From: Sphingobium trunci
Lineage (GTDB): Bacteria > Pseudomonadota > Alphaproteobacteria > Sphingomonadales > Sphingomonadaceae
Direction: 5' to 3'
DNA length: 64,000 nucleotides
Assembly (NCBI RefSeq): GCF_022664535.1
Contig: NZ_JAKUJY010000016.1
Location: forward strand, 1-64,000
Below the pieces are notes generated by a model that was not told where the DNA came from, did not search any database, and was given only the letters and a program-made list of their open reading frames with translations. This document shows, one piece after another, positions 1-64,000 of this stretch. A program made the position numbers and the translations under genes. The stretch's first letter is position 1; every line of letters starts with the position of its first letter.

Positions 1-593
1 ATATCGAACTGGCAGTGCCCCTCCCGTCCCGGCGTGAAGAAGCGTTCATTCTGCGCATCCGCCGCTTCGAACCGCGCTGCAAAGTCCAGCGTCACCTCAT
101 AGGAGGATCGCCCGATACAAGGCCCGATCGCACAGACAATCCGGTCGCGGACAGCGCCCAGGGCTTCCATCGCCGCCACGGTCTGATCGGTCACGCCGCC
201 CAGCGCGCCCTTCCATCCCGCATGCGCCGCGCCGATCACGCCTGCATCCCTGTCGGCAAACAAGACCGGAACGCAATCCGCGGTCAAAATGCCAAGAACC
301 AACCCCGGCCGATTCGTCACCATCGCATCCGCCGCGGGACGATCCCTTTCCGCAATCGGGCCTGTCACCGTCACCACATCAGGGGAATGAACCTGATGAA
401 CCGTCACCAATGCCGCACCGGGCAGCAGCGCATCGCGAGCGAGATCGCGGTTGCGCATCACCGCGTCACGATCATCTTCCGAACCCAGGCCCACGTTCAA
501 CCCGGCATGAATTCCCGTAGAAACACCGCCTTGCCGACCCGCAAAGCCATGCAGAACATCGCCCAGCGCGGGTGCACGCAGCAATTCAATCAT
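1..593 (-). CDS. pgeF: Peptidoglycan editing factor PgeF / multicopper polyphenol oxidase family, 3' end outside window
   Basis: Reading the minus strand from the ATG at 593 gives a protein that starts MIELLRAPALGDVLHGF and runs off the left edge after about 197 residues. It shows family landmarks: GRQGGVSTG near the N-terminus, VTVHQVHSPDV with a conserved His, LTADCVP with the metal-binding Cys, and AAHAGWKG (HxGW[RK]G) with a second metal His, followed by AIGPCIG. These are typical of the YfiH/PgeF family (about 250 aa), cytoplasmic zinc enzymes that act on peptidoglycan precursors carrying a wrong first residue and have purine-nucleoside activity. The C-terminal quarter is missing only because the window ends. 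A divergent amino-acid permease follows after 155 bp. Confidence 0.9.
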   Translation of the reverse strand, partial: MIELLRAPALGDVLHGFAGRQGGVSTGIHAGLNVGLGSEDDRDAVMRNRDLARDALLPGAALVTVHQVHSPDVVTVTGPIAERDRPAADAMVTNRPGLVLGILTADCVPVLFADRDAGVIGAAHAGWKGALGGVTDQTVAAMEALGAVRDRIVCAIGPCIGRSSYEVTLDFAARFEAADAQNERFFTPGREGHCQFD

Positions 594-748
594 CCCTCAC
601 TCCTTCGGGCTTCCATCGGATGCGCTTTTGCACCATGTCTCAAATGCGCAACATACTTGCGCGCACGAGATTAGGCGATAGTCTCCTCCTCCCATAAGCA
701 AAAGGGGTACGTCCGGTGACGTGCCGGGCTAAGGGAATAGAGGTCTTC

Positions 749-2311
749 ATGATATTCGGGCGCGTAAAGCCTCTCGACGCCATATTGGCGACGGCGGAGA
801 AGAAATCGCTGCATCGCTCACTGGGCGCGTTCCAACTCACCATGTTGGGTATCGGCGCCGTCATCGGCACCGGCATTTTCGTGCTGACGGCCGAAGCTGC
901 GCAGAAGGCCGGGCCGGGCATGATGCTGTCCTTCGTCATTGCCGGCTTCGTCTGCGCCGTGGCGGCGCTCTGCTATGCGGAAATGGCCGCGATGGTGCCG
1001 GTGTCGGGCTCCGCCTACACCTACAGCTATGCGGTGATGGGCGAACTGATCGCCTGGATGGTCGGCTGGGCGCTGATCCTGGAATATGCCGTTGCCGCAG
1101 GGGCGGTGTCGGTCGGCTGGTCCGGCTATGTCGTGGGATTGCTGGAACATACCTTCCATATCGACATACCCAATCTGTTGACCCGCGGGCCGTTCGATGG
1201 CGGCATGGTCAACCTGCCTGCCATGCTGATCGCGGCGCTGGTTACGTGGCTGCTGGTCATCGGCACAAAGGAAAGCGCGACCGTCAACGCCGTCCTGGTG
1301 GCGATCAAGGTGTCCGCACTCTCGCTGTTCATCCTGCTGTCGGTGCCGGTCATGAACATGAAAGGCTTTACGCCTTTCGCCCCGCTGGGCTTTTCGGGCA
1401 TTTCGGCGGCGGCCGCTTCCATCTTCTTCGCCTATGTCGGGTTCGACGCTGTGTCGACCGCCGCTGAGGAAACCAAGAATCCGCAACGCAACATGCCGAT
1501 CGGCCTGATCGGCTCGCTCGGCATCTGTACCATCTTCTACATGCTGGTTGCGGCTGGGGTCATCGGCACGGTGGGCGCCCAACCGGTATATGGTCCCGCC
1601 GGAGAAGCGCTGGCGCCCGGATCGGCCGCCCTGTCGCAGCAATGCGCGGCGCTCGCGGCAGCGGGCACGGAAGCCGTCACCTGCTCGAAGGAAGCGCTGG
1701 CCTGGACATTGCGTGAAATCGGCTGGCCGCAGATCGGCAATCTGCTCGGTCTCGCCGCCGGGCTGGCGCTGCCGTCCGTCATCCTGATGATGATGTTCGG
1801 CCAGACCCGCATCTTCTTCGTCATGAGCCGTGACGGCCTGCTGCCCGCCATGTTCTCCAGGGTCCATCCGACCTACAAGACGCCGCATGTCATCACCATC
1901 CTGACCGGCATCTTCGTCGCCCTCTTCGCCGCCTTCTTCCCGGTCGGGATTTTGGCCGACATCTCGAACTCCGGCACGCTGTTCGCCTTTGCCGCCGTGT
2001 CGATCGCGGTGATGGTGCTGCGCAGGACCGATGCGGGCCGGGCGCGTCCGTTCCGTACCCCCGCCATCAACGTCACGGCGCCGATCGCGATCGCGGGATG
2101 CCTCTATCTGTTCTGGAGCCTGGGTGTCGAAACCAAGCTGATGTTCGTGGGTTGGGCGGCGGTCGGCCTGCTGGTCTATTTCGCCTATAGCCGCAGCCGC
2201 AGCCATGTCGGCCGCGGCATTGTCGATGTGCCGGAAGAGCAGACGGGCATCCCGCCGCAGCCGGTGCCCCCGCTGCCGGGCGCGCATACGCCGGGCGGGC
2301 AGGACGCCTGA
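749..2311 (+). CDS. APC-superfamily amino acid permease (CAT/YfnA-like)
   Basis: A 520-residue multi-spanning membrane protein, probably with 12 helices. The first helix carries the APC hallmark GIGAVIGTGIFV (about residues 34-45), followed by a long alternation of hydrophobic segments, which points to amino acid/proton or cation symport across the inner membrane. A loop at about residues 290-325 holds two Cys residues, and the C-terminal tail is Pro/Gly rich (PPQPVPPLPG). I chose the ATG at 749 because of the upstream AGAGG and because the permease core begins there; an in-frame GTG at 716 would add 11 unlikely residues. The substrate cannot be read from sequence; the cationic amino acid transporter subgroup is the closest match by recall. 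Confidence 0.88.
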   Translation: MIFGRVKPLDAILATAEKKSLHRSLGAFQLTMLGIGAVIGTGIFVLTAEAAQKAGPGMMLSFVIAGFVCAVAALCYAEMAAMVPVSGSAYTYSYAVMGELIAWMVGWALILEYAVAAGAVSVGWSGYVVGLLEHTFHIDIPNLLTRGPFDGGMVNLPAMLIAALVTWLLVIGTKESATVNAVLVAIKVSALSLFILLSVPVMNMKGFTPFAPLGFSGISAAAASIFFAYVGFDAVSTAAEETKNPQRNMPIGLIGSLGICTIFYMLVAAGVIGTVGAQPVYGPAGEALAPGSAALSQQCAALAAAGTEAVTCSKEALAWTLREIGWPQIGNLLGLAAGLALPSVILMMMFGQTRIFFVMSRDGLLPAMFSRVHPTYKTPHVITILTGIFVALFAAFFPVGILADISNSGTLFAFAAVSIAVMVLRRTDAGRARPFRTPAINVTAPIAIAGCLYLFWSLGVETKLMFVGWAAVGLLVYFAYSRSRSHVGRGIVDVPEEQTGIPPQPVPPLPGAHTPGGQDA

Positions 2312-2320
2312 TCGTCATGG

Positions 2321-2350
2321 AAAGGGGGCGGATCATACCGCCCCTTTTTT
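2321..2350. terminator. Bidirectional intrinsic terminator
   Basis: GC-rich inverted repeat AAAGGGGGCGG ... CCGCCCCTTTTTT between the convergent permease (ends 2311) and MFS gene (ends 2349). The T-run follows on the plus strand and the A-run precedes, so it can serve both genes. Confidence 0.85.
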
Positions 2351-3623
2351 AATGCATCGCTTCGAATTCGGCGTCGCGCAGAGCGCCATGATGGGGGCGG
2401 GTGAACAATTTCCCGCGTTCGGCCCAGGTGACGATCAGAAACGATATTGCGCCATATACGGCCAGCCCCATGGTAAGCGGCAGCGTCGATCCATCGAAGG
2501 CCCGGCCGACGATGCTCCCCAAAGCGCTCGACAGGGCGGTGGTCAGGAAGGACTGGAAGGAGGAGGCGACGCCTGCCCCCTTCGCAAAGTGTTCCATCGA
2601 AATGGCGCTGAAATTGGACGCGGTGAACGCCACCGTCATCATCGTCGCCGCCTGAAGGATCATGAAGCTGACGATCGTCTCATGCCCGGTCAGAATGACC
2701 GCCAGATGGGTGCAGTTGACCGCGACCAGCACGATCAGGGCCGTCTGGCTCAATCGTCGCGCGCCGAAACGGGACACGAGGCGGCTGTTGAGCAGGCTGC
2801 CGATCCCCATGCTGCCCGCAATGGCGGCAAAGGCGAAGGGAAAGATCTTCTGCGCCCCGAAAATGTCGAAGAAAATCTGCTGCACCGACAGGATGAAGCC
2901 GATCAGTCCGCCCATGACCACGCCGCTCGCCACCATATAGCCGATCGAACTGCGCGTGCGGACCACTGTGCCGACGGTGCGCAGGATCGTGCCCGCACTC
3001 ATCCGCATGCGGTTTTCGGGCAGCAATGTCTCGGGCATCCGCACCAGCATCCATGACAGGACCAGCGTTGCAAGGATCGCCAGTGCCCAGAAAATCCATC
3101 GCCATGGCGCGATCCACAAGATCGCCTGACCGAAAGAGGGTGCCATCACCGGGATCAGCATGAACACGGCGAAGATCAGCGACATGACCCGCGCCATCGC
3201 ATCGCCCCGGAACCGGTCGCGAACGATGCCCACGGTGACCACGCGGCTCGCCCCGGCGAAGAAGCCCGCGCAGGCCCGCCCGATCAGCAGCATGACGAAG
3301 CTGTGCGCCCCGGCGCAGGCGATGGAGGAGAGGATGAACATCGCCATCGCGCTGCCCAGCACCCGCTTGCGCCCGAATCGGTCGGACAGCACGCCGAACA
3401 GCAGCGAGCCGACGCCCAATCCCAGAAAATAGATGCTGATGATCAATTGCCGGTCGTTGGGATGCGGAATCGCCAGGTCGCGACCGATGGCGGGCAGCGC
3501 CGGCAGCATCGGATCGATCGACAGCGCGTTCATCGCCATCAGGCAGGCGCAGAGCAGCACGAACTCGCGGAAAGCTATGTCCTTTTCCGGGGGCATTGCG
3601 GCGGTTTCGGGGCGATCTGTCAT
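2349..3623 (-). CDS. MFS multidrug efflux transporter, Bcr/CflA type
   Basis: A 424-residue, probably 12-helix transporter from the ATG at 3623 (MTDRPETAAMPPEK); an in-frame ATG at 3653 would add ten residues. It contains the major facilitator loop 2-3 motif GVLSDRFGRKRVL at about residues 80-92, and the first helix region LSIDPMLPALPAIGRDL matches the Bcr/CflA (DHA1) drug-resistance group, where this segment is strongly conserved. Expected role: proton-driven export of small drugs or metabolites across the inner membrane. It is monocistronic, convergent with the permease and shares its terminator. The substrate is unknown. Confidence 0.88.
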   Translation of the reverse strand: MTDRPETAAMPPEKDIAFREFVLLCACLMAMNALSIDPMLPALPAIGRDLAIPHPNDRQLIISIYFLGLGVGSLLFGVLSDRFGRKRVLGSAMAMFILSSIACAGAHSFVMLLIGRACAGFFAGASRVVTVGIVRDRFRGDAMARVMSLIFAVFMLIPVMAPSFGQAILWIAPWRWIFWALAILATLVLSWMLVRMPETLLPENRMRMSAGTILRTVGTVVRTRSSIGYMVASGVVMGGLIGFILSVQQIFFDIFGAQKIFPFAFAAIAGSMGIGSLLNSRLVSRFGARRLSQTALIVLVAVNCTHLAVILTGHETIVSFMILQAATMMTVAFTASNFSAISMEHFAKGAGVASSFQSFLTTALSSALGSIVGRAFDGSTLPLTMGLAVYGAISFLIVTWAERGKLFTRPHHGALRDAEFEAMH

Positions 3624-3792
3624 GGCGTGGGCTATGGGGACAATCGCGCCCATGCGCCAGTCCTTTACTGCCCGCTATTTCCGTTAACCCTCATGACCGG
3701 CAGACTTCCGCCGCCGGCCTCTGTTTGGAAAAATTGGCGTTAACCATTTTTTATCGACCGCCGGTGCAGCGTGACGCCTGTCGAAAACCATC

Positions 3793-4116
3793 ATGTCGAA
3801 ATCCACGGGGGGTTCGGTTATGGCGAACAGTCTGAAGAGCGCGCAGTTTCTGATGGAAAGCCGTTTTCCCAATGCGGCGCATCAATCGGCGGAAATATGT
3901 TTTGAACTGGGGGTCGCCTATAGCTGCGGCACGGGCGATATTCCCGTCGATCTGATCGAGGCGCATAAATGGTTCAATCTCGCCGCGTTGAAGGGCAGCG
4001 AAGAGGGGCAGGCCATGCGTGCCGAGGTCGCCGAGGAAATGACGGCGCGCGAAATCGCCGAAGCCCAACGCCAGGCGCGTGCGCTGATTGCGGCCAGCCA
4101 ACTCCGCGCGGCCTGA
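3793..4116 (+). CDS. Small Sel1-like repeat (SLR/TPR) protein
   Basis: A 107-residue cytoplasmic protein with no signal peptide. Residues about 32-70 contain ICFELGVAYSCGTG..DLIEAHKWFNLAA, one clear Sel1-like repeat (the HKWFNLAA signature plus the preceding AYxxGxG turn). The C-terminus is a charged helix ending in EAQRQARALIAASQL. Sel1 repeats mediate protein-protein contacts; no partner is indicated here. The start could be the ATG at 3793 or at 3820 (MANSLKSAQ); the repeat is unaffected. It is followed directly by an intergenic palindrome block. Confidence 0.75.
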   Translation: MSKSTGGSVMANSLKSAQFLMESRFPNAAHQSAEICFELGVAYSCGTGDIPVDLIEAHKWFNLAALKGSEEGQAMRAEVAEEMTAREIAEAQRQARALIAASQLRAA

Positions 4117-4129
4117 ACCGGTGCTCCAG

Positions 4130-4223
4130 AGCGCGCTGCGTTGAATCGGACGCAGATCGGCGCGCTCATTTTTCTGGACTCGCATCGTTTCAAGCGCAAA
4201 GCCGGTTCCTGTCTTTGCGCTCG
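4130..4223. repeat. Two-hairpin palindromic intergenic repeat
   Basis: Two adjacent imperfect palindromes. The first (4130-4166) has arms AGCGCGCTGCG and CGCAG..GCGCGCT around the loop TTGAATCGGA. The second (4191-4223) has arms CAAGCGCAAAG and CTTTGCGCTCG around CCGGTTCCTGT. The layout resembles dispersed extragenic palindromes common in sphingomonads and rhizobia (recalled, not searched). It lies between convergent genes and may also act as a terminator or RNA stabiliser. Confidence 0.65.
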
Positions 4224-4228
4224 ATGCC

Positions 4229-5374
4229 CTAAAGCCGGCCCGTTTCCCCTTTCCGGAACGGGGTCCGTCCTTGCAGCCAGAGGCGATCTCGCTGCACACC
4301 CTGTCGCTCATCCTCCAGGAAATCGGCGACGGCCCGGCGAAAGCTCGCATTGGGGATGAAATGGGCCGAATAGGTCGGTTCGGGCGCATAGCCCCGCGCC
4401 AGCTTGTGCCCGCCCTGTGCGCCTGCCTCCACGCGCCTGAGACCGCGGGCGATGGCGATATCGATCGCCTGATAATAGCAGAGCTCGAAATGCAGATGGG
4501 GCACCTCCTCGGTGCAGCCCCAATAGCGGCCGTAGAGCGTATCCGCCCCGATCAGGTTCAGCGCGCCCGCGACCGGCCGCCCGGACCGGAGCGCCAGCAC
4601 CAGCAGGACCCGGTCCCCCATGCTTTCGCCCAGCATCGAGAAGAAGGCGCGGGTCAGATAGGGGCGGCCCCATTTGCGCGATCCGGTGTCCTGATAGAAT
4701 GTCCAGAAGGCGTCCCAATGCGCCTCGGTCAGCGCCTCGCCGGTCAGATGGACGATCTCCAGCCCCTCGACCGCCCGTTCGCGTTCCTTGCGGATATTCT
4801 TGCGCTTGGCGCTCGACAGATCGGCGAGGAAATCGCTGAAATCGCCATAGCCGCGATTGGTCCAGTGAAACTGGCTGTCCTCCCGGATCAGCCAGCCCGC
4901 CGCCTCGAACAGCGGCACCTGATCGGGCGCGATGAAGGTCGCATGGGCGGAGGAGAGATTGCTCTGCTCCACCACCGACTCGATCCCCGCGATCAGTGCC
5001 GGGGCAAGCCTTTCGTCGCGCAGCAGCAGCCTTGGCCCCGGCACGGGGGTGAAGGGCGCCGCGAGCTGGATCTTGGGATAATAGCGCCCGCCCGCCCGCT
5101 CCCAGGCATCGGCCCAGCCATGGTCGAATACATATTCGCCCTGGCTGTGGGATTTGCCGTAAAGCGGCGCGGCGGCGGCAATCCGTCCGTCCTCCCCGTC
5201 GATCACCAGCGGCAGGGGCTGCCACCCGCTGTTGCCGCCGACGCTGCCCGACCGTTCCAGCGCGGCCAGAAAATCCCAGCTCATGAAGGGATTGCCGGTG
5301 CCGGCGCGGGCATCCCACTGGTCCTTCGGCAGGTCCGTCACGCCGTTGGTGATACGCGCGACGCATTCAGTCAT
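4229..5374 (-). CDS. FemAB-like GNAT family N-acyltransferase (DUF482 / peptidogalycan type)
   Basis: A 381-residue soluble protein. The N-terminal part contains WDARAGTGNPFMSWDFLAALERSG, the C-terminal part YGRYWGCTEEVPHLHFELCYYQAIDIAIARGL and EAGAQGGHKLARGYAPEPTYSAH. This pattern is that of the DUF482 (Peptidase/GNAT-like, FemAB-related) family, widespread in proteobacteria and of unsettled function, thought to transfer acyl or aminoacyl groups. The start at 5374 (MTECVARITN) overlaps the stop of the GDPD gene upstream by 8 bp, a sign of translational coupling; a longer start at 5404 is possible. It is the last gene of the overlapping DUF3572-HAD-RidA-GDPD operon. Confidence 0.82.
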   Translation of the reverse strand: MTECVARITNGVTDLPKDQWDARAGTGNPFMSWDFLAALERSGSVGGNSGWQPLPLVIDGEDGRIAAAAPLYGKSHSQGEYVFDHGWADAWERAGGRYYPKIQLAAPFTPVPGPRLLLRDERLAPALIAGIESVVEQSNLSSAHATFIAPDQVPLFEAAGWLIREDSQFHWTNRGYGDFSDFLADLSSAKRKNIRKERERAVEGLEIVHLTGEALTEAHWDAFWTFYQDTGSRKWGRPYLTRAFFSMLGESMGDRVLLVLALRSGRPVAGALNLIGADTLYGRYWGCTEEVPHLHFELCYYQAIDIAIARGLRRVEAGAQGGHKLARGYAPEPTYSAHFIPNASFRRAVADFLEDERQGVQRDRLWLQGRTPFRKGETGRL

Positions 5375-6092
5375 GCGGCGGCTCGAAGATGATCTGGTCG
5401 GCATGCAGCGCGGCGCGTTCCTGTTCCGCCTCGCTGCGCACGGTCCATGTCAGCACGGGCAGGCCCCGTTGGCGCATGCGGACGGACAGGGATGAAGGCA
5501 GGTCGCGAATGTCACAGGCGACAAAATCGGGTTTCGCCCACCAAAGTGCAAGGGCGCGGCCCCATCTTCCGCGCCAGCCGCGCCGGTTCCGTTCCGTGAC
5601 GACCAGCCCGCGCACCAGATCGGGCCGGTGGCGCGCGAACCAGCGCATGGCCATGGGATGGAAGGACATGACTGCTGCCAGCGTCATGGGCCGCCGCGCC
5701 AGCGCGTCTGCCACCGCGATGCAGATGGGCGCGACAGGCCGTCCGTCCACCTTGATCTCGATCAGCAGCGGAATGTCCGTCCCGCACAGATGGAGCAGGT
5801 CGCGCAGGCGGGGCACGCAGCCGCCGTCGGGCAGCATCCATTTATCGATCGCCGCCGCATCATGGTCGCCGATCGCGCCGGTTGCGCCCGTCATGCGCTG
5901 GAGCGAGGCATCGTGGAAGACCATCACCACGCCGTCGCGGCTCAGGCGCACGTCGCATTCGATGCCGAAATGACCGGCGATGGCGGCGGCGAAGGCCGCC
6001 ATGCCGTTTTCGCTGACCTTGGCCCCATGCAGCCCGCGATGGGCGAAGGGGCGGGCGGTCAGCGCCCGAAGAACGTCAGGCCGGGCGGACAA
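5367..6092 (-). CDS. Glycerophosphodiester phosphodiesterase family protein
   Basis: About 241 residues. It carries the GDPD catalytic elements in order: FAHRGLHG (general-base His plus Arg), SENGMAAF, ECDVRLSRDGVVMVFHDASL (metal-binding Glu/Asp and second catalytic His) and LLIEIKVDG (metal Glu). Expected reaction: hydrolysis of glycerophosphodiesters from phospholipids to glycerol-3-phosphate plus an alcohol. No signal peptide is seen, so probably cytoplasmic. The start is uncertain: I propose the TTG at 6092 because the HRG motif should lie close to the N-terminus; an ATG at 6161 lies deep inside the RidA gene. It overlaps ridA upstream and the GNAT gene downstream. Confidence 0.85.
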   Translation of the reverse strand: MSARPDVLRALTARPFAHRGLHGAKVSENGMAAFAAAIAGHFGIECDVRLSRDGVVMVFHDASLQRMTGATGAIGDHDAAAIDKWMLPDGGCVPRLRDLLHLCGTDIPLLIEIKVDGRPVAPICIAVADALARRPMTLAAVMSFHPMAMRWFARHRPDLVRGLVVTERNRRGWRGRWGRALALWWAKPDFVACDIRDLPSSLSVRMRQRGLPVLTWTVRSEAEQERAALHADQIIFEPPHD

Positions 6093-6537
6093 GGACGACA
6101 GCGTCGATTTCGACCACCGCCCCCAGCGGCAGCACCGGCACGCCGACGGCACTGCGGGCATGCTTCCCGGCGTCGCCGAAAATTTCCACCATCAGTTCGG
6201 ACGCGCCATTGGCGACCTTGGGCTGGTCGGTGAATTCGGGCGTGCTGCTGATGAAGGCGCCCAGCTTCACGATCCGTTCCACCCGGTCGAGGCTGCCCAG
6301 CGCCGCCTTCATCTGCGCGATCAGGTTGAGGCCGCAGGCCCGCGCCGCCCGGACACCATAGTCGAGGTCGCGGTCCTCGCCCAGCCGGCCGGTCATCAGC
6401 GTGCCGTCCGACAGGGAAATCTGCCCGGAAATATGCAGCAGGCCGTTCGCCTCCACCGCGGCGACATAGGCCGCGACCGGCGCGGCGGCTTCCGGCAGGG
6501 TGATGCCCAGTTCGCTCAGGCGGGCTTCGATGCTCAT
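6076..6537 (-). CDS. RidA/YjgF-family protein
   Basis: A 153-residue protein of the YjgF/YER057c/UK114 fold, slightly longer than RidA itself (about 128 aa). Family marks are LLHISGQISLSDG, the long helix with AARACGLNLIAQMKAALGSLDRVERIVKLGAFISST, and the C-terminal ARSAVGVPVLPLGAVVEIDAV. Classical RidA deaminates reactive enamine/imine intermediates of PLP enzymes; this longer subgroup (the type sometimes annotated as a translation inhibitor) is less characterised. Its ATG overlaps the stop of the HAD gene (ATGA, 6534-6537). Cytoplasmic. Confidence 0.88.
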   Translation of the reverse strand: MSIEARLSELGITLPEAAAPVAAYVAAVEANGLLHISGQISLSDGTLMTGRLGEDRDLDYGVRAARACGLNLIAQMKAALGSLDRVERIVKLGAFISSTPEFTDQPKVANGASELMVEIFGDAGKHARSAVGVPVLPLGAVVEIDAVVLVRPA

Positions 6538-7190
6538 GCAGATACTCCATGGGTGGTCGGGAAATTATCCGGTGCCGGGCCTTCCGCCAAGCGGGCGGCG
6601 ATCCATTTTTCCGCCGTCGCCCAATCGTCGATCCGGGCATGGGCCATCGGCGCGGCGGGAATATCGGCGGCGATTTCCGGCTCGCCCACCATATGCAGGC
6701 GCCAGACGCCGGGCGCATGGTTGGCGACCGAGCCATGATGTTCGGCCAGATCGTCGATGAACAGCGCGACGCTCGGCTGCCGTTCCGCCAGGATCGCGGC
6801 CAGCGGACGGCCCTTTCCGCCCTGGTTCCAGTGGACCGGCAGGTCGAGGCCATGGGTGGCGAGCTGCTCGGTCCGCTGCCGGTGGTGCCGTTCGGTGATG
6901 TTGGTAAGGACGACGATGTCGGCGATCCGCTGCAATCGCCCCAGCGCCTCCACCGCGCCCGCGATCGGCGTCTGGCGGTGCATCTGGCTGTCGAAGAAGC
7001 CGGTCAGCAATTCCCAGACCAGCGCCCGCTCCAGCGGCAGGCCGCTATCCTTGTGCCGCAGCGCTTCGGAAAAGCCACGCTCGCCCATGTCGAAATGCAC
7101 GTCATGGCTTTCGTCCAGCCACTCGCGGAAGGGGACGACCATGTGCAGCAACACTTCATCGCAATCGGTGATGATCAGCGGGCGGCTCAT
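6534..7190 (-). CDS. HAD-superfamily hydrolase
   Basis: 218 residues with the four HAD motifs: motif I IITDCDEVLL (nucleophile Asp and +2 Asp), motif II VVLTNIT, motif III around NQGGKGRP (Lys) and motif IV ALFIDDLAEHH (Asp pair). The helical cap between motifs I and II is of moderate size. A metal-dependent phosphatase role is expected; the substrate is not evident. The start ATG overlaps the DUF3572 stop and the stop overlaps the RidA start, both ATGA type, so it is mid-operon and probably translationally coupled. Confidence 0.85.
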   Translation of the reverse strand: MSRPLIITDCDEVLLHMVVPFREWLDESHDVHFDMGERGFSEALRHKDSGLPLERALVWELLTGFFDSQMHRQTPIAGAVEALGRLQRIADIVVLTNITERHHRQRTEQLATHGLDLPVHWNQGGKGRPLAAILAERQPSVALFIDDLAEHHGSVANHAPGVWRLHMVGEPEIAADIPAAPMAHARIDDWATAEKWIAARLAEGPAPDNFPTTHGVSA

Positions 7191-7483
7191 CCGTGCAGCT
7201 TCTCCTTTGCAGCGACCAGCGCTTGCGGCGTGCTCTCTATGGCCTGCGCGCAGGCGACAAGATCGGGTTCATGTTCGGCCAGGAAGCCGAGGACCGCGGC
7301 CAGCATCGCCGGATCGCCCACCCCCGCGCGCAGCGTATCGGCATCCAGACCGGTCAGCGTCAGCAGCCGGTCGGCCCGCCGGTCGTCCGCCAATGTCCAG
7401 GCGAGCGCCATCAGGGCGAGGACGGTTGGCTCTTGGCCCTCGCTTGGGCTATGTTGCTTGCCATGGTTAATATCGGGGCGCAT
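7187..7483 (-). CDS. DUF3572 family protein
   Basis: A 98-residue helical protein with PTVLALMALAWTLADDRRADRLLTLTGLDADTLR and a C-terminal LAEHEPDLVACAQAIES. This matches DUF3572, a small alphaproteobacterial family of unknown function usually found next to a divK-type response regulator, as here (the divergent gene at 7560 is 76 bp away). It is first in the five-gene overlapping operon. The context suggests, but does not prove, a link with cell-cycle signalling or with the downstream phosphatases. Confidence 0.85.
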   Translation of the reverse strand: MRPDINHGKQHSPSEGQEPTVLALMALAWTLADDRRADRLLTLTGLDADTLRAGVGDPAMLAAVLGFLAEHEPDLVACAQAIESTPQALVAAKEKLHG

Positions 7484-7559
7484 GGTTGATCTCAGCAGGG
7501 GGCGGCTTTAGAGGGCGCGCTTTCCATTTCATATGCATTTTTTCGGACGCGGGTGACTG

Positions 7560-7922
7560 GTGGCAAAGCGCGTGCTCGTTGTCGAGGACAACGAACTTAA
7601 TCTCAAACTTTTTTGCGACCTGCTCCGCGCCCATGGGCATGAGGTGCTGCCCTTGCGCGACGGCCGCGACCTGCTGCCACAGGCGCGCGAGTTCCACCCG
7701 GACCTCGTGATCACCGACATCCACCTGCCCCATATCAGCGGTCTCGACCTCATCATCTCGCTGAAACACGACGCGCAGCTGTCATCCGTGCCGGTCATGG
7801 CGGTGACCGCCTATGCGGGGCAGGGCGATGAGGAGCGGATCAGGGGCGCGGGCGCGCAGGCCTATGTGTCCAAGCCGATTTCGGTGCTCCGCTTCATGGA
7901 GCAGGTGAACAGGCTTTTGTAA
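7560..7922 (+). CDS. divK: Single-domain response regulator DivK
   Basis: 120 residues consisting only of a receiver domain. Seen: the acidic pair in LVVEDNELNLK, the phospho-acceptor Asp in VITDIHLPHISGLDLI, the switch Thr in VMAVTAY and the Lys in AYVSKPIS. The VLVVEDNELNLKLFCDLL start and the SKPISVLRFMEQV end match DivK, which cycles between DivJ kinase and PleC phosphatase and controls CtrA activity through DivL/CckA. The start is a GTG at 7560. Divergent DUF3572 is the usual neighbour of divK in this class. It is followed by a bidirectional terminator. Confidence 0.9.
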   Translation: MAKRVLVVEDNELNLKLFCDLLRAHGHEVLPLRDGRDLLPQAREFHPDLVITDIHLPHISGLDLIISLKHDAQLSSVPVMAVTAYAGQGDEERIRGAGAQAYVSKPISVLRFMEQVNRLL

Positions 7923-7997
7923 TTGTCGTCGGCCGCCCCGTTCATGCGGCGGGACGCTACCGACCGGCAGCCCCTGTGCGGGCAAGGTAACAAGGAA

Positions 7998-8025
7998 AGG
8001 CCCGTTCCCTCTGGGGGACGGGCCT
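7998..8025. terminator. Bidirectional terminator between divK and rpmG
   Basis: Inverted repeat AGGCCCGT ... ACGGGCCT around a short loop. It is followed by CTTCGTTCG on the plus strand and by TTTCCTTG on the minus strand, so it can end both divK and rpmG transcripts. Confidence 0.65.
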
Positions 8026-8093
8026 CTTCGTTCGTCCGGGGCGAAGCCCCTGCAAACCCCAAATGCCGTCGGGCGGCCTTGGCCGCCGTCAGA

Positions 8094-8261
8094 TCACTTG
8101 ATCTTGGCTTCCTTGAACTCGACATGCTTGCGCACGACGGGGTCATATTTCCGGAAGCTCAGCTTCTCGGTCTTGGTGCGCGGATTCTTCTTGGTGACAT
8201 AGAAGAAGCCGGTGTCAGCCGAGCTGACGAGGCGAATCTTGACGGTTGCTGGCTTGGCCAT
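8094..8261 (-). CDS. rpmG: 50S ribosomal protein L33
   Basis: Translating from the ATG at 8261 gives 55 residues beginning [18 protein letters not shown] and ending [11 protein letters not shown], an exact fit in length and pattern ([25 protein letters not shown]) to bacterial L33. The CxxC zinc pairs of some L33 paralogues are absent, so it is the zinc-independent form. It stands alone between divK and a divergent hypothetical. Confidence 0.96.
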
Positions 8262-8482
8262 GGCCTTAGTCCCTGGTCGTGAATATCGTGAAAAAGAAAA
8301 GCGGCCCCCAAATCTCGTATCGAGGAAGGGACCGCCCCGTTTCAGCGGTGCCCCTTGGGGCAGATTCGGTGCGATGTCAAGGCTCGTGGCCTAATCCACC
8401 GGCTCATGCTACACTTTACGCGGCCTTAACCGGCTGCGGTGCATGATCGGAGTCGGAGCCACAGGACGGGGGAGTCTTCTCC

Positions 8483-8812
8483 ATGCGACATGATCCGATA
8501 TTGGCCATTCTTGCCGATCTTCTGCGCCGCGTCGACGGGCTCGCCGGGGCACGGGGGCATGTGGCGGTGCCCCGGTTGCGCGACGAAATCGACCAGATCC
8601 GGCATATCGCGCGGGCCTTTCACATCGATACGGTGGAATGTCTGGCGGGCACGCTGCAATCGGCGCTGTCGTTGCAGGGGGCGGGACCGGTGGTCCTCTC
8701 CTATCTCGACCTGATGCGCGATGCGATCGCGGTGGAGATGCCCGAAGCCGATATCATACCCATGCCCCTGGCCCCCAAGCCGGCGGGCCTTGGGCCTCAT
8801 CTTTCCGCCTGA
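8483..8812 (+). CDS. Conserved-looking hypothetical protein
   Basis: 109 residues, not recognised. It is mostly amphipathic helix (ILAILADLLRRVDGLAG, IDQIRHIARAFHIDTVECLAGTLQSALS) with a Pro-rich C-terminus. No signal peptide or membrane segment. It ends 18 bp before the TMEM165-like gene and is probably cotranscribed with it. Codon use fits the genome, which supports a real gene. Helical adaptor-like proteins of this size are hard to assign. Confidence 0.6.
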   Translation: MRHDPILAILADLLRRVDGLAGARGHVAVPRLRDEIDQIRHIARAFHIDTVECLAGTLQSALSLQGAGPVVLSYLDLMRDAIAVEMPEADIIPMPLAPKPAGLGPHLSA

Positions 8813-8830
8813 ACCCTCCGACGGCGGCCG

Positions 8831-9397
8831 ATGGATGCCTTGCTGATCGGGCTGCTCGGCTGCCTGTTGGGGGAAATGGGGGACAAGGGCCAATGGCTGG
8901 CCCTGGCGCTCGCCAGGCGGTTCGAGCGCCGTGGCGCGGTGATCGCGGGACTGGCGGCGGCCGCCGCCGCCAATGCCGCGCTGGGCGCCATGACAGGCGC
9001 TTTTCTGGCGCCGATGCTCGGCAGCGACGCCCGGCTGCTGTTTCTCGCACTGGCGCTGCTGTTTCTTGCAGGCGGCATGGTCTGGCCGGTCAAGCCGCCC
9101 GATCCGCTCGACAACTGGCGGATCGGACCCTTTCTCACCACGATGCTGGGTCTCTTCATCCTCGGTTTCGGCGACGGCACGCAATTTCTGGTCCTCGGCA
9201 TCGCGGTCCGCACCGCTGACCCGATACTTGCCGCGACCGGGGGAGCGATCGGCATGTTCGCGGCCTGGCTACCCGTGGTGCTGCTGCGCGAGCGGTTCTT
9301 CAAGGCGCTGCCGCTGCGCGCGATCCGGCTTGGGGGCGCGACGCTGATCCTCCTTGCCGCCATGGGCGCGGCCATATCGGCGCTGCATCTCGCCTGA
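8831..9397 (+). CDS. TMEM165/GDT1 (UPF0016) family membrane protein
   Basis: 188 residues with about six hydrophobic segments in two halves separated by a short hydrophilic linker (PVKPPDPLDNW). The first half has the family signature as LLGEMGDKGQWLALALA (ExGDK[ST]-like). The second half, at about residue 116, has GFGDGTQFLVLGIAV, where the usual Glu and Lys/Arg are replaced (FGDGT). Family members are divalent cation (Mn2+/Ca2+) transporters in the membrane; MneA-type bacterial members export Mn2+. The weakened second motif makes transport activity here less certain. It is co-directional with the preceding hypothetical. Confidence 0.8.
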   Translation: MDALLIGLLGCLLGEMGDKGQWLALALARRFERRGAVIAGLAAAAAANAALGAMTGAFLAPMLGSDARLLFLALALLFLAGGMVWPVKPPDPLDNWRIGPFLTTMLGLFILGFGDGTQFLVLGIAVRTADPILAATGGAIGMFAAWLPVVLLRERFFKALPLRAIRLGGATLILLAAMGAAISALHLA

Positions 9398-9479
9398 TCG
9401 ACGCCTTCCATCAGTCTGAACGACAATTTCGGCGCGAAATTCCTGTCTGGCCATGGCACCTTATCGGCGACTAATCATT

Positions 9480-9496
9480 ATATGTCCGAAACATAT
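9480..9496. promoter_or_regulatory. Inverted repeat upstream of dps
   Basis: ATATGT-CCGAA-ACATAT lies 20 bp upstream of the dps start codon, just before the ribosome binding site CAGGAG. A perfect 6-bp dyad in this position could be an operator or part of the promoter region. No regulator can be named from the sequence. Confidence 0.4.
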
Positions 9497-9516
9497 CCCC
9501 TGCACAGGAGCAAAGC

Positions 9517-10008
9517 ATGACGGCCCCCGACCTCAAGACCCCTACGGACCTGCGCAGCAATGCGACCAAGTCGGTCGCGCAGGCGCTGAACGGCGTGCTG
9601 GCGGACAGCTACGCCCTCTATTTCAAGACCAAGAATTTCCACTGGCACGTTTCCGGCCCGCATTTCCGCGACTATCACCTGATGTTCGACGATCAGGCGA
9701 CGCAGATCCTGGCCACCACCGACGCCATTGCCGAGCGCGTGCGCAAGACCGGCAACACCACGCTGCGCTCGGTCGGCGACATCGGCCGTCATCAGACGGT
9801 GAAGGACAATGACGCCGACTATGTCAGCCCCGGCGACATGCTGAACGAGCTGCGCGAGGATAATCTGAAGCTGGTCGAATCGCTGCGCGCCGCCAAGGCT
9901 GCGGCGACGGAGGCGGGCGACAACGCGACCGAGGGCATTATCGACGACTGGACCGACCAGGCCGAGGAACGCGCCTGGTTCCTCTTCGAAGCCGGCCGGA
10001 ACGCCTGA
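9517..10008 (+). CDS. dps: Dps-family DNA-binding / iron-storage mini-ferritin
   Basis: 163 residues, the usual Dps length. The ferroxidase signature is present as KNFHWHVSGPHFRDYHLMFDDQ (His, His, Asp/Glu ligands shared between subunits). The N-terminus (TPTDLRSNATKSVAQALNG) has a Lys/Arg for possible DNA contact. Dodecameric Dps oxidises Fe2+ with H2O2 and protects DNA. It has a strong ribosome binding site (AGGAG) 7 bp before the ATG, its own terminator and a dyad upstream. Cytoplasmic. Confidence 0.93.
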   Translation: MTAPDLKTPTDLRSNATKSVAQALNGVLADSYALYFKTKNFHWHVSGPHFRDYHLMFDDQATQILATTDAIAERVRKTGNTTLRSVGDIGRHQTVKDNDADYVSPGDMLNELREDNLKLVESLRAAKAAATEAGDNATEGIIDDWTDQAEERAWFLFEAGRNA

Positions 10009-10015
10009 CGGGACC

Positions 10016-10045
10016 AAAGCCTTCCAGCCGGAACTGGAGGGCTTT
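10016..10045. terminator. Terminator between dps and gre-like gene
   Basis: Arms AAAGCCTTCCAG and CTGGAGGGCTTT (one mismatch) around CCGGAA, directly after the dps stop and before the convergent Gre-like stop. Bidirectional by symmetry, although the T-run is weak. Confidence 0.65.
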
Positions 10046-10054
10046 GCTCTATTC

Positions 10055-10525
10055 TCATTCCCCGGCGATCGGTTCGATCGCCAAGATGGTGATCGCCCCC
10101 GCCTTGCCGCCGAAATCCACGGCCTCGCCTTCCTCGGCATCCATCATCGCACGGGCCAGCGGCGCGGAAAAGGCGATGCGCCCCTCCGCCGGGTCCGCCT
10201 CATCGTCGCCGACGATGGCGATCCGCTTTTCCTGGCCGTTCAGCCGATAGGTCACGCTGCTGCCGAAGGCGACCGCCTCCCCATCCGGCACCGGCCGCAA
10301 TTCCGCCGTCGCCAGGCGGGTGCGCCAGTAACGCAGTTCCCGCTTGTGCTTCTTCGCATCCTCCTCGGCCATTCCCCCGGTTTCGACCGCTTCCAGCGCC
10401 TCCACCTTCTCCCGCGTCAGCCGCAGGCCGCGCGCCGTCACCCAATTGGGGCCTGGCGGCAAGGGAATCTCGAAAGTGGGTTCCAGATGCTCCTCGTCAC
10501 TCTCGCGACGAAAGGCGACACTCAT
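10055..10525 (-). CDS. GreA/GreB-like transcription elongation factor family protein
   Basis: 156 residues. The C-terminal half (from about residue 82) matches the GreA/GreB FKBP-like domain: AVAFGSSVTYRLNGQEKRIAIVGDDEADPAEGRIAFSAPLARAM followed by EGEAVDFGG. The N-terminal half has an acidic/proline-rich lead (about 30 residues) and only a short charged helix pair (REKVEALEAVETGG...KKHKRELRYWRTRL) in place of the long antiparallel coiled coil of GreA. It may therefore bind RNA polymerase as an accessory factor rather than a full cleavage factor. Convergent with dps. Confidence 0.8.
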   Translation of the reverse strand: MSVAFRRESDEEHLEPTFEIPLPPGPNWVTARGLRLTREKVEALEAVETGGMAEEDAKKHKRELRYWRTRLATAELRPVPDGEAVAFGSSVTYRLNGQEKRIAIVGDDEADPAEGRIAFSAPLARAMMDAEEGEAVDFGGKAGAITILAIEPIAGE

Positions 10526-10642
10526 TGCACTCTCCTGTCAAAACGCCCCTTCGCGCTGACCCGAGGTCGAGACTGCCGATCTTCTTTTCAAGGGAAGGTC
10601 CGGGCCTCGACGTCACGGAAGCCCGAACGAGCAGGGCATCTA

Positions 10643-10784
10643 GGGCATGGGGGGATGCAGCCCAGGGTGGAGCGAAAATATCGGATTTCGAGAACCGGCG
10701 CGGAGCGACCTTACAGGTCGTGAGCACCGAAAGCGCAGAAAGCCGCGATTTGCAGCCCGCTCCGGGTTGAAGCCTCCCATGCCC
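10643..10784 (+). repeat. Dispersed structured repeat, copy 1 (type A)
   Basis: The ends GGGCATGGGGGG (10643-10654) and CCTCCCATGCCC (10773-10784) pair as a 12-bp stem with one G-T wobble. The core at about 10684-10769 matches the reverse complement of copy 2 (50005-50160) closely, including GAACCGGCGCGGAGCGACC, a hairpin CGACCT-TAC-AGGTCG and AAGCGCAGAAAGCCG. The terminal stem sequences differ between copies but each pairs with itself. It begins 1 bp after the cobT stop codon and could form the 3' structure of that transcript. Confidence 0.8.
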
Positions 10785-12611
10785 TCAATCTTCGTCGAAC
10801 AGCCCGGCGAGCTGCTCCACCATCGTCCCGCCGAGCTGCTCGGCATCCATGATGGTCACCGCGCGGCGATAATAGCGCGTGACGTCATGGCCGATGCCGA
10901 TGGCGACGAGCTGCACGGGCGAGCGATTCTCGATCCATTCGATCACCTGCCGCAAATGCCGCTCCAGATAGGTGCCGCTGTTCACCGACAGGGTGCTATC
11001 GTCGACCGGCGCGCCGTCGGAAATCACCATCAGGATGCGGCGCTCCTCATGACGCGCGATCAGCCGGTTGTGCGCCCAGAGCAGCGCCTCGCCGTCGATA
11101 TTTTCCTTCAGCAGCCCCTCGCGCATCATCAGGCCCAGATTCTTGCGTGCCCGACGCCAGGGTTCGTCGGCCTTCTTGTAGATGATGTGCCGCAGGTCGT
11201 TGAGCCGCCCCGGCATGGGCGGCCGTCCCGCCGCCAGCCAGTCCTCGCGGCTCTGCCCGCCCTTCCAGGCGCGGGTGGTGAAGCCCAATATCTCTGTCTT
11301 GACCCCGCACCGCTCCAGCGTGCGCGCCATGATATCGGCGCTGATCGCAGCGATGGAGATCGGCCGCCCGCGCATCGAGCCCGAATTGTCGATCAGCAGC
11401 GTCACGACCGTATCGCGGAACTCGGTGTCCCGCTCGATCTTGTAGGATAGCGAGCGTGTCGGATCGATCACGATCCGCGCCAGCCGCGCCGCGTCCAGCA
11501 GCCCCTCTTCCTGATCGAAGTCCCACGACCGCGACTGCTGCGCCATCAGCCGCCGCTGCAGGCGGTTGGCCAGCTTCGTCACCGCCCCCTGCAGGCTGAC
11601 AAGCTGCTGGTCGAGGAAGCCGCGCAGCCGCAGCAGTTCATCCTCGTCGCACAGATCCTCGGCGGTCACGACCTCGTCATGCAGCAGCGTATAGGCCTTG
11701 TAATCGAAGCCCGGCGGCAGGTCCGACATCGGCCGGTTCGGGCGGACCGGCATCATGCCCTCCTCGCCCATATCGTCCGCGCCTTCCTCGCTGTCGGCAT
11801 CGAACTCGTCGCTATATTCGGTCTCGCCGTCCTCGGTGTCGCCGCCCTGATCCTCGGCGCGGGCTTCGGCGAAGGCGTCGCTGTCGCCGGCCTGGTCCTC
11901 GCCGTTGTCGCCTTCCTCCTGCTGCTGCTCCTCGTCCTCGCCTTCCTCCTCGGCCTCCGAATCGTCGGTTTCAGGCGGCACTTCGGCATCGACGAGCTGG
12001 AGATGCTCCAGCATGGCCGATGTCAGCTTCTGGAAGGCGCGCTGGTCGTCGATCGCCATCGACAGCGCGTCGAGGTCGGCCCCGGCCTTGTCCTCGATCC
12101 ACCGGTCGACCATCGCCAGACCCGGCAGCACGTCGCGGGGCGCGGCCTGCCCGGTCAGCCGCTCGCGCACCTTGAGCGCCAGCGCCGTGGACAGCGGCAC
12201 TTCGTCCGCCGAACGCGCCCGCCGGATCGGATCGGACTTCAGCCGCAGGTCCAGCGCATGGTTGAGGTTCGCCCGAACCCCCTCCATCGCCCGCGACCCG
12301 ATGGCCTCGACCCGCGCCTGCTCGACCGCGTCATAGACCGCCCGCGCCACCGTGTCGGAGGGAGCGGCCGCCCCATGCACCCTGGCATTATGATGGCGCA
12401 GCTTCAGCGCATTGGCGTCGGCAAAGCCGCGCGCCAGCGCCACCTGCTCGGCGGGCAGGTTGCGCCCCGGCGTCGGCACCTTGATCGCCTTGCCCGCCAT
12501 GTGCGGCGTATCGGCGGTGAAGTTCACCTCCACCTCCGCATCGCGCGCGATCGACCGCGCCGCGCCGGACAGCACATCCTTGAAGGCATCAAGGGGCGAA
12601 CGGTCGGCCAT
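10785..12611 (-). CDS. cobT: Cobaltochelatase subunit CobT-like, VWA-domain protein
   Basis: 608 residues: an N-terminal helical domain (about 1-205), a strongly acidic low-complexity segment (about 210-290, [17 protein letters not shown] and similar) and a C-terminal VWA domain with MIDAS residues in [11 protein letters not shown] and [11 protein letters not shown]. This is the CobT architecture, partner of the CobS AAA+ ring in cobalt insertion by the CobNST complex. No cobN is visible in the window. The start overlaps the phosphatase stop by one base (TGATG). Repeat copy A1 abuts the 3' end. It may act as a general AAA+/VWA remodelling pair with CobS. Confidence 0.93.
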
Positions 12612-13390
12612 CAGTCCAGCAGCGCCTCGCGAACGGCGTCCAGCGCGGCGGCGTCCACGCCCAGCCTATCGTTCAGATAGGCCTCCAGACCGCCATGGAC
12701 CTCATCCAGCGTCGCGAACAGGGCATCCAGATATTCCGCCTCCGCCCGCAGCAGCGGCTCCAGCACGTCGGGCCGGGTCAGCCGCGCCCGCGACATCAGC
12801 GTATCGCGCCGCGCCAGCAGCCAGTCCCAATCGGCATGGTCATTGGTCGCCAGATAATCCTCGACGATCGTCTGCCGCGGCACGCCCAGCGCCGCCAGCA
12901 CCAGCGCCGCGCCGACGCCGGTACGGTCCTTGCCCGCCGAACAGTTGATCAGCAACGGCACCCGCCCGTCCGCGATCCGCCCGAACATCGCGCGATAGGA
13001 TTCGGCATGGTCGACCGGGATCGCGCGATACAACTCGACCATGAGCTGGCGCGTTTCTTCCGCCGACCCGCCCTGTTTCAGCACTTCGCCCAGCAGGCCG
13101 CTGCTTTCGCCATAGTCGCGGCAGAAATAGTCGACCTCCGTTCCGTGCCAGAGCGTCGGTTCCGCCGTCCGCTCATTGCCGCGGCGGAAATCGCAGATCG
13201 CCCGGATGCCCAGCGAACGCAGATGATCCGCATCATCCTCGGTCAGCAGCGACATCGTCCCCGAACGATAGAGCATCCCCCGCTTCACGCGGCGCCCGTC
13301 GACGGTCGCATGGCCGCCGAAATCGCGCAGGTTGAAGGCGCTGCCAAGCGGCAGGATACCGCTTTCGGTGCGGGCGAAGGCCTCGCTCAT
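12611..13390 (-). CDS. Tyrosine phosphatase family protein (Y_phosphatase3 type)
   Basis: 259 residues from the ATG at 13390. The N-terminus has [32 protein letters not shown], the typical opening of this family, and the P-loop CSAGKDRTG gives the Cys-x5-Arg catalytic signature (at about residue 145). These enzymes hydrolyse phosphotyrosine, phosphoinositides or other phosphoesters. No signal peptide. The start overlaps the OsmC stop (ATGA, 13387-13390) and the stop overlaps the cobT start, so it is embedded within the cobS-cobT operon, an unusual passenger whose link to CobST is unknown. Confidence 0.88.
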
Positions 13391-13818
13391 GGCCGCTCGC
13401 CCTCCCCGACATAAGGCACGGCGATGGTCTCGATCTGCGTTTCCACCTCGCTCATCAGCTTGTGCACCGGGCATTTGGCGGCCACGGCGATCAGCCTGTC
13501 ATGCTGCTCCCCGGTCAGCGGCCCGGTCAGCGCGATGCGCGTCGTCAGCCTGTAGATGCCCTTGCGCTCCTGGCTCGCGTCGCGAACCACGCCGACATGG
13601 ATGCCCTCGACCGGAATATCGTTGCGCTGCGCATACCAGAGCATGGTCATGGCCTTGCACGCGCCCAGGGCCGAATCATACAGGTCATGCGGGTCCGGCC
13701 CGGCATCATGGCCGTCCGGTGCGGACATGTCCGCGATCAGCTCATGCCCTCTTATGCTGATCCGGTGGGCGGTGCCCCCCTCCGGATCGATCCGCTCGAC
13801 GACGATCATGCCGCTCAC
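13387..13818 (-). CDS. OsmC family protein
   Basis: 143 residues of the OsmC/Ohr fold with two conserved cysteines, in [18 protein letters not shown] and [10 protein letters not shown], the positions expected for peroxiredoxin-type thiol chemistry against organic hydroperoxides. Closer in pattern to the YhfA/OsmC subgroup than to Ohr. The start overlaps the cobS stop by 4 bp (13815-13818). The second Met at 13809 is an alternative start. Inserted between cobS and cobT, so co-expressed with both. Confidence 0.86.
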
Positions 13819-14822
13819 GCCACCCGGTGGGCGACGCTTTCGGGCAGGTCCTTGCCGAACACGCGCTGATAATATTCGGCCACCAGCGCCCGCTCGGCCT
13901 CATCGCATTTGTTGAGGAAGGACAGGCGGAAGGCGAAGCCGATATTCTTGAAGATGAGCGCATTCTGCGCCCAGCTGATCACGGTACGCGGGGACATCAC
14001 GGTCGAGATATCGCCGTTGACGAAGCCCTGGCGGGTCAACTCCGCCACCTTGATCATATTCTCGACCTCCTTGCGGCCGCCCTCATGGTCATATTCGCCC
14101 GACTTGGCCAGCACCACCTGCGCCTCGGTCGCGGCGGGCAGGTAATTGAGCGCGACCACCAGGTTCCAGCGGTCCATCTGGCCCTGGTTGATCTGCTGCG
14201 TGCCATGATAGAGGCCGGTCGTGTCGCCCAGCCCCACGGTGTTGGCGGTCGCGAACAGGCGGAACCAGGGGTTCGGCCGGATGACCCGGTTCTGGTCGAG
14301 CAAGGTCATCTTGCCGTCGGTCTCCAGCACGCGCTGGATCACGAACATCACGTCCGGACGGCCCGCATCATATTCGTCGAACACCAGCGCTACCGGCCGC
14401 TGCAACGCCCAGGGGAGCAGGCCCTCGCGGAATTCCGTGACCTGCTGCCCGTCCTTCAGGACGATGGCGTCGCGCCCGACCAGGTCGATGCGGCTGATAT
14501 GCGCGTCCAGGTTGATGCGGATGCACGGCCAGCGCAGCCGGGCCGCGACCTGCTCGATATGGCTCGACTTGCCGGTGCCGTGATAGCCCTGCACCATCAC
14601 GCGGCGATTATAGGCGAAGCCCGCCAGGATCGCGAGCGTGGTGTCCGGATCGAACACATAGGCGGGATCCAGGTCGGGCACCCGCTCGTCGGCTTCCGAA
14701 AAGGCCGGGATCTTCATGTCGACATCGACACCGAAGACTTCGCGCGCGTCCACTTCACGGTCGGGCGCGGCCAACAGCGTTTCGGCACGGGTATCGGGTT
14801 GGACGTTGGGGATGTCGGTCAT
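13815..14822 (-). CDS. cobS: Cobaltochelatase subunit CobS-like, MoxR-type AAA+ ATPase
   Basis: 335 residues. Walker A is [14 protein letters not shown] (about residues 78-91), Walker [14 protein letters not shown], and the sensor region [19 protein letters not shown]. The start [30 protein letters not shown] is characteristic of CobS. With CobT it forms the ATP-driven ring of aerobic cobaltochelatase. It is followed by osmC, the phosphatase gene and cobT with 1-4 bp overlaps; 88 bp separate it from the Hsp70-like gene upstream. Cytoplasmic. Confidence 0.95.
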
Positions 14823-14910
14823 CTTCGGGTCTCTTCGAGCGGTCTTGTCGGCAATGCCCTAACCGTCGGGAACGGGCATGTCGATAGAGTGAGGCTTTCG
14901 GCCCGGCCGA

Positions 14911-16203
14911 TCAAGCGGCCCATTCGGCCAAATTGGCCTCCTGTCCGATCAGCGCCAGCCCATGGGCGATGGAGGTCAGCTCGCCGCCGCTGGCGATCTG
15001 CTCCGCGCCGAAGCGCCGCTCGAAGATCGCCCGGATCGCCGGGATCAGCGATGTTCCCCCGGTCAGGAACACCCGGTCGATGCTTTGGGGGCCGACCCCC
15101 GCCCTGGCGAGCGCCTTGTCCACCGTCGCCTCGATCCGGGCGATGTCGGGCGCGATCCAGCCCTCGAAATCGCCTCTCGTCACGTCGGCTTCGATGGCAA
15201 GCCCGCCGCCCTCGAAACGGAAGGTCGCGCGCTCGGCCTCGGAAAGCCGCCGTTTCAAAGACCCCACGGCATCGTACAGCTTGTAGCCCAGTTCCTTCTC
15301 GATCACCGTGATCATCCGGCCGATCGCCGCCGGATCATTGGCCGCCTTCTGCAGCCGCGCCAGTTCGTCCATCGTCCGCCGGTTGCGCATCAGCGCCAGC
15401 CGGGACCAGTCGGCGAAATCGGCGAAATAGCTGCGCGGTATCTCCAGTTCCTTGCCGAAGCTCTGGTAGCTTCCGCCCTTGCCCAGCATCGGCAGCACCA
15501 GATGATCGACGATCCGATAGTCGAACCGGTCCCCGGCCAGGCCGATGCCCGCCGACCCCAGCGGCACGCAGCGCCGCGCCGCCCCCGGCGCCTCGACCCG
15601 CACGATGGAAAAGTCGCTGGTACCCCCGCCAAAGTCCGCCACCAATATCGTCGCCGCCCCGGTGAGGCGGCTGGCATAGCTGAACGCCGCGCCCAAAGGT
15701 TCGTAGACATAGTGGATTTCGGTTCCGAAGCCCGCGAACATGGCGTCATAGCGCCGCCGGGCCAGCGCCTCGTCCGGCCGCGCCCCCGCATATTCCACCG
15801 GCCGCCCGACCACGACCCGCTCCGGCCGCCGGTCCAGCCAGCCCCCCGCATGGCTCACCATCTTCCCCAGGAACATCTGCCCCAGCTCCTCGAACCGGAA
15901 GCGCTTCTCGAACACGCTCGCGCTCTCGAAGATCGGGCTGGCCGCCACCGACTTGAAGCTTTGCAGGAAACGGCTGTCCTCCGGAAATTCCAGATATTCC
16001 GCGATCGCCCAGGGGCCTGCCTCATGCGCCATGCCGCCCTTCGCCGCGCCGTCATGCCAGAAGCAGAGCGCCGATCGGAACACCGCCCCGCTCGCCTGTG
16101 CGCCGGAAAATTCCACCAGTTGCGACCCGCTGCCGTCGGCGAGCGCGGCCACGCTGTTGGTCGTGCCGAAATCCAGGCCCAGGGCGCGGGGCGCGGTTGT
16201 CAT
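14911..16203 (-). CDS. Hsp70-family protein, YegD-like
   Basis: 430 residues with actin/Hsp70 ATPase motifs: phosphate 1 LGLDFGTTNSV at the N-terminus, phosphate 2 LVADFGGGTSDFSIVRV at about residue 185, and the adenosine motif VFLTGGTSLIPAI near the end. It is shorter than DnaK (about 640) and lacks a full peptide-binding domain and lid, like E. coli YegD (450). A chaperone-like ATPase of unproven client. Its placement between a J-domain protein (67 bp upstream) and CobS suggests a joint remodelling function. Confidence 0.9.
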   Translation of the reverse strand: MTTAPRALGLDFGTTNSVAALADGSGSQLVEFSGAQASGAVFRSALCFWHDGAAKGGMAHEAGPWAIAEYLEFPEDSRFLQSFKSVAASPIFESASVFEKRFRFEELGQMFLGKMVSHAGGWLDRRPERVVVGRPVEYAGARPDEALARRRYDAMFAGFGTEIHYVYEPLGAAFSYASRLTGAATILVADFGGGTSDFSIVRVEAPGAARRCVPLGSAGIGLAGDRFDYRIVDHLVLPMLGKGGSYQSFGKELEIPRSYFADFADWSRLALMRNRRTMDELARLQKAANDPAAIGRMITVIEKELGYKLYDAVGSLKRRLSEAERATFRFEGGGLAIEADVTRGDFEGWIAPDIARIEATVDKALARAGVGPQSIDRVFLTGGTSLIPAIRAIFERRFGAEQIASGGELTSIAHGLALIGQEANLAEWAA

Positions 16204-16270
16204 AACGGTCTCCGGGAATGAGGGGGGCGGCGCCTATGGCAGCATGATCTCGCCGCCGCAACCCTTCGCA

Positions 16271-16888
16271 TCAGGCGAAGACCGGCGCCTTCCTCAGCAA
16301 CTGATAGGCCTCGATCACGCCCTGCAGGGAGGTTTCATGGCTCCGGTCGCCGCCATTATGGTCGGGGTGATAGCGCCGCAGCAATTCGGTATAGCGCTGC
16401 CGCAGCGCCTTGCGGTCGGCATCGATCGGCAGCCCCATCACGGACAAAGCCTTGCGCTCCTCGCCGGAGACGAACTTCCCGTCCTGCCGCATTTGATTGT
16501 CGGCCCGCGCCTTCGCCATCCTTTCCCTGAACCTGGCGCCGATGGCGTCCAGCGGGTCCTGGAAGTCGGACCATTTGGGCGGCGGGCTGGCGGCGTTGGA
16601 GGAAAAGGCCCGCGTCTCCCGCTCCCATCCGGCATAGGGGCGCTGGGCGGCGGCAATCTCCTCCGGGCTCATGCCGCTGAAGAAATTATAGCCCTGGTTG
16701 AACGCGCGCACATGGTCCAGGCACAACCAGCGCCAGCGCGGGCCTTCCTGATGGTTCGCTCCCCCCTCCAGCGGCGGCGCGCGAAACTCGCCCGGCTCCT
16801 CGCAGCCGGGAACCGCGCAGGGCCGGTCGCTTTCCACACGGCCATGGAAACGGTTGAAACGCCGGGTCGAGAAAGGATCGCTGGCCAA
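16271..16888 (-). CDS. J-domain (DnaJ-like) protein
   Basis: About 205 residues. The N-terminal part has a small Cys/His cluster (PCAVPGCEEPGEFRAP ... CLDHVRAFNQGYNFFSGM); the C-terminus (about 140-205) is a J-domain with ALSVMGLPIDADRKALRQRY, the HPD tripeptide in YHPDHNGGD, and a final helix VIEAYQLL. Putting the J-domain at the C-terminus is typical of this alphaproteobacterial family. I chose the TTG at 16888, which follows AGGA at a 5-bp distance; longer forms would overlap the divergent bolA start. Likely co-chaperone of the Hsp70-like gene next to it. Confidence 0.85.
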   Translation of the reverse strand: MASDPFSTRRFNRFHGRVESDRPCAVPGCEEPGEFRAPPLEGGANHQEGPRWRWLCLDHVRAFNQGYNFFSGMSPEEIAAAQRPYAGWERETRAFSSNAASPPPKWSDFQDPLDAIGARFRERMAKARADNQMRQDGKFVSGEERKALSVMGLPIDADRKALRQRYTELLRRYHPDHNGGDRSHETSLQGVIEAYQLLRKAPVFA

Positions 16889-16932
16889 GATTGTCCTGAT
16901 GAACTTACGGGCAAAAGGCCTATATAGGCGCC

Positions 16933-17235
16933 ATGACCGATGTTGCAAAAGGCCCGCCATCCCATCAGGGACCAATCGCCACCGAAATCGAAGCCCGGCT
17001 GCGCGCCGCCCTTTCCCCCGAACGGCTCGCCGTGACCGACGACAGCGAGATGCATCGCGGCCATGCCGGGCATGACGGATCGGGCGAAAGCCATTTCACC
17101 GTGGAGATCGTGTCGGCCCGCTTCGCCGGCCAGAACCGGGTGGCCCGCCAGCGGCTGGTCAATGCCGCGCTCGCCGACCTGCTGCGCGAAAAGGTCCACG
17201 CCCTCGCCATCAAGGCCCGCGCGCCCGGCGAATAG
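16933..17235 (+). CDS. bolA: BolA family protein
   Basis: 100 residues; core SPERLAVTDDSEMHRGHAGHDGSGESHFTVEIVSARFAGQNRVARQRLVNAALADLL with the conserved His in HRGHAG and the RxxRxR turn before the final helix. BolA proteins bind a [2Fe-2S] cluster together with a monothiol glutaredoxin and influence iron regulation and morphology. Divergent from the J-domain gene, 12 bp before the pirin gene and likely cotranscribed. Confidence 0.92.
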   Translation: MTDVAKGPPSHQGPIATEIEARLRAALSPERLAVTDDSEMHRGHAGHDGSGESHFTVEIVSARFAGQNRVARQRLVNAALADLLREKVHALAIKARAPGE

Positions 17236-17247
17236 GGGGGAGGAGAT

Positions 17248-18150
17248 ATGCGCGACACCCCGATCATCCAGACGATCACGCCCACCAGCCACGATCTGGG
17301 CGATTTCCGCGTCCATCGCTCGCTCCCGGCGAAGGAGCGGACCATGGTCGGCCCCTTCATCTTCTTCGATCAGGCCGGTCCCGCCCGCATCGCGCCGGGG
17401 CAGGGGGTGGACGTGCGCCCGCACCCGCATATCAACCTCGCCACCGTCACCTACATGTATGAGGGCAGCTTCCTCCATCGCGATTCCCTCGGCACCGAGC
17501 AGCTGATCGAACCGGGCGCGGTCAACCTGATGACGGCGGGCAGGGGGATCGTCCATAGCGAACGCTCGCCGGACGCGGATCGGGCGAAACTGTCCAAACT
17601 CTCCGCCATCCAGACCTGGCTGGCGCTGCCGGACCGGGACGAGGAAATGGACCCCGCCTTCGAGCATGTCGGCGAAGGCGGCCTGCCGGTCATCGATGGC
17701 GGCCACGCCCGCGCGCGGGTGATCATGGGCAGCCTCTGGGGCGAGACTTCCCCGGTCACCACCTATGCCGACACCATCTACGCCGATATCCAGCTATCCC
17801 CCGGCGGCACCATCCCGATCGACCCGGACGCCGAGGAACGCGCCCTCTATGTTTCTGGCGGCGACGCCGCACTGGACGGCATGCTGCTCCAGCCCCAGAC
17901 GCTCTACGTCCTGCGCCCCGGCATCCGCGCCACGCTGATGAGCGTCGACGGCGGCCGCGTCATGCTCTGCGGCGGGGAGGCTTTCCAAAGCCCGCGCCAT
18001 GTCTGGTGGAATTTCGTCTCCTCCTCGACCGATCGCATCATGCAGGCGCGGGAGGATTGGGACGCCATGCGCTTCCCGCTGATCCCCGGCGACGATCAGG
18101 AATTCATCCCGATCCCTCAGGGGCGGCCGAAAACGGTCAGCTATCCCTGA
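17248..18150 (+). CDS. Pirin family protein
   Basis: 300 residues, bicupin fold. The metal-binding set is visible: RPHPHINLATVTYMYEG (two His) and GIVHSERSP (His and Glu). The ribosome binding site GGAGG is 6 bp upstream of the ATG. Pirins bind Fe and some have quercetin dioxygenase activity; the cellular role in bacteria is generally redox or regulatory. It follows bolA closely. Confidence 0.92.
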   Translation: MRDTPIIQTITPTSHDLGDFRVHRSLPAKERTMVGPFIFFDQAGPARIAPGQGVDVRPHPHINLATVTYMYEGSFLHRDSLGTEQLIEPGAVNLMTAGRGIVHSERSPDADRAKLSKLSAIQTWLALPDRDEEMDPAFEHVGEGGLPVIDGGHARARVIMGSLWGETSPVTTYADTIYADIQLSPGGTIPIDPDAEERALYVSGGDAALDGMLLQPQTLYVLRPGIRATLMSVDGGRVMLCGGEAFQSPRHVWWNFVSSSTDRIMQAREDWDAMRFPLIPGDDQEFIPIPQGRPKTVSYP

Positions 18151-18206
18151 CCGGCCTCATGCAATGACGCGTTCCCGCCATCGCGAGCGCATGCCATGCT
18201 CGAAGA

Positions 18207-19043
18207 TCACTGCACGAAGGTCAGCGACAGATTCTCGGCATTTTTCGGAATGTCGATCCGGCTTTCGTTGATCGATGCTTCTTCGCCCGGTTTCAGGCTG
18301 GTGCGATCGGCCTTGGTCGTCCAGCTGAACACCAGCCGGTTCTGCCGGTCGCGCAGCTGCACCAGCACCGGCGGCACCGGCAGCGTCTGCTTCCCGCTGT
18401 TGACGATCCGCGCGCCGAAGGCGAAATATTCCTCGCCGGTCGGCAGCTTGCGCCGCTCGGCGGGCTTGGAAAGGTAGAAGAGCAGGTCCGGATCGCCCTC
18501 TTCGGGCACCAGTCCCAGATTGACCGCCCAGCTCGGCGTCCCGAAATACCAGAGCGCCCCGCCCGCTGCCCCCACCGCCAGGCAGAAGAGCACAGCGGCA
18601 TAGGTCAGCATTTTCAGCCGGTTGCGGCGCGGCTTGACCGGAGCCGGCGCGGCCTCCGCCCAATCCTCCTTCTCTTCCGCCGCGGCACGGCCGTAAATAT
18701 CGTCGAACCGGTAATCCGCCGTCGCGGCGCCAGCGACCGGCGCGGCAATGGCGACCGGCTCTGCTTCCCGCTCGATCGGCCGCTCCACGGCAGGCGCAGC
18801 CACCTCCTCGACCGGGGGCGGCGGCGGCGCAGGCGGAGGTGAGGGCGGCGGCGGAGGGGGGGGCGGCGCGGCCACTTCCGGCGCGCCCGCCGTGGCCAGC
18901 ATCTCCTCGCGCGGCGCAAGCGCGGCGCCTTCCTGGAACCAGCTATGTTTGCAGGCGGCGCAGCGAACCTGGCGGCCGTTCGGGCCGACGGCGCTGTCCG
19001 GCACGATATAGCGCGTGGCGCAGTTGGGACACACCAGGATCAT
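18207..19043 (-). CDS. MJ0042-type zinc-ribbon membrane protein
   Basis: 278 residues. The N-terminus is a zinc ribbon with CPNC (residues 5-8) and CAAC (28-31), matching the MJ0042 finger. A long proline/glutamate-rich linker follows (about 55-95, with runs of Pro), then a single hydrophobic segment LTYAAVLFCLAVGAAGGALWYFG, then a DUF3426-like extracytoplasmic domain ending ENLSLTFVQ. Function unknown; the architecture is common in sphingomonads next to ftsE. Divergent from ftsE (178 bp apart), suggesting a cell-envelope connection. Confidence 0.85.
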   Translation of the reverse strand: MILVCPNCATRYIVPDSAVGPNGRQVRCAACKHSWFQEGAALAPREEMLATAGAPEVAAPPPPPPPPSPPPAPPPPPVEEVAAPAVERPIEREAEPVAIAAPVAGAATADYRFDDIYGRAAAEEKEDWAEAAPAPVKPRRNRLKMLTYAAVLFCLAVGAAGGALWYFGTPSWAVNLGLVPEEGDPDLLFYLSKPAERRKLPTGEEYFAFGARIVNSGKQTLPVPPVLVQLRDRQNRLVFSWTTKADRTSLKPGEEASINESRIDIPKNAENLSLTFVQ

Positions 19044-19221
19044 GTCGCTTCATAGGCATGAGTTGGATTCGAGGGCAAGCGGCTTCAACATCCCCATGGG
19101 AAGGCGCGACTCGCGGAATCAGGCCGGGCCAGGCGAGCGGATGGGCTTTACGGCCGCCCGTCCGCTGTGCCATGGCAGGCAAGTCGGGGAAGCAGGGAGC
19201 GCCAAGGCGCCAAAAACACGC

Positions 19222-19932
19222 ATGTCGGCCATCGTCCAGTTCGAAAATGTCGGCCTGCGCTATGGTCTGGATAGCGAGACGCTCTCCGACGTCAGCTTCT
19301 CCCTGGCCAGCGGCGGCTTCTATTTCCTGACCGGCGCATCCGGCGCGGGCAAGACCTCGCTGCTGAAGCTGCTCTACCTCGCCCAGCGGCCCAGCCGCGG
19401 CGTCATCCGCCTGTTCGGGGAGGATGTGGTGACGCTTCCCCGCAAGCGACTGCCCGGCTTCCGGCGCCGCATCGGCGTGGTGTTCCAGGATTTCCGCCTC
19501 GTTCCCCACCTGTCGGTCTACGACAATATCGCCCTGCCGCTGCGGGTCGCGGGCATGGAGGAGGCGGAAATCGACGCCCCGGTCAGCGAAATGCTGAACT
19601 GGGTCGGGCTGGGCGACCGGGGGCAGGCGCGCCCGGCGACCCTGTCCGGCGGGGAACAGCAGCGCGTCGCCATCGCCCGCGCCGTGATCGGCCGCCCGGA
19701 AATCCTGGTGGCGGACGAGCCGACCGGCAACGTCGACGCCGACATGGCCCGCCGCCTCCTCACCCTGTTCGAAGCGCTCAACCGCCTGGGCACCACCATC
19801 GTCGTCGCCACCCACGATCTGCCGCTGATCGCGCAGGTGGGAAGCGCGCAGATGATGAAGCTCGACAAGGGCCGCCTGTCCGACCCCACCGGATCGCTGC
19901 GCTATCCGCCCAGACCGCCGGGGGCCGGCTGA
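19222..19932 (+). CDS. ftsE: Cell division ATP-binding protein FtsE
   Basis: 236 residues from the ATG at 19222 (MSAIVQFENVGLRYG). ABC ATPase motifs: Walker A GASGAGKTS, Q-loop VVFQDFRLVPHLSVYDNIALPL, signature LSGGEQQRVAIARA, Walker B ILVADEPTGN. The GLRYG start and the RLVPHLSVYDN pattern mark FtsE rather than a lipoprotein exporter. With FtsX it couples ATP hydrolysis at the septum to peptidoglycan hydrolase activation. Its stop overlaps the ftsX start (TGATG). Confidence 0.92.
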   Translation: MSAIVQFENVGLRYGLDSETLSDVSFSLASGGFYFLTGASGAGKTSLLKLLYLAQRPSRGVIRLFGEDVVTLPRKRLPGFRRRIGVVFQDFRLVPHLSVYDNIALPLRVAGMEEAEIDAPVSEMLNWVGLGDRGQARPATLSGGEQQRVAIARAVIGRPEILVADEPTGNVDADMARRLLTLFEALNRLGTTIVVATHDLPLIAQVGSAQMMKLDKGRLSDPTGSLRYPPRPPGAG

Positions 19933-20846
19933 TGTCCCCCTTCGACCGCGCCGCAGACCGCCGCGCCGCCGCCGCCGCGCGCCACCGCCTGCTGCCGGAG
20001 GGCAGGGTGGCCGGGCCGATGCCGTGGATCATCGCGATCATGATGTTCCTGACCGTGCTGTCCGCCGCGGCCGGGCTGGGCCTGGGCGCGGCGGTGCAGG
20101 CGATGGGCGCTGACCTCGCCGGTCGCGCCACGGTGCAGATCGTGGAGGCCAATGCCGATCAGCGCGACCGTCTGAGCGCCAGCGTCGCGCAGGCCCTGCG
20201 CACCACCGCCTATGTCCGCGCCGTGCATCCGGTGGCGCCCGCGGCGCTGGCCGACCAGATCCGCCCCTGGCTGGGGCAGGATGCGGTCAGCGGCGACCTG
20301 CCGATCCCGGCGCTGATCGATATCGAACTCACCCCCGGCGAAACCGGCGCGAAGGTCGACCGCCTGCGCCACCAGCTCCGCGCCGTCTCGCCCAAGGTCC
20401 GCATCGAACCCCATGCCGCCTTCCTGGCGCCCTTGGCCGGTTTGCTCTCGACCCTCGGCTGGCTGGCGGCCGGCATCGTGCTCTTGATGTCGCTGGCGAC
20501 GGGGGCGGTGGTGGTGCTGGCCGCCCGCGCCGCGCATGACAGCCATCGCGGCACCATCGACGTGCTGCACCTGATGGGCGCGACCGATGTGCAGATCGCC
20601 CGGCTGTTCCAGCGCCGCATCGGCCTCGACGCGCTGTTCGGCGGCGCACTGGGCTTCACCGTCGCGCTGCTGGTGATCGTGCTGCTGGGCGCAAGGCTGC
20701 TGGCGACCGGCTCCGAACTGCTCACCGCCATCCACCTTCCCTGGACGGACTGGGCGATCCTCGCCGCGCTGCCGGTCGGCTGCGTCCTGCTGGCGACACT
20801 GGCCGCGCGCTGGACGGTGCTGCGATCGCTGGGGCGGCTCCTGTGA
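19932..20846 (+). CDS. ftsX: Cell division protein FtsX
   Basis: 304 residues: a basic cytoplasmic N-terminus, TM1 (IIAIMMFLTVLSAAAGLGLG), an extracytoplasmic domain of about 110 residues, then three more hydrophobic segments around 175-300. Typical FtsX/MacB-like topology. The conserved DVLHLMGATDVQIARLFQRRI sits between TM2 and TM3. One-base overlap with ftsE and 4-bp overlap with the YdcF gene. Confidence 0.9.
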   Translation: MSPFDRAADRRAAAAARHRLLPEGRVAGPMPWIIAIMMFLTVLSAAAGLGLGAAVQAMGADLAGRATVQIVEANADQRDRLSASVAQALRTTAYVRAVHPVAPAALADQIRPWLGQDAVSGDLPIPALIDIELTPGETGAKVDRLRHQLRAVSPKVRIEPHAAFLAPLAGLLSTLGWLAAGIVLLMSLATGAVVVLAARAAHDSHRGTIDVLHLMGATDVQIARLFQRRIGLDALFGGALGFTVALLVIVLLGARLLATGSELLTAIHLPWTDWAILAALPVGCVLLATLAARWTVLRSLGRLL

Positions 20847-21373
20847 TCGTCCGCTTCATCGCCGTCACCCTGCTGGGCTGGATGCTGGGCTTCGCCTGGT
20901 TCGCGATCTTCCTGCCGCAGCCGCTGGATGGTCGCCAGACCGACGCCATCGTCGTGCTGACCGGCGGGGCGGGGCGGATCGACCGGGGCCTGTCGCTGCT
21001 GCGCGAGGGCGCGGCCAAGCGGATGCTGATCTCCGGCGTCGACCGCTCGGTCCGCCCGGCGGAACTGGCCGCGCAATATAAGACGCCCGAACGGCTCTTC
21101 ACCTGCTGCATCACCCTGGGCCGCGAAGCCATCGACACCCGCTCCAACGCCATCGAAACGGCGCACTGGCTGGAACGGCGCGACTTCAGGACCGTGCGGC
21201 TGATCACCACCGACTGGCACATGCGCCGCTCCGCGCTGGAACTGCGTCAGGCCTTGCCGGAACGGGTCACGCTGGTCTACGACGCCGTGCCTAGCCGCCC
21301 CAGCCTCCGCATATTGGTGCGCGAATATAATAAATATCTGCTGCGACGGGCGGCGGCACTGATCGGTATCTGA
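20843..21373 (+). CDS. YdcF/SanA-like (DUF218) protein
   Basis: 176 residues. A membrane anchor (FIAVTLLGWMLGFAWFAIFLP) at the N-terminus, then the DUF218 core: AIVVLTGGAGRIDRGLSLL, RSNAIETAHWL and LITTDWHMRRSALEL. Proteins of this family (ElyC, SanA, YdcF) act in envelope polysaccharide or lipid-carrier metabolism; exact chemistry is unknown. The start is the GTG at 20843, overlapping the ftsX stop by 4 bp. Co-expression with ftsEX and plsC fits an envelope role. Confidence 0.88.
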   Translation: MIVRFIAVTLLGWMLGFAWFAIFLPQPLDGRQTDAIVVLTGGAGRIDRGLSLLREGAAKRMLISGVDRSVRPAELAAQYKTPERLFTCCITLGREAIDTRSNAIETAHWLERRDFRTVRLITTDWHMRRSALELRQALPERVTLVYDAVPSRPSLRILVREYNKYLLRRAAALIGI

Positions 21374-21381
21374 CGGTTTCC

Positions 21382-22077
21382 ATGCTGACGGCCCTGCGCT
21401 CCCTCGCCTTCCTTCTGGTCTTCTACGCCGGGTCCGCCTGCTTCGTGATCGCCGCGTTGCTGGGCGGCCTGTTCGCGCCCGCTTCCATCCCCTGGGTCGC
21501 GACCCGGTGGAGCCGCTTTCACCGGGCGGCAGCCCGCTGGCTGCTGGGGCAGAAGGTACGGGTACTGGGGGAACTGCCCCATGGTCCCTATCTCTACATC
21601 CTCAAGCATGAATCGATGTTCGAGACGATCGACCTGCTCTGCCTGTTCGACCGTCCCGCCATCGTCGCCAAGCGTGAACTGTTCGATATTCCGCTCTGGG
21701 GCGGTATCGCCCGCCGCTATGGCCTGATCCCGGTCGAACGCACGGCGGGCGCCGCCGCCATGCGTGCGCTGCGCACCGCCGCCAGGGCCGCTACGGCGCA
21801 GGGGCGCGCCATCTGCCTTTTTCCGGAGGGCACCCGCGTCCCCCATGGCGAATCGCCGCCGCTGCGCGCGGGCTTTGCGGGCCTTTATTCCCTGCTGGGC
21901 CTGCCGGTGGTGCCGATCGCGGTGGACAGCGGCCGGGTGTCCCCGCGCGGGCGCTTCCTGAAACGCGCGGGCACCATCACCTACCGGGTGGGGGATGTCA
22001 TTCCGACCGGCCTCGACCGCCGCGAAGCCGAAGCCCGCGTCCACGCCGCCATCAACGCGCTGAACCGGTCAGTGTGA
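21382..22077 (+). CDS. plsC: 1-acyl-sn-glycerol-3-phosphate acyltransferase
   Basis: 231 residues with an N-terminal hydrophobic segment. The acyltransferase block I reads ILKHESMFETIDL (His-x4-Glu, the variant of the HX4D motif seen in this subgroup), block III FPEGTRVPHGE and block IV VVPIAVDSG. Makes phosphatidic acid from lysophosphatidate at the inner membrane. Last gene of the ftsE-ftsX-ydcF-plsC run. Its 3' end overlaps that of tyrA on the other strand by 9 bp. Confidence 0.88.
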   Translation: MLTALRSLAFLLVFYAGSACFVIAALLGGLFAPASIPWVATRWSRFHRAAARWLLGQKVRVLGELPHGPYLYILKHESMFETIDLLCLFDRPAIVAKRELFDIPLWGGIARRYGLIPVERTAGAAAMRALRTAARAATAQGRAICLFPEGTRVPHGESPPLRAGFAGLYSLLGLPVVPIAVDSGRVSPRGRFLKRAGTITYRVGDVIPTGLDRREAEARVHAAINALNRSV

Positions 22078-22974
22078 CCGCCCGAAATCGGGCTTGGGAT
22101 CGTCCTGCCCCTGCTCGATGATCGACCGGCGGATCGCCCGGGTCCGGGTGAACAGGTTGAACAGCGTCTCGCCGTCATTCCAGCGGATCGCCCGCTGAAG
22201 CGCCGACAGATCCTCGGAAAAGCGCTGGAGCATTTCCAGCACCGCATCCTTGTTGGCCAGGAACACGTCGCGCCACATGGTCGGGTCGGACGCCGCGATG
22301 CGGGTGAAGTCGCGGAAGCCGCCGGCGGAATATTTGATGACCTCCGACTGGGTCACATCCTCCAGATCGCTGGCCGTGCCGACGATGGTATAGGCGATCA
22401 GATGCGGCAGATGGCTCGTCACCGCCAGCACCAGGTCATGATGCGCCGGGTCCATCGTCTCGACATCGGCGCCCACGCGCCGCCACAGCTCGGCCACGCG
22501 CTCGACCGCTATCGGATCGGCGTCGGCGGGCGGCGTCACGATGCACCAGCGCCCCTGGAACAGCGAGGCAAAGCCGGCCTCCGGCCCGCTATTCTCGGTC
22601 CCCGCGACGGGATGCGCCGGAATGATCGCCCGTCCCGGCAGCGCGGCATTCAACTGCGCCAGCACATCGGCCTTGCACGAGCCCACGTCGCTGATGATGG
22701 CTTCGGCCGGCAGATCGTCGGCAATCTCCGCCGCCGCCGCGCCCATGGCCCTGACCGGCACGCACAGCACGACCAGCTCGGCGTCGGTCACGCTCGCGCC
22801 CGCCGTATCCGTCACATCGTCGGCCAGGTCGATGGCCCGCGCGATCTCCCGCACCCGTGCGTCGGCGTCATAGCCCGTCACCCGCACGGTCGGCATCGTC
22901 TCGCGGATCGCCCGCGCCAGCGAGGAACCGATCAGGCCGAGGCCAATGATGGTGACGCGGGCGAAGGGCAGCAT
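22069..22974 (-). CDS. tyrA: Prephenate/arogenate dehydrogenase
   Basis: 301 residues. Rossmann start FARVTIIGLGLIGSSLARAI, then VLCVPVRAMG, DVGSCKADVL, HPVAGTENSGPEAGFASLF and a C-terminal helical dimerisation part with SHLPHLIAYTIVG. The HPVAGTENSG stretch holds the catalytic His region. Oxidative decarboxylation of prephenate or arogenate in tyrosine synthesis; specificity (cyclohexadienyl is common in alphaproteobacteria) cannot be fixed here. The start overlaps the hisC stop by one base (TGATG). Confidence 0.92.
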   Translation of the reverse strand: MLPFARVTIIGLGLIGSSLARAIRETMPTVRVTGYDADARVREIARAIDLADDVTDTAGASVTDAELVVLCVPVRAMGAAAAEIADDLPAEAIISDVGSCKADVLAQLNAALPGRAIIPAHPVAGTENSGPEAGFASLFQGRWCIVTPPADADPIAVERVAELWRRVGADVETMDPAHHDLVLAVTSHLPHLIAYTIVGTASDLEDVTQSEVIKYSAGGFRDFTRIAASDPTMWRDVFLANKDAVLEMLQRFSEDLSALQRAIRWNDGETLFNLFTRTRAIRRSIIEQGQDDPKPDFGRSH

Positions 22975-24071
22975 CAGGCCGCTTCCGCCATGGCGCGCAG
23001 CTTGGCCGCGACCTTGCGCACCTGATCCTCGGTGCCGATGGTGATGCGCAGGCCATTGGGCAGGCCCTGGCCCGGCAGCCAGCGGGTCGCGAAGCCCTCG
23101 TCCCACAGCCCCTTCATCGCTGCCTCGGCGGTCAGCCGGCCGTCGAACAGGATCAGCAGGAAATTCGCCTTGCTCGGCACGGCGCGCAGCCCATGGTTGG
23201 ACAGCGAGGCCACCTCCCCCGCCAGCCATTCGCGCCACTGGCGGTTATGCGCCCGGCTCGCCTCGACCCAGCCACTGTCCTTCACCGCCGCGATCGCCGC
23301 GGCCTGCCCGGCCGTGGTCACGTTGAACGGCGCGCGGATGCGATGCAGCACGTCGATCACCCCGGCACTGGCATAGCCCCAGCCGATCCGCTCCGCCGCA
23401 AGCCCGTAAATCTTGGAAAAGGTCCGCGTGACGAAGACATTGGCGGCGGTCTTCGCCAGTTCCAGCCCGCCATCATCCTCGTCCGCGTCCAGATATTCGG
23501 CATAGGCCTGATCCAGCACGAACAGGATGTCGGGCCGCAACCCGGCATGCAGCCGCGCAATCTCCGCCCGCGCCGTCATGGTGCCGGTCGGGTTGTTCGG
23601 ATTGGCGAGGAAGACCACCTTGGTCTTCTCGGTCACCGCGGCGAGCAACGCGTCCACATCGGTCGCATAATCGGCGTCCGGCGCTATGACCGGCGTTGCG
23701 CCCACCCGCCGGGCGGCGATGTCATAGACCGAAAAGCCGTAGCGGACGTAGAGCACCTCGTCCCCCGGCCCGGCATAGGCGCTCGCCGCGATATGCAGCA
23801 GCTCGTCCGACCCGGTGCCATAGATCACCCGCGCCGGGTCCAGCCCATGCACCGCCGCGATCGCCTCGCGCATCTTCGCGGCGCCGGGATCGGGGTAGGT
23901 GGCAAGGTCCGCCGTCGCCGCCACCAGAGCGGCCCGCGCGGCCTCCCCGGTGCCCAGCGGATTTTCATTGGCCGACAGCTTCACCAGCGGCCGGCCGTCG
24001 TCGGCGGCCGACTTGCCGGGCACATAGGGCGAAATACCGAGAATCCAGTCTTTGGGAGCAGGTTTGGTCAT
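22974..24071 (-). CDS. hisC: Histidinol-phosphate aminotransferase
   Basis: 365 residues, fold type I PLP enzyme. Seen: [15 protein letters not shown] (substrate/N-terminal motif), [19 protein letters not shown] and the PLP lysine in [19 protein letters not shown]. Transaminates histidinol phosphate and, in many bacteria, aromatic keto acids, which agrees with its one-base coupling to tyrA. Confidence 0.93.
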
Positions 24072-24118
24072 GCGCCGCGCTTTAGCGTCATCGACGCGAA
24101 ACGCAAAGCGCCATGCCC

Positions 24119-25696
24119 TCAGCGTTCCTTGGTCGCGCTGAACTTGACCTTGGGGTGCCGTTCCTGCTGATAGCCGATGTCCCAGGCGCTCTTCGCCATG
24201 AAGACCAGGTTGCCGTCGCGATCCTTGGCCATGTTCGCGCCGTTGAACGACGCCAGTTCCCTGACCGCCGCCTCATCCCCGGATACCCACCGCGCCGTGT
24301 CGAAGGGCGACTGTTCCAGCCCGGCGGCGACTTTATACTCCGCCTCCAGCCGCGAGATCAGCACTTCGAGCTGCAACTGCCCGACCACGCCGACGATCCA
24401 GTTCGACCCGATCTCGGGATAGAAGACCTGAATCACGCCCTCTTCGCTGAGGTCGTCCAGCGCCTTGCGCAACTGCTTGGTCTTGGTCGGGTCCTTCAGC
24501 GCCACGCGGCGCAGGATTTCCGGCGCGAAATTGGGCAGTCCGGTAAAGCGCAGCCCCGGCTTTTCCGACAGCGTGTCGCCCACGCGCAGCGCGCCATGAT
24601 TGGGGATGCCGATAATGTCGCCGGGGAAGGCCTCGTCCGCCAGTTCGCGGTCCTGCGCGAAGAACAGGATCGGCGAATGCACGGCCAGCGCCTTGCCGCT
24701 GCCCGATGGCGTCAGCTTCATGCCGCGCCGGAACTTGCCCGACACCAGCCGCATGAAGGCGATGCGGTCGCGGTGCATCGGGTCCATATTGGCCTGCACC
24801 TTGAAGATGAAGCCGGTGACTTCGCTCTGCTCCGGCTCGATCGGCGCCGGTTCGGCGGGCTGGGCGCGGGGCGGCGGCGCATGGGCGGCCAGCGCGTCGA
24901 TCAGCTCGGTGACGCCGAACAGCTTCAATGCCGACCCGAAATAGACCGGGGTCAGGTCGCCATGCCGATAGCGTCCCAGGTCGAACTCGCTATAGCCGCC
25001 CTGCGCCAGCTCCGCCTCCTCGCGCAGCTTCTCCAGCGCGCGGGGCGACAGATGATCGGCCAGCTTCGGGTCATCGATGCCGCTGAACCGGTGCCGCGTG
25101 CCATCGAATTCCTTGCTCGGCCCGACCGGCTGCATCAGCTGGTTGGTGGCGAAATCGTAGATGCCCTCGAAATCGGCGCCCATGCCGACCGGCCAGCTCA
25201 TCGGGCAGACGTCGAGCTGCAACTGGTCGGCCACCTCGTCCAGCAGGCCGAACGTCTCGCGCCCCTCCCGGTCCACCTTGTTGACGAAGGTGATGATCGG
25301 CACGTTGCGCAGGCGGCACACCTCGAACAGCTTGCGGGTCTGCGGCTCGATGCCCTTGGCCGCGTCGATCACCATGACGGCGGAATCGACGGCGGTCAGC
25401 GTGCGATAGGTGTCCTCGCTGAAATCCTCGTGGCCCGGCGTGTCGAGCAGGTTGAAGGTGATGGTCTCGCCATCGCGCGTCCGCTCGAAGGTCATGACCG
25501 AGGACGTCACGGAAATGCCGCGCTGCTGCTCGATCTTCATCCAGTCCGATCGCGCGCGCCGGTTCGCCCCGCGCGCCTTGACCTCGCCCGCCAGATGAAT
25601 CGCCCCGCCTTCCAGCAACAGCTTTTCGGTCAGCGTGGTCTTGCCCGCGTCGGGGTGGGAAATGATGGCAAAGGTGCGGCGTGACGGAATGCTCAT
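24119..25696 (-). CDS. prfC: Peptide chain release factor 3
   Basis: 525 residues from the ATG at 25696 ([21 protein letters not shown]). GTPase motifs G1 [10 protein letters not shown]3 DTPGHEDF, G4 NKVDREG; the distinctive [20 protein letters not shown] is RF3-type. RF3 recycles RF1/RF2 from the ribosome. Usual length (about 526). Monocistronic; the upstream aldose epimerase is co-directional with a 44-bp gap. Confidence 0.95.
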
Positions 25697-25740
25697 GGGC
25701 GGCCCATATAGCGATTCGCCGGGAATTCGCCAGCCGGGCC

Positions 25741-26625
25741 TCAGCCCGTGAGGCTGACGTCCATCCGGAACGCCCGTTCCTCGCCCGGCGCGAGCCGCAA
25801 TATGCCCTGCTTCGCCCACACATCGCCTTCGAAACCGACCGGATCGGCCATCCCCGCCCAGGGCTCGACGCACAGATAATGCGCCCCCGGCTTCTGCCAC
25901 AGCCCGAGCCAGGGCGTGTCGGGAAAGTCGATCTTCAACCCCGTCCGCCCCGGCACGCCCCAGAACAGGCTGCGGCTCTCCAGCCGGTCCCAGATCAGCG
26001 CGTCGCCCTCGAACATCGCATGGATGGGGGCCAGCACCGCGCCCTCGACGGGCGATTGCACGCTCTCCAGCGCGATCAGCCCCGGCTCATGCCCGACCTT
26101 GCGGATGGGCGCCGGCTCGTCCTTCTCGAAGATCACCCGATGCTCCTCCACGGCACCGCCATAGGGCAGCGGCCAGGCGAAGGCCGGATGATAGCCGAAG
26201 GAACAGGGCATATCCTCCCCGCCCCGGTTGGACACCAGCGCCGTCATCCGCAGCGTCCGCCCTTCCACCGCGAAACGCATGTCCAGCCGGAAATCGAAGG
26301 GATAGACCGCCCGCGTCTCCTCATCCGCCTCCAGCCGGAAGGTCACGGCGTCGCCGCTCTGCTCGACGGCCTCGAAGACCCTGCGCCGCGCAAAGCCATG
26401 CTGCGGCATCGGATAGTCCCGCCCGTCGAGCCGATAGGCATCCCCCCGCGACCGCCCGACGAAGGGAAAGAGCAGGGGTGCGTGGCCCGTCCACCAGCGC
26501 GGATCGGCATCGGTCATCAACTCGCGTCCCTCGGCGTCGGTCAGCGACCACAGCTCCGCGCCCAGCGGGTTGATGCTGGCGCTCATGCTGCCGCCCGAAC
26601 CGATGGTGATGAACTCGTCCGCCAT
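25741..26625 (-). CDS. Aldose 1-epimerase family protein
   Basis: 294 residues of the galactose mutarotase-like beta-sandwich. Seen: INPLGAELWSL at the N-terminus, PLLFPFVGRSRGDAYRLDG, MPQHGFARRR (first catalytic His) and CSFGYHPAFAWPL (second His). Similar to the LacX/YeaD-type epimerases that act on sugar or sugar-phosphate anomers. Cytoplasmic. Substrate unknown. Convergent neighbours do not clarify its role. Confidence 0.85.
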   Translation of the reverse strand: MADEFITIGSGGSMSASINPLGAELWSLTDAEGRELMTDADPRWWTGHAPLLFPFVGRSRGDAYRLDGRDYPMPQHGFARRRVFEAVEQSGDAVTFRLEADEETRAVYPFDFRLDMRFAVEGRTLRMTALVSNRGGEDMPCSFGYHPAFAWPLPYGGAVEEHRVIFEKDEPAPIRKVGHEPGLIALESVQSPVEGAVLAPIHAMFEGDALIWDRLESRSLFWGVPGRTGLKIDFPDTPWLGLWQKPGAHYLCVEPWAGMADPVGFEGDVWAKQGILRLAPGEERAFRMDVSLTG

Positions 26626-26720
26626 GCGCTGAAATCTCCTTCACCTCTTCGCATAGCGGCGAAGCGGGCCGGGAACCATGCCCCGGCTCGAAGTGTTGGG
26701 AAAGCAGGGAGAAAAAAGGC

Positions 26721-27248
26721 ATGAAATGGCTTGGGCCGGCGATATTGCTGCTCTGTTCCACGACCGCCCTGGCGCAGGAACAGGAAAAGAAGGACGACAC
26801 GCTGGAAAAGGCGGGGAATATCGCCACCCAACCGGCCCGCGACGTCGGCATCGACAAGGACAAGATTCCGCCGGTCCTGCAACAGGCGGTGGAAGATCCC
26901 TATAAGCGCCCGCCCTCGCGCACCTGCAAGGCGCTCCAGGCCTCGCTCGACGAACTGAATGCCGTTCTCGGCCCCGACTTCACCGTCGGTCAGAAGGCGA
27001 ATGAGAACCGCACCGGCAAGATCGCCGAAGCAGTCGGCAAGACCATCGTCAATTCGCTGATTCCCTTTCGGGGACTGGTGCGCGAGATCAGCGGCGCCGC
27101 TCCCGCCGAACGCCGCCTGCAAGCGGCTGTGACCGCCGGGATCGCCCGTCGCGGCTATCTGCGCGGCATCGCGGCGGACAAGGGCTGCAAGATCACGAGT
27201 CCGCCTCCGACCGCGCAGGAAAGGAAGGAGGACGAGCCGCAAAAATAA
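26721..27248 (+). CDS. Exported hypothetical protein
   Basis: 175 residues. A clear Sec signal peptide (MKWLGPAILLLCSTTALAQEQ, cleavage likely after ALA) precedes a charged helical protein containing two Cys (SRTCKALQ and DKGCKI), likely one disulfide in the periplasm, and a Pro/Glu/Lys tail. Strong ribosome binding site (GGGAGA). No family recognised beyond a recalled resemblance to conserved sphingomonad hypotheticals. Its last 56 bp overlap the 3' end of the convergent DUF4386 gene. Confidence 0.75.
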   Translation: MKWLGPAILLLCSTTALAQEQEKKDDTLEKAGNIATQPARDVGIDKDKIPPVLQQAVEDPYKRPPSRTCKALQASLDELNAVLGPDFTVGQKANENRTGKIAEAVGKTIVNSLIPFRGLVREISGAAPAERRLQAAVTAGIARRGYLRGIAADKGCKITSPPPTAQERKEDEPQK

Positions 27249-27909
27249 CCAGCCACAGCGCAAAGACGGCCTCGGCCAGCAGCGAGACGATATCCGCCTG
27301 GATCACCACCGCTCCGGCCATATCCGGCACGATCAGCGCGACCGTTCGCGCGATCATCTGGATCAGCCCGCCCAGCGCCAGGCCGATCCCCACCGCCCGC
27401 GGCATCCGCCCCGACCGGAAGGCCAGCAAGCCGATCAACAGCAGGTACAGACCCAGAAAGACGCGAGCTACGCCCTGGACCTGGTCGCGCAGCACCAGCG
27501 CCAACTCGACCAGCGAATGGCTCTCCGCCATGCTGATGCCCGCATGCGGCGCGCCGTCCAGCAGCACCAGCGGCGCCATCGCCAGCACCCCGCTTGCCGC
27601 CAAGGTTGCGATTCCCGTGATGGAGATCAGCGCGGCCACGCGCGCCAGATGCCGCCCCACCGGCGCGAACAGCGCATAGAGCAGCGCCGTCGCCACCAGC
27701 ATGGCGCAGATCATCGCCAGATCGGCCGCTTCCCCGGCCCGATAGACCCAGGGAAAGTCGCCGATATTGCGCGCCGTCTCCCGCCCGGAACCGGGCACGA
27801 CCAAGGCCGCGCGGACCACGGCGTCGCCCACGGCCCGCGCCGCCATCCCGCCGAGGATGAAGAGGCCGGCGAGCCGCGCTTTCCCTTCCATCCCGGCGAA
27901 CAGCCTCAT
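27193..27909 (-). CDS. DUF4386-type membrane protein
   Basis: 238 residues, six or seven hydrophobic segments (LAGLFILGGMAARAVGDAV, LAMICAMLVATALLYALFAPVG, VFLGLYLLLIGLLAFRSGRMP, AVFALWLVIFAARP). The R..GLYLLLIGLLAFRSGRMPRAVGIGLALGG block is characteristic of DUF4386. Function unknown. Inner membrane. The start at 27909 has a G-rich ribosome binding site; a Met at 27891 is an alternative. 10 bp downstream of the pheT stop, but likely with its own expression. Confidence 0.75.
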   Translation of the reverse strand: MRLFAGMEGKARLAGLFILGGMAARAVGDAVVRAALVVPGSGRETARNIGDFPWVYRAGEAADLAMICAMLVATALLYALFAPVGRHLARVAALISITGIATLAASGVLAMAPLVLLDGAPHAGISMAESHSLVELALVLRDQVQGVARVFLGLYLLLIGLLAFRSGRMPRAVGIGLALGGLIQMIARTVALIVPDMAGAVVIQADIVSLLAEAVFALWLVIFAARPPSFPARSEADS

Positions 27910-27919
27910 GCCCCCAATC

Positions 27920-30334
27920 TCATCCCCGCAGCGTCCCGCCGAGCTTTTCGGCCGCCTTTACCACCGCCGCGCTGATCGCGTCCAGCTCCTCCTGGGAGAA
28001 GCTCTTGTCGCCGGGTTGCAGCGTGATCTCGACCGCCAGGCTCTTCTTGCCCTCCTCCACGCCCGGCCCGACGAACAGGTCGAACAGTCGGGCATCGACA
28101 ATCGCCTTCTTGTCCGCATTCCTGACGGCGCGAACCAGCGCATCGGCCTCGACCGATTCATCGATGACGAAGGCGAAATCGCGCTTCACGGCCTGCAAGG
28201 CGGGCGGCGCATAGGGCGGACGCATGAAACCGCTCTTGCGCCTAGCCGGGATCGCATCGAGGAAAATCTCGCCCGCAACGACGATCCCCGTCAGGCCGAA
28301 TTGCTTAGCCAACGAAGGATGCAGCACCCCGAACTCGGCCAGCACGACCTTCGGCCCCAGCCGCAGCGTGCCCGACTGGCCGGGATGATAGGCACCCGAA
28401 GCCTCGCCAAAGCTCTGCACATTCGCCACCGGCGCACCCGCCGCCGCGAGCAGGGCTATTGCCTCGCCCTTGGCGTCGAAGGCGGAGAAGGCCTGCGCCT
28501 TGCCCGTCTGCCAGCCGCGTGGCGTCTTCTCGCCCGCCAGCACGAAACCGACCGTCGCCCGCTCCTTATCGCTGAAATAGCGCCGCCCCAGCTCGAACAG
28601 CCGCACCGATGCCGCGCCGCGATCCATGTTCCGCCGCGTGGCCGACAGCAGGCCGGGCAGCAGCGAAGGCCGCATGACCTTCAAATCCTCCGAAATCGGA
28701 TTGGCCAGCGTCCAGTCCCCGCCGCCGACCGATGCCGCTTCCTTCTCGGAAACGAAGGACCAGTTGATCGCCTCGGCCAGCCCGCGCGCCGCCGCCGTCC
28801 GGCGCACGCGCCGCTCGACCATCTGCTCGGGCGTGGCGGTCGGCCTGGCGACGCCGGGTGCGCGGGGCAGGGGAGTGGAGGGCACCTGATCCAGCCCGAC
28901 GATGCGCACCACTTCCTCGACGATATCGGGCCAGCCATCGACGTCGCGGCGCCAGCTCGGCACGCTCACCGTCCAGTTGGCGGGCGTCGTCACCGGCACG
29001 CCATCCTGATATTCGAAGGTGGAATCATGGCCCTGAACGCCAAAGCCCAGACTTTCGAGAATGCGCTTCTGCTCTTCCTCGGGCACATCGACGCCCGCCA
29101 GAGCCAGGCATTGCGACGGCTCATAGGTCACGACCTTGTCCGCCACCGGCGGCGTTCCCGCCCGCGTCGCCTCGCTCGCCGTGCCGCCGCACAATTCCGT
29201 CACCAGATAGGTCGCGATCGACAGGCCATCGTCCAGGAAGGCCGGGTCCACCCCGCGTTCGAACCGTCCGCGCGCATCGCTGGTCAGGGCCAGCTTCTGT
29301 CCCGTCATCGCGATCCGCTCCGGCGTGAAATAAGCGCATTCGATCAGCACGTCGGTGGTAACGTCCGTGGCGCCCGAATGCTCGCCGCCCATGATGCCGC
29401 CAATGTCGTGCACGGCTTCATCGTCGGCAATGACCGTCATCGTCTCATCGACGGTGTAGCGCCTGCCGTTGAGCGCCAACACCTCTTCGCCCGCCTTGCC
29501 GCGCCTCGCGACCAGCGGCCCTTTCAGCACGCCCAGGTCATAGACATGCAGCGGCCGCCCCAGGTCGATCATGATATAGTTGGTGATGTCGACCAGCGTG
29601 CTGATCGGCTTCTGCCCGATGGCCTTCAGCCGCTTTGCCATCCATGCGGGCGAAGCGCCGTTCTTCACGCCCTTCACCGTCCGCGCGAAGAAGGCGGGAC
29701 AGCCATCCGCATCCTCGATCCGCACGTCCGGCCCCGGTCCGACGCCCTGGATCGCCGGCACGACGATCGCGTTCAGCGTGCCGAGGCCCGCCGCTGCCAG
29801 ATCGCGCGCAATGCCGCGCACGCCCATGCAGTCCTGCCGGTTCGGCGTGATCGACACATCGATGACCGGATCGTCGAGACCGGCCCATTCGGCATAGACC
29901 TGGCCCACCGGCGCATCGGCATCCAGCTCGATGATCCCGTCATGATCCTCGCCCAGTTCCAGTTCCCGGAACGAGCACATCATGCCGCTGGATTCGACCC
30001 CGCGGATGGCGGTCTTCTTCAGCACCATGCCGCCCGCCGGCACCACCGCGCCCTCGGTCCCGAACACGCCGACCAGGCCCGCGCGCGCATTGGGGGCGCC
30101 GCACACGACCTGCAACGCGCCTTCGCCCGCATCCACGGTCAGCACCTGCAACTTGTCGGCTTGCGGGTGGGGCTCCGCCGTCAGCACCCTGGCGATGCGG
30201 AAGGGCGCCAGCTTCTCCGCCGGATTCTCGACCCCCTCGACCTCCAGCCCGATGTTCGTCAGGCCCTTCAGGATCGTCGGCAGGTCGGCATCGGTCGCCA
30301 GATGCGTCTTGAGCCAGCTCAGGGTGAATTTCAT
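27920..30334 (-). CDS. pheT: Phenylalanine-tRNA ligase beta subunit
   Basis: 804 residues from the ATG at 30334 ([12 protein letters not shown]). Domain order visible: B1 start, tRNA-binding EMAP-like segment ([26 protein letters not shown]), B3/B4 and B5 ([18 protein letters not shown]), the synthetase-like core, and a C-terminal anticodon-binding FDX-ACB domain ([26 protein letters not shown]). Forms the heterotetramer with PheS. 4-bp overlap with pheS (30331-30334). Confidence 0.97.
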
Positions 30335-31422
30335 GCGCCTACCCCCCCGCTGAGAGTGGGAACATCCAGCGCCGAAAAGCCATAATGTTTCAGCCAGCGC
30401 AGGTCGCCGTCGAAGAAAGCGCGCAAGTCGTTCATCCCATATTTCAGCATGGCGAGCCGGTCGACCCCGGTGCCGAAGGCGAAGCCCTGCCATTCATCCG
30501 GGTCGAGGCCGCAAGCCTCGATCACGCGGCGGTTGACCATGCCGCTGCCCAGCACCTCCAGCCAGCCGCCACCCGGCGCATCGCCGTCGCCGCCGATCAC
30601 CCGCTGGCCGTTGGAGAGGGTATAGCCGACATCGACCTCCACCGACGGCTCGGTGAAGGGGAAATAGCTCGGCCGCAGCCGCAGCACGATATCGTCACGC
30701 TCGAAAAAGGCCTTGAGGAAGGTTTCCAGCGTCCATTTGAGGTGGCCCAGCGTGATGCCCTTGTCGATCACCAGCCCCTCGATCTGATGGAACATCGGCG
30801 TATGCGTCGCGTCGCTGTCCGAACGATAGACCCGCCCCGGCGCGATGATGCGGATCGGCGGTTCCCCGTTCATCATCGTGCGGATCTGCACCGGCGAGGT
30901 GTGGGTGCGCAGCAGCATCTTTTTCCCCGATTCCGCATCGGGGAAATAGAAGGTGTCGTGCATCGCCCGCGCCGGATGCGTCTCCGGGATGTTGAGCGCG
31001 GTGAAATTATGCCAGTCGTCCTCGATCTCGGGCCCCGTGGCGACGGAGAAACCCAGGTCCGCGAAAATCTCGGCCAGTTCGTCCATCACCTGGCTCACCG
31101 GATGCACCGACCCTTGCGCTCCCGGATCGGCGGGCAAACTCATGTCGATCTTCTCGGCGGCGAGCTTCGCATCCAGCGCCGCCTGCTCCAGCGCCGCCTT
31201 CCTGTCGGCCAGCGCGGCCGTGACGCTTTCCCGCAAATCCTGAATCGGCGGGCCTTTCTCCAGCCGCTCCTCCGGACTCATCGGCCCCAGGGTCTTGAGC
31301 AGTCCCGTCACCACCCCATTCTTGCCCATGGCGCCCACGCGCAGCGCTTCCAGCGCCTCCAGCGTATCGGCGGCGGCGATGTCGGCGATCAGGCCGGCTT
31401 TCAATGCGCTAATCTCGGTCAT
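30331..31422 (-). CDS. pheS: Phenylalanine-tRNA ligase alpha subunit
   Basis: 363 residues. Class II synthetase motifs: [38 protein letters not shown], motif 2 [12 protein letters not shown] ... [21 protein letters not shown], motif 3 [20 protein letters not shown]-terminal coiled coil for tRNA binding. Activates Phe and charges tRNA-Phe with PheT. Upstream lie a LysE exporter gene and rplT/rpmI, so the usual rpmI-rplT-pheST order is interrupted by one gene. Confidence 0.97.
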
Positions 31423-31490
31423 TCGTCTTCCAGATGGAGATGGCGGAAATATGCCCGCGCCTTAGCCGGGCAGGGCCGCCAAGAAAAGGG

Positions 31491-32111
31491 TCAGGCGCGC
31501 GCGCCCAGCAATGCCCCGCCAAAAGCAACGAACATCAACCCCGTCCCCCGGTTGAACAGCCGCTGCCGGTTCGCGGGCGCCAGCCATCGGGCGAGTTTCA
31601 CCCCGCCCAGCGCATAGACGCACTGCCAGCCGAACTCGATGGCGACGAAGCTGGCCACCAATATCGCCAGCTGCGCTGCAAAGGGCCGGTCCACATCGAT
31701 GAACTGCGGAAACAGCGCCGCGGCGAAGATGATGAGCTTGGGGTTGGAAAGGCCGGTCAGCAACCCGGTGCCATAGAGCGCCCGCAGCGACCGCGCCCGC
31801 GTCGCGCCGACTTCGCCCGCATCACCCACGGGCGCGCGCCAGGCCTTGATGCCCAGCCAGATCAGATAGGCGACCCCGGCATAGCGCAACAGGTCGAACA
31901 GGCGCGGCGAAGCCTTCAGCAATGCCCCAAGGCCCAGCGCCGATGCGATCAGGCAGAGCAGGATCGCGCTCATCAGCCCCGCCATGGTGGCGACCGCCCG
32001 TCGCGGCCCATGGTGAATGCTCTGCGTCATCACATGCAGCATGTTCGGTCCCGGCGTGGCCGAGATCAGGAAAACCGCAGTAACGTACAACCACCAGACA
32101 TGCAGCGACAT
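31491..32111 (-). CDS. LysE/RhtB family translocator
   Basis: 206 residues from the ATG at 32111 (MSLHVWWLYVTAVFLISATPGPNMLHVMTQ), with about six membrane segments. The ATPGPN motif near the N-terminus and the internal LIWLGIKAWRA and LTGLSNPKLIIFAAALFPQFID are standard for this amino-acid/homoserine-lactone efflux family. Inner membrane exporter; substrate unknown. It sits between pheS and rplT behind the rplT terminator. Confidence 0.9.
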   Translation of the reverse strand: MSLHVWWLYVTAVFLISATPGPNMLHVMTQSIHHGPRRAVATMAGLMSAILLCLIASALGLGALLKASPRLFDLLRYAGVAYLIWLGIKAWRAPVGDAGEVGATRARSLRALYGTGLLTGLSNPKLIIFAAALFPQFIDVDRPFAAQLAILVASFVAIEFGWQCVYALGGVKLARWLAPANRQRLFNRGTGLMFVAFGGALLGARA

Positions 32112-32140
32112 GGGATCAGGCCTCCGAAAGGTAGGAACGA

Positions 32141-32177
32141 AAAAGGGCGCCGAAGGCATCTGCCCCGGCGCCCCTTT
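32141..32177 (-). terminator. Terminator of the rpmI-rplT operon
   Basis: Inverted repeat CGGCGCC-type (AAAGGGCGCCG with CGGCGCCCCTTT) 25 bp after the rplT stop; on the minus strand the stem ends in CCCTTTTTCG, a good intrinsic terminator. Confidence 0.75.
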
Positions 32178-32201
32178 GGACGATCTTGCGACCGGTCCGG
32201 C

Positions 32202-32564
32202 TCAGGCCGCGGGCAGCGCAGCCTTCGCTTGGGCGATGATGGCGCTAAACGCCTCGCCTTCGTGCATCGCAATGTCGGCCAGAACCTTGCGGTCCAGCTC
32301 CACGCCGGCCAGCTTCAGGCCGTGCATGAACTGCGAATAGGTCAGGCCTTCGGCGCGGACGCCAGCGTTGATGCGCTGGATCCACAGGCCACGGAAGGTG
32401 CGCTTCTTGACCTTGCGGTCGCGATAGGCGTACTGGCCGGCCTTTTCGACGGCCTGGCGGGCGATGCGGATCGTATTCTTGCGACGGCCATAATAGCCCT
32501 TCGCCTGATCCAGAATCCGCTTATGCTTCGCCTTGGTGGTCGTGCCACGTTTTACGCGTGCCAT
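32202..32564 (-). CDS. rplT: 50S ribosomal protein L20
   Basis: 120 residues, [50 protein letters not shown] start and [21 protein letters not shown] end are diagnostic of L20. Early assembly protein of the large subunit; in other bacteria it represses its own operon. 13 bp after rpmI. Confidence 0.98.
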
Positions 32565-32577
32565 ATGTCCCTACTCC

Positions 32578-32781
32578 TTACTTCAGGCCATAGGGCGCCC
32601 AGAGGCGCACATGAGCGACGTCGGCGTCGGACATGACCGAGGTGCCGCGGTTCTGGCGGATATATTTTGCATTGTGGCTGATCAGGCGGTGACGCTTGCC
32701 AGCGACGCCGTGCTTGACCTTGCCGGAAGCGGTGAACTTGAAGCGCTTCTTCACACCGCTCTTGGTCTTGAGCTTGGGCAT
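32578..32781 (-). CDS. rpmI: 50S ribosomal protein L35
   Basis: 67 residues: [41 protein letters not shown]. Standard L35. infC is not visible upstream; the next gene is a divergent AsmA-like gene 158 bp away, so the operon promoter probably lies in 32782-32939. Confidence 0.98.
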
Positions 32782-32939
32782 TTTCGTCTCCTTTTACAGC
32801 GCGACGATTACGGACAGCCACGGCAGCCCTCGTTAGCCGGGCGGTCCTTCCTGAATATCGCGAAGGGCGGCCCATAGTGGGACCCGCGCCGAAAGGCAAG
32901 CGATTCGGACCCAAAAGCGCCACCTGGCGTTGAACCGCC

Positions 32940-35123
32940 ATGGCCGAAGCCGATTCCCACCGGCCGGACCATCCGGCAAGCGACGTGCCGTCCCCCAGCG
33001 GCGCGCGCCATTTTGCAGGCCGCGCCCGCCACCATTGGCGCCGGATCCCGCTGCCCATCCGCATCCTGCTCTGGATCATCGGCATCCTGTTCGCGCTCTG
33101 GCTGATCCTGTTCGTCACCAAGGGCCGCTTCCTCAAACATCCGTTCGAACGCATCCTGACCCACCGGCTCGAACGCCCGGTCCAGGTCGGGGGCGATTTC
33201 CAGCTTTTTCTCGATCCCATCACCATTCGGTTCCGCGCCGAGAAAATGGTGATCGCCAACACGCCCTGGGCCAGCCGCAGGGCCTTTTTCCGCGCCGACC
33301 TGATCGACAGCCGCATCGCGCCGCTCAGCTTGATCTCCGGCGACAGATACAAGGTCCGCTGGCTCGAACTGCGCAATGCCGCGACCGATCTCGAATGGTC
33401 CCGCGACGGCAGGAGCAACACATGGACCTTCGGCGACCCCCACAGGAGGGGCGAGCCGCTCAACCTGCCGCTCATCCGCCGCGCGCTGCTGGCGGGCACC
33501 ACCCTGCGCTATCGCGATCCCCGGATGCAGCTCGCCACCGACATCGGCTTCGAAACGATGAAGGCGCAGGACACCCGCTTCGCCAGCCATGTCCGCTTCT
33601 CCGGCACCGGCGCGATGCGCGACCGCCCTTTCACCCTGCGCGGCGCGCTGCTCTCGCCCGATGAGACGGTGAGCGGCGGCAGGAACAGCCTCGCCCTCCA
33701 GGCACAGGCGGGCGCAACCGTGCTGGATGTCGACGGCACGCTGCCCGGCGCGACCGAGATCGAGGGCGCCGACCTGCGCCTCACCACCCATGGCCCCAAT
33801 CTTGCCCTGCTGTTCGATTTCCTCGGCGTGGCCATTCCTGCAACGCGTTCCTATCGCTTCACCTCGGCGCTCACAAAGCGGGACGGCGAATGGCGTTTCA
33901 CCCATTTAAAGGGCCGCTTCGGCGACAGCGACCTTGCCGGGCGGCTGACCGTCTCGCTGCCTCGCAACCGCCTGCTGCTCAAGGCCGATCTCGCCACCCG
34001 CACGCTCGACATCATCGATGTCGGTCCCTTCATCGGCTATGATCCGCAAAGGCTGGAGGCGAAGGGCGCTGCGGGCGCCATCGGCACCGTCGGCGGCGCC
34101 CCGCGCATCCTGCCCGACGCCCCGCTCCGGGTCGAGGCGCTGCGCAATTTCGACGCGCAGGTGCGTTATGACGTCGGCCGCATCCGCGCCGAACATGTCC
34201 CCATTTCCAACATCGGACTGACGCTGGCGCTCGATCGCAATCTGCTCACCCTCTCGCCGCTGACCTTCGACATGTCGGGCGGACATGTCGGTTCGGATAT
34301 CAGCATCGACGCGCGGCGGCGCCCGGTCCGCACCACCTATGACATCCGCCTCTCGCCCACGCCGATGGGCAAGCTGCTCGCCCGCTGGGGCGTCGCGGAA
34401 TCCGGCACCACCGGCACCGTCAAGGCACGCGTCCGGATGACGGGCATCGGCGATACGCTGCACGACTCCCTCAGCGCGTCGAACGGCCGCATCGCCGTCA
34501 TCCTGCCCGCCGGATCGATGTGGACCCGCAATATCCAGCTTTCCGAACTGGATATCGGCACGTTCATCACCAAGATGTTCTCGGGCAAGCTCAAGAAGCC
34601 GGTGCAGATCCATTGCGGCCTGATCGCCTTCACCGTCCGCAACGGCGTGGCGGCGGCGGACCCGATCATCATCGACACGGAGAAGAATGTGCTGCTGGGC
34701 CGGGGCGGCTTCTCCTTCCGCGATGAAAGCCTGGATCTCGCCTTCCGCGCGGACGGCAAGAAGTTCAGCCTTTTTTCGGGCCAGTCGCCGGTCGGCCTCG
34801 GCGGCACTTTCGCCAGGCCCCGTCTCGACATCATCAGTCCCCAGTTGATTGCGCGCGGCGGCGTGGGGGCGGCGCTGGGCATCGCCGCCAGCCCCCTGGC
34901 GGCGGTGTTGGCCTTCGTCGACATTGGCGACGCAAAGAGCGCCGCCTGCGGCCCGGTCCTTGCCGGAGCCACGGCCGCCGCCCAGCGCACCAGCGGCGGC
35001 AAGCCCCGCGACGATGTTGGCCATGGCACCCCTGCCCGGGATGAAGCGGGCAAGGGCAATGCTGGGGAGAAGGGAGCCGGAGAGAAGCAGGGCCAGCGCA
35101 AGAAATGGCTGGGTATCTTCTGA
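32940..35123 (+). CDS. AsmA family protein
   Basis: 727 residues. A basic N-terminus is followed by one membrane anchor (PIRILLWIIGILFALWLILFVTKG, about residues 38-61), then a long beta-strand-rich periplasmic region typical of AsmA/TamB-like proteins (repeated LDIIDVGPFIG, LTFDMSGGHVGSDISIDARR, LSELDIGTFITKMFSGKLKKPVQIHCG). The last 60 residues are charged low complexity (GKGNAGEKGAGEKQGQRKK). AsmA-clan proteins form a groove for phospholipid movement to the outer membrane; the exact role of this one is unknown. Confidence 0.88.
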   Translation: MAEADSHRPDHPASDVPSPSGARHFAGRARHHWRRIPLPIRILLWIIGILFALWLILFVTKGRFLKHPFERILTHRLERPVQVGGDFQLFLDPITIRFRAEKMVIANTPWASRRAFFRADLIDSRIAPLSLISGDRYKVRWLELRNAATDLEWSRDGRSNTWTFGDPHRRGEPLNLPLIRRALLAGTTLRYRDPRMQLATDIGFETMKAQDTRFASHVRFSGTGAMRDRPFTLRGALLSPDETVSGGRNSLALQAQAGATVLDVDGTLPGATEIEGADLRLTTHGPNLALLFDFLGVAIPATRSYRFTSALTKRDGEWRFTHLKGRFGDSDLAGRLTVSLPRNRLLLKADLATRTLDIIDVGPFIGYDPQRLEAKGAAGAIGTVGGAPRILPDAPLRVEALRNFDAQVRYDVGRIRAEHVPISNIGLTLALDRNLLTLSPLTFDMSGGHVGSDISIDARRRPVRTTYDIRLSPTPMGKLLARWGVAESGTTGTVKARVRMTGIGDTLHDSLSASNGRIAVILPAGSMWTRNIQLSELDIGTFITKMFSGKLKKPVQIHCGLIAFTVRNGVAAADPIIIDTEKNVLLGRGGFSFRDESLDLAFRADGKKFSLFSGQSPVGLGGTFARPRLDIISPQLIARGGVGAALGIAASPLAAVLAFVDIGDAKSAACGPVLAGATAAAQRTSGGKPRDDVGHGTPARDEAGKGNAGEKGAGEKQGQRKKWLGIF

Positions 35124-35172
35124 TACGCCTGCAAAAGGCCTATGATGCGGGACTTACCGGCGAAGGAGGCGA

Positions 35173-35589
35173 ATGATGAGCGAAACGCAAGGCCCTTCAG
35201 GCGGAGTCGTCCCTCACCTCACCATCGCCAACGACAGGGCAGGCGAAGCCATCGCCTTCTATTCGCGTGCGTTCGGCGCCACCGAATTGATGCGCCACGT
35301 CGCGGAGGGGCGCCAGCGGATCATGCACGCTCATCTGCGGATCAACGGCGGATCGTTGATGCTGAACGACCATTTTCCGGAAATGTCCGGCGGTGCCCCC
35401 GCCGACGCGCCCAAAGGCGTCACCCTGCATCTGGCGGTGGACGATGCCGATGCCTGGTGGAAACGCGCGACCGATGCGGGGGCGACCGTCCGCTTCCCGA
35501 TCGCGAACCAGTTCTGGGGCGAACGTTACGGGCAGTTGAACGATCCCTTCGGTCATATCTGGTCGATCGGCGGCCCGATCCCGGAATAG
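35173..35589 (+). CDS. VOC family protein, PhnB-like
   Basis: 138 residues. One glyoxalase/bleomycin-resistance repeat pair: VVPHLTIANDRAGEAIAFYSRAFGATELMRH, LRINGGSLMLNDHFPEM and a C-terminal FPIANQFWGERYGQLNDPFGHIWSIG. This is the PhnB-like/YvaH subgroup. Usually metal-dependent or ligand-binding; substrate unknown. The following macro-domain gene starts 4 bp after the stop, so probably cotranscribed. Confidence 0.88.
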   Translation: MMSETQGPSGGVVPHLTIANDRAGEAIAFYSRAFGATELMRHVAEGRQRIMHAHLRINGGSLMLNDHFPEMSGGAPADAPKGVTLHLAVDDADAWWKRATDAGATVRFPIANQFWGERYGQLNDPFGHIWSIGGPIPE

Positions 35590-35593
35590 GCCT

Positions 35594-36124
35594 GTGATCG
35601 TGGGCGCCACCCGATGGGATGTCCTGACCGGCGACATCACCCGCTGCGCGACGGAGGCCATCGTCAACGCGGCCAACGGCTCGCTGTTGGGCGGTGGCGG
35701 CGTCGACGGCGCGATCCACCGCGCGGCCGGCCCGGAATTGCTGGCCGAATGCCGCACTCTGGGGGGCTGCCCCACCGGCGAAGCGCGCATCACCCAGGGC
35801 TACAGGCTGCCCGCCGCCTACGTGATCCATACGGTCGGCCCGGTCTGGCGCGGCGGCCGCCAGCATGAGCGGCGCCTGCTGGCAAGCTGCTACCGCGCCT
35901 CTCTCATTCTGGCGCGGGAGCATGGATTGCGCAGCATCGCCTTCCCGGCCATCTCGACCGGCGTCTATGCCTTTCCGAAGGAGGAGGCCGCCGGCATCGC
36001 CGCCGCGATCGTGCATGCCGAGCTGCTGGCCAACCCCACCGACTTCGACCATATCCTGTTCATCTGCTTCGACGAACCGAGCAGCAACCTCTACAGCGCG
36101 GCGCTGGAAAAGTTGCCCGACTGA
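35594..36124 (+). CDS. Macro-domain O-acetyl-ADP-ribose deacetylase (YmdB-like)
   Basis: 176 residues, one macro domain: VLTGDITRCATEAIVNAANGSLLGGGGVDGAIHRAAG (ADP-ribose binding) and AFPAISTGVYAFPKEEAAG (distal-ribose loop). Hydrolyses O-acetyl-ADP-ribose or removes mono-ADP-ribose. GTG start at 35594. No ADP-ribosyltransferase or toxin gene is seen beside it, so it is probably a housekeeping enzyme. Confidence 0.92.
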   Translation: MIVGATRWDVLTGDITRCATEAIVNAANGSLLGGGGVDGAIHRAAGPELLAECRTLGGCPTGEARITQGYRLPAAYVIHTVGPVWRGGRQHERRLLASCYRASLILAREHGLRSIAFPAISTGVYAFPKEEAAGIAAAIVHAELLANPTDFDHILFICFDEPSSNLYSAALEKLPD

Positions 36125-36136
36125 ATAATGAGCATC

Positions 36137-36943
36137 CTAATGATGATGGTCGTGGGTGGCCTGGAGCGCTGCCAGAACATCCTCCAGCCGCGCGGGATCG
36201 CCCAGCGCCAGCACATGGCCTTCGCTCTCCGACGTCAGCGGTTCGCCATTCCAGTCGCACATCAGCCCGCCCGCACCCTCGACCACCGGCACCAGCGCGG
36301 CGAAGTCATAGCTTTTCAACCCTGATTCGATGACGATGTCGAGGAAGCCCGACGCCAGCAGGCCGTAATTATAGCAGTCCCCGCCATAGACCGGACCCTG
36401 CCGCGGCGCGCCGCCGGACACGGCCGCAACCAGCGCCATATAATGGGGCACGTCGCCATCCGCGAAGAGATGCGGGCTGGTGGTGGCGATGCCGGCCCCC
36501 TCCAGTTCCCGGCAGGATCGGGTGCGCACCGGCCTGCCGTTGAAGGTCGTCGGCTGCCCCGACATGCCTGTCCAGCGTTCCCGCGCGATCGGCTGGTCGA
36601 TGATGCCGATGGTCGGCCACCCCGCCTGCGTCAGCGCGATCAGCGTGCCGAAGATCGGCCGCCCGGCGATGAAGCTGCGCGTCCCGTCGATCGGGTCGAG
36701 GATCCACACCCGCTCCGCATCGGTGCGGACAGAGCCATATTCCTCGCCGAAAATGCCGTCCTGCGGCCTCTCCTTCTCCAATATCGCCCGAATCGCGGCT
36801 TCGGCGGCCCGGTCCGCTTCGGTCACGGGCGATTTGTCGGATTTGATCTCCATGTCGTAGCGGGCACGGAAAAAGGGCCGGATCGCCGCCCCGGCGGCAT
36901 CGGCAAGGCGGTTGGCAAGGGCCAGGTCGTCGCGGGTCGTCAT
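36137..36943 (-). CDS. hisN: Histidinol-phosphatase, inositol monophosphatase family
   Basis: 268 residues with IMPase motifs: SPVTEADRAAE, IFGEEYGS (metal Glu), WILDPIDGTRSFIAG (metal Asp-Pro-x-Asp-Gly-Thr) and VIESGLKSYDFAALVPVVEGAGG. The sequence agrees with the alphaproteobacterial HisN that completes histidine synthesis by dephosphorylating histidinol phosphate. A poly-His end (ATHDHHH) is odd but may be a natural metal-binding tail. Convergent with the macro-domain gene. Confidence 0.88.
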   Translation of the reverse strand: MTTRDDLALANRLADAAGAAIRPFFRARYDMEIKSDKSPVTEADRAAEAAIRAILEKERPQDGIFGEEYGSVRTDAERVWILDPIDGTRSFIAGRPIFGTLIALTQAGWPTIGIIDQPIARERWTGMSGQPTTFNGRPVRTRSCRELEGAGIATTSPHLFADGDVPHYMALVAAVSGGAPRQGPVYGGDCYNYGLLASGFLDIVIESGLKSYDFAALVPVVEGAGGLMCDWNGEPLTSESEGHVLALGDPARLEDVLAALQATHDHHH

Positions 36944-37021
36944 GTCCTCCGGCCTAGCGGCAAAGCCGCGCCCGCGCTAGGTTAAGCCGTCCTGATCGCT
37001 CGAAAATGAAGGAGGGAACAG

Positions 37022-37450
37022 ATGCCCGGTTCACCCGTCATCCCCGGCTTGCGCTATGCCGATGCGCCAGCGGCCATCCGCTTCCTGTGCGACGCCTTCG
37101 GCTTTGAAGTGCGCGCCAGTTACGAGGATGCGGCCGACCCCCATATCATCCACCATGCCGAACTGGTGCTGGGCGAGGGCATGGTGATGCTGGGCAGCAC
37201 CCGCGACGGGCAGGGGGAATCGCTCTACAACTGGACGACGCCGAGGGAATTGGGCGGCGTCACCACCTGCATCTATGTGATCGTTCCCGATGCCGACGCC
37301 CATTGCCTCCACGCCCGCAACGAAGGCGCGGTGGTGGTGAACGAGCCGCACGACAATCCGGGCTATCCCGGCCGGGGCTATGAGGCGCTCGATCCGGAGG
37401 GCAATGTCTGGAGCTTCGGCACTTATGATCCCTGGGCGGGTTCGGTTTAA
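37022..37450 (+). CDS. VOC family protein
   Basis: 142 residues: VIPGLRYADAPAAIRFLCDAFGFEVRASYED, HHAELVLGEGMVMLGSTR and GYEALDPEGNVWSFGTYDPWAG. The WSFGTYDPW end and the GxxYADAPAAI start are typical of a glyoxalase-like family common in actinobacteria and sphingomonads. Substrate unknown. Ribosome binding site GGAGGG at 37010. Confidence 0.88.
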   Translation: MPGSPVIPGLRYADAPAAIRFLCDAFGFEVRASYEDAADPHIIHHAELVLGEGMVMLGSTRDGQGESLYNWTTPRELGGVTTCIYVIVPDADAHCLHARNEGAVVVNEPHDNPGYPGRGYEALDPEGNVWSFGTYDPWAGSV

Positions 37451-37501
37451 AACTTCCGCAACTTCAACCGTCTATTCCTGGGTGCAGACAGGGAGTTGCG
37501 C

Positions 37502-37738
37502 GTGGCGTTGGTCGGTTGGATCCTGGGTTTCATCGCCTTGTTCGGCGCCTTGGCGCTCCGGCAGGACATGCCGGTCGGCGGCTCCGTGACGCTGTCCAAC
37601 ATGCTGATCCTGCTCGCTTTGTTGAGTTGCCCGATGGTCTGGCGGGAAAGCCCGCTCGGCATTTCGCGCGGCCAGCGCATCGTGGTCGCGCTGATCCTGT
37701 TCCTCTGCGTCCCCATGGTCCTGCTTCCCGCCGCCTGA
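37502..37738 (+). CDS. Small hypothetical membrane protein
   Basis: 78 residues with three hydrophobic segments (ALVGWILGFIALFGALAL, SNMLILLALLSCPMVW, VVALILFLCVPMVLLP). A GTG at 37502 preceded by AGGGAG at 6 bp is the best start. Small inner-membrane protein, unknown function. Ends directly before a terminator. Confidence 0.65.
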   Translation: MALVGWILGFIALFGALALRQDMPVGGSVTLSNMLILLALLSCPMVWRESPLGISRGQRIVVALILFLCVPMVLLPAA

Positions 37739-37766
37739 CAAAGTCGCGCCGCGCGACTTCGCACGA

Positions 37767-37802
37767 AAAAGGCCGCCGATACGGACATCGGCGGCCTTTT
37801 TC
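37767..37802. terminator. Bidirectional terminator (before prs)
   Basis: Perfect 15-bp inverted repeat AAAAAGGCCGCCGAT / ATCGGCGGCCTTTTT separated by 6 bases, between the convergent small membrane-protein gene and prs. A preceding short palindrome GTCGCGC-CGCGCGAC lies at 37744-37758. Confidence 0.9.
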
Positions 37803-37821
37803 CCGGTCGAAGCACTCGGCC

Positions 37822-38763
37822 TCAGTCGAACAGGCTGGAAACCGAACTCTCGTCCGCAATGCGCTTGATCGCCTCGCCCAGCAGCGGGGCGATGGGCAGG
37901 TGGCGGATGCTCTTCGCGCCGTTGACGGCATCGGTGCCCTGGATCGAGTCGGTGATGACCAGTTCGCGCAGTTCCGATGCCTCGACGCGGGCGACCGCGC
38001 CGCCCGACAGCACGCCATGGCTGACATAGGCGACCACATCCTGCGCGCCCGCCGCCTTCAGCGCAGCGGCGGCATTGCAGAGCGTCCCCGCCGAATCGAC
38101 GATATCGTCGATTAGGATGCAGAAGCGGCCCGAAACGTCGCCGATGATGTTCATGACTTCCGATTCGCCCGCGCGCTCGCGGCGCTTGTCGACAATGGCC
38201 AGCGGCGCATTGTCCAGCCGCTTGGCCAGCGCCCGCGCGCGCACCACGCCGCCGACGTCGGGCGACACGACCATGATATTCCTGTCGCCGAAGCGCGCCT
38301 GGATATCCGCCGACATCACCGGAGCGCCGAACAGATTGTCGGTCGGAATGTCGAAGAAGCCCTGGATCTGCCCGGCATGCAGGTCGACCGACAGCACGCG
38401 GTCGGCGCCCGCCGTGGTGATGAGGTTCGCGACCAGCTTGGCGGAGATGGGGGTGCGGGGGCCAGGCTTCCGGTCCTGCCGGGCATAGCCGAAATAGGGG
38501 ACGACCGCCGTGATTCGCTTGGCCGACGCGCGCTTCAGCGCATCGATCATGATCAGCAATTCCATCAGATTGTCGTTCGTCGGATAGCTGGTCGATTGCA
38601 GCACGAACACATCCTCGCCGCGGACATTCTCATGAATTTCCACGAAAACCTCTTCGTCGGCGAAGCGGCGGACGCTCGCGTCGGTCAGGGGGATTTCGAT
38701 ATAGTCGGCGATGGCGGCCGCAAGCGGCTTGTTGGAATTGCCGGTCATGAGCTTCATGGCCAA
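37822..38763 (-). CDS. prs: Ribose-phosphate pyrophosphokinase
   Basis: 313 residues: [36 protein letters not shown] (ATP loop), [19 protein letters not shown] and the PRPP-binding [18 protein letters not shown]. Makes PRPP from ribose-5-phosphate and ATP for purine, histidine and NAD synthesis; divergent nadE fits this. An ATG at 38757 is an alternative start. Confidence 0.97.
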
Positions 38764-38876
38764 ACCCCCGTGACGAATTGATGACGCTGGTCGGAACGCG
38801 GCCCCTTTAACGTTGCAACCCTTCGCTGAAAAGGCGGTTTTGCTCGTTGCCGCAAAATGCTCTAGGGGCGCTCCCT

Positions 38877-40538
38877 ATGACCGACAAACTCGTGATAGCC
38901 CTGGCCCAGATGACGCAGTCGATGGGCGACCTCACCGCCAATGCCGACGCCATGCTGGAATGGCGCGCGCGGGCGGCCGGTGCCGACCTCATCGTCTATC
39001 CCGAACTGCAACTGATCGGCTATCCGCCCGAGGATCTGGTGCTGAAGCCCGCCCTGGTCGATCGCGCCAACCATGAGCTGGACCGCATGGCCCAGGCCAC
39101 GGCGGATGGCGGCCCCGCCATGCTGGTCGGCACGGTCGTCGCCTCGCAGGGGGTGCTGTTCAACGTCGTCGCCCTGCTGGAAAATGGCGCCGTCACCGCG
39201 ATCCGGCAGAAGCGCGAACTGCCCAATTACGGGACGTTCGACGAAAAGCGCCTCTTCGCCCCCGGCCCGCTGCCCGCGCCGATCGACTTCCGCGGCGTCA
39301 AGATCGGCGTCCCCATCTGCGAGGATATCTGGTTCCCCTTCGTCACCGCGCACCTGCGTGCCGAGGGCGCAGAGATCCTGATCAGCCCCAACGGTTCCCC
39401 GTTCGAGGTCGACAAGGACGACCGCCGGGTCAATGCCGTCGCGGGCACCCGCGTGCGCGAAACCGGCCTGCCGCTCGTCTATCTGAACCGCGTCGGCGGG
39501 CAGGACGAGCTGGTGTTCGACGGCGCCTCCTTCGTCATGAACGGCGACCTCAGCCTCGCCCAGCAGCTCCCCGACTGGGAGGAAGCGCTGGTACTCACGA
39601 CATGGGAGAAATGGGACGGCCAATGGGTCTGCCTCCCCGGCGAGCGCCATCCTCTCGATGAGCATCCGGCCGATATCTACAACGCCATGGTGCTGGGCCT
39701 GCGCGACTATGTGAACAAGAACCGCTTTCCCGGCGTGGTCCTGGGCCTGTCGGGCGGCATCGATTCCGCCCTTTCCGCCGCCGTCGCCGTCGATGCGCTG
39801 GGCGCGGAGCGGGTCTGGTGCGTGATGATGCCCTCGCGCTTCACCAGCCGGGAAAGCCTGGACGATGCCGTCGAATGCGCCCGGCTGCTCGGCGTCCGCT
39901 ACGACACCATTCCGATCGAACCGGCGGTCGCCGCCTTCGATTCCATGCTGGCCGACGTCTTCACCGGCCGCCAGCGCGACCTCACCGAGGAAAATATCCA
40001 GTCCCGCATCCGCGGCGTGACGCTGATGGGCCTCTCCAACAAATTCGGCCATATGCTGCTCACCACCGGCAACAAGAGCGAGATGTCGGTCGGCTACGCC
40101 ACTATCTATGGCGACATGGCGGGCGGCTATTCGGTGCTGAAGGACGCCTACAAGACCACGGTGTTCGACCTGTGCCGCTGGCGCAACGACAATATGCCCT
40201 CGCTGGGCGAAGCCTTCGGCCCCGAAGGCCCGGTCATGCCTGAGCGCGTCATCACCAAGCCGCCCAGCGCCGAACTGCGCGACAATCAGAAGGATGAGGA
40301 CAGCCTGCCCCCCTATGAGGTGCTGGACCCCATACTCTACGGCCTGGTCGAGGAGGAACTGTCGGTCGAGCAACTGGTCGCGCGCGGCTTCGACAAGGAC
40401 GTCGTCGCCCGCATCGAGCGGCTGCTCTACATCGCCGAATATAAGCGCCGCCAGTCGCCCCCCGGCGTGAAGATCGGCATCCGCAATTTCGGCCGCGACC
40501 GCCGCTATCCGATCACCAACGCCTTCCGGACGCTATGA
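38877..40538 (+). CDS. nadE: Glutamine-dependent NAD+ synthetase
   Basis: 553 residues from the ATG at 38877. N-terminal nitrilase-type glutaminase domain with the catalytic triad: Glu in VYPELQLIGYPPEDL, Lys in KRELPNYGTFDEKRLF, Cys in VPICEDIWF. C-terminal ATP-pyrophosphatase domain with LGLSGGIDSALSAAVAVDALG and TTGNKSEMSVGYATIYGDMAGGY. Converts nicotinate adenine dinucleotide to NAD+ with Gln as nitrogen donor. Its stop overlaps the gltX start by 4 bp. Confidence 0.97.
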   Translation: MTDKLVIALAQMTQSMGDLTANADAMLEWRARAAGADLIVYPELQLIGYPPEDLVLKPALVDRANHELDRMAQATADGGPAMLVGTVVASQGVLFNVVALLENGAVTAIRQKRELPNYGTFDEKRLFAPGPLPAPIDFRGVKIGVPICEDIWFPFVTAHLRAEGAEILISPNGSPFEVDKDDRRVNAVAGTRVRETGLPLVYLNRVGGQDELVFDGASFVMNGDLSLAQQLPDWEEALVLTTWEKWDGQWVCLPGERHPLDEHPADIYNAMVLGLRDYVNKNRFPGVVLGLSGGIDSALSAAVAVDALGAERVWCVMMPSRFTSRESLDDAVECARLLGVRYDTIPIEPAVAAFDSMLADVFTGRQRDLTEENIQSRIRGVTLMGLSNKFGHMLLTTGNKSEMSVGYATIYGDMAGGYSVLKDAYKTTVFDLCRWRNDNMPSLGEAFGPEGPVMPERVITKPPSAELRDNQKDEDSLPPYEVLDPILYGLVEEELSVEQLVARGFDKDVVARIERLLYIAEYKRRQSPPGVKIGIRNFGRDRRYPITNAFRTL

Positions 40539-41863
40539 CCGTCATCACCCGCTTCGCCCCTTCGCCGACCGGCAACCTCCATGTCGGCAATATCCGCGCC
40601 GCGCTCCACAACTGGCTGTGGGCAAGGAAGAGCGGCGGCCAGTTCCTGCTGCGCCTGGACGACACCGATCTGGAACGCTCGCGCCCCGAATATGCGGAAG
40701 GCATCAAGGCGGACCTGACATGGCTCGGCCTCCGTTGGGACGGCGAGGAAAGACAGTCCGACCGCTTCGCGCTTTACGAGGATAGGTTCGACGCGCTCAG
40801 GGCGTCGGGCCATGTCTACCCGGCCTATGAAACGCAGCAGGAACTGGAGCTGCGCCGCAAGGTGCTGCTGGGGCGCGGCCTGCCGCCGGTCTATGACCGC
40901 GCCGCCCTCTCCCTGACCCCGGACCGGATCGCCGCCTATGAGGCCGAAGGCCGCAAGCCCCATTGGCGCTTCCGGCTCGACCATGACCAGCCCATCGCCT
41001 GGACCGACCTCATCCGCGGCGAGCAGCGCTTCGACCCGAAACTGCTGTCCGATCCGGTCATCCGCCGCGCCGACGGCAGCTGGCTCTACATGCTCCCCTC
41101 GGTGATCGACGATATCGCCATGGGCGTGACCCATGTCCTGCGCGGCGAGGATCATGTGTCCAACACCGCGACGCAAATCCAGATGTTCACCGCCCTGGGC
41201 GCAGCGCTCCCGCAGTTCGCGCACGAAGCCCTGCTGACCGGCAGCGAAGGCAAGCTCTCCAAGCGCCTCGGCTCGCTGGGCGTCGCCCATTTCCGCGAGG
41301 CCGGGCTGGAACCCGCCGCCATCGCGTCCTTGCTCGCCCGCCTCGGCAGTTCCATGCCGATCGAACCGTTCGTGGACATGCAGCCGCTGATCGACAGCTT
41401 CGACTTCGCCCATTTCGGCCGGGCGCCCGCGCGCTTCGACGAGGCGGAACTGGCCACCCTCAACCAGAAGATCGTCCATCTCCTGCCCTATGGCGCCGTC
41501 GCGGATCGCCTGCCCAGGGGCATGGACGAAGCCGCCTGGGAAGCCATCCGCCCCAATCTGGAAACCGTCGCGGGCGCGGGTGAATGGTGGCGGATCGTCA
41601 CCGGCCCGATCGAGCCGCCCGCACCGGCGGAGGAAGACCGCGATTTCCTTCTCCTCGCCCACGCCGCGCTCCAGGAAAGCAGCTTCGACGCCACCGTCTG
41701 GCGCAGCCTCACCGACAGGCTGAAGGCGGAAACCGGCCGCAAGGGCAAGACGCTGTTCCAACCTCTCCGTCGCGCGCTCACCGGACTGGATCATGGCCCC
41801 GACATGGGTCATCTCCTGCCGCTGATCGGAAAGGCTGAGGCCCTGAAGCGCCTCAGCCTCTGA
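40535..41863 (+). CDS. gltX: Glutamate-tRNA ligase (short, second-type GluRS)
   Basis: 442 residues. Class I synthetase motifs: RFAPSPTGNLHVGNIRAAL (HVGN in place of HIGH) and EGKLSKRLGSLG (KLSKR). Length and pattern agree with the shorter GltX paralogue found alongside a full-length GltX in many alphaproteobacteria; whether it charges tRNA-Glu, tRNA-Gln or both cannot be said. Translationally coupled to nadE. Confidence 0.92.
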   Translation: MTVITRFAPSPTGNLHVGNIRAALHNWLWARKSGGQFLLRLDDTDLERSRPEYAEGIKADLTWLGLRWDGEERQSDRFALYEDRFDALRASGHVYPAYETQQELELRRKVLLGRGLPPVYDRAALSLTPDRIAAYEAEGRKPHWRFRLDHDQPIAWTDLIRGEQRFDPKLLSDPVIRRADGSWLYMLPSVIDDIAMGVTHVLRGEDHVSNTATQIQMFTALGAALPQFAHEALLTGSEGKLSKRLGSLGVAHFREAGLEPAAIASLLARLGSSMPIEPFVDMQPLIDSFDFAHFGRAPARFDEAELATLNQKIVHLLPYGAVADRLPRGMDEAAWEAIRPNLETVAGAGEWWRIVTGPIEPPAPAEEDRDFLLLAHAALQESSFDATVWRSLTDRLKAETGRKGKTLFQPLRRALTGLDHGPDMGHLLPLIGKAEALKRLSL

Positions 41864-42000
41864 CAAGCCTCTTTTCCACCAGAAATGGCCGTTCACTGCC
41901 CATTCGAAACTGGCTGGTTGCGGACATTGGGCTTGCTGGTAGGCTCAGTTCCATGATGAATGCGGGACTGCACCTTCGCCACGCTGATAAGGCTTCCTAG

Positions 42001-42068
42001 CTCTATTCTTTTGATTTGCCGCGATTTATTAGCCGTCATATAATGCCATCTGACTGGAAATCGCTCTA
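42001..42068 (+). repeat. Dispersed intergenic repeat type C, copy 1
   Basis: About 68 bp, nearly the same as 50211-50277: both start CT[CA][TC]ATTCTTTTGATTTG, include TGCCATCTGACTGGAAATCG and end GCTCTAG. It directly abuts the start codon of the small membrane-protein gene at 42069. The flank 41864-42000 is lower in GC with no gene recognised. Confidence 0.8.
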
Positions 42069-42314
42069 GTGTCGGTTGTAACCCTGCTCTGGCTGAAAAT
42101 TGCAGCAATTGCCTTTGGCCCGTTAGCCGTGACCGCGTTCATTTCTGCGCGGTGGTTGCTGCCGTGGATTCTCGTCTATACCATAGGTGCATATTGGGTT
42201 CTCGGTGGGCCATATGATGGCGCCGGTGCCTTTGGTGCCCCTCTAATCGCCCTTTTGCTTGCAGCGCCTAATTTCATTGCCATCGCGATCCGGGTGGCGG
42301 CCCTAGCGAAGTGA
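42069..42314 (+). CDS. Small hypothetical membrane protein (low-GC patch)
   Basis: 81 residues, GTG start right at the end of repeat type C. Three hydrophobic segments (LLWLKIAAIAFGPLAVTAFIS, WLLPWILVYTIGAYWVLGG, APLIALLLAAPNFIAIAIRVAAL). No family recognised. Base composition and codon use are clearly lower in GC than the neighbours, suggesting recent acquisition. Without a ribosome binding site distinct from the repeat the reading frame is plausible, not certain. Confidence 0.5.
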   Translation: MSVVTLLWLKIAAIAFGPLAVTAFISARWLLPWILVYTIGAYWVLGGPYDGAGAFGAPLIALLLAAPNFIAIAIRVAALAK

Positions 42315-42401
42315 GGATCGTCTAAGCGTGGTATCATCGCCAATTAGGGCCAAAGGTCGCCATTCCGCAAACCCGTGCACGTCATCGAAAGCAGGATGGG
42401 A

Positions 42402-42794
42402 TTAGAGCCAGCGCCTCTTCGGTTCCTTGTCAGCAAGGGCGCGAGTATTTTGATCGCCTGGTTCGATGTCGATGACGTGGTGAGGCGCGAAGGGTAATTC
42501 GATCCCGCTCCAAAATTCGTCGTTTTCCGCAACTGCGCTGGGATCATTGTCTAGGATGCCAAGATACTGGCCGCCCTCGACTTGCTTCCGGACAAGAACC
42601 CACATGCGCTCAACCGCCACAGGCTCATCTGGATCGTCAATGCTGATGCGGAATATGAGCTTCACCAAGTCACCGGGTTGAAGGCTTTCACGGCTCATTC
42701 GATCCGGTATCCAAAAAGTGTCTGGCGCGCTGGCCTGATAGGCCTCCCCACTTTCGAGGCACCATCCATCAGTCTGAAAATCAGCTTGTCTCAT
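42402..42794 (-). CDS. DUF2314-like hypothetical protein (low-GC patch)
   Basis: 130 residues, soluble. The middle (LQPGDLVKLIFRISI..ERMWVLVRKQVEGGQYLGILDNDPSAV) and PFAPHHVIDIEPGD recall the DUF2314/YegJ pattern (MWV..V, YxGxLDNxP, HVxDI), often seen in small cytoplasmic proteins and immunity-like proteins. GC content is lower than the surrounding genes. No toxin gene is adjacent, so an immunity role is only a possibility. Confidence 0.65.
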   Translation of the reverse strand: MRQADFQTDGWCLESGEAYQASAPDTFWIPDRMSRESLQPGDLVKLIFRISIDDPDEPVAVERMWVLVRKQVEGGQYLGILDNDPSAVAENDEFWSGIELPFAPHHVIDIEPGDQNTRALADKEPKRRWL

Positions 42795-42886
42795 GGTCCG
42801 ACGCTACTCGGATATCCAACCTCTGCAAATTGAACGTTTCACCGCGAAGCCGTCTTTCGGTTTCCATCCAAATCAGCCAAAATCGT

Positions 42887-43636
42887 TCAGCCCCGCAGCG
42901 CCTCCAGCGCCTTGCCCACCGCCAATATTCCCTCCGGCGCGGCGGCAAAGCCCATATGCGTGCAGTCCACCTCGATCGCCCGGTCGCGCTCCCCGGCGCG
43001 GCCCCTGGCGCATTCGGGCAGGATCACCCCGTCCCGCCGCGACCAGAGCGCCACGGTCGGCACGGGCGGTTTCTCTTCGCGATCGCAGGCAAAGGGCGGC
43101 CGGTCCACCGGAAAGCCGGAAACCAGCTGGTACAGCCGCCAGGCATGATTGGCGCGGGGATCGCCGGAAAAGGGTGTTCCCATCGTCACCACGCCACCGA
43201 CCTTGCGGGGGGCGAACTTCGCATATTCGCGGGCGAACAGGCCGCCCAGGCTCCAGCCCACCAGCGTGACCTGCCCGCTGCTCCGGCGCCTGATCTCGTC
43301 CACCCGCCGGTCGATCTGCTCCAGCGTCTCCGGCTTCGGCCCGAAATTGCGCCCCATGCCCCAGCCATGCGCATCATAGCCGGCGGCGTTCAGCACATCG
43401 CGCAAAGGCTCCATCCGCTGTTCCGACGCCATCAATCCGGGCAGCAGCAATATCTTCCGCCCGTCGCCCCGTATCGCTTTCGCCAGCGTCGCGGCCTGCG
43501 CCCTGGTCCGCGCCAGATCGAACGGCAATGCCGCATTGCCCAGCAGATGCTGGAGCGACGGCCGTTCAGCCGCGCGCGGACCGCTGGCGAGGCGGGCCTT
43601 CCAGAAGCTGGCAATGGCGTCGGCATAGGGCGGCAA
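42887..43636 (-). CDS. Alpha/beta hydrolase family protein
   Basis: 249 residues. Core of an alpha/beta hydrolase: KILLLPGLMASEQRMEPL (oxyanion region), VTLVGWSLGGLFAREYA (nucleophile Ser in GWSLGG), acid in ALWSRRDGVILPE and a His in VDCTHMGFAAAPEG. Lipase/esterase-like but no signal peptide, so cytoplasmic. The start is a TTG at 43636. Substrate unknown. Confidence 0.85.
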   Translation of the reverse strand: MPPYADAIASFWKARLASGPRAAERPSLQHLLGNAALPFDLARTRAQAATLAKAIRGDGRKILLLPGLMASEQRMEPLRDVLNAAGYDAHGWGMGRNFGPKPETLEQIDRRVDEIRRRSSGQVTLVGWSLGGLFAREYAKFAPRKVGGVVTMGTPFSGDPRANHAWRLYQLVSGFPVDRPPFACDREEKPPVPTVALWSRRDGVILPECARGRAGERDRAIEVDCTHMGFAAAPEGILAVGKALEALRG

Positions 43637-43760
43637 GAGACGGGCATCCTGTTCGAAAGAAACAAGATGACAATCTCATGACAGGCAGGCGTCCGTCCAT
43701 GCCTTCCATCGACGAAGTTCAACGCTTCGTCGTTTGTGACAGCGGCTTAGAGGCCGGATC

Positions 43761-44648
43761 TTAGGGCGCCAGGGGCGATGTCTGCGCCACCGCGCCGCCA
43801 TCGACCGTGCGCAACTGGCGCGGCTCCAGGATGGCCGCCGTCTCGATCAGGTCCAGCGCCCGCCGCGCCTCCAGATAGCGCCGCGCATATTGCATCCAGC
43901 GATCCGCCGCCGCCCGGCCGGGCATCTGCTCCACTTCCGCCAGCGCCGCGCCCACGCGCGACCCGTCCAGATAGCGGATCGCCCGGTCCAGAGCCGCCTG
44001 CGGCCGGGGCGAGGGCGTGGATTCCTTGTGGAAGGAGATCAGCTCGCGCGCTTCATGCTCCAGCGCCTGCCACCAGCTTGCATTGGCGGGCGGCACCGTC
44101 ACCTGATCGCCCAGGGCCGTCAGGCCCGCCCGCAGATCCGCCAAGGTCACCGGCTCGCGCGCCGCATTGATGATCGTGGCCACCGCGCGCGGCTGGGCCT
44201 GCCCGAAACGCAGCCGCAACTGCCCCTCGATATAGCCGAGCGGCGTCCCGCTATCGAGCGCCCGCCGCGCCGCGAAGGCGACCAGCAGGCCCTCGGCCCG
44301 CGCCGCATTGCCCGAAGCCGCCTGCGCCTCGACCGTGATGCGGTTGAGCCGTTCCTCCAGCTGCACCACCCGCGTGTCCAGCATCTGCGCGGCATCGCCG
44401 CTCAGCGGCCGCATCGCCGCGCCCGGCGCCACGCCGCCCAGCAACGGATCGGCCGCCACCGCCTGCGGCTTGGGTTGGCCCAGCCACAGCTGGATGCGCG
44501 GCATGGCGAGGATGGTCAGCACCACCCCGATCGCAAAGGCCATCAGCAACAGGACCAGCATCAACCAGGGGCCGCGCCGCTGCACGGGTGCGGCCGCCAC
44601 CGGTGCATCGGCTACGGGAGCAGCTGCCACGCCGTCCGTGTCGCTCAT
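43761..44648 (-). CDS. Mitofilin-like (COG4223) inner-membrane protein
   Basis: 295 residues from the ATG at 44648 (strong RBS AGGAAAGG). An Ala/Pro-rich N-terminus, one membrane helix (WLMLVLLLMAFAIGVVLTILAMP, about residues 30-52), then a coiled-coil/helical periplasmic domain ending in a short helical bundle (AALDRAIRYLDGSRVGAALAEVEQMPG...ARRYLEARRALDLIETAAIL). In alphaproteobacteria this COG4223 gene lies in the heme operon and corresponds to Mic60/mitofilin. Position right after hemD agrees. Confidence 0.75.
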   Translation of the reverse strand: MSDTDGVAAAPVADAPVAAAPVQRRGPWLMLVLLLMAFAIGVVLTILAMPRIQLWLGQPKPQAVAADPLLGGVAPGAAMRPLSGDAAQMLDTRVVQLEERLNRITVEAQAASGNAARAEGLLVAFAARRALDSGTPLGYIEGQLRLRFGQAQPRAVATIINAAREPVTLADLRAGLTALGDQVTVPPANASWWQALEHEARELISFHKESTPSPRPQAALDRAIRYLDGSRVGAALAEVEQMPGRAAADRWMQYARRYLEARRALDLIETAAILEPRQLRTVDGGAVAQTSPLAP

Positions 44649-44676
44649 CAAAGGCCTTTCCTCATATGAAGGCGGA

Positions 44677-45345
44677 TCATTCGCATAATCGGACGGCAAG
44701 GGCCAGCATCCTCTCGTCGTCGGGCATATCGGGCGCCCGGGCGCTCGCCCAGCCGGTGCCGCAGGCGGCCAGTGCGGCGGGGCTGATCGCTATCAGGTGC
44801 AGATCCCCGCGGCGGCCAACGTCCACCCGTTCCGCCAATATCGCGCCCGCGCGCGGCGAATGGACCAGCAGGACGCTGCCCGGTTCCAGCCGGCCGGCCA
44901 GCCCGTCATCGTCCGTGCGCAGCATTTCATAGACGGCGACGCGTTCGATGCTGAGCGAACCGGCCTCCATCGGCGCGACCGTCCGCCCGGCCAGATGCAG
45001 CACCTTATGATGCCCGTCGGCCGCAATCCTGCGGGCAATGGCGGTTCCGTCGCCGTCCCCGGCCACCACCTGGGCAAAGCCCGCCCCGGTCAGTGCCCTC
45101 GCCGTCGCCCGCCCCACGGCATAGCCCGGCAAGCCGCGATAATCCGCCAGCCGCGCTCCGGCCAGCCGCGCCGCATGGGCGCTGGTCAGCAACAGGGCAT
45201 CGAAATCGCCGGGAGGCGGCGCCACCCAATCGATCGCACGCGGCGCGAACAGCGGATCGACCTGCGGGTCAAGCCCCAGCTCCGCCGCCCGTGCGGCGGT
45301 CCTGCCGGCGCCCGGCTCGGGCCGCAGGATGACGAGGCGCCTCAC
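44677..45345 (-). CDS. hemD: Uroporphyrinogen-III synthase
   Basis: 222 residues, divergent as usual for HemD. Two-domain fold: LVILRPEPGAGRTAARAAELG at the N-terminus, DALLLTSAHAARLAG, PGYAVGRATARALTGAG and VLLVHSPRAGAILAERV. Cyclises hydroxymethylbilane with D-ring inversion. The start overlaps hemC by 4 bp (45342-45345). Confidence 0.85.
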   Translation of the reverse strand: MRRLVILRPEPGAGRTAARAAELGLDPQVDPLFAPRAIDWVAPPPGDFDALLLTSAHAARLAGARLADYRGLPGYAVGRATARALTGAGFAQVVAGDGDGTAIARRIAADGHHKVLHLAGRTVAPMEAGSLSIERVAVYEMLRTDDDGLAGRLEPGSVLLVHSPRAGAILAERVDVGRRGDLHLIAISPAALAACGTGWASARAPDMPDDERMLALAVRLCE

Positions 45346-46268
45346 GCCTCGAACAGCGCCCGCAGCGCCGGACTCGCCCGGCCGAGCAACGCACGCCCCA
45401 AAGCTTCGGCCGCAACCGTATCGCCCCGCGCGATGCGGGCTTCGTCCTCCACCCGTTCCTGCCCATCGGCGCTCAAAATCTCGGCGCGCAGGTGAATCCG
45501 CCCATCCTCCAGCCGCGCCAGCGCCGCGATCGGCGAATGGCAGGTGCCGCCCAGACCCGCCAGCACCGCGCGCTCCGCCATCACGCAGTCGAACGTCTCC
45601 GCGTCGCTGATCGTCCCCAGCAGTTCCAGCATGGCCGCATTGCCGCTCAACGTCTCGATCCCCACCGCCCCCTGCGAGGGCGCGGGCAGCATCGTCTCCA
45701 CCGGGATCGTCACCCCCACATCGCCCTGGCCCAGCCGGTCCAGCCCCGCCGCCGCCAGCAGGGTGGCATGCGCCTCCCCCGCCGCCAGCTTGCCGAGCCG
45801 CGTCGCCACATTGCCGCGAAACAGCACGACCTCAGCATCCGGCCGCAAGCGCTTCACCTGCGCCGCCCGGCGCGGCGAGCTGGTCCCCACCACCGGCTTC
45901 TCCGGCAAGGCGGCGAAACTCTCCGCCCCCACCAGCCGGTCGCGCACATCGGCCCGCGGCAGCATCGCGGCGATGCGAATCTCGGAAGGCCGGATCGTCT
46001 CGACATCCTTCATCGAATGGACCGCGAAATCGATCTCTCCGGCGATCAGGGCCCGGTCCAGCTCCTTGGTCCACAGCGCCTTGCCGCCGATCTCGGCCAG
46101 CGCCCGGTCCTGGATCCGGTCGCCGCTGGTCTGCACCACGACGATCTCGATCGCGCCTTCATCCCAGCCATGGCGCGCGCGCAGCGCCGCCATCGTCATA
46201 TGCGCCTGCGCGAGCGCGAGCGGGGAACCACGGGTGCCGAGGCGAAGCGGACGATCAAGCTTTTTCAT
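45342..46268 (-). CDS. hemC: Hydroxymethylbilane synthase (porphobilinogen deaminase)
   Basis: 308 residues: LRLGTRGSPLALAQAHMTMAAL, VVVQTSGDRIQDRALAEIGGKALWTKELDRAL, FAVHSMKDVET and the dipyrromethane-cofactor cysteine in GLGGTCHSPIAALAR. Polymerises four porphobilinogens. First of the hemC-hemD-mitofilin run, divergent from tsaD with a 32-44 bp gap, so the promoter region is short. Confidence 0.96.
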   Translation of the reverse strand: MKKLDRPLRLGTRGSPLALAQAHMTMAALRARHGWDEGAIEIVVVQTSGDRIQDRALAEIGGKALWTKELDRALIAGEIDFAVHSMKDVETIRPSEIRIAAMLPRADVRDRLVGAESFAALPEKPVVGTSSPRRAAQVKRLRPDAEVVLFRGNVATRLGKLAAGEAHATLLAAAGLDRLGQGDVGVTIPVETMLPAPSQGAVGIETLSGNAAMLELLGTISDAETFDCVMAERAVLAGLGGTCHSPIAALARLEDGRIHLRAEILSADGQERVEDEARIARGDTVAAEALGRALLGRASPALRALFEA

Positions 46269-46312
46269 ATGCCGCTTGCTCTAATGACCACGGACATTAG
46301 ATGGAAGCAGCA

Positions 46313-47347
46313 ATGACGATCATCCTCGGCCTGGAATCAAGCTGCGACGAAACCGCGGCGGCGCTGGTGACGGCGGAGGGCAGGATCCTCGCCCACCGCC
46401 TCGCCGCGCAGGAGGAGGCGCATCGTCCCTATGGCGGCGTCGTCCCCGAAATCGCCGCCCGCGCCCATGTCGAGGCGCTCGCGCCCCTGATCGAGGCGGC
46501 GCTCAAGGATGCGGACCTGACCCTGAACGACGTCGACGTGATCGCCGCCACCGCCGGTCCCGGCCTGATCGGCGGCGTGATGGTCGGCCTGGTCACCGGC
46601 AAGGCGCTCGCCCATGCGGCGAACAAGCCGCTGATCGCGGTCAATCATCTCGAAGGCCACGCCCTCTCGCCGCGCCTCGCCGATCCTTCGCTGCAATTTC
46701 CCTATCTGCTGCTGCTGGTGTCGGGCGGCCATTGCCAGATATTGCAAGTGCGCGGTCCCGGCGACTATGCGCGCCTCGCCACCACCATAGACGATGCCAG
46801 CGGCGAGGCTTTCGACAAGACCGCCAAATTGCTGGGCCTGGGCTATCCCGGCGGCCCGGCGGTCGAAAGGGCGGCCGCAACGGGCAATCCCAAAGCCGTC
46901 CCCCTGCCACGCCCCCTCGTCGGCACGGCCGAACCCCATTTCTCCTTCGCGGGCCTGAAAAGCGCGGTGATGCGCGCCGTCCAGTCCGGCCGATATTCGA
47001 CGGAGGACATCGCCGCCAGCTTCCAGCAGGCGGTGATAGACTGCCTGGTCGACCGCACCGAAAGGCAGCTTGGCGAGCATCAGGGCATGACCGCCCTCGT
47101 CGTCGCGGGCGGCGTCGCGGCCAACCAGTCGATCCGGGCCGCGCTCGAAGCCCTCGCGGCGAAGCATGGCCTGCCCTTCGTCGCCCCGCCGCTCTGGCTC
47201 TGTACGGACAATGCCGCGATGATCGCCTGGGCGGGCGCCGAGCGTTACGCCGCCGGGCTGATCGACGATCTCACCGTCCCGGCCCGCCCGCGCTGGCCGC
47301 TCGATCCCGGCGCGGAAAAGGCGCGCGGCGCAGGAGTGAAAGCATGA
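46313..47347 (+). CDS. tsaD: tRNA N6-adenosine threonylcarbamoyltransferase TsaD
   Basis: 344 residues. ASKHA fold motifs [15 protein letters not shown], the metal-binding HVEAL in [36 protein letters not shown] and [11 protein letters not shown]. The second Met (46313) has GGAAG at 5 bp and matches the conserved N-terminus; an ATG at 46301 is also possible. Makes t6A37 in ANN-decoding tRNAs. 10 bp before gpsA. Confidence 0.97.
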
Positions 47348-47357
47348 AGGCCCCTAT

Positions 47358-48329
47358 ATGAAAGCCGGCGTGATCGGTGGGGGTGCCTGGGGCACCGCGC
47401 TTGCCCAGACGCTCGCCGCCGAAGGCCGGCATGTCCGCCTCTGGGCGCTGGAGCCGGACGTGGTGGAGGCGGTCAACAGCGTCCGCCAGAACCCGCTCTA
47501 TCTGCCCGGCATCCCGCTCCATGCCGCGATCGAGGCGACCGGCGACATGGCCGCCATGGCCGATCGCGACATATTGCTGATCGTCAGCCCCGCCCAGCAT
47601 CTGCGCAGCGTCGTGGCGCAGGTCCCGGCAGGCACCCCCCTCATCCTCTGCTCGAAGGGGATAGAGGCGGGCACCGGCCTGCTCATGTCCGAAGTCGCGG
47701 CGCAGGCGCAGCCCGCATCCCCCATCGCCGTCCTTTCCGGACCGACCTTCGCGCATGAGGTGGCCAAAGGCCTGCCCACCGCGATCACCCTCGCCTGCGC
47801 CGACGCCGGCCTCGCCGCGAGGATCGCCGCCCGCATCGCCCGCCCCGCCTTCCGCCCCTATCTTTCCGACGATGTGGTCGGCGCGGAGATCGGCGGCGCG
47901 GTCAAGAATGTCCTCGCCATCGCCTGTGGGGTAGCGGAGGGGGCGGGCCTCGGCCTCAACGCCCGCGCCTCGCTCATCAGCCGGGGCTTTGCCGAAATGA
48001 CCCGCTTCGGCCTCGCCAGGGGCGCCCGCCCGGAAACGTTATCGGGCCTCTCGGGCCTTGGCGACCTCGTCCTCACCTGCTCCTCCACCAACAGCCGCAA
48101 CTTCTCGCTCGGCAAGGGGCTGGGCGAAGGCCGGTCGGCCAAGGACCTCCTCTCCAACCGACGGACCGTGGCGGAAGGCGCCTTCACCGCTCCCGTCCTG
48201 CGCGAAGCCGCCCGCGCGGCGAAGGTCGAAATGCCGGTGGTGGAGGCCGTCTGCGCCCTGCTCGAAGATGCGGCCCCGCTGGGCCGGGTGATGGACGCGC
48301 TGCTCGCCCGTCCGCTGCGCGCCGAATAA
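47358..48329 (+). CDS. gpsA: Glycerol-3-phosphate dehydrogenase [NAD(P)+]
   Basis: 323 residues: VIGGGAWGTALAQTLA (nucleotide binding), SVRQNPLYLPGIPL, SGPTFAHEVAKGLPTA, EIGGAVKNVLAIACGVAEG (catalytic Lys) and GLSGLGDLVLTCSSTNSRNFSLG. Makes sn-glycerol-3-phosphate for phospholipids. Co-directional with tsaD. Confidence 0.97.
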   Translation: MKAGVIGGGAWGTALAQTLAAEGRHVRLWALEPDVVEAVNSVRQNPLYLPGIPLHAAIEATGDMAAMADRDILLIVSPAQHLRSVVAQVPAGTPLILCSKGIEAGTGLLMSEVAAQAQPASPIAVLSGPTFAHEVAKGLPTAITLACADAGLAARIAARIARPAFRPYLSDDVVGAEIGGAVKNVLAIACGVAEGAGLGLNARASLISRGFAEMTRFGLARGARPETLSGLSGLGDLVLTCSSTNSRNFSLGKGLGEGRSAKDLLSNRRTVAEGAFTAPVLREAARAAKVEMPVVEAVCALLEDAAPLGRVMDALLARPLRAE

Positions 48330-48377
48330 ATTCATCGCGCGCTCACAAGATATCGCTACTATCCGGCACGCCAGAAA

Positions 48378-49901
48378 TTGACAGCACAGGGGGATCATAG
48401 TTCGTTGCCGGTTGAAGGGGCCTCTCCCGCGCAGCAGGATGATATTGCAGCGCTAGCCAGGGGCGGCCGGACCAATGTGTTCGGCTTCCTGCTTCGTCTG
48501 GCCGCTCGCCTGCCGTTCCTGTTCATCGCCGGGCGCTGGTACGGCGCCGACGCGCTCGGCCGCTTCGCCTATGCCGTGCTGGTGGTGGAATTCGTCGCCC
48601 AGCTCGCGACATTGGGCCTGAAGCGCGGCCTCGCCGGCGCCCTTGCGCAGACCGAACGCCCGCACAGCCATGTCGTGACCGACGCGATGCTGGTGACGCT
48701 GGTCGCTTCCCTCATCGGCAGCGCGATCCTCGTCGCCTTTCCGCAGGCCATGTTCCCCAACAGCGGCATCAACGGCCTCGACCGGCTGCTGGCGCTGATC
48801 GTGATCGCCGTCGCCGGCTCCGACGTGGCGCTGGCCGCCTGCGCCTATCGCTTCGACATCGGCGCCACCGTCCGCGCCCGATCGATCATCGAACCCTGGG
48901 CGATCAGCATCGGCGCCTTCGGCTTCGCTTATTATTCGCTGCGCGACGGTCTCATCCTCTCCTATGTCGTCTCGATGATCGCCGCGCTGGTCGCCTCGAT
49001 CATCCCGATGACCCGCCATTACGGCATACCCTATGGCTGGCGCCCCGATTTCGGCAGGCTCTGGCGGCTCGCCCGCCGCAACCTGCCGCTGGCGGCGGCC
49101 GACGGCGTCGAATGGGGCTCCCGCCGTCTCGACATGGCGATCCTCGGCCTGTTCGTCAGCCCGGCGGTGGTCGGCATCTATTATGTCGCCCAGCAGGTCG
49201 CGTCCCTGCCGCAAAAGCTGAAGACCAGTTTCGACCCGATCCTCGGCCCGGTCATCACCCGCAATCTTGCGGAGGGCAATCTCGCCGCCATCGCGAGGCA
49301 GGTGAGCCAGGTCGGCTTCTGGATCATCGCCGCGCAGGCCGGCATCGCCCTTGCCCTCGGCATCCCCGGCGAAGCGGTCATGGGCCTGGTCGGCCCGCAT
49401 TTCGTCGGCGGCACCGGCGCGCTCGCCTTCCTGTTGCTGGCCGAAGTCGTCGCCGCCACCGCCGTGGTCAGCGAATCCGCGCTGGTCTATATCGCCCGCC
49501 ACCGCAATCTGATGATCTCGCTGCTGATGATCGCGCTCCAGGCCGCGCTCAGTTTCGCGCTGATCTTCCTCGCCCGCCATCTCGGCCTGCGGCCGGAAGC
49601 CATCGCCGCCGCGCCCGCCCTGGCCCTCAGCATCGCGCTGGGCGTCAGCGCGCTGGTCAAGGCCCGCCTGCTGTCCCGCCTGCTGGGCGCGAAGGTCAAT
49701 GCCTGGCGCTGGCCCTTGCTCAGTGCGTCGGGCGTCGCCTGCATCGTCGGCGCCGCCTTCGTCGCGCTTCCTCCCCGCCTCGAATGGGTGGAGCTGGTCT
49801 TCGGCGTCTTCACCATCCTGGGCGTCTATGGCTTCGTCATCTGGCGGTGGGGCTTCGGCTCGGAGGACCGCGCCCTGTTCCGCAAGCCAAAGGCGGCCTG
49901 A
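48378..49901 (+). CDS. Polysaccharide flippase, Wzx/MATE-like (MurJ/PST family)
   Basis: About 500 residues with roughly 12-14 hydrophobic segments. The N-terminal RGGRTNVFGFLLRLAARLPFLFIAGRWYGADALGRFAYAVLVVEFVAQLATLGL is typical of PST/Wzx polysaccharide translocases of sphingomonads. Expected role: flipping of lipid-linked oligosaccharide across the inner membrane. The start is uncertain between TTG at 48378 and TTG at 48405 (GGGGG upstream of the latter). No glycosyltransferase is adjacent; the glycan module at 56-60 kb is separate. Confidence 0.82.
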   Translation: MTAQGDHSSLPVEGASPAQQDDIAALARGGRTNVFGFLLRLAARLPFLFIAGRWYGADALGRFAYAVLVVEFVAQLATLGLKRGLAGALAQTERPHSHVVTDAMLVTLVASLIGSAILVAFPQAMFPNSGINGLDRLLALIVIAVAGSDVALAACAYRFDIGATVRARSIIEPWAISIGAFGFAYYSLRDGLILSYVVSMIAALVASIIPMTRHYGIPYGWRPDFGRLWRLARRNLPLAAADGVEWGSRRLDMAILGLFVSPAVVGIYYVAQQVASLPQKLKTSFDPILGPVITRNLAEGNLAAIARQVSQVGFWIIAAQAGIALALGIPGEAVMGLVGPHFVGGTGALAFLLLAEVVAATAVVSESALVYIARHRNLMISLLMIALQAALSFALIFLARHLGLRPEAIAAAPALALSIALGVSALVKARLLSRLLGAKVNAWRWPLLSASGVACIVGAAFVALPPRLEWVELVFGVFTILGVYGFVIWRWGFGSEDRALFRKPKAA

Positions 49902-49904
49902 GCT

Positions 49905-49942
49905 GGAGCATGACCCGATCATGTTGAATCGGATCATGCTCC
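49905..49942. repeat. Palindromic repeat
   Basis: Hairpin GGAGCATGACCCGAT ... ATCGGATCATGCTCC, 15-bp arms with one mismatch, directly after the flippase stop codon (49901). Similar in style to the palindromes at 50173 and 4130; probably also the 3' terminator-like structure of that gene. Confidence 0.75.
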
Positions 49943-50004
49943 ATTTATCGCTGTTTTCCGCATTATCCGAGCCAGCAGGTGAGGCCACCTGCTTCGAAAA
50001 TGCT

Positions 50005-50160
50005 CCAGCATGTGTGCGGATTCAGCCCAAGGCGGGCTGCAAATGACGGCTTTCTGCGCTTCCACTGCTCACGACCTGCAGGTCGCTCCGCGCCGGTTCT
50101 CGAAATCCACCATTTTAGCTGCGCTGGACTTCGGCTCGCCTCAATCCCCACACATGCTGG
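50005..50160 (-). repeat. Dispersed structured repeat, copy 2 (type A)
   Basis: Inverted relative to copy 1 at 10643-10784. Terminal arms CCAGCATGTGTGCGGA (50005-50020) and TCCCCACACATGCTGG (50145-50160) pair with 15 of 16 bases. The core on the minus strand contains GAACCGGCGCGGAGCGACC, the perfect hairpin CGACCTGCAGGTCG and AAGCGCAGAAAGCCG, matching copy 1. It sits between the flippase and the convergent adenosine kinase gene; no gene is supported in it. Confidence 0.8.
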
Positions 50161-50172
50161 GACTAAACACCT

Positions 50173-50212
50173 GGAGCGGTTTTCGATCTGATGGAATCAG
50201 ATCGACCGCTCC
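50173..50212. repeat. Palindromic repeat
   Basis: Hairpin GGAGCGGT-TTT-CGATCTGAT around GGA with ATCAGATCG-ACCGCTCC, near perfect. Directly adjoins repeat type C (50211-50277). Part of a 417-bp gene-free stretch (49902-50318) made almost wholly of repeats. Confidence 0.75.
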
Positions 50213-50277
50213 ATTCTTTTGATTTGTTGCGATTTCTTGACCGTCAGATGATGCCATCTGACTGGAAATCGCTCTAG
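50211..50277 (+). repeat. Dispersed intergenic repeat type C, copy 2
   Basis: 67 bp nearly identical to 42001-42068 in the same orientation (shared TTCTTTTGATTTG, GCGATTT, TGCCATCTGACTGGAAATCG, GCTCTAG). Ends 10 bp before the adenosine kinase terminator. Confidence 0.8.
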
Positions 50278-50286
50278 TCCCAAAGG

Positions 50287-50315
50287 AAAAGGCCGGACTT
50301 TCGCCCGGCCCTTTT
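50287..50315 (-). terminator. Terminator of adenosine kinase gene
   Basis: Stem AAAAGGCCGG / CCCGGCCCTTTT with a small bulge and loop ACTTTCG; minus-strand reading ends in CCTTTTCC just after the stop codon at 50319. Confidence 0.7.
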
Positions 50316-50318
50316 GTT

Positions 50319-51320
50319 TCACCCCAGCGTCTTCGCCCGGATCGCCTGCAGATCCTCTTCCGGCCGCGCGCCCCAGTGCGAGATCACCTCGGCCGCCGCT
50401 GCCGCGCCCAGCTTCAGGCATTGTTCGATGTCCAGCCCCTCCAGATGCCCCGCGAGGAACCCGGCCGCGAACAGGTCGCCCGCGCCGGTGGTGTCGACGA
50501 TCTCCGAAACCGGCGCGGCATGCACTTCATGGTGGATGCCGCCCACCACCGCGATCGCGCCCTTTTCGCTGCGCGTCGATACCAGCACCGGCACCTTGGC
50601 GGCGATCGCCGCCACCGCCCGGTCGAAATCGTCGATCTGCGCCAGCGACCGGATCTCGCCCTCGTTGGAAAAGAGAATGTCGATCATCCCTCGATCGATC
50701 AGCTCCACGAAGTCGGCCCGATGCCGGTCGATCACGAAATTGTCGGACAGGGTGAAGGCGACCTTGCGCCCTGCGCCCCGCGCCGCCTCGATCGCTGCCC
50801 GCATCGCCGCGCGCGGCTGTTCGGGATCCCACAGATAGCCTTCCAGATAGAGGATGCTGGCCGACCGGATCAGGTCGAGGTCCAGGGCGGCTTCGGGCAG
50901 GAACTGCGACGCGCCGAGGAAGGTGTTCATCGTCCGCTGCGCATCGGGCGTGACCAGGATCAGGCAGCGCGCGGTCGGCACGTCGCCCTGCATCACCGGC
51001 GTCTCGTAACGGATGCCCAGCGCCCGCACGTCATGAGCGAACACTGCGCCCAGCTGGTCGTCATTGACCTGCCCGATGAAGCCGCAGCTCTTGCCCAGCG
51101 CCGCCAGCCCCGCCAGCGTGTTCGCGGCCGATCCGCCGCTGATCTCCTTGGCCGCGCCCATATCGGCATAGAGGCTCTCGGCCGTGGCCGCGTCGATCAG
51201 CTGCATCCCGCCCTTGGTCAGCGCATGTTCCGCCAGAAAGGCGTCATCGCTCCGGGCAAGCACATCGACAATGGCGTTGCCGATGGCAACAACGTCCAGC
51301 GTGGGGGCAGCAGCGGTCAC
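50319..51320 (-). CDS. Adenosine kinase, PfkB family
   Basis: 333 residues from the GTG at 51320, which follows AAGGAG at 5 bp. Ribokinase-fold marks: VVAIGNAIVDVLA, GGSAANTLAGLAALG (sugar-binding) and VDTTGAGDLFAAGFLAG (anion hole and catalytic Asp). LFSNEGEIRSL and SEKGAIAV agree with the adenosine-kinase-like subgroup used in purine salvage. Convergent with the flippase across the repeat gap. Confidence 0.88.
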   Translation of the reverse strand: MTAAAPTLDVVAIGNAIVDVLARSDDAFLAEHALTKGGMQLIDAATAESLYADMGAAKEISGGSAANTLAGLAALGKSCGFIGQVNDDQLGAVFAHDVRALGIRYETPVMQGDVPTARCLILVTPDAQRTMNTFLGASQFLPEAALDLDLIRSASILYLEGYLWDPEQPRAAMRAAIEAARGAGRKVAFTLSDNFVIDRHRADFVELIDRGMIDILFSNEGEIRSLAQIDDFDRAVAAIAAKVPVLVSTRSEKGAIAVVGGIHHEVHAAPVSEIVDTTGAGDLFAAGFLAGHLEGLDIEQCLKLGAAAAAEVISHWGARPEEDLQAIRAKTLG

Positions 51321-51436
51321 GCACACTCCTTCTTGGTAGGGAACGGGAAAAAAATCCCGCCGTCTCTAACGATCCCCGGCGGCCCGCGCAACGCCGCTGA
51401 TTGACGGTCGGCGCCCGCTGGGGGAAGAACGGCGCC

Positions 51437-52114
51437 ATGGTCCTGACTGCCGCCTTTCGCGCCTTTCCCTCCATCTTCCACGGCGCGGCCCTTCGCCTCG
51501 CGTTCAAGACGCTGCTGTTGAGCCTGCTGGCCTTCGCCGTCCTGGGCGGGGCGCTCTGGTTCGGTTTCCACAGCGTGCGGCTGCATTTCGGCTGGGGCGC
51601 GGCCGCCTGGGGGCGTTGGGCGGAGGCGGCCGCCACCATCCTCGCGCTCGTCGCGGCCGCCTGGCTGCTGTTTCGCGCGACGGCCATGGCGATCATGAAC
51701 CTGTTTGCCGACGACATTATTGTCGCGATCGAACGCGACCATTATCCCCAGGCCGCCGCCAGCGCCCGCCCGGTCGGCTGGGGCCGCAGCCTGCGTCTGG
51801 CGCTGCGCTCGCTGGCGCGCGCGATCGGCTGGAACCTGCTCGCACTGCCCGCCTATATGCTGCTGCTGGTGACCGGCATCGGCACCATCGGCCTGTTCCT
51901 GATCGTCAACGCCACTCTCCTCGGGCGGGATCTGGCCGAGATGGTGGAGCCGCGCCATCCCGCCGTGCCGCCGATCCCGCGCGGCAGCCGGTGGCTCATG
52001 GGCCTCGTCTCGGCGCTTCTGTTCCTGATCCCGGCGGTCAACCTGCTTGCGCCGATCTGGAGCGCGGCTATGGCGGTGCACATGCTGCACGGTGCCCGAA
52101 GGACAAAGCCATGA
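51437..52114 (+). CDS. EI24 / CysZ-like membrane protein
   Basis: 225 residues from the ATG at 51437 (MVLTAAFRAFPSIFHGAALR). Four or more hydrophobic segments (LLLSLLAFAVLGGALWFGF, AAATILALVAAAWLLFRATAMAIM, IGWNLLALPAYMLLLVTGIGTIGLFLIVN, LMGLVSALLFLIPAVNLLAPIW). The NATLLGRDLAEM and VNLLAPIWSAAMAVHMLH ends are typical of the EI24 domain. The function in bacteria may be sulfate or amino-acid related. Overlaps the lipoprotein start by 4 bp. Confidence 0.82.
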   Translation: MVLTAAFRAFPSIFHGAALRLAFKTLLLSLLAFAVLGGALWFGFHSVRLHFGWGAAAWGRWAEAAATILALVAAAWLLFRATAMAIMNLFADDIIVAIERDHYPQAAASARPVGWGRSLRLALRSLARAIGWNLLALPAYMLLLVTGIGTIGLFLIVNATLLGRDLAEMVEPRHPAVPPIPRGSRWLMGLVSALLFLIPAVNLLAPIWSAAMAVHMLHGARRTKP

Positions 52115-52476
52115 ACCGCGCGCCTCTGGCCGCTCTCCTGTTCCTGCCGCTCGCGGCCTGCGGGGGCGTCGTGCCGCCCGCGACCCACATGGCCCCGCCG
52201 CCCGCCGGTCCGCCCGCCAGCGCCTTCACCCGCCCCGGCCCATTGATCGGATCGGACGCGAAGCATCTCATGCAGATGTTCGGCCAGCCCCGGCTCGACA
52301 TTCGCGAAACCACGGTGCGCAAGCTGCAGTTCGGCAATGGCCGCTGCGTGCTCGACGCCTATCTCTACGTCCCGCCGCAGGGGAAGGAGCCGCTCGTCAC
52401 CCATGTCGACGCGCGCACGCCCACCGGCACCGATGTCGACCCGGCGGGTTGCGCCGCCATGCTCCAGGGCAAATAA
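52111..52476 (+). CDS. Putative lipoprotein
   Basis: 121 residues with a type II signal and lipobox LPLAACGG (Cys about residue 17), then a Pro-rich linker (VVPPATHMAPPPAGPPAS) and a small domain with HLMQMFGQPRLDIRETTVRKLQFGNGRCVLDAYLY, resembling sphingomonad lipoprotein/SmpA-like hypotheticals. Probably anchored to the outer or inner membrane facing the periplasm. Start overlaps the EI24 gene stop. Followed by repeat type B. Confidence 0.78.
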   Translation: MNRAPLAALLFLPLAACGGVVPPATHMAPPPAGPPASAFTRPGPLIGSDAKHLMQMFGQPRLDIRETTVRKLQFGNGRCVLDAYLYVPPQGKEPLVTHVDARTPTGTDVDPAGCAAMLQGK

Positions 52477-52477
52477 G

Positions 52478-52589
52478 CCTGTCCTACAGCGCCCGGTTCG
52501 TGCCATGGTCCGGGCGGCTCTTTGACAAACGGGAAAAACGGCGGAAAACGGCGCCTTTTCGGCGCCTCCATCGTGTCACCTATGTCACC
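52478..52589 (-). repeat. Dispersed repeat type B, copy 1
   Basis: On the minus strand it runs from GGTGACATAGGTGACACGATG to CTGTAGGACAGG, the same ends as copy 2 (62394-62513). The 21-bp and 12-bp end motifs are identical between copies; the interior differs but keeps GTTTTC and CCGGGCG. It fills the whole gap between the convergent lipoprotein and queG. Confidence 0.8.
52550..52566 (-). terminator. Terminator-like hairpin of queG within repeat B
   Basis: GGCGCC-TTTTC-GGCGCC hairpin; on the minus strand the stem is followed by GTTTTCC, placed 30 bp after the queG stop. Copy 2 of the repeat lacks this stem. Confidence 0.6.
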
Positions 52590-52595
52590 CGGATA

Positions 52596-53645
52596 CTATC
52601 GGGCGGCCAGTTGATCCAGCGCCCAGCGCGCCGCTTCCGCCACCACTGGATCGTCATCGCCAGTCAGCGGCCGCAACCGCTCGACCAGCCGGGCGTCGCC
52701 GCTGTTTCCGGCGGCGATCGCGGCATTGCGGACCATCCGGTTCCGCCCGATCCGCTTGATCGGCGATCCTGAGAAAATCTCGCGAAAGCCGGCATCGTCC
52801 AGCGCCAGCAGGTCGCCCAGTTCCGGCGCCGCCAACTCGGCCCGTCCAACAAAGGCCCGATTGGCGGCCGCCGCCTCGGCAAATTTGTTCCAGGGGCACA
52901 CGGCCAGGCAATCGTCGCAGCCATAGATGCGGTTGCCGATCCCTTTCCGGAACGCCTCCGGGATCGGCCCCTTATGCTCGATGGTGAGGTAGGAAATGCA
53001 CCGCCGCGCATCGACCACATAGGGCGCGGGAAAGGCATCGGTCGGGCAGGCGGTCTGACAGGCGGAACAGCTGCCGCAATGGTCCTTCTCCGGCACGTCC
53101 GGGGTGAGCGCGATCTCGCTGTAGATGGCGCCCAGGAACAGCCAGCTGCCATGCGCCCGGCTGACCAGGTTGCTGTGCTTCCCCTGCCAGCCCAGCCCCG
53201 CCGCCTCGGCCAGCGGCTTCTCCATCACCGGCGCTGTATCGACGAAGACCTTGAGCGCGCCCGGCTGCTGCTCGACCAGCCAGCGGGCGAGGGCCTTCAG
53301 CCCCTTCTTGACCACGTCATGATAGTCGCGGCCCTGCGCATAGACCGAAATCCGCCCGCGGTCCCCGGCCTCCGCCAGCGCCAGCGGATCGCGCCCCGGC
53401 GCATAGCTCATCCCCAGCATGATGACGCTGCGCACCTCCGGCCACAGCGCCTGCGGTGACCCGCGCTGCCCGGCGCGTTCCTCCATCCACAGCATGTCGC
53501 CATGATGGCCCGCGTCCAGCCATTGCCGCAGCCGGTCTCCCGCCCGCGGCGCGGCATCGGCGGGTGCGATGGCGCAGGCGGCAAAGCCCAGCCGCCGCGC
53601 CTCGGCCTTCAGCCGCTGTTCCAATGTTTCGTTTTGCGTTGGCAT
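52596..53645 (-). CDS. queG: Epoxyqueuosine reductase
   Basis: 349 residues. N-terminal cobalamin-binding reductase domain ([37 protein letters not shown]), then two ferredoxin-type clusters [13 protein letters not shown] and [10 protein letters not shown], and a short HEAT-like C-terminal region. Last step of queuosine synthesis at tRNA position 34; needs cobalamin. Divergent from the ABC transporter. Confidence 0.95.
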
Positions 53646-53667
53646 GTGATGCGACTATCAGAGGCCG

Positions 53668-54624
53668 ATGAACGGGGCACCTCAACCGACCTATGCCGTC
53701 GAAGGCCATGCTGTTGTCAAGACATTCGGCGAATTCCGCGCGGTCGACGGCGTCGACATCGCGGTGCCGGCCGGGTCGATCTACGGCATTCTGGGTCCCA
53801 ATGGCGCGGGCAAGACCACCTTGTTGCGCACGCTGCTGGGCATCATCGATCCGGATGAGGGCCATCGCACCCTGCTCGGCGATCCGGCCCCGCTGCGCCA
53901 GGCGCGCAATGTCGGCTATCTGCCGGAGGAGCGCGGCCTCTATCCCTCGATGAAGGCCTTCGAAGCGGTGGCCTTCATGGGCGCCCTGCGCGGTCTGCCG
54001 CTCGCGATCGGCCGCCAGCGCGCCCGCGCCATGCTGGAGGATTATGGCATGGGCGCCTCGGCCGAAAAGCCGATCCGCCAACTGTCGAAGGGCATGGCCC
54101 AGACCGTCCAGCTGTTCGGCACCATCGTCCACGAACCGCAGCTGATTGTGCTCGACGAGCCCTTTTCCGGTCTCGATGCTTTCAATCAGGGCAAGCTGGA
54201 GAGCTTGATCCGCGAACAGGCGAAGCGGGGCGTCACCGTTCTTTTCTCGACCCATGTCATCGCCCATGCAGAGCGGCTGTGCGAGCGGATCGCGATCGTG
54301 GCCGGGGGGCGTGTCCGCTTCGACGGCACGGTTGCCCAAGCCCGCGACCGCCTGCGCCCGCAGGTCCGCCTGCGCACGCGGCTGAGTGACGGCAGCTGGC
54401 GGCGCGCGCTTCCGCCCGAAACGGTGGCGGAGGACGGTGCCTGGCACTTCGCCATGCCGCAGGAAGGGATCGAGCCGCTGCTCCGGGCGCTGCTCGACGG
54501 CAATGCCGGGATCGAAAGCCTGTCGATCGAGCGCCCCGGCCTGCACGACGCCTTTGTCGCCATCGCCGGGGAAGCGGCGGCGCGGCAGATGCAGGACGAT
54601 CAGGTGCGGGAGCAAGCGGCATGA
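53668..54624 (+). CDS. ABC transporter ATP-binding protein, NatA-like
   Basis: 318 residues. Walker A GPNGAGKTT, signature LSKGMAQ, Walker B LIVLDEPFSGLD, and a C-terminal extension (DUF4162-like, about 230-318). Paired with the permease downstream by a 4-bp overlap. Probable ATP-driven exporter (Na+, antibiotic or peptide); not assignable further. Confidence 0.9.
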   Translation: MNGAPQPTYAVEGHAVVKTFGEFRAVDGVDIAVPAGSIYGILGPNGAGKTTLLRTLLGIIDPDEGHRTLLGDPAPLRQARNVGYLPEERGLYPSMKAFEAVAFMGALRGLPLAIGRQRARAMLEDYGMGASAEKPIRQLSKGMAQTVQLFGTIVHEPQLIVLDEPFSGLDAFNQGKLESLIREQAKRGVTVLFSTHVIAHAERLCERIAIVAGGRVRFDGTVAQARDRLRPQVRLRTRLSDGSWRRALPPETVAEDGAWHFAMPQEGIEPLLRALLDGNAGIESLSIERPGLHDAFVAIAGEAAARQMQDDQVREQAA

Positions 54625-55811
54625 GGGAATTGATGCGCGCCGCCTTCGTCATCGCCCGCCGCGACTTTACCGCGGTGGTGCTGTCCCGCACCTTCATCTT
54701 CTTCCTGCTGGGACCGTTATTCCCGATCATCATCGGCATGGCCTTTGGCGGGTTGGGCGACAAGATTTCCAAGACCGACCTGCGGCCGGTCGTCGGTCTC
54801 GCCCTGCCGGCACAGGATGCGGACCGGATGGAAAGGGCGCATGACCGTCTGACCGCGCGCATGGGGGCGGAGGCCCTGCCTACCCTGCGCCGCGTTCCGC
54901 TCACCCCGGCACCACGCGTCCAGCTTGCCCGGCCCAATGCCGCAGTCGTCGTGATCGTCTCCGGTTCCGTGGCCCGGCCGGTGGTCACGGGCCAGCCCGA
55001 CGACATCAAGCGCCTGGAAGGGGACATCAGCCTGATCGCGAGCGCCGCATTGGCCGAACGATCGCTCCATATGGTGCATATCGAACCGCAGCAGGTTTCG
55101 ACCAGCGTCGGTGCGCAGACCCAGGGCCGCCTGATCATCGGCCGGATCGCGCAGATCGTGATCTTCTTCCTCACCATCCTGCTCGCCGGCATGATCCTGT
55201 CCAACCTGGTCGAGGAAAAGACCAACAAGATCATCGAGATTCTGGCCGCGGCCGTGCCGGTCGATGCGATCTTCCTCGGCAAGCTGATGGCGATGCTGGC
55301 GATGAGCTTCGTCGGTATATTTTTCTGGGGCAGCACGGCCTTCGCCGTATTCCTTGCACTCAAAGCGCCGGGCATCAGCCTGCCTGAACCCGCGATCGGC
55401 TGGCCGCTCTTCCTGATGCTGGCCGTCATCTATTTCGGCATGGCCTATACGTTGCTCGGCTCGCTCTTCCTCGGCATCGGGGCGCAGGCCGCGACCGTGC
55501 GGGAGGTGCAGACGCTCAACATGCCGGTCACCATGGCGCAGATGCTGATCTTCTTCTTCGCCACCTATGCCGTTGACAAAATGGGATCGCCGCCGGAAAT
55601 CGCGGCCACCATCGTTCCCTTCTCCTCGCCTTTCGCCATGATCGCGCGGGCGGCGCAGGTGGATGCGCTGTGGCCCCATCTGCTGGCGATCGGCTGGCAG
55701 ATGATCTGGGTGGCCCTGATCATCCGGATCGGAGTGCTGCTGTTCCGTCGCCATGTGCTGAAATCAGGCGGAGGCTGGTGGAAACAGTTGTTCAGAAGCG
55801 CGACAGGCTGA
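54621..55811 (+). CDS. ABC transporter permease, NatB/ABC-2 type
   Basis: 396 residues: TM1 (FIFFLLGPLFPIIIGMAFGG), a large extracytoplasmic domain (about 50-180), then five further hydrophobic segments. The LVEEKTNKIIEILAAAVPVDAIFLGKLMA motif is typical of NatB-type permeases. Inner membrane partner of the preceding ATPase. Confidence 0.9.
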   Translation: MRELMRAAFVIARRDFTAVVLSRTFIFFLLGPLFPIIIGMAFGGLGDKISKTDLRPVVGLALPAQDADRMERAHDRLTARMGAEALPTLRRVPLTPAPRVQLARPNAAVVVIVSGSVARPVVTGQPDDIKRLEGDISLIASAALAERSLHMVHIEPQQVSTSVGAQTQGRLIIGRIAQIVIFFLTILLAGMILSNLVEEKTNKIIEILAAAVPVDAIFLGKLMAMLAMSFVGIFFWGSTAFAVFLALKAPGISLPEPAIGWPLFLMLAVIYFGMAYTLLGSLFLGIGAQAATVREVQTLNMPVTMAQMLIFFFATYAVDKMGSPPEIAATIVPFSSPFAMIARAAQVDALWPHLLAIGWQMIWVALIIRIGVLLFRRHVLKSGGGWWKQLFRSATG

Positions 55812-55818
55812 CCCTGCT

Positions 55819-56298
55819 ATGGCCGCTCCCATGAACCGCCGGCAATTTCTAGGCATGGGCGCGGCGACGCTGATCCTCTGGCAGTTCGCTCCGGGAGAGG
55901 CCGAGGCGGCCTATCCCTATATTTTGAGCGACGCCGAATGGCGCAAGCGTCTCAGTCCGCTCGCCTATAATGTGCTGCGCCACCGGGCGACCGAATATCC
56001 GTTTACCAGTCCGCTCAACAAGGAACATCGTTCCGGCATCTTCTCCTGCGCCGGATGCGGGCAGCGGCTTTTCAGTTCGAGGACCAAGTTCGACAGCGGC
56101 ACCGGCTGGCCAAGCTTCTGGGCGCCTTTGCCAGGGATGGTCGGTACGTCACGCGATCTCGAACTGGGCTATCCCCGCACGGAAGTCCATTGCGCCCGCT
56201 GCGGCGGGCATCTGGGCCATGTTTTCGACGATGGCCCCAGGCCTACCGGCAAACGCTATTGCATGAACGGCGTCGCATTGGCTTTCGCCCCGGATTGA
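55819..56298 (+). CDS. msrB: Peptide-methionine (R)-S-oxide reductase, Tat-exported MsrB
   Basis: 159 residues. The twin-arginine signal NRRQFLGMGAATLILWQF (RRxFLG) precedes the MsrB domain: zinc-binding CAGC and CARC pairs, SGTGWPSFW, HLGHVFDDGP, and the catalytic Cys in RYCMNGVAL. Reduces Met-R-sulfoxide; the Tat signal indicates repair in the periplasm. ATG at 55831 (MNRRQF) is an alternative start. The 3' end overlaps the convergent GT-C gene by 43 bp. Confidence 0.92.
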   Translation: MAAPMNRRQFLGMGAATLILWQFAPGEAEAAYPYILSDAEWRKRLSPLAYNVLRHRATEYPFTSPLNKEHRSGIFSCAGCGQRLFSSRTKFDSGTGWPSFWAPLPGMVGTSRDLELGYPRTEVHCARCGGHLGHVFDDGPRPTGKRYCMNGVALAFAPD

Positions 56299-58112
56299 TC
56301 GACCAGCTTGTAGATGCGCAGAGCCTGTTTGGGCGGAGATGGCAGTGGCTGAAGCCAGCGAGGCGGCGTGCCTCTCGCCAGGACCGCTGCCAGGCCCTTC
56401 GGAAATTCCGAGCGATAATGCCTGACCTCGTTCGCTTCATTGCAGGTCACGACATAGTCCGGCCCTCTGCCTGCATTCAGGTGCATGATGATTGCCCGGG
56501 CCTTGTCCGGCGGAGCGGTGAAACCTTCGATGACGGCGGTAATGCCTGCCGCATTGCGATGATGGGCCGTGCCGATGACGCTGTGGCGGGTTCGCACGAG
56601 GATGTCGGGGCCGATATCAAGCGGAGCGAACAGGATGGCCCTGGGAAGGGCATGCAGCGGCTCCAACGCAGCCGATGACCGGCAATTGACGCCTTCGGGC
56701 TGTTCCTTCGCCTTTGCCGCGCTGGTCGCGATCAGCACCCAGGCGCCGCACAGCCCGGCCGGGGTCAGCAATATCGCGACCGACGCCGACGTCAATATGC
56801 GCGCTACGGCGTGCTTCCATGTCTGGATATGGCGGAACAGCGCCAGCAACAGCCAGGCGATGCCGGGCAGCGCGATGACATGGGCCACCGACATGGCGCG
56901 CAGCACCATGATCGAAACCGCCGTCGCGCCGCCGAGCAGAAGGACGATGGTGACCCAGCGCTCGCGTGCCTCCCGATCGCTGGCTTTCACGGCAGCCAGA
57001 ATGGTGCTGGACAGGCCGAGGAGAGAGGGCAGCAATATCATGCCCGCCACCGCAAGCCCCTGTTCCCAGACCGGGCGGCCTTCCTTCACTTGCAGATACC
57101 AGAGGCGGTAGGCGACGGGGCCGAGCGCCTTGAACGGGTCGCCTGAAAGACAGGAACCGCCGGTCATGAGAAACACGCCGACAGCGATGCCGCCGCCGCT
57201 TGCCGCCGCCAGCAACCGCCGCTGGATCGAAGCCGTGCCAAGCAGGCGCAAGGCAAGGGGCGTTGCCAGCGCAAAGGCTATGATGGGCCAGATATAGGCC
57301 GCCGAAAGGCTGTCGCACTGACGGATCAAGGTCGCTCCGGGACCCCGCAGCAGGAGCAGCAGGGCGAACGCGCCGCCGCCGAACGCGACGGCAAAGGCGC
57401 AGAAGCGGGGTGTTTCCTTCCCGTCGCGGCAGTGCCGCAGCGCGAAGACCCCGGCAAAGAGCGCCGCATAGGGCAAGCCCTCGCTGGAAATCTGCAACCA
57501 GACGGCCAGTGCGAGGCCCGCCATCATCCCGCCGCGCAAGGGTTTCCTGTCCAGTGTTCCGCACAGGGCGATGGCGGCCATCCAGATCTGCCATCCATGA
57601 TGGTCGATTCTGAACGGCGTGAATTGCACCAATATGGTGGGCGACGTTAGCAGGAGCGCGACCGCGAGCAGTGCCACAAATGGGCCGCAGGCTCGTCGGG
57701 CCGTCACAAATATCGTGGCCGTCAGACCGCCCAACAGCAACAGCGGCACCAGGGCGCAAGCGATCCGATCGGCCATCACGGCGCCGATCAGCGGGCGCAA
57801 AAGGAGGATCAGGGCCGCAATCGGCATATCCACAATGCGCGACCAGTGCATGGGACCGCCTGCCGGCGGATTGACCCGGTGCTGGCTGACGTCCCAGAAG
57901 GGCTGTCCGTGCAACCAGTCGCGCACCTGTTGCAGCCGCATCGCATCATCGGGATCCCGAAAGCTGAGCGTCGTCAGGCCGTCCCGGAACAGCCAGAGCA
58001 TGACCGCACAGCATAGCAGCCATGCGAACAGGGCCGCCGCCGACACATGCCAGGGAGCGATGGATGGTTTCGCGGGAGTGAAGCTCGGCTCAGGCGCGGG
58101 CGAAGATGCCAT
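56256..58112 (-). CDS. GT-C-type membrane glycosyltransferase (STT3/PglB-like)
   Basis: 618 residues from the ATG at 58112. About 11-12 hydrophobic segments in the first 470 residues, with the catalytic-type loop LSFRDPDDAMRLQQVRDWLHGQPFWDV after TM1 (DxD-like, as in oligosaccharyl transferases), and HWSRIVDMP. A soluble C-terminal domain (about 480-618) follows. Presumed transfer of a lipid-linked sugar on the periplasmic face. Upstream overlaps gtrA by 23 bp. Acceptor unknown. Confidence 0.72.
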   Translation of the reverse strand: MASSPAPEPSFTPAKPSIAPWHVSAAALFAWLLCCAVMLWLFRDGLTTLSFRDPDDAMRLQQVRDWLHGQPFWDVSQHRVNPPAGGPMHWSRIVDMPIAALILLLRPLIGAVMADRIACALVPLLLLGGLTATIFVTARRACGPFVALLAVALLLTSPTILVQFTPFRIDHHGWQIWMAAIALCGTLDRKPLRGGMMAGLALAVWLQISSEGLPYAALFAGVFALRHCRDGKETPRFCAFAVAFGGGAFALLLLLRGPGATLIRQCDSLSAAYIWPIIAFALATPLALRLLGTASIQRRLLAAASGGGIAVGVFLMTGGSCLSGDPFKALGPVAYRLWYLQVKEGRPVWEQGLAVAGMILLPSLLGLSSTILAAVKASDREARERWVTIVLLLGGATAVSIMVLRAMSVAHVIALPGIAWLLLALFRHIQTWKHAVARILTSASVAILLTPAGLCGAWVLIATSAAKAKEQPEGVNCRSSAALEPLHALPRAILFAPLDIGPDILVRTRHSVIGTAHHRNAAGITAVIEGFTAPPDKARAIIMHLNAGRGPDYVVTCNEANEVRHYRSEFPKGLAAVLARGTPPRWLQPLPSPPKQALRIYKLVDQSGAKANATPFMQ

Positions 58113-58509
58113 ATTTCCGGATCGCATAGACGGCCAGGAAACTGACCAGAACCGCCATCAGCTTGGCGGCCGCGGGGGCGAGGCCCAGGCTGCTCAGGCC
58201 GCCGACCAGACCCATGGTGATCGCCATTCCGATCAGCGCGCTGAGGAGGAAGGCGATACGCTGGGCGTGGCTGGGCGGCTCACGAACCTCGAACACGAAA
58301 TGCACGCTGATCAGCCAATGCACGACAAGACCGCCGGAATAGCCGCCAAAGGCTGCGATGGCGGGCGGCAGGCCGATATGGGCCAGGGCCAGGAACAGCG
58401 CGAAATCGGCCGACAGGGCGCAGACGCTGGCCATCAGGTAGCGGGTGAAGGTGAAGCGGCCGATGATGGCGTTCAGCGGTCCGGCCATGCTGCGTACCCA
58501 TGTGGCCAT
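58090..58509 (-). CDS. GtrA family membrane protein
   Basis: 139 residues, four hydrophobic segments; FTRYLMASVCALSADFALFLALAHIGLPPAIAAFGGYSGGLVVHWLISVHFVF is the GtrA signature. GtrA-type proteins are thought to flip polyprenyl-phosphate-linked sugars. It lies between the flavoprotein and the GT-C gene (start 4 bp after the flavoprotein stop at 58514). Confidence 0.9.
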   Translation of the reverse strand: MATWVRSMAGPLNAIIGRFTFTRYLMASVCALSADFALFLALAHIGLPPAIAAFGGYSGGLVVHWLISVHFVFEVREPPSHAQRIAFLLSALIGMAITMGLVGGLSSLGLAPAAAKLMAVLVSFLAVYAIRKYGIFARA

Positions 58510-58513
58510 TGGA

Positions 58514-60040
58514 TCAGGCTGCTTTCAGCCGGTTGGGCACCAGCCGTTCGCTCGCCAGCGCGGCCTGCTGCCCGGAGGTGTCCTGGCCCTCCTCGCCCGC
58601 CTCATGATATTCGGCGTCTTCATTGACCGCCCAGATATCGTAAAGCTGCGCGCCCGCCTCGATATTGCGGACGGTCAGCATCGCCGTCATCATCGCATGG
58701 TCCTGATTGTTATAGCGGTGCATGCCGTTGCGGCCGACCAGATGCAGCGTGGGATAAAGCTGCTGCAACTCGGTTCGCATGGCCAGGACATTGTCGGCAT
58801 AGCTGTCATCATAGACCGGATAGGCCTTTTCCTGCCGCACGACCGCGCCGCCGACGACGTCTTCAGGCCGGCACAGGCCGAGGATCGCCATTTCCTTCTT
58901 GGCGAGTTCGATCAGATCGGCGTCGTCCGAAGACCAGAGGCCATCGCCCTCGAAACAGAAATATTCCAGGCCGACACAGGCAAGGTCCGGATCGGGTACC
59001 ATTTCAGGCGACCAGCTGCGGAAATTCTGGATGCGGCCGACCTTCACCTTCGAATCATGGATGTAGATCCAGTTGTCCGGGAAGATATCCTCGCCCTTCA
59101 CCATCAGCGCCACGGTCAAGAAGTCGCGATATTTCAGTTCCATCGCATGGCCCAGCGTCGCGGGCAGGGGATGGATGCGACCGGCCAGTTCGCGCATCGG
59201 TGCGGAACTGATGACGTGAGCGGCGTCGATCGTGACCTCGCCGTCCGGGCCCTGGGCGATCATGCGCCAGCGACCCGTGCCCTGATCCTGCGAAAGCTGG
59301 TCGAGGCTATGCGCCATCAGCACCTGGTTGCCGCCAGCGACCACGAAGTCGCGCGCCGCTTCCCACATCATGCCGGGGCCAAGGCGCGGATAGCGGAAGC
59401 TTTCCAGCAGCGTCTTGGTCGCCATGCCGTCATTCGGGCGCTTATTGAGGCCCAGCGATCGCTTGAGCCCATCGACCACCGCGCCCCAGAGCGACAGGCC
59501 CTTGATGCGCTGCGCCGCCCAATCGGCGGACATCTCGTCGCAGGGCATGCCCCACACCTTTTCCGTGTAGGTCTTGAAGAAGATCGAGAACAGCTTGTGG
59601 CCGAAGGCGTTGACCGTCCAGTCCTGGAAGGAGCGGACGTTGCGATTGGGAAACAGCTTCGCCTTGGCAAAGCTTGCCATGCAGAGCGTCGAGCGCCAGA
59701 TGCCGAGATTGCCGAGCGCCTCGAAGGCGCGCAGCGGGTAGCTGTAGAATTTGCCTTCATAATAGATGCGGCTCATCCGCGGGCGCTGGATGAAATCGTC
59801 AGGCAGAATCTCGTTCCAGAGGTCCACCACTTCCTTCGATTTGGAAAAGAAGCGATGACCGCCGATATCGAAGCGAAAGCCGTTCAGTTCGACTGTCCGG
59901 CTGATCCCGCCGACATAGACGGGGTCCTTTTCGATGACCCGGACCGAATAACCCTTTTTCGTCAACAGATAAGCGGCAGTCAGCCCGGCCGGGCCAGCGC
60001 CGATAATGGCGACATCCACATTGTGGTCGTCAAGCGGCAT
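58514..60040 (-). CDS. FAD-dependent oxidoreductase, UDP-galactopyranose-mutase-like
   Basis: 508 residues. N-terminal FAD site VAIIGAGPAGLTAAYLLTKKGYSVRVIEKD followed by GGISRTVELNGFRFDIGGHRFFSKS, the pattern of UGM/protoporphyrinogen-oxidase-like (COG1232) enzymes; YTEKVWGMPCDEMSADWAAQR and the C-terminal LVGRNGMHRYNNQDHAMMTAM complete the pattern. Such proteins interconvert sugar ring forms or oxidise sugars. With gtrA and the GT-C gene it forms a likely surface-glycan operon. Confidence 0.82.
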   Translation of the reverse strand: MPLDDHNVDVAIIGAGPAGLTAAYLLTKKGYSVRVIEKDPVYVGGISRTVELNGFRFDIGGHRFFSKSKEVVDLWNEILPDDFIQRPRMSRIYYEGKFYSYPLRAFEALGNLGIWRSTLCMASFAKAKLFPNRNVRSFQDWTVNAFGHKLFSIFFKTYTEKVWGMPCDEMSADWAAQRIKGLSLWGAVVDGLKRSLGLNKRPNDGMATKTLLESFRYPRLGPGMMWEAARDFVVAGGNQVLMAHSLDQLSQDQGTGRWRMIAQGPDGEVTIDAAHVISSAPMRELAGRIHPLPATLGHAMELKYRDFLTVALMVKGEDIFPDNWIYIHDSKVKVGRIQNFRSWSPEMVPDPDLACVGLEYFCFEGDGLWSSDDADLIELAKKEMAILGLCRPEDVVGGAVVRQEKAYPVYDDSYADNVLAMRTELQQLYPTLHLVGRNGMHRYNNQDHAMMTAMLTVRNIEAGAQLYDIWAVNEDAEYHEAGEEGQDTSGQQAALASERLVPNRLKAA

Positions 60041-60131
60041 CTAAGGCCCCCCCGATGAAATCCTTCGCCCAACGAGGTGAAGGAAATCTTCTAAGGAGTA
60101 GTTAATAGCCGGTAACAATGCAAGATAAGGG

Positions 60132-60162
60132 CGGGCCGGGGGATATGTCACCCGCCGGCCCG
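60132..60162. terminator. Terminator after urcA
   Basis: Stem CGGGCCGG / CCGGCCCG with a 15-base loop, 20 bp after the urcA stop on the minus strand and followed by CGCCCTTATCTT. Weak T-run. Confidence 0.55.
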
Positions 60163-60181
60163 TTTCGCTCCGAAGGACGGA

Positions 60182-60523
60182 TCAGCCCTGACGCTGTGCC
60201 TGGATCAGCGTGTTGAGATCGTTGCGTGCGTCGCCCAGAGCTTCGCCGAAGCAGGCGCGATATTCGGGGGTGGCGGGCAGGATCGATCCGTTCATCCAGC
60301 CGCAGACCTGCTTGGCGGCGCGGGTGATACGCGAATCGGCCATGCGGGCACCATGGTTGCTGGCGAGGTTGAGATCGGCCACCGACACCGCGATGCTGCG
60401 GGTTTCCGCGCCGGTATGGCCGTCGACCACCACGTCCATGTCGGTCACGCCCGCGAAGGCGGTGGCGGCGGGCGTTGCGAAGCTTATGGTGGCGGCCAGT
60501 GCCACCAGCATCTTTCTGGTCAT
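60182..60523 (-). CDS. UrcA family protein
   Basis: 113 residues from the ATG at 60523 (RBS AGGAG at 7 bp). A signal peptide ([25 protein letters not shown]) precedes the UrcA domain with two Cys ([19 protein letters not shown]), probably one disulfide, and [28 protein letters not shown]. UrcA is a sphingomonad/Caulobacterales family of periplasmic proteins of unknown function, often in tandem or near purH. Confidence 0.9.
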
Positions 60524-60656
60524 CCTGTTTCTCCTGTCGAACTTCATGGTCTGCCCAACGCCTGACATGGGAGTGGGGTCAGCCCGGAAAATAGGCCTCA
60601 TAGCGGCCGATGAAAAGGGGCCACTTGGCAGAAAGTGGCTGAAAACCGTTATTTTT

Positions 60657-60693
60657 GCGGATGCGAAAGGGTCAATCGGCCTTTCGCATCCGC
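60657..60693. repeat. Perfect 14-bp inverted repeat downstream of purH
   Basis: Arms GCGGATGCGAAAGG and CCTTTCGCATCCGC around GTCAATCGG, lying 11 bp after the purH stop on the minus strand. No T-run follows either arm, so it is not a plain intrinsic terminator; a second hairpin (GCCACTT/AAGTGGC, 60620-60639, then CCCCTTTT on the minus strand) may do that job. Confidence 0.7.
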
Positions 60694-60703
60694 ATCATTC
60701 CAA

Positions 60704-62305
60704 TCAGTGGCGGAAGTGGCGCATGCCGGTGAAGACCATGGCGAGGCCCGCTTCGTCGGCGGCGGCGATCACTTCCTCGTCGCGGATCGAGCCGCCCGGC
60801 TGGATCACCGCCGTCGCGCCCGCCTCTACCGCCGCCAGCAGACCGTCGGCAAAGGGGAAGAAAGCGTCGGAGGCGACCGCCGAACCGATGGTGCGGGTCT
60901 CGCTCCAACCGGCCTTTTCGGCGGCGTCCCTGGCCTTCCATGCTGCAATGCGCGCGGATTCCAGGCGGTTCATCTGACCCGCGCCGATGCCCGCGGTACT
61001 ATTGTCCTTGGCATAGACGATGGCGTTGGACTTCACATGCTTGGCGACGGTCCAGGCGAAGAGGCAGTCGGTCAGTTCCTGTTCGCTGGGCGCGCGTTGG
61101 GTCACGACCTTGAGCTGATCGCGGCTGATGCGGCCATTGTCGCGGCTTTGCACCAGCATGCCGCCTGCAATGCTCTTGATCTGGAGGCCGGGGCGGGCCG
61201 GATCGGGCAGTTCGCCGGTCAGCAGCAGGCGCAGATTCTTCTTCTTCGCGAAGATCGCCCTGGCTTCCTCATCGGCGCCGGGGGCGGCGACGACTTCGGT
61301 GAAGATGCCGCTGATCGCTTCGGCGGTCGGGCCGTCGAGCGGGCGGTTGACGGCAATGATGCCGCCAAATGCCGAGACGCTGTCGCAGGCGAGCGCGGCC
61401 TCATAGGCCTCGATCAGCGTATCGCCGGTGGCGACGCCGCAGGGATTGGCGTGCTTGACGATCACCACGGTCGGCGGGCCGTCGCGAAATTCGCTGACCA
61501 GTTCCAGCGCGGCGTCGGCGTCGTTATAATTATTGTAGCTGAGTTCCTTGCCCTGGATCTGCTGCGCCTGCGCGATGCCGTTGGCGGACGGGCCGACGGG
61601 CAGGTAGAGCGCGGCCGACTGGTGCGGATTTTCGCCGTAGCGCAGGGTCGAACCGAGCTTGCCCGACAGGTTGAGCGTTTCGGGAAAGGCGACGCCCTGA
61701 TCGGCGAAGGCGAACCAGCTGGCGATCATCGAGTCGTAGGCCGCGGTGGCGGCATAGGCCTTGGCAGCCAGCATCCGGCGGAAATCATAGCTGGTCGCGC
61801 CGCCCTTTTCCGCCATTTCCGCGATCAGGCGGGCATAGTCGGCCGGGTCGGTGACAATGGCGACGCTTTCATGATTCTTCGCGGCGGAACGGACCATGGA
61901 GGGGCCGCCAATATCGATATTCTCGATGATCTCCTCGCGCTCCGCGCCCTTGGCAACCGTGGCGGCGAAGGGGTAGAGGTTGACGACGACCAGGTCGATC
62001 GCGCCGATTTCATGGCTCTGCATCGAGGCGACATGGTCGGGATTGTTCCGCACCGCGAGCAGGCCTCCATGCACCTTGGGGTGCAGCGTCTTGACGCGGC
62101 CGTCCATCATTTCCGGGAAGCCGGTGAGGTCGGAAATATCCTTCACCTCCAGGCCCGCCTCGCGCAATGCCCTGGCGGTGCCGCCGGTCGACACCAGTTC
62201 GACGCCATGACGCGCGAGCGCCTGCCCCAGTTCGATCAGGCCGGACTTGTCCGACACGGAAAGGAGGGCGCGTTTGATGGTGACGTCAGACGGGTGGGGG
62301 GTCAT
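60704..62305 (-). CDS. purH: Bifunctional AICAR transformylase / IMP cyclohydrolase
   Basis: 533 residues. N-terminal MGS-like IMP cyclohydrolase domain ([53 protein letters not shown]) and C-terminal formyltransferase domain ([29 protein letters not shown], ending [17 protein letters not shown]). Final two steps of purine synthesis. Downstream is urcA; upstream the heparinase-like gene across repeat B2. Confidence 0.97.
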
Positions 62306-62393
62306 GATGCTTCCTGCTGTTCGGGGGCCGCTTTCCTGGCTTGCCGCAGCCCTCTAGTCCCGCTTGGCCGTTGCGGCAAGCTTGTAGGATTGG

Positions 62394-62513
62394 GGTGACA
62401 TAGGTGACACGATGAGGGTGTGCGAAGACGTTGTTTTCGGGCGCTTTCCTCCTGGGCCTTTTTGGCGGCGGGGAAGGCCGGTCTATAGACCGGGCGCCGG
62501 CCTGTAGGACAGG
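62394..62513 (+). repeat. Dispersed repeat type B, copy 2
   Basis: Starts GGTGACATAGGTGACACGATG (62394-62414), the exact reverse complement of 52569-52589, and ends CTGTAGGACAGG (62502-62513), the reverse complement of 52478-52489. Interior shares GTTTTC and CCGGGCG. Occupies about half of the 257-bp gap (62306-62562) between purH and the heparinase-like gene, otherwise empty of genes. Confidence 0.8.
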
Positions 62514-62562
62514 GAATTATTTTGCCTTTCCCCCCTTCTGGAGGCGGGGGTCGCCCTGCGGC

Positions 62563-64000
62563 CTATCCGACCTTCTTGAACAGCCAGCCGATGGTGGAGC
62601 CGCCGGGCAGGGCCTCGGTCGTGACGACGAGCTGGCGGGTGCCATGGGGGCGGCCCTGGGCGTCGGTCCAGAGGCTTTCCTCTATGGCAAGCTTTCCGGC
62701 ATTGGCGCGGAATTGCCAGGTGGCGCCATGGTCGATACGCAGCAGCGCACCCATGCCGTCCGCCGTGGGTGTCGGCTCGACGCCGGGGGCAAGGTGGAAG
62801 CGGAGCTGGACGGGCAGCTTCACCGGCCTTTTCCGGCGGGCGGCGGGGGTCAGCATATCCTCGCCCCTGATTTCCTTGCCGTCGCCGCTCATCAGCAGCA
62901 GGCGGCGGTGGACATAGCCCATGCGGCGGACATAGCCGTCATGGCTGAGGTCCAGGCGGCTGCCATTGTCCGTTTCCTGCCGGTTGAGCTCGACCTCCGT
63001 CACGCCCTTGCCCAGCGTGCCGTCGGGCAGCAGGGCGGTCGAATTGCTGTCGTTCAGAACCAGCGTGCTGTGCGCGGCGGTGGTGCGCAGGCCCTGCGCC
63101 AGATCGCGCGGCATGAAGGCGCCCTCCAGCGCTGCGCCGCCGCAATTGACGATCAGCCGCTGCGGCCCGTCGCTGATCTCGATCGCGCCGGTCGACGCGC
63201 AGCCCGCGTCGGCAAGCTGCGCGACCGGGGGCGGGGCGGCATCCACCTGCACGATCGTTCCGGCGGCGGCGAGCCGTTGATAGCCCCAATGGTTCGCCTG
63301 CCGCAGCGGGCGGGCGCGCACGCGGCTGGCGCGGATCACCGCTTCGATGGCGGCGGGATCGATCGCGCCCGCCCCCTGCCAGTTGCCAAGGCCGCCATCG
63401 CCATGGGTGAGGCCCAGCAGCGCGGGAACCGCCTTGCCCAGCGCGTCCTTCAGGAATGGCGGCGCCTGTTCCCGCCGCACGTCATAGACCGCCAGCACCA
63501 TGGTGAGCAGCATGATCGCGTCGAGCTGGTCGATCGGCGATCGCGAGATGATGCCGCCGTCGCCGTGCAGGCCGCTGTCGATCGCGCGCTTCAGGCCCGC
63601 CTCGCCGAACAGCTTGCGCGCCGCGCCGCCGGGCAGCAGCATGGAGGCCGCGACGATGGCGCCCCAGGCGACCAGCCGGGGCAGGCCGATGGGGGCCTTG
63701 TCCGCGCCGCGATCCAGGTGGCGGGCGGTGCGGGCGATGCAGTTCAGCACCAGCGAACGGTAGACGAGGTCGCTGGACGAGAGGATCAGCGGCGCATGGG
63801 CGGACCAGAAGAGCAGGCGCCAGCCCGCATTGTCGGCGCGCCAGGCCGGTTCGCTGGGCGTGTCGGCATGGGCATCCAGCCATTTTCGCATGATGGCTTC
63901 AGCGATCGGCGCCGCCTGTTCGCGCGTCGCGACGGTGGCAAGGTCGCGCAGCCAGTGGAAGCCGTGCAGATAGTCGGCGAAGGGAGGCAGGACGTCGAGC
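62563..64000 (-). CDS. Heparinase II/III family protein, 5' end outside window
   Basis: The frame stays open to the right edge (upstream part translates to DYLHGFHWLRDLATVATREQ), so at least 479 residues are present and the start lies outside. Recognisable: FHWLRDL near the edge, MLLPGGAARKL, TLVLNDSNSTAL and the beta-sandwich region RRLLLMSGDGKEIRGEDML with a C-terminal LRIDHGATWQFRANAG. These agree with the (alpha/alpha)6 plus beta-sandwich heparinase II/III fold, polysaccharide lyase-like. In sphingomonads this gene commonly precedes purH. Confidence 0.85.
   Translation of the reverse strand, partial: LDVLPPFADYLHGFHWLRDLATVATREQAAPIAEAIMRKWLDAHADTPSEPAWRADNAGWRLLFWSAHAPLILSSSDLVYRSLVLNCIARTARHLDRGADKAPIGLPRLVAWGAIVAASMLLPGGAARKLFGEAGLKRAIDSGLHGDGGIISRSPIDQLDAIMLLTMVLAVYDVRREQAPPFLKDALGKAVPALLGLTHGDGGLGNWQGAGAIDPAAIEAVIRASRVRARPLRQANHWGYQRLAAAGTIVQVDAAPPPVAQLADAGCASTGAIEISDGPQRLIVNCGGAALEGAFMPRDLAQGLRTTAAHSTLVLNDSNSTALLPDGTLGKGVTEVELNRQETDNGSRLDLSHDGYVRRMGYVHRRLLLMSGDGKEIRGEDMLTPAARRKRPVKLPVQLRFHLAPGVEPTPTADGMGALLRIDHGATWQFRANAGKLAIEESLWTDAQGRPHGTRQLVVTTEALPGGSTIGWLFKKVG

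Follow-up and report, generated by a model that had tools for sequence, protein, structure and literature searches.

CobS and CobT of Sphingomonadales: an AAA+/VWA motor beside bolA and a J-domain gene, probably with a use besides cobaltochelatase

Pairs of a MoxR-type AAA+ ATPase and a VWA protein, such as RavA-ViaA, NorQ-NorD and CbbQ-CbbO, remodel metalloprotein or enzyme clients. CobS and CobT form a comparable pair within the aerobic cobaltochelatase CobNST (Pseudomonas denitrificans type). Both are among the genes used for scoring B12 synthesis (PMC2667541, PMC8269236), and for some bacteria in which most corrin genes are missing, the annotation of cobNST is described as possibly nonspecific (PMC8123684). 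The main text of four alphaproteobacterial functional-genomics papers (PMC10746277, PMC12817903, PMC10725011, PMC5929573) contains no match to cobS or cobT; cobS, cobT or cobN are not matched in PMC5513736, and PMC8224329 has no mention of cobT or cobS. The retention of alphaproteobacterial CobST without CobN, together with a J-domain protein and BolA, was not found described in searches of one open-access library.

The window analysed here is a stretch of 64,000 nt of Sphingobium trunci (contig NZ_JAKUJY010000016.1). Its cobST locus contains the following genes:

10785..12611, minus strand: cobT, VWA (MIDAS) subunit of the CobST motor (TIGR01651, PF06213, PF11775, DNSGSM)
12611..13474, likely start 13390, minus strand: Y_phosphatase3-type protein tyrosine phosphatase (PF13350, E 6.5e-66)
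13387..13818, minus strand: OsmC-like protein (PF02566, E 3.4e-12)
13815..14822, minus strand: cobS, AAA+ ATPase of the CobST motor (TIGR01650)
14911..16203, minus strand: YegD-like short Hsp70 (PF00012; NF008673 below cut-off)
16271..16888, start uncertain, minus strand: J-domain protein (PF00226, residues 150-200)
16933..17235, plus strand: bolA, divergent from the J gene (PF01722, E 3e-29)

The six minus-strand ORFs of the original prediction are all present, and its families (J, Hsp70, CobS, OsmC, tyrosine phosphatase and CobT) are each matched by Pfam or NCBIfam profiles. CobS scores 588.1 bits against TIGR01650 (cut-off 558.6) and CobT 868.5 bits against TIGR01651 (cut-off 759.1), so that both pass the equivalog cut-offs of these families. 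The label "YegD-like Hsp70" holds as far as Hsp70 is concerned; the YegD-type model NF008673 is the nearest in NCBIfam, but at 142 bits against a cut-off of 331 the protein is not placed as a YegD equivalog. CobS carries the Walker A motif GYHGTGKS and a further Walker motif of ten residues. A Walker A/B ATPase is thus combined with a VWA protein with a MIDAS, as in a MoxR AAA+/VWA pair. The 1-4 bp overlaps described between cobS and cobT are confirmed: cobS and osmC overlap by 4 bp, the phosphatase gene and cobT by 1 bp, and osmC and the phosphatase gene by 4 bp (ATGA), given a phosphatase start at the internal ATG at 13390 rather than at 13474, where the longer version of the ORF begins. The J and Hsp70 genes are separated by 67 bp, and Hsp70 and cobS by 88 bp. 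The J gene starts at a TTG at 16888 or further downstream, its conserved part beginning at 16831. The bolA gene had been overlooked in the original prediction, though it is part of the conserved unit described below. Anti-phage defence was considered and rejected, PADLOC giving only two marginal matches.

Within the window no cobN or corrin gene is visible, as had been reported, but the whole genome has both, on another contig. The full-genome check that had been proposed finds CobN on contig C13 (TIGR02257, 1542.5 bits, cut-off 822), separate from the contig of cobST, which excludes that CobN is missing from this genome. The corrin genes cobF, B, M, I, H, K, J and L, bluB and cobW each exceed a cut-off, with cobG slightly under its own (211.6/234.8); at the gene level, the aerobic corrin-ring pathway is present. 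CobS and CobT can therefore act here as an ordinary cobaltochelatase motor. As they are the sole TIGR01650/TIGR01651 pair found in this Sphingobium, they very probably drive cobalt insertion by CobN during aerobic B12 synthesis. The argument from an absent cobN thus fails for this organism and stands for most relatives examined.

Despite their annotation as B12 enzymes, CobS and CobT each have profile matches in 193 of the 196 order genomes, the same three genomes being without both, whereas cobH is found in 6 and has no match in the other 190. A CobN/BchH-type match of any score occurs in 39/196 genomes, and only 7 exceed the curated CobN cut-off (189 do not); all six cobH genomes are among these 7. 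These counts, which are raw species counts with kinship ignored, strongly support the claim of a role of CobST beyond cobaltochelatase. Across 240 genomes of the class, CobS is found in 188 and a CobN match of any score in 93 (78 over the cut-off): 91 genomes have both, 97 CobS alone, 2 CobN alone and 50 neither. Caulobacter vibrioides, included as a control genome, has matches to both CobS and CobT and is not among the genomes matching CobN. Among 41 named genomes, 21 have no CobN match, Sphingobium xenophagum NBRC 107872 being one of them.

For the comparison of loci, genomes were picked by hand, mostly one per genus of the order plus CobN-less and CobN-positive genomes of the class. Here, "CobN-less" means that no match exceeds the curated cut-off; some order genomes with this label hold sub-cut-off matches, mostly BchH-like, and the source genome of locus L043 has a long one. 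In genomes without over-cut-off CobN, the Walker A core GxHGTGKS and FDEYDAG are intact in 65/65 CobS, and DNSGSM and GFTT in 63/63 CobT sequences. In a CobST tree of 83 of the 85 loci (20 CobN-positive; L010 and L054, without a retrieved cobT, were excluded), the CobN label changes 16 times, close to the number after shuffling (mean 18.1, minimum 13), which suggests that CobN comes and goes on a retained CobST. Since CobST is kept with intact motifs while the relatives are mostly without the B12 ring pathway, a second, B12-independent role is very probable. As far as can be judged from sequence comparison, CobST would be an AAA+/VWA remodelling motor belonging to the alphaproteobacterial core, borrowed by CobN and with a second use (probability roughly 0.6).

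The conserved unit of the locus consists of cobS, cobT, the gene of a J protein whose N-terminal domain contains Cys and His residues, and bolA in divergent orientation. The J protein is found beside cobS in 76/85 loci (57/65 CobN-less, 19/20 CobN-positive), so that the J-domain neighbour reported for alphaproteobacteria proves to be widespread, and bolA at 81/85 (63/65 and 18/20, respectively). At 18/85 cobS loci (in one case where the contig ends) no cobT lies within the retrieved stretch; CobS and CobT are both kept when unlinked. In the bolA-J gaps, a regulatory motif was sought and rejected. Enrichment was seen for start-codon contexts and for the word CTATATA (14/67 gaps), the latter probably representing back-to-back -10 elements, and no iron or redox box was recognised among them.

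That CobST has a second role in which BolA and J take no part, as bystanders retained through an ancient gene order, is rather unlikely. Other housekeeping genes do recur nearby (aroB, shikimate kinase, a CNNM protein, a phytase-like esterase and rpmB), and CobS and CobT themselves part in several genera. However, when all neighbours are treated alike, J is found in 71, BolA in 43 and the next gene group in 28 of 100 loci (84 around cobS). This clustering was done de novo on non-overlapping ORFs. J domain and CobS are also associated in the class (both 178, CobS only 10, J only 27, neither 25; n=240; Fisher p 4e-12, kinship ignored). The 27 genomes with J but without CobS, and the 10 with the reverse, fit the bystander explanation and indicate that the J protein has a separate function. 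There is also a second J paralogue that is not linked to the locus and is apparently the only one left in several genomes.

It is improbable that CobST still metallates a tetrapyrrole by way of a different large chelatase subunit that has escaped recognition, although PMC7689651 describes CobST as driving a class I chelatase and PMC9227772 mentions unexplained motor subunits without a large subunit in two other bacteria. Of the 39 CobN-type matches in the order, 32 are below the cut-off and most of these are BchH-like; four are single long CobN relatives. Some "CobN-less" genomes thus carry a related large subunit. In contrast, 157/196 order genomes have no CobN/BchH homologue at E <= 0.001, and no gene group of such size accompanies cobST at the majority of loci. 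The most frequent long group without assignment (median 654 aa) occurs in 22/100 loci; its representative has no Pfam match, and the group may be a shadow ORF.

A plain cobaltochelatase, in which CobST serves CobN only and the CobN-less cases are a disappearing relic or incomplete genomes, is very unlikely. It would agree with the CobN and aerobic corrin genes of this Sphingobium and with the class counts, in which CobS accompanies CobN in 91/93 genomes and only 2/93 have CobN without CobS. The root-to-tip distance of CobN-less tips, slightly above that of CobN-positive ones (0.85, sd 0.20, vs 0.76, sd 0.16), counts against the preferred reading. Among high-quality order genomes, however, CobS and CobT are each found in 172/173 and any CobN-type match in 35/173, and among the genomes with no match to CobN, several consist of one contig only (e.g. 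G044, G050, G056 and G077). The invariant core motifs at the CobN-less loci examined and the 190 genomes without a cobH match likewise speak against a relic.

The original prediction joined J, Hsp70, CobS, OsmC, phosphatase and CobT in one redox- and phosphatase-assisted repair machine, which the tight spacing in this genome, the adjacent J and Hsp70 genes, suggestive of a J-Hsp70 pair, and a high-scoring Hsp70 relative in 44/61 genomes of the genus would favor, but which is most unlikely given that Hsp70, OsmC and phosphatase lie beside cobS in 3, 2 and 1 of 85 loci (5, 3 and 2 of 80 named loci). The three genes are lineage-local at the cobST locus: in the survey of relatives their linkage is not conserved beyond the genus, and Sphingobium quisquiliarum (L104) has J, CobS and CobT at the locus without them. 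OsmC and phosphatase are excluded as conserved parts by the same counts. Both observations that the prediction had named as counter-evidence and that were looked for, a corrin pathway with cobN and an unconserved linkage of these three genes, were made.

The J domain lies at the C-terminus of the J protein, exceeds the PF00226 cut-off and contains the HPD tripeptide, which at least 95% of 76 J sequences share. In the alignments, the N-terminal domain of the protein has the form C-x4-C ... C-x2-H. The AlphaFold model of the J protein has a mean pLDDT of 81.6. In a Foldseek search against the PDB, J domains rank on top among the best 50 of 97 matches (best E 0.014, none with E <= 0.001), and none of these 50 clearly covers the N-terminal domain.

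In the preferred reading, CobN would borrow a motor that has two or more uses, in which CobS as the AAA+ ring and CobT as its VWA partner together remodel clients at the expense of ATP. Most relatives examined, being without CobN and cobH, would keep this motor for a core B12-independent job, so CobST would act as a motor also without CobN. Chances are about even that the J protein is a partner of CobST; via its Cys/His-rich N-terminal domain it might deliver Hsp70 and a client, on which the MIDAS site of CobT would dock and which would then be remodelled by hydrolysis at CobS. That this other client is a metalloprotein is a tentative suggestion. A part of PMC12004947 lists Caulobacter cobT as standing out in EDTA Tn-seq, with no direction of the effect implied; together with the divergent bolA, this points to maturation or repair of a metal-centre (perhaps iron or Fe-S) protein. 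Doubtful, finally, is the broader proposal that BolA, the Cys/His J protein, CobS and CobT represent an ancestral machine for remodelling metal-centre proteins, with J/Hsp70 handing the client over to the AAA+/VWA ring and the aerobic cobaltochelatase as a secondary use by CobN. If it were true, genomes and metagenomes called B12 producers via cobS and cobT would often be miscalled. The job of the motor when no cobalt is inserted becomes a testable question, which also offers a frame for phage cobS/cobT genes and for the metal-stress phenotype linked to cobT in Caulobacter.

Compared with the described systems, the locus shares several features with CobNST. CobS and CobT exceed the TIGR01650/TIGR01651 cut-offs, match PDB chains named CobS (E 2.8e-159) and CobT (E 5.6e-207), and share their genome with CobN. 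Unlike in CobNST, cobST and cobN lie on different contigs here, and most relatives examined keep CobST without over-cut-off CobN and without cobH. Magnesium chelatase BchI/BchD/BchH has the same three-part plan with homologous subunits, according to part of PMC7689651, but CobST is present with or without the sub-cut-off matches of the 32 genomes, which are mostly probably BchH. Among 50,697 phage records, 40 contain a CobT-like VWA region and 460 a CobS-like one, and the function of phage cobS is called uncertain in a section of PMC11288001; these genes differ in identity (at most 34.8% among the 50 matches listed) and in lying outside the bacterial locus. The MoxR-type pairs are similar in that an AAA+ ATPase and a VWA protein are retained as a pair, and CobS weakly matches PDB chains of CbbQ and NorQ (E 1.6e-7 to 4.7e-6). 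In contrast to these pairs, CobS and CobT are families of their own: over NCBIfam cut-offs CobS belongs to the CobS family only and not to RavA, NorQ or CbbQ, and no match to RavA was seen in NCBIfam or the PDB. The J protein and BolA lie next to cobST, and none of the neighbours was recognised as a client gene.

The ORF listing of the window shows that positions 10785-16888 are filled by six ORFs, all on the minus strand. Family scans assign them to a J-domain protein, a short YegD-like Hsp70, CobS, OsmC, a Y_phosphatase3 protein and CobT, in agreement with the original prediction. CobS, the AAA+ ATPase, and CobT, the VWA subunit of the motor, both pass the curated equivalog cut-offs, and CobS is 92-97% identical to its counterparts in records named Sphingobium, an identity that places the genome in this genus. 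A bolA gene, followed by a pirin gene, was located by family scan next to the block:

16933-17235, plus strand: bolA, divergent from the J gene

Across the gaps that separate bolA from J (window positions 16888-16932 and the fetched loci), the word CTATATA is a recurrent element, found in 14 of 67, which probably reflects overlapping divergent promoters.

cobN was not found within the window, and its absence had been used to argue for a function beyond cobaltochelatase alone. For the Sphingobium genome this argument is wrong. Contig C13 carries cobN together with cobW, a Ni/Co transporter, bluB, cobG (slightly below its cut-off, 211.6 vs 234.8), cobH, cobI, cobJ, cobL, cobK, a CbiG C-terminal domain protein that is probably cobE, cobM, cobB and cobF. 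Since profile searches of the whole genome returned a single CobS and a single CobT match, the CobST of the window is the sole candidate motor of its type for CobN. Cobaltochelatase is a sufficient explanation of CobST in this Sphingobium. The underlying hunch that CobST does more than serve cobaltochelatase is borne out by its relatives. A gene trio of the PrkA-YhbH-SpoVR type adjoins the corrin cluster on C13 (L002:102-3262).

Across Sphingomonadales, CobS and CobT are each matched in 193 of 196 genomes (162 and 183 over the cut-off, respectively), and the same three genomes lack both. Among genomes that are ≥90% complete and ≤5% contaminated, each is found in 172 of 173. The CobN model matches 39 of the 196 genomes, only 7 of them over the cut-off. 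Of the 32 weaker matches, most are split into two pieces in the manner of the related BchH; four genomes (G027, G096, G107 and G113) have single long matches of 474-510 bits that are also below the cut-off and are unlike this pattern. The corrin-ring gene cobH (PF02570) is matched in 6/196 genomes, all among the seven with CobN over the cut-off. A CobS match occurs without over-cut-off CobN in 186 genomes of the order, and with no CobN or BchH match at all in 154. Within the Alphaproteobacteria, counting any CobN-type match as CobN, 91 of 240 genomes have CobS and CobN, 97 CobS only, 2 CobN only and 50 neither. In the 41 named genomes, CobN is over the cut-off in 16, only weakly matched in 4 and unmatched in 21. 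A draw of 200 genomes from the Pseudomonadota gave CobT matches in 53, of which 50 are Alphaproteobacteria; the three from other classes are all below the cut-off.

By sequence, the motor is intact in the loci from genomes without over-cut-off CobN: G-x-HGTGKS and FDEYDAG are present in 65/65 CobS proteins, DNSGSM and GFTT in 63/63 CobT proteins, and the third VWA motif, SDGAPVDD, shows one change among these 63. In a CobST tree covering 83 taxa, 20 of which have CobN, the label for CobN switches state 16 times, a descriptive number for hand-chosen genomes, vs a mean of 18.1 and a minimum of 13 for shuffled labels. Mean root-to-tip distances are 0.76 (sd 0.16) with CobN vs 0.85 (sd 0.20) without. 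CobN is thus scattered across a steadily retained CobST. A second role of CobST, which we infer on evolutionary grounds, is well supported, and its retention in these relatives deserves experiment.

The neighborhood of cobS was compared across order and class in 85 loci, namely the window and 84 fetched stretches of ≤20 kb. BolA, a family linked to Fe-S trafficking, is present in 81, the J gene in 76 and cobT in 67, typically with bolA pointing away, then J, cobS and cobT. For loci without vs with over-cut-off CobN, the counts are 57/65 vs 19/20 for J and 63/65 vs 18/20 for BolA. In genome G110, whose cobS locus (L020) lacks J, a strong J match was found about 24 kb from cobS. Both genes are retained even at widely separated chromosomal positions in G143, G019, G050 and further genomes of their family, where cobS is far from cobT.

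Hsp70, OsmC and the phosphatase, predicted as parts of the same machine, occur in only 3, 2 and 1 of the 85 loci, so that half of the proposed gene list is incidental. A further phosphatase match in L023, 7 kb away on the opposite strand, is outside this count. In the 80 named loci (flanks ≤6 kb), the counts are 52 for BolA, 51 for J, 45 for CobT, 5 for Hsp70, 3 for OsmC and 2 for the phosphatase. CobN is present in Sphingobium quisquiliarum, whose locus contains none of the three genes, and unmatched in S. xenophagum, which has the Hsp70 gene. Given these two species and the locus counts, the three genes are local and do not track CobN. A high-scoring Hsp70 relative is found in 44 of 61 genomes of the genus, with its location at the cobS locus established for part of them only, and the remaining 17 give nothing beyond weak matches of the DnaK type. 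The position of Hsp70 beside the J gene in Sphingobium is nevertheless a reasonable indication that J acts together with an Hsp70.

The J protein carries a C-terminal J domain with HPD and a conserved N-terminal region with C-x4-C followed by C-x2-H (C5, C10, C37 and H40 are invariant in 19 sequences), a probable zinc site as judged from the motif. Its AlphaFold model has a mean pLDDT of 81.6 and a pTM of 0.45; the best Foldseek matches in the PDB are J domains, none at E ≤ 0.001. The N-terminal domain profile matches 205 of the 240 class genomes, one weakly: 178 have domain and CobS, 27 the domain without CobS, 10 CobS without the domain and 25 neither. Among 23 genomes tested, the Sphingobium of the window and six others have a second, unlinked match, in the former at:

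G000:C83:79501-79668: second J N-terminal domain match, on a contig other than that of cobST

Thirteen of the 23 have a single match, mostly weaker and far from cobS, and three have none; such a lone weaker match is taken as the paralogue alone. Because of the 27 and 10 discordant genomes and the unlinked paralogue matches, J is regarded as associated with CobST without being tied to it.

The control genome of Caulobacter vibrioides, a species identical with C. crescentus, has CobS and CobT matches and is absent from the set of controls that match CobN. Caulobacter cobT (CCNA_01367) is reported with strongly affected fitness in EDTA Tn-seq, in a passage that leaves the direction of the effect unstated, and as the only one among known copper-stress fitness genes with a strong EDTA effect (PMC12004947). 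cobS and cobT are reported in phages that infect SAR11 and in those of a Roseobacter lineage that lacks two B12 synthesis genes, and in one of these papers the role of phage cobS is described as uncertain (PMC11288001, PMC9599517, PMC7029224). Phages infecting hosts as diverse as Roseobacter, Salmonella, Rhizobium and Klebsiella encode a CobS-like ATPase with a CobT-like VWA region no more than about 2 kb away (e.g. OR671924.1, NC_018843.1, MN988505.1, PQ492289.1), and the annotated ones are labelled as B12 or porphyrin genes. A warning that cobNST annotations are possibly nonspecific is found in PMC8123684. Motor subunits without the large subunit (frameshifted chlD) are described in two other bacteria, with a function called unclear (PMC9227772), and CobST itself is described as a two-tiered motor (PMC7689651).
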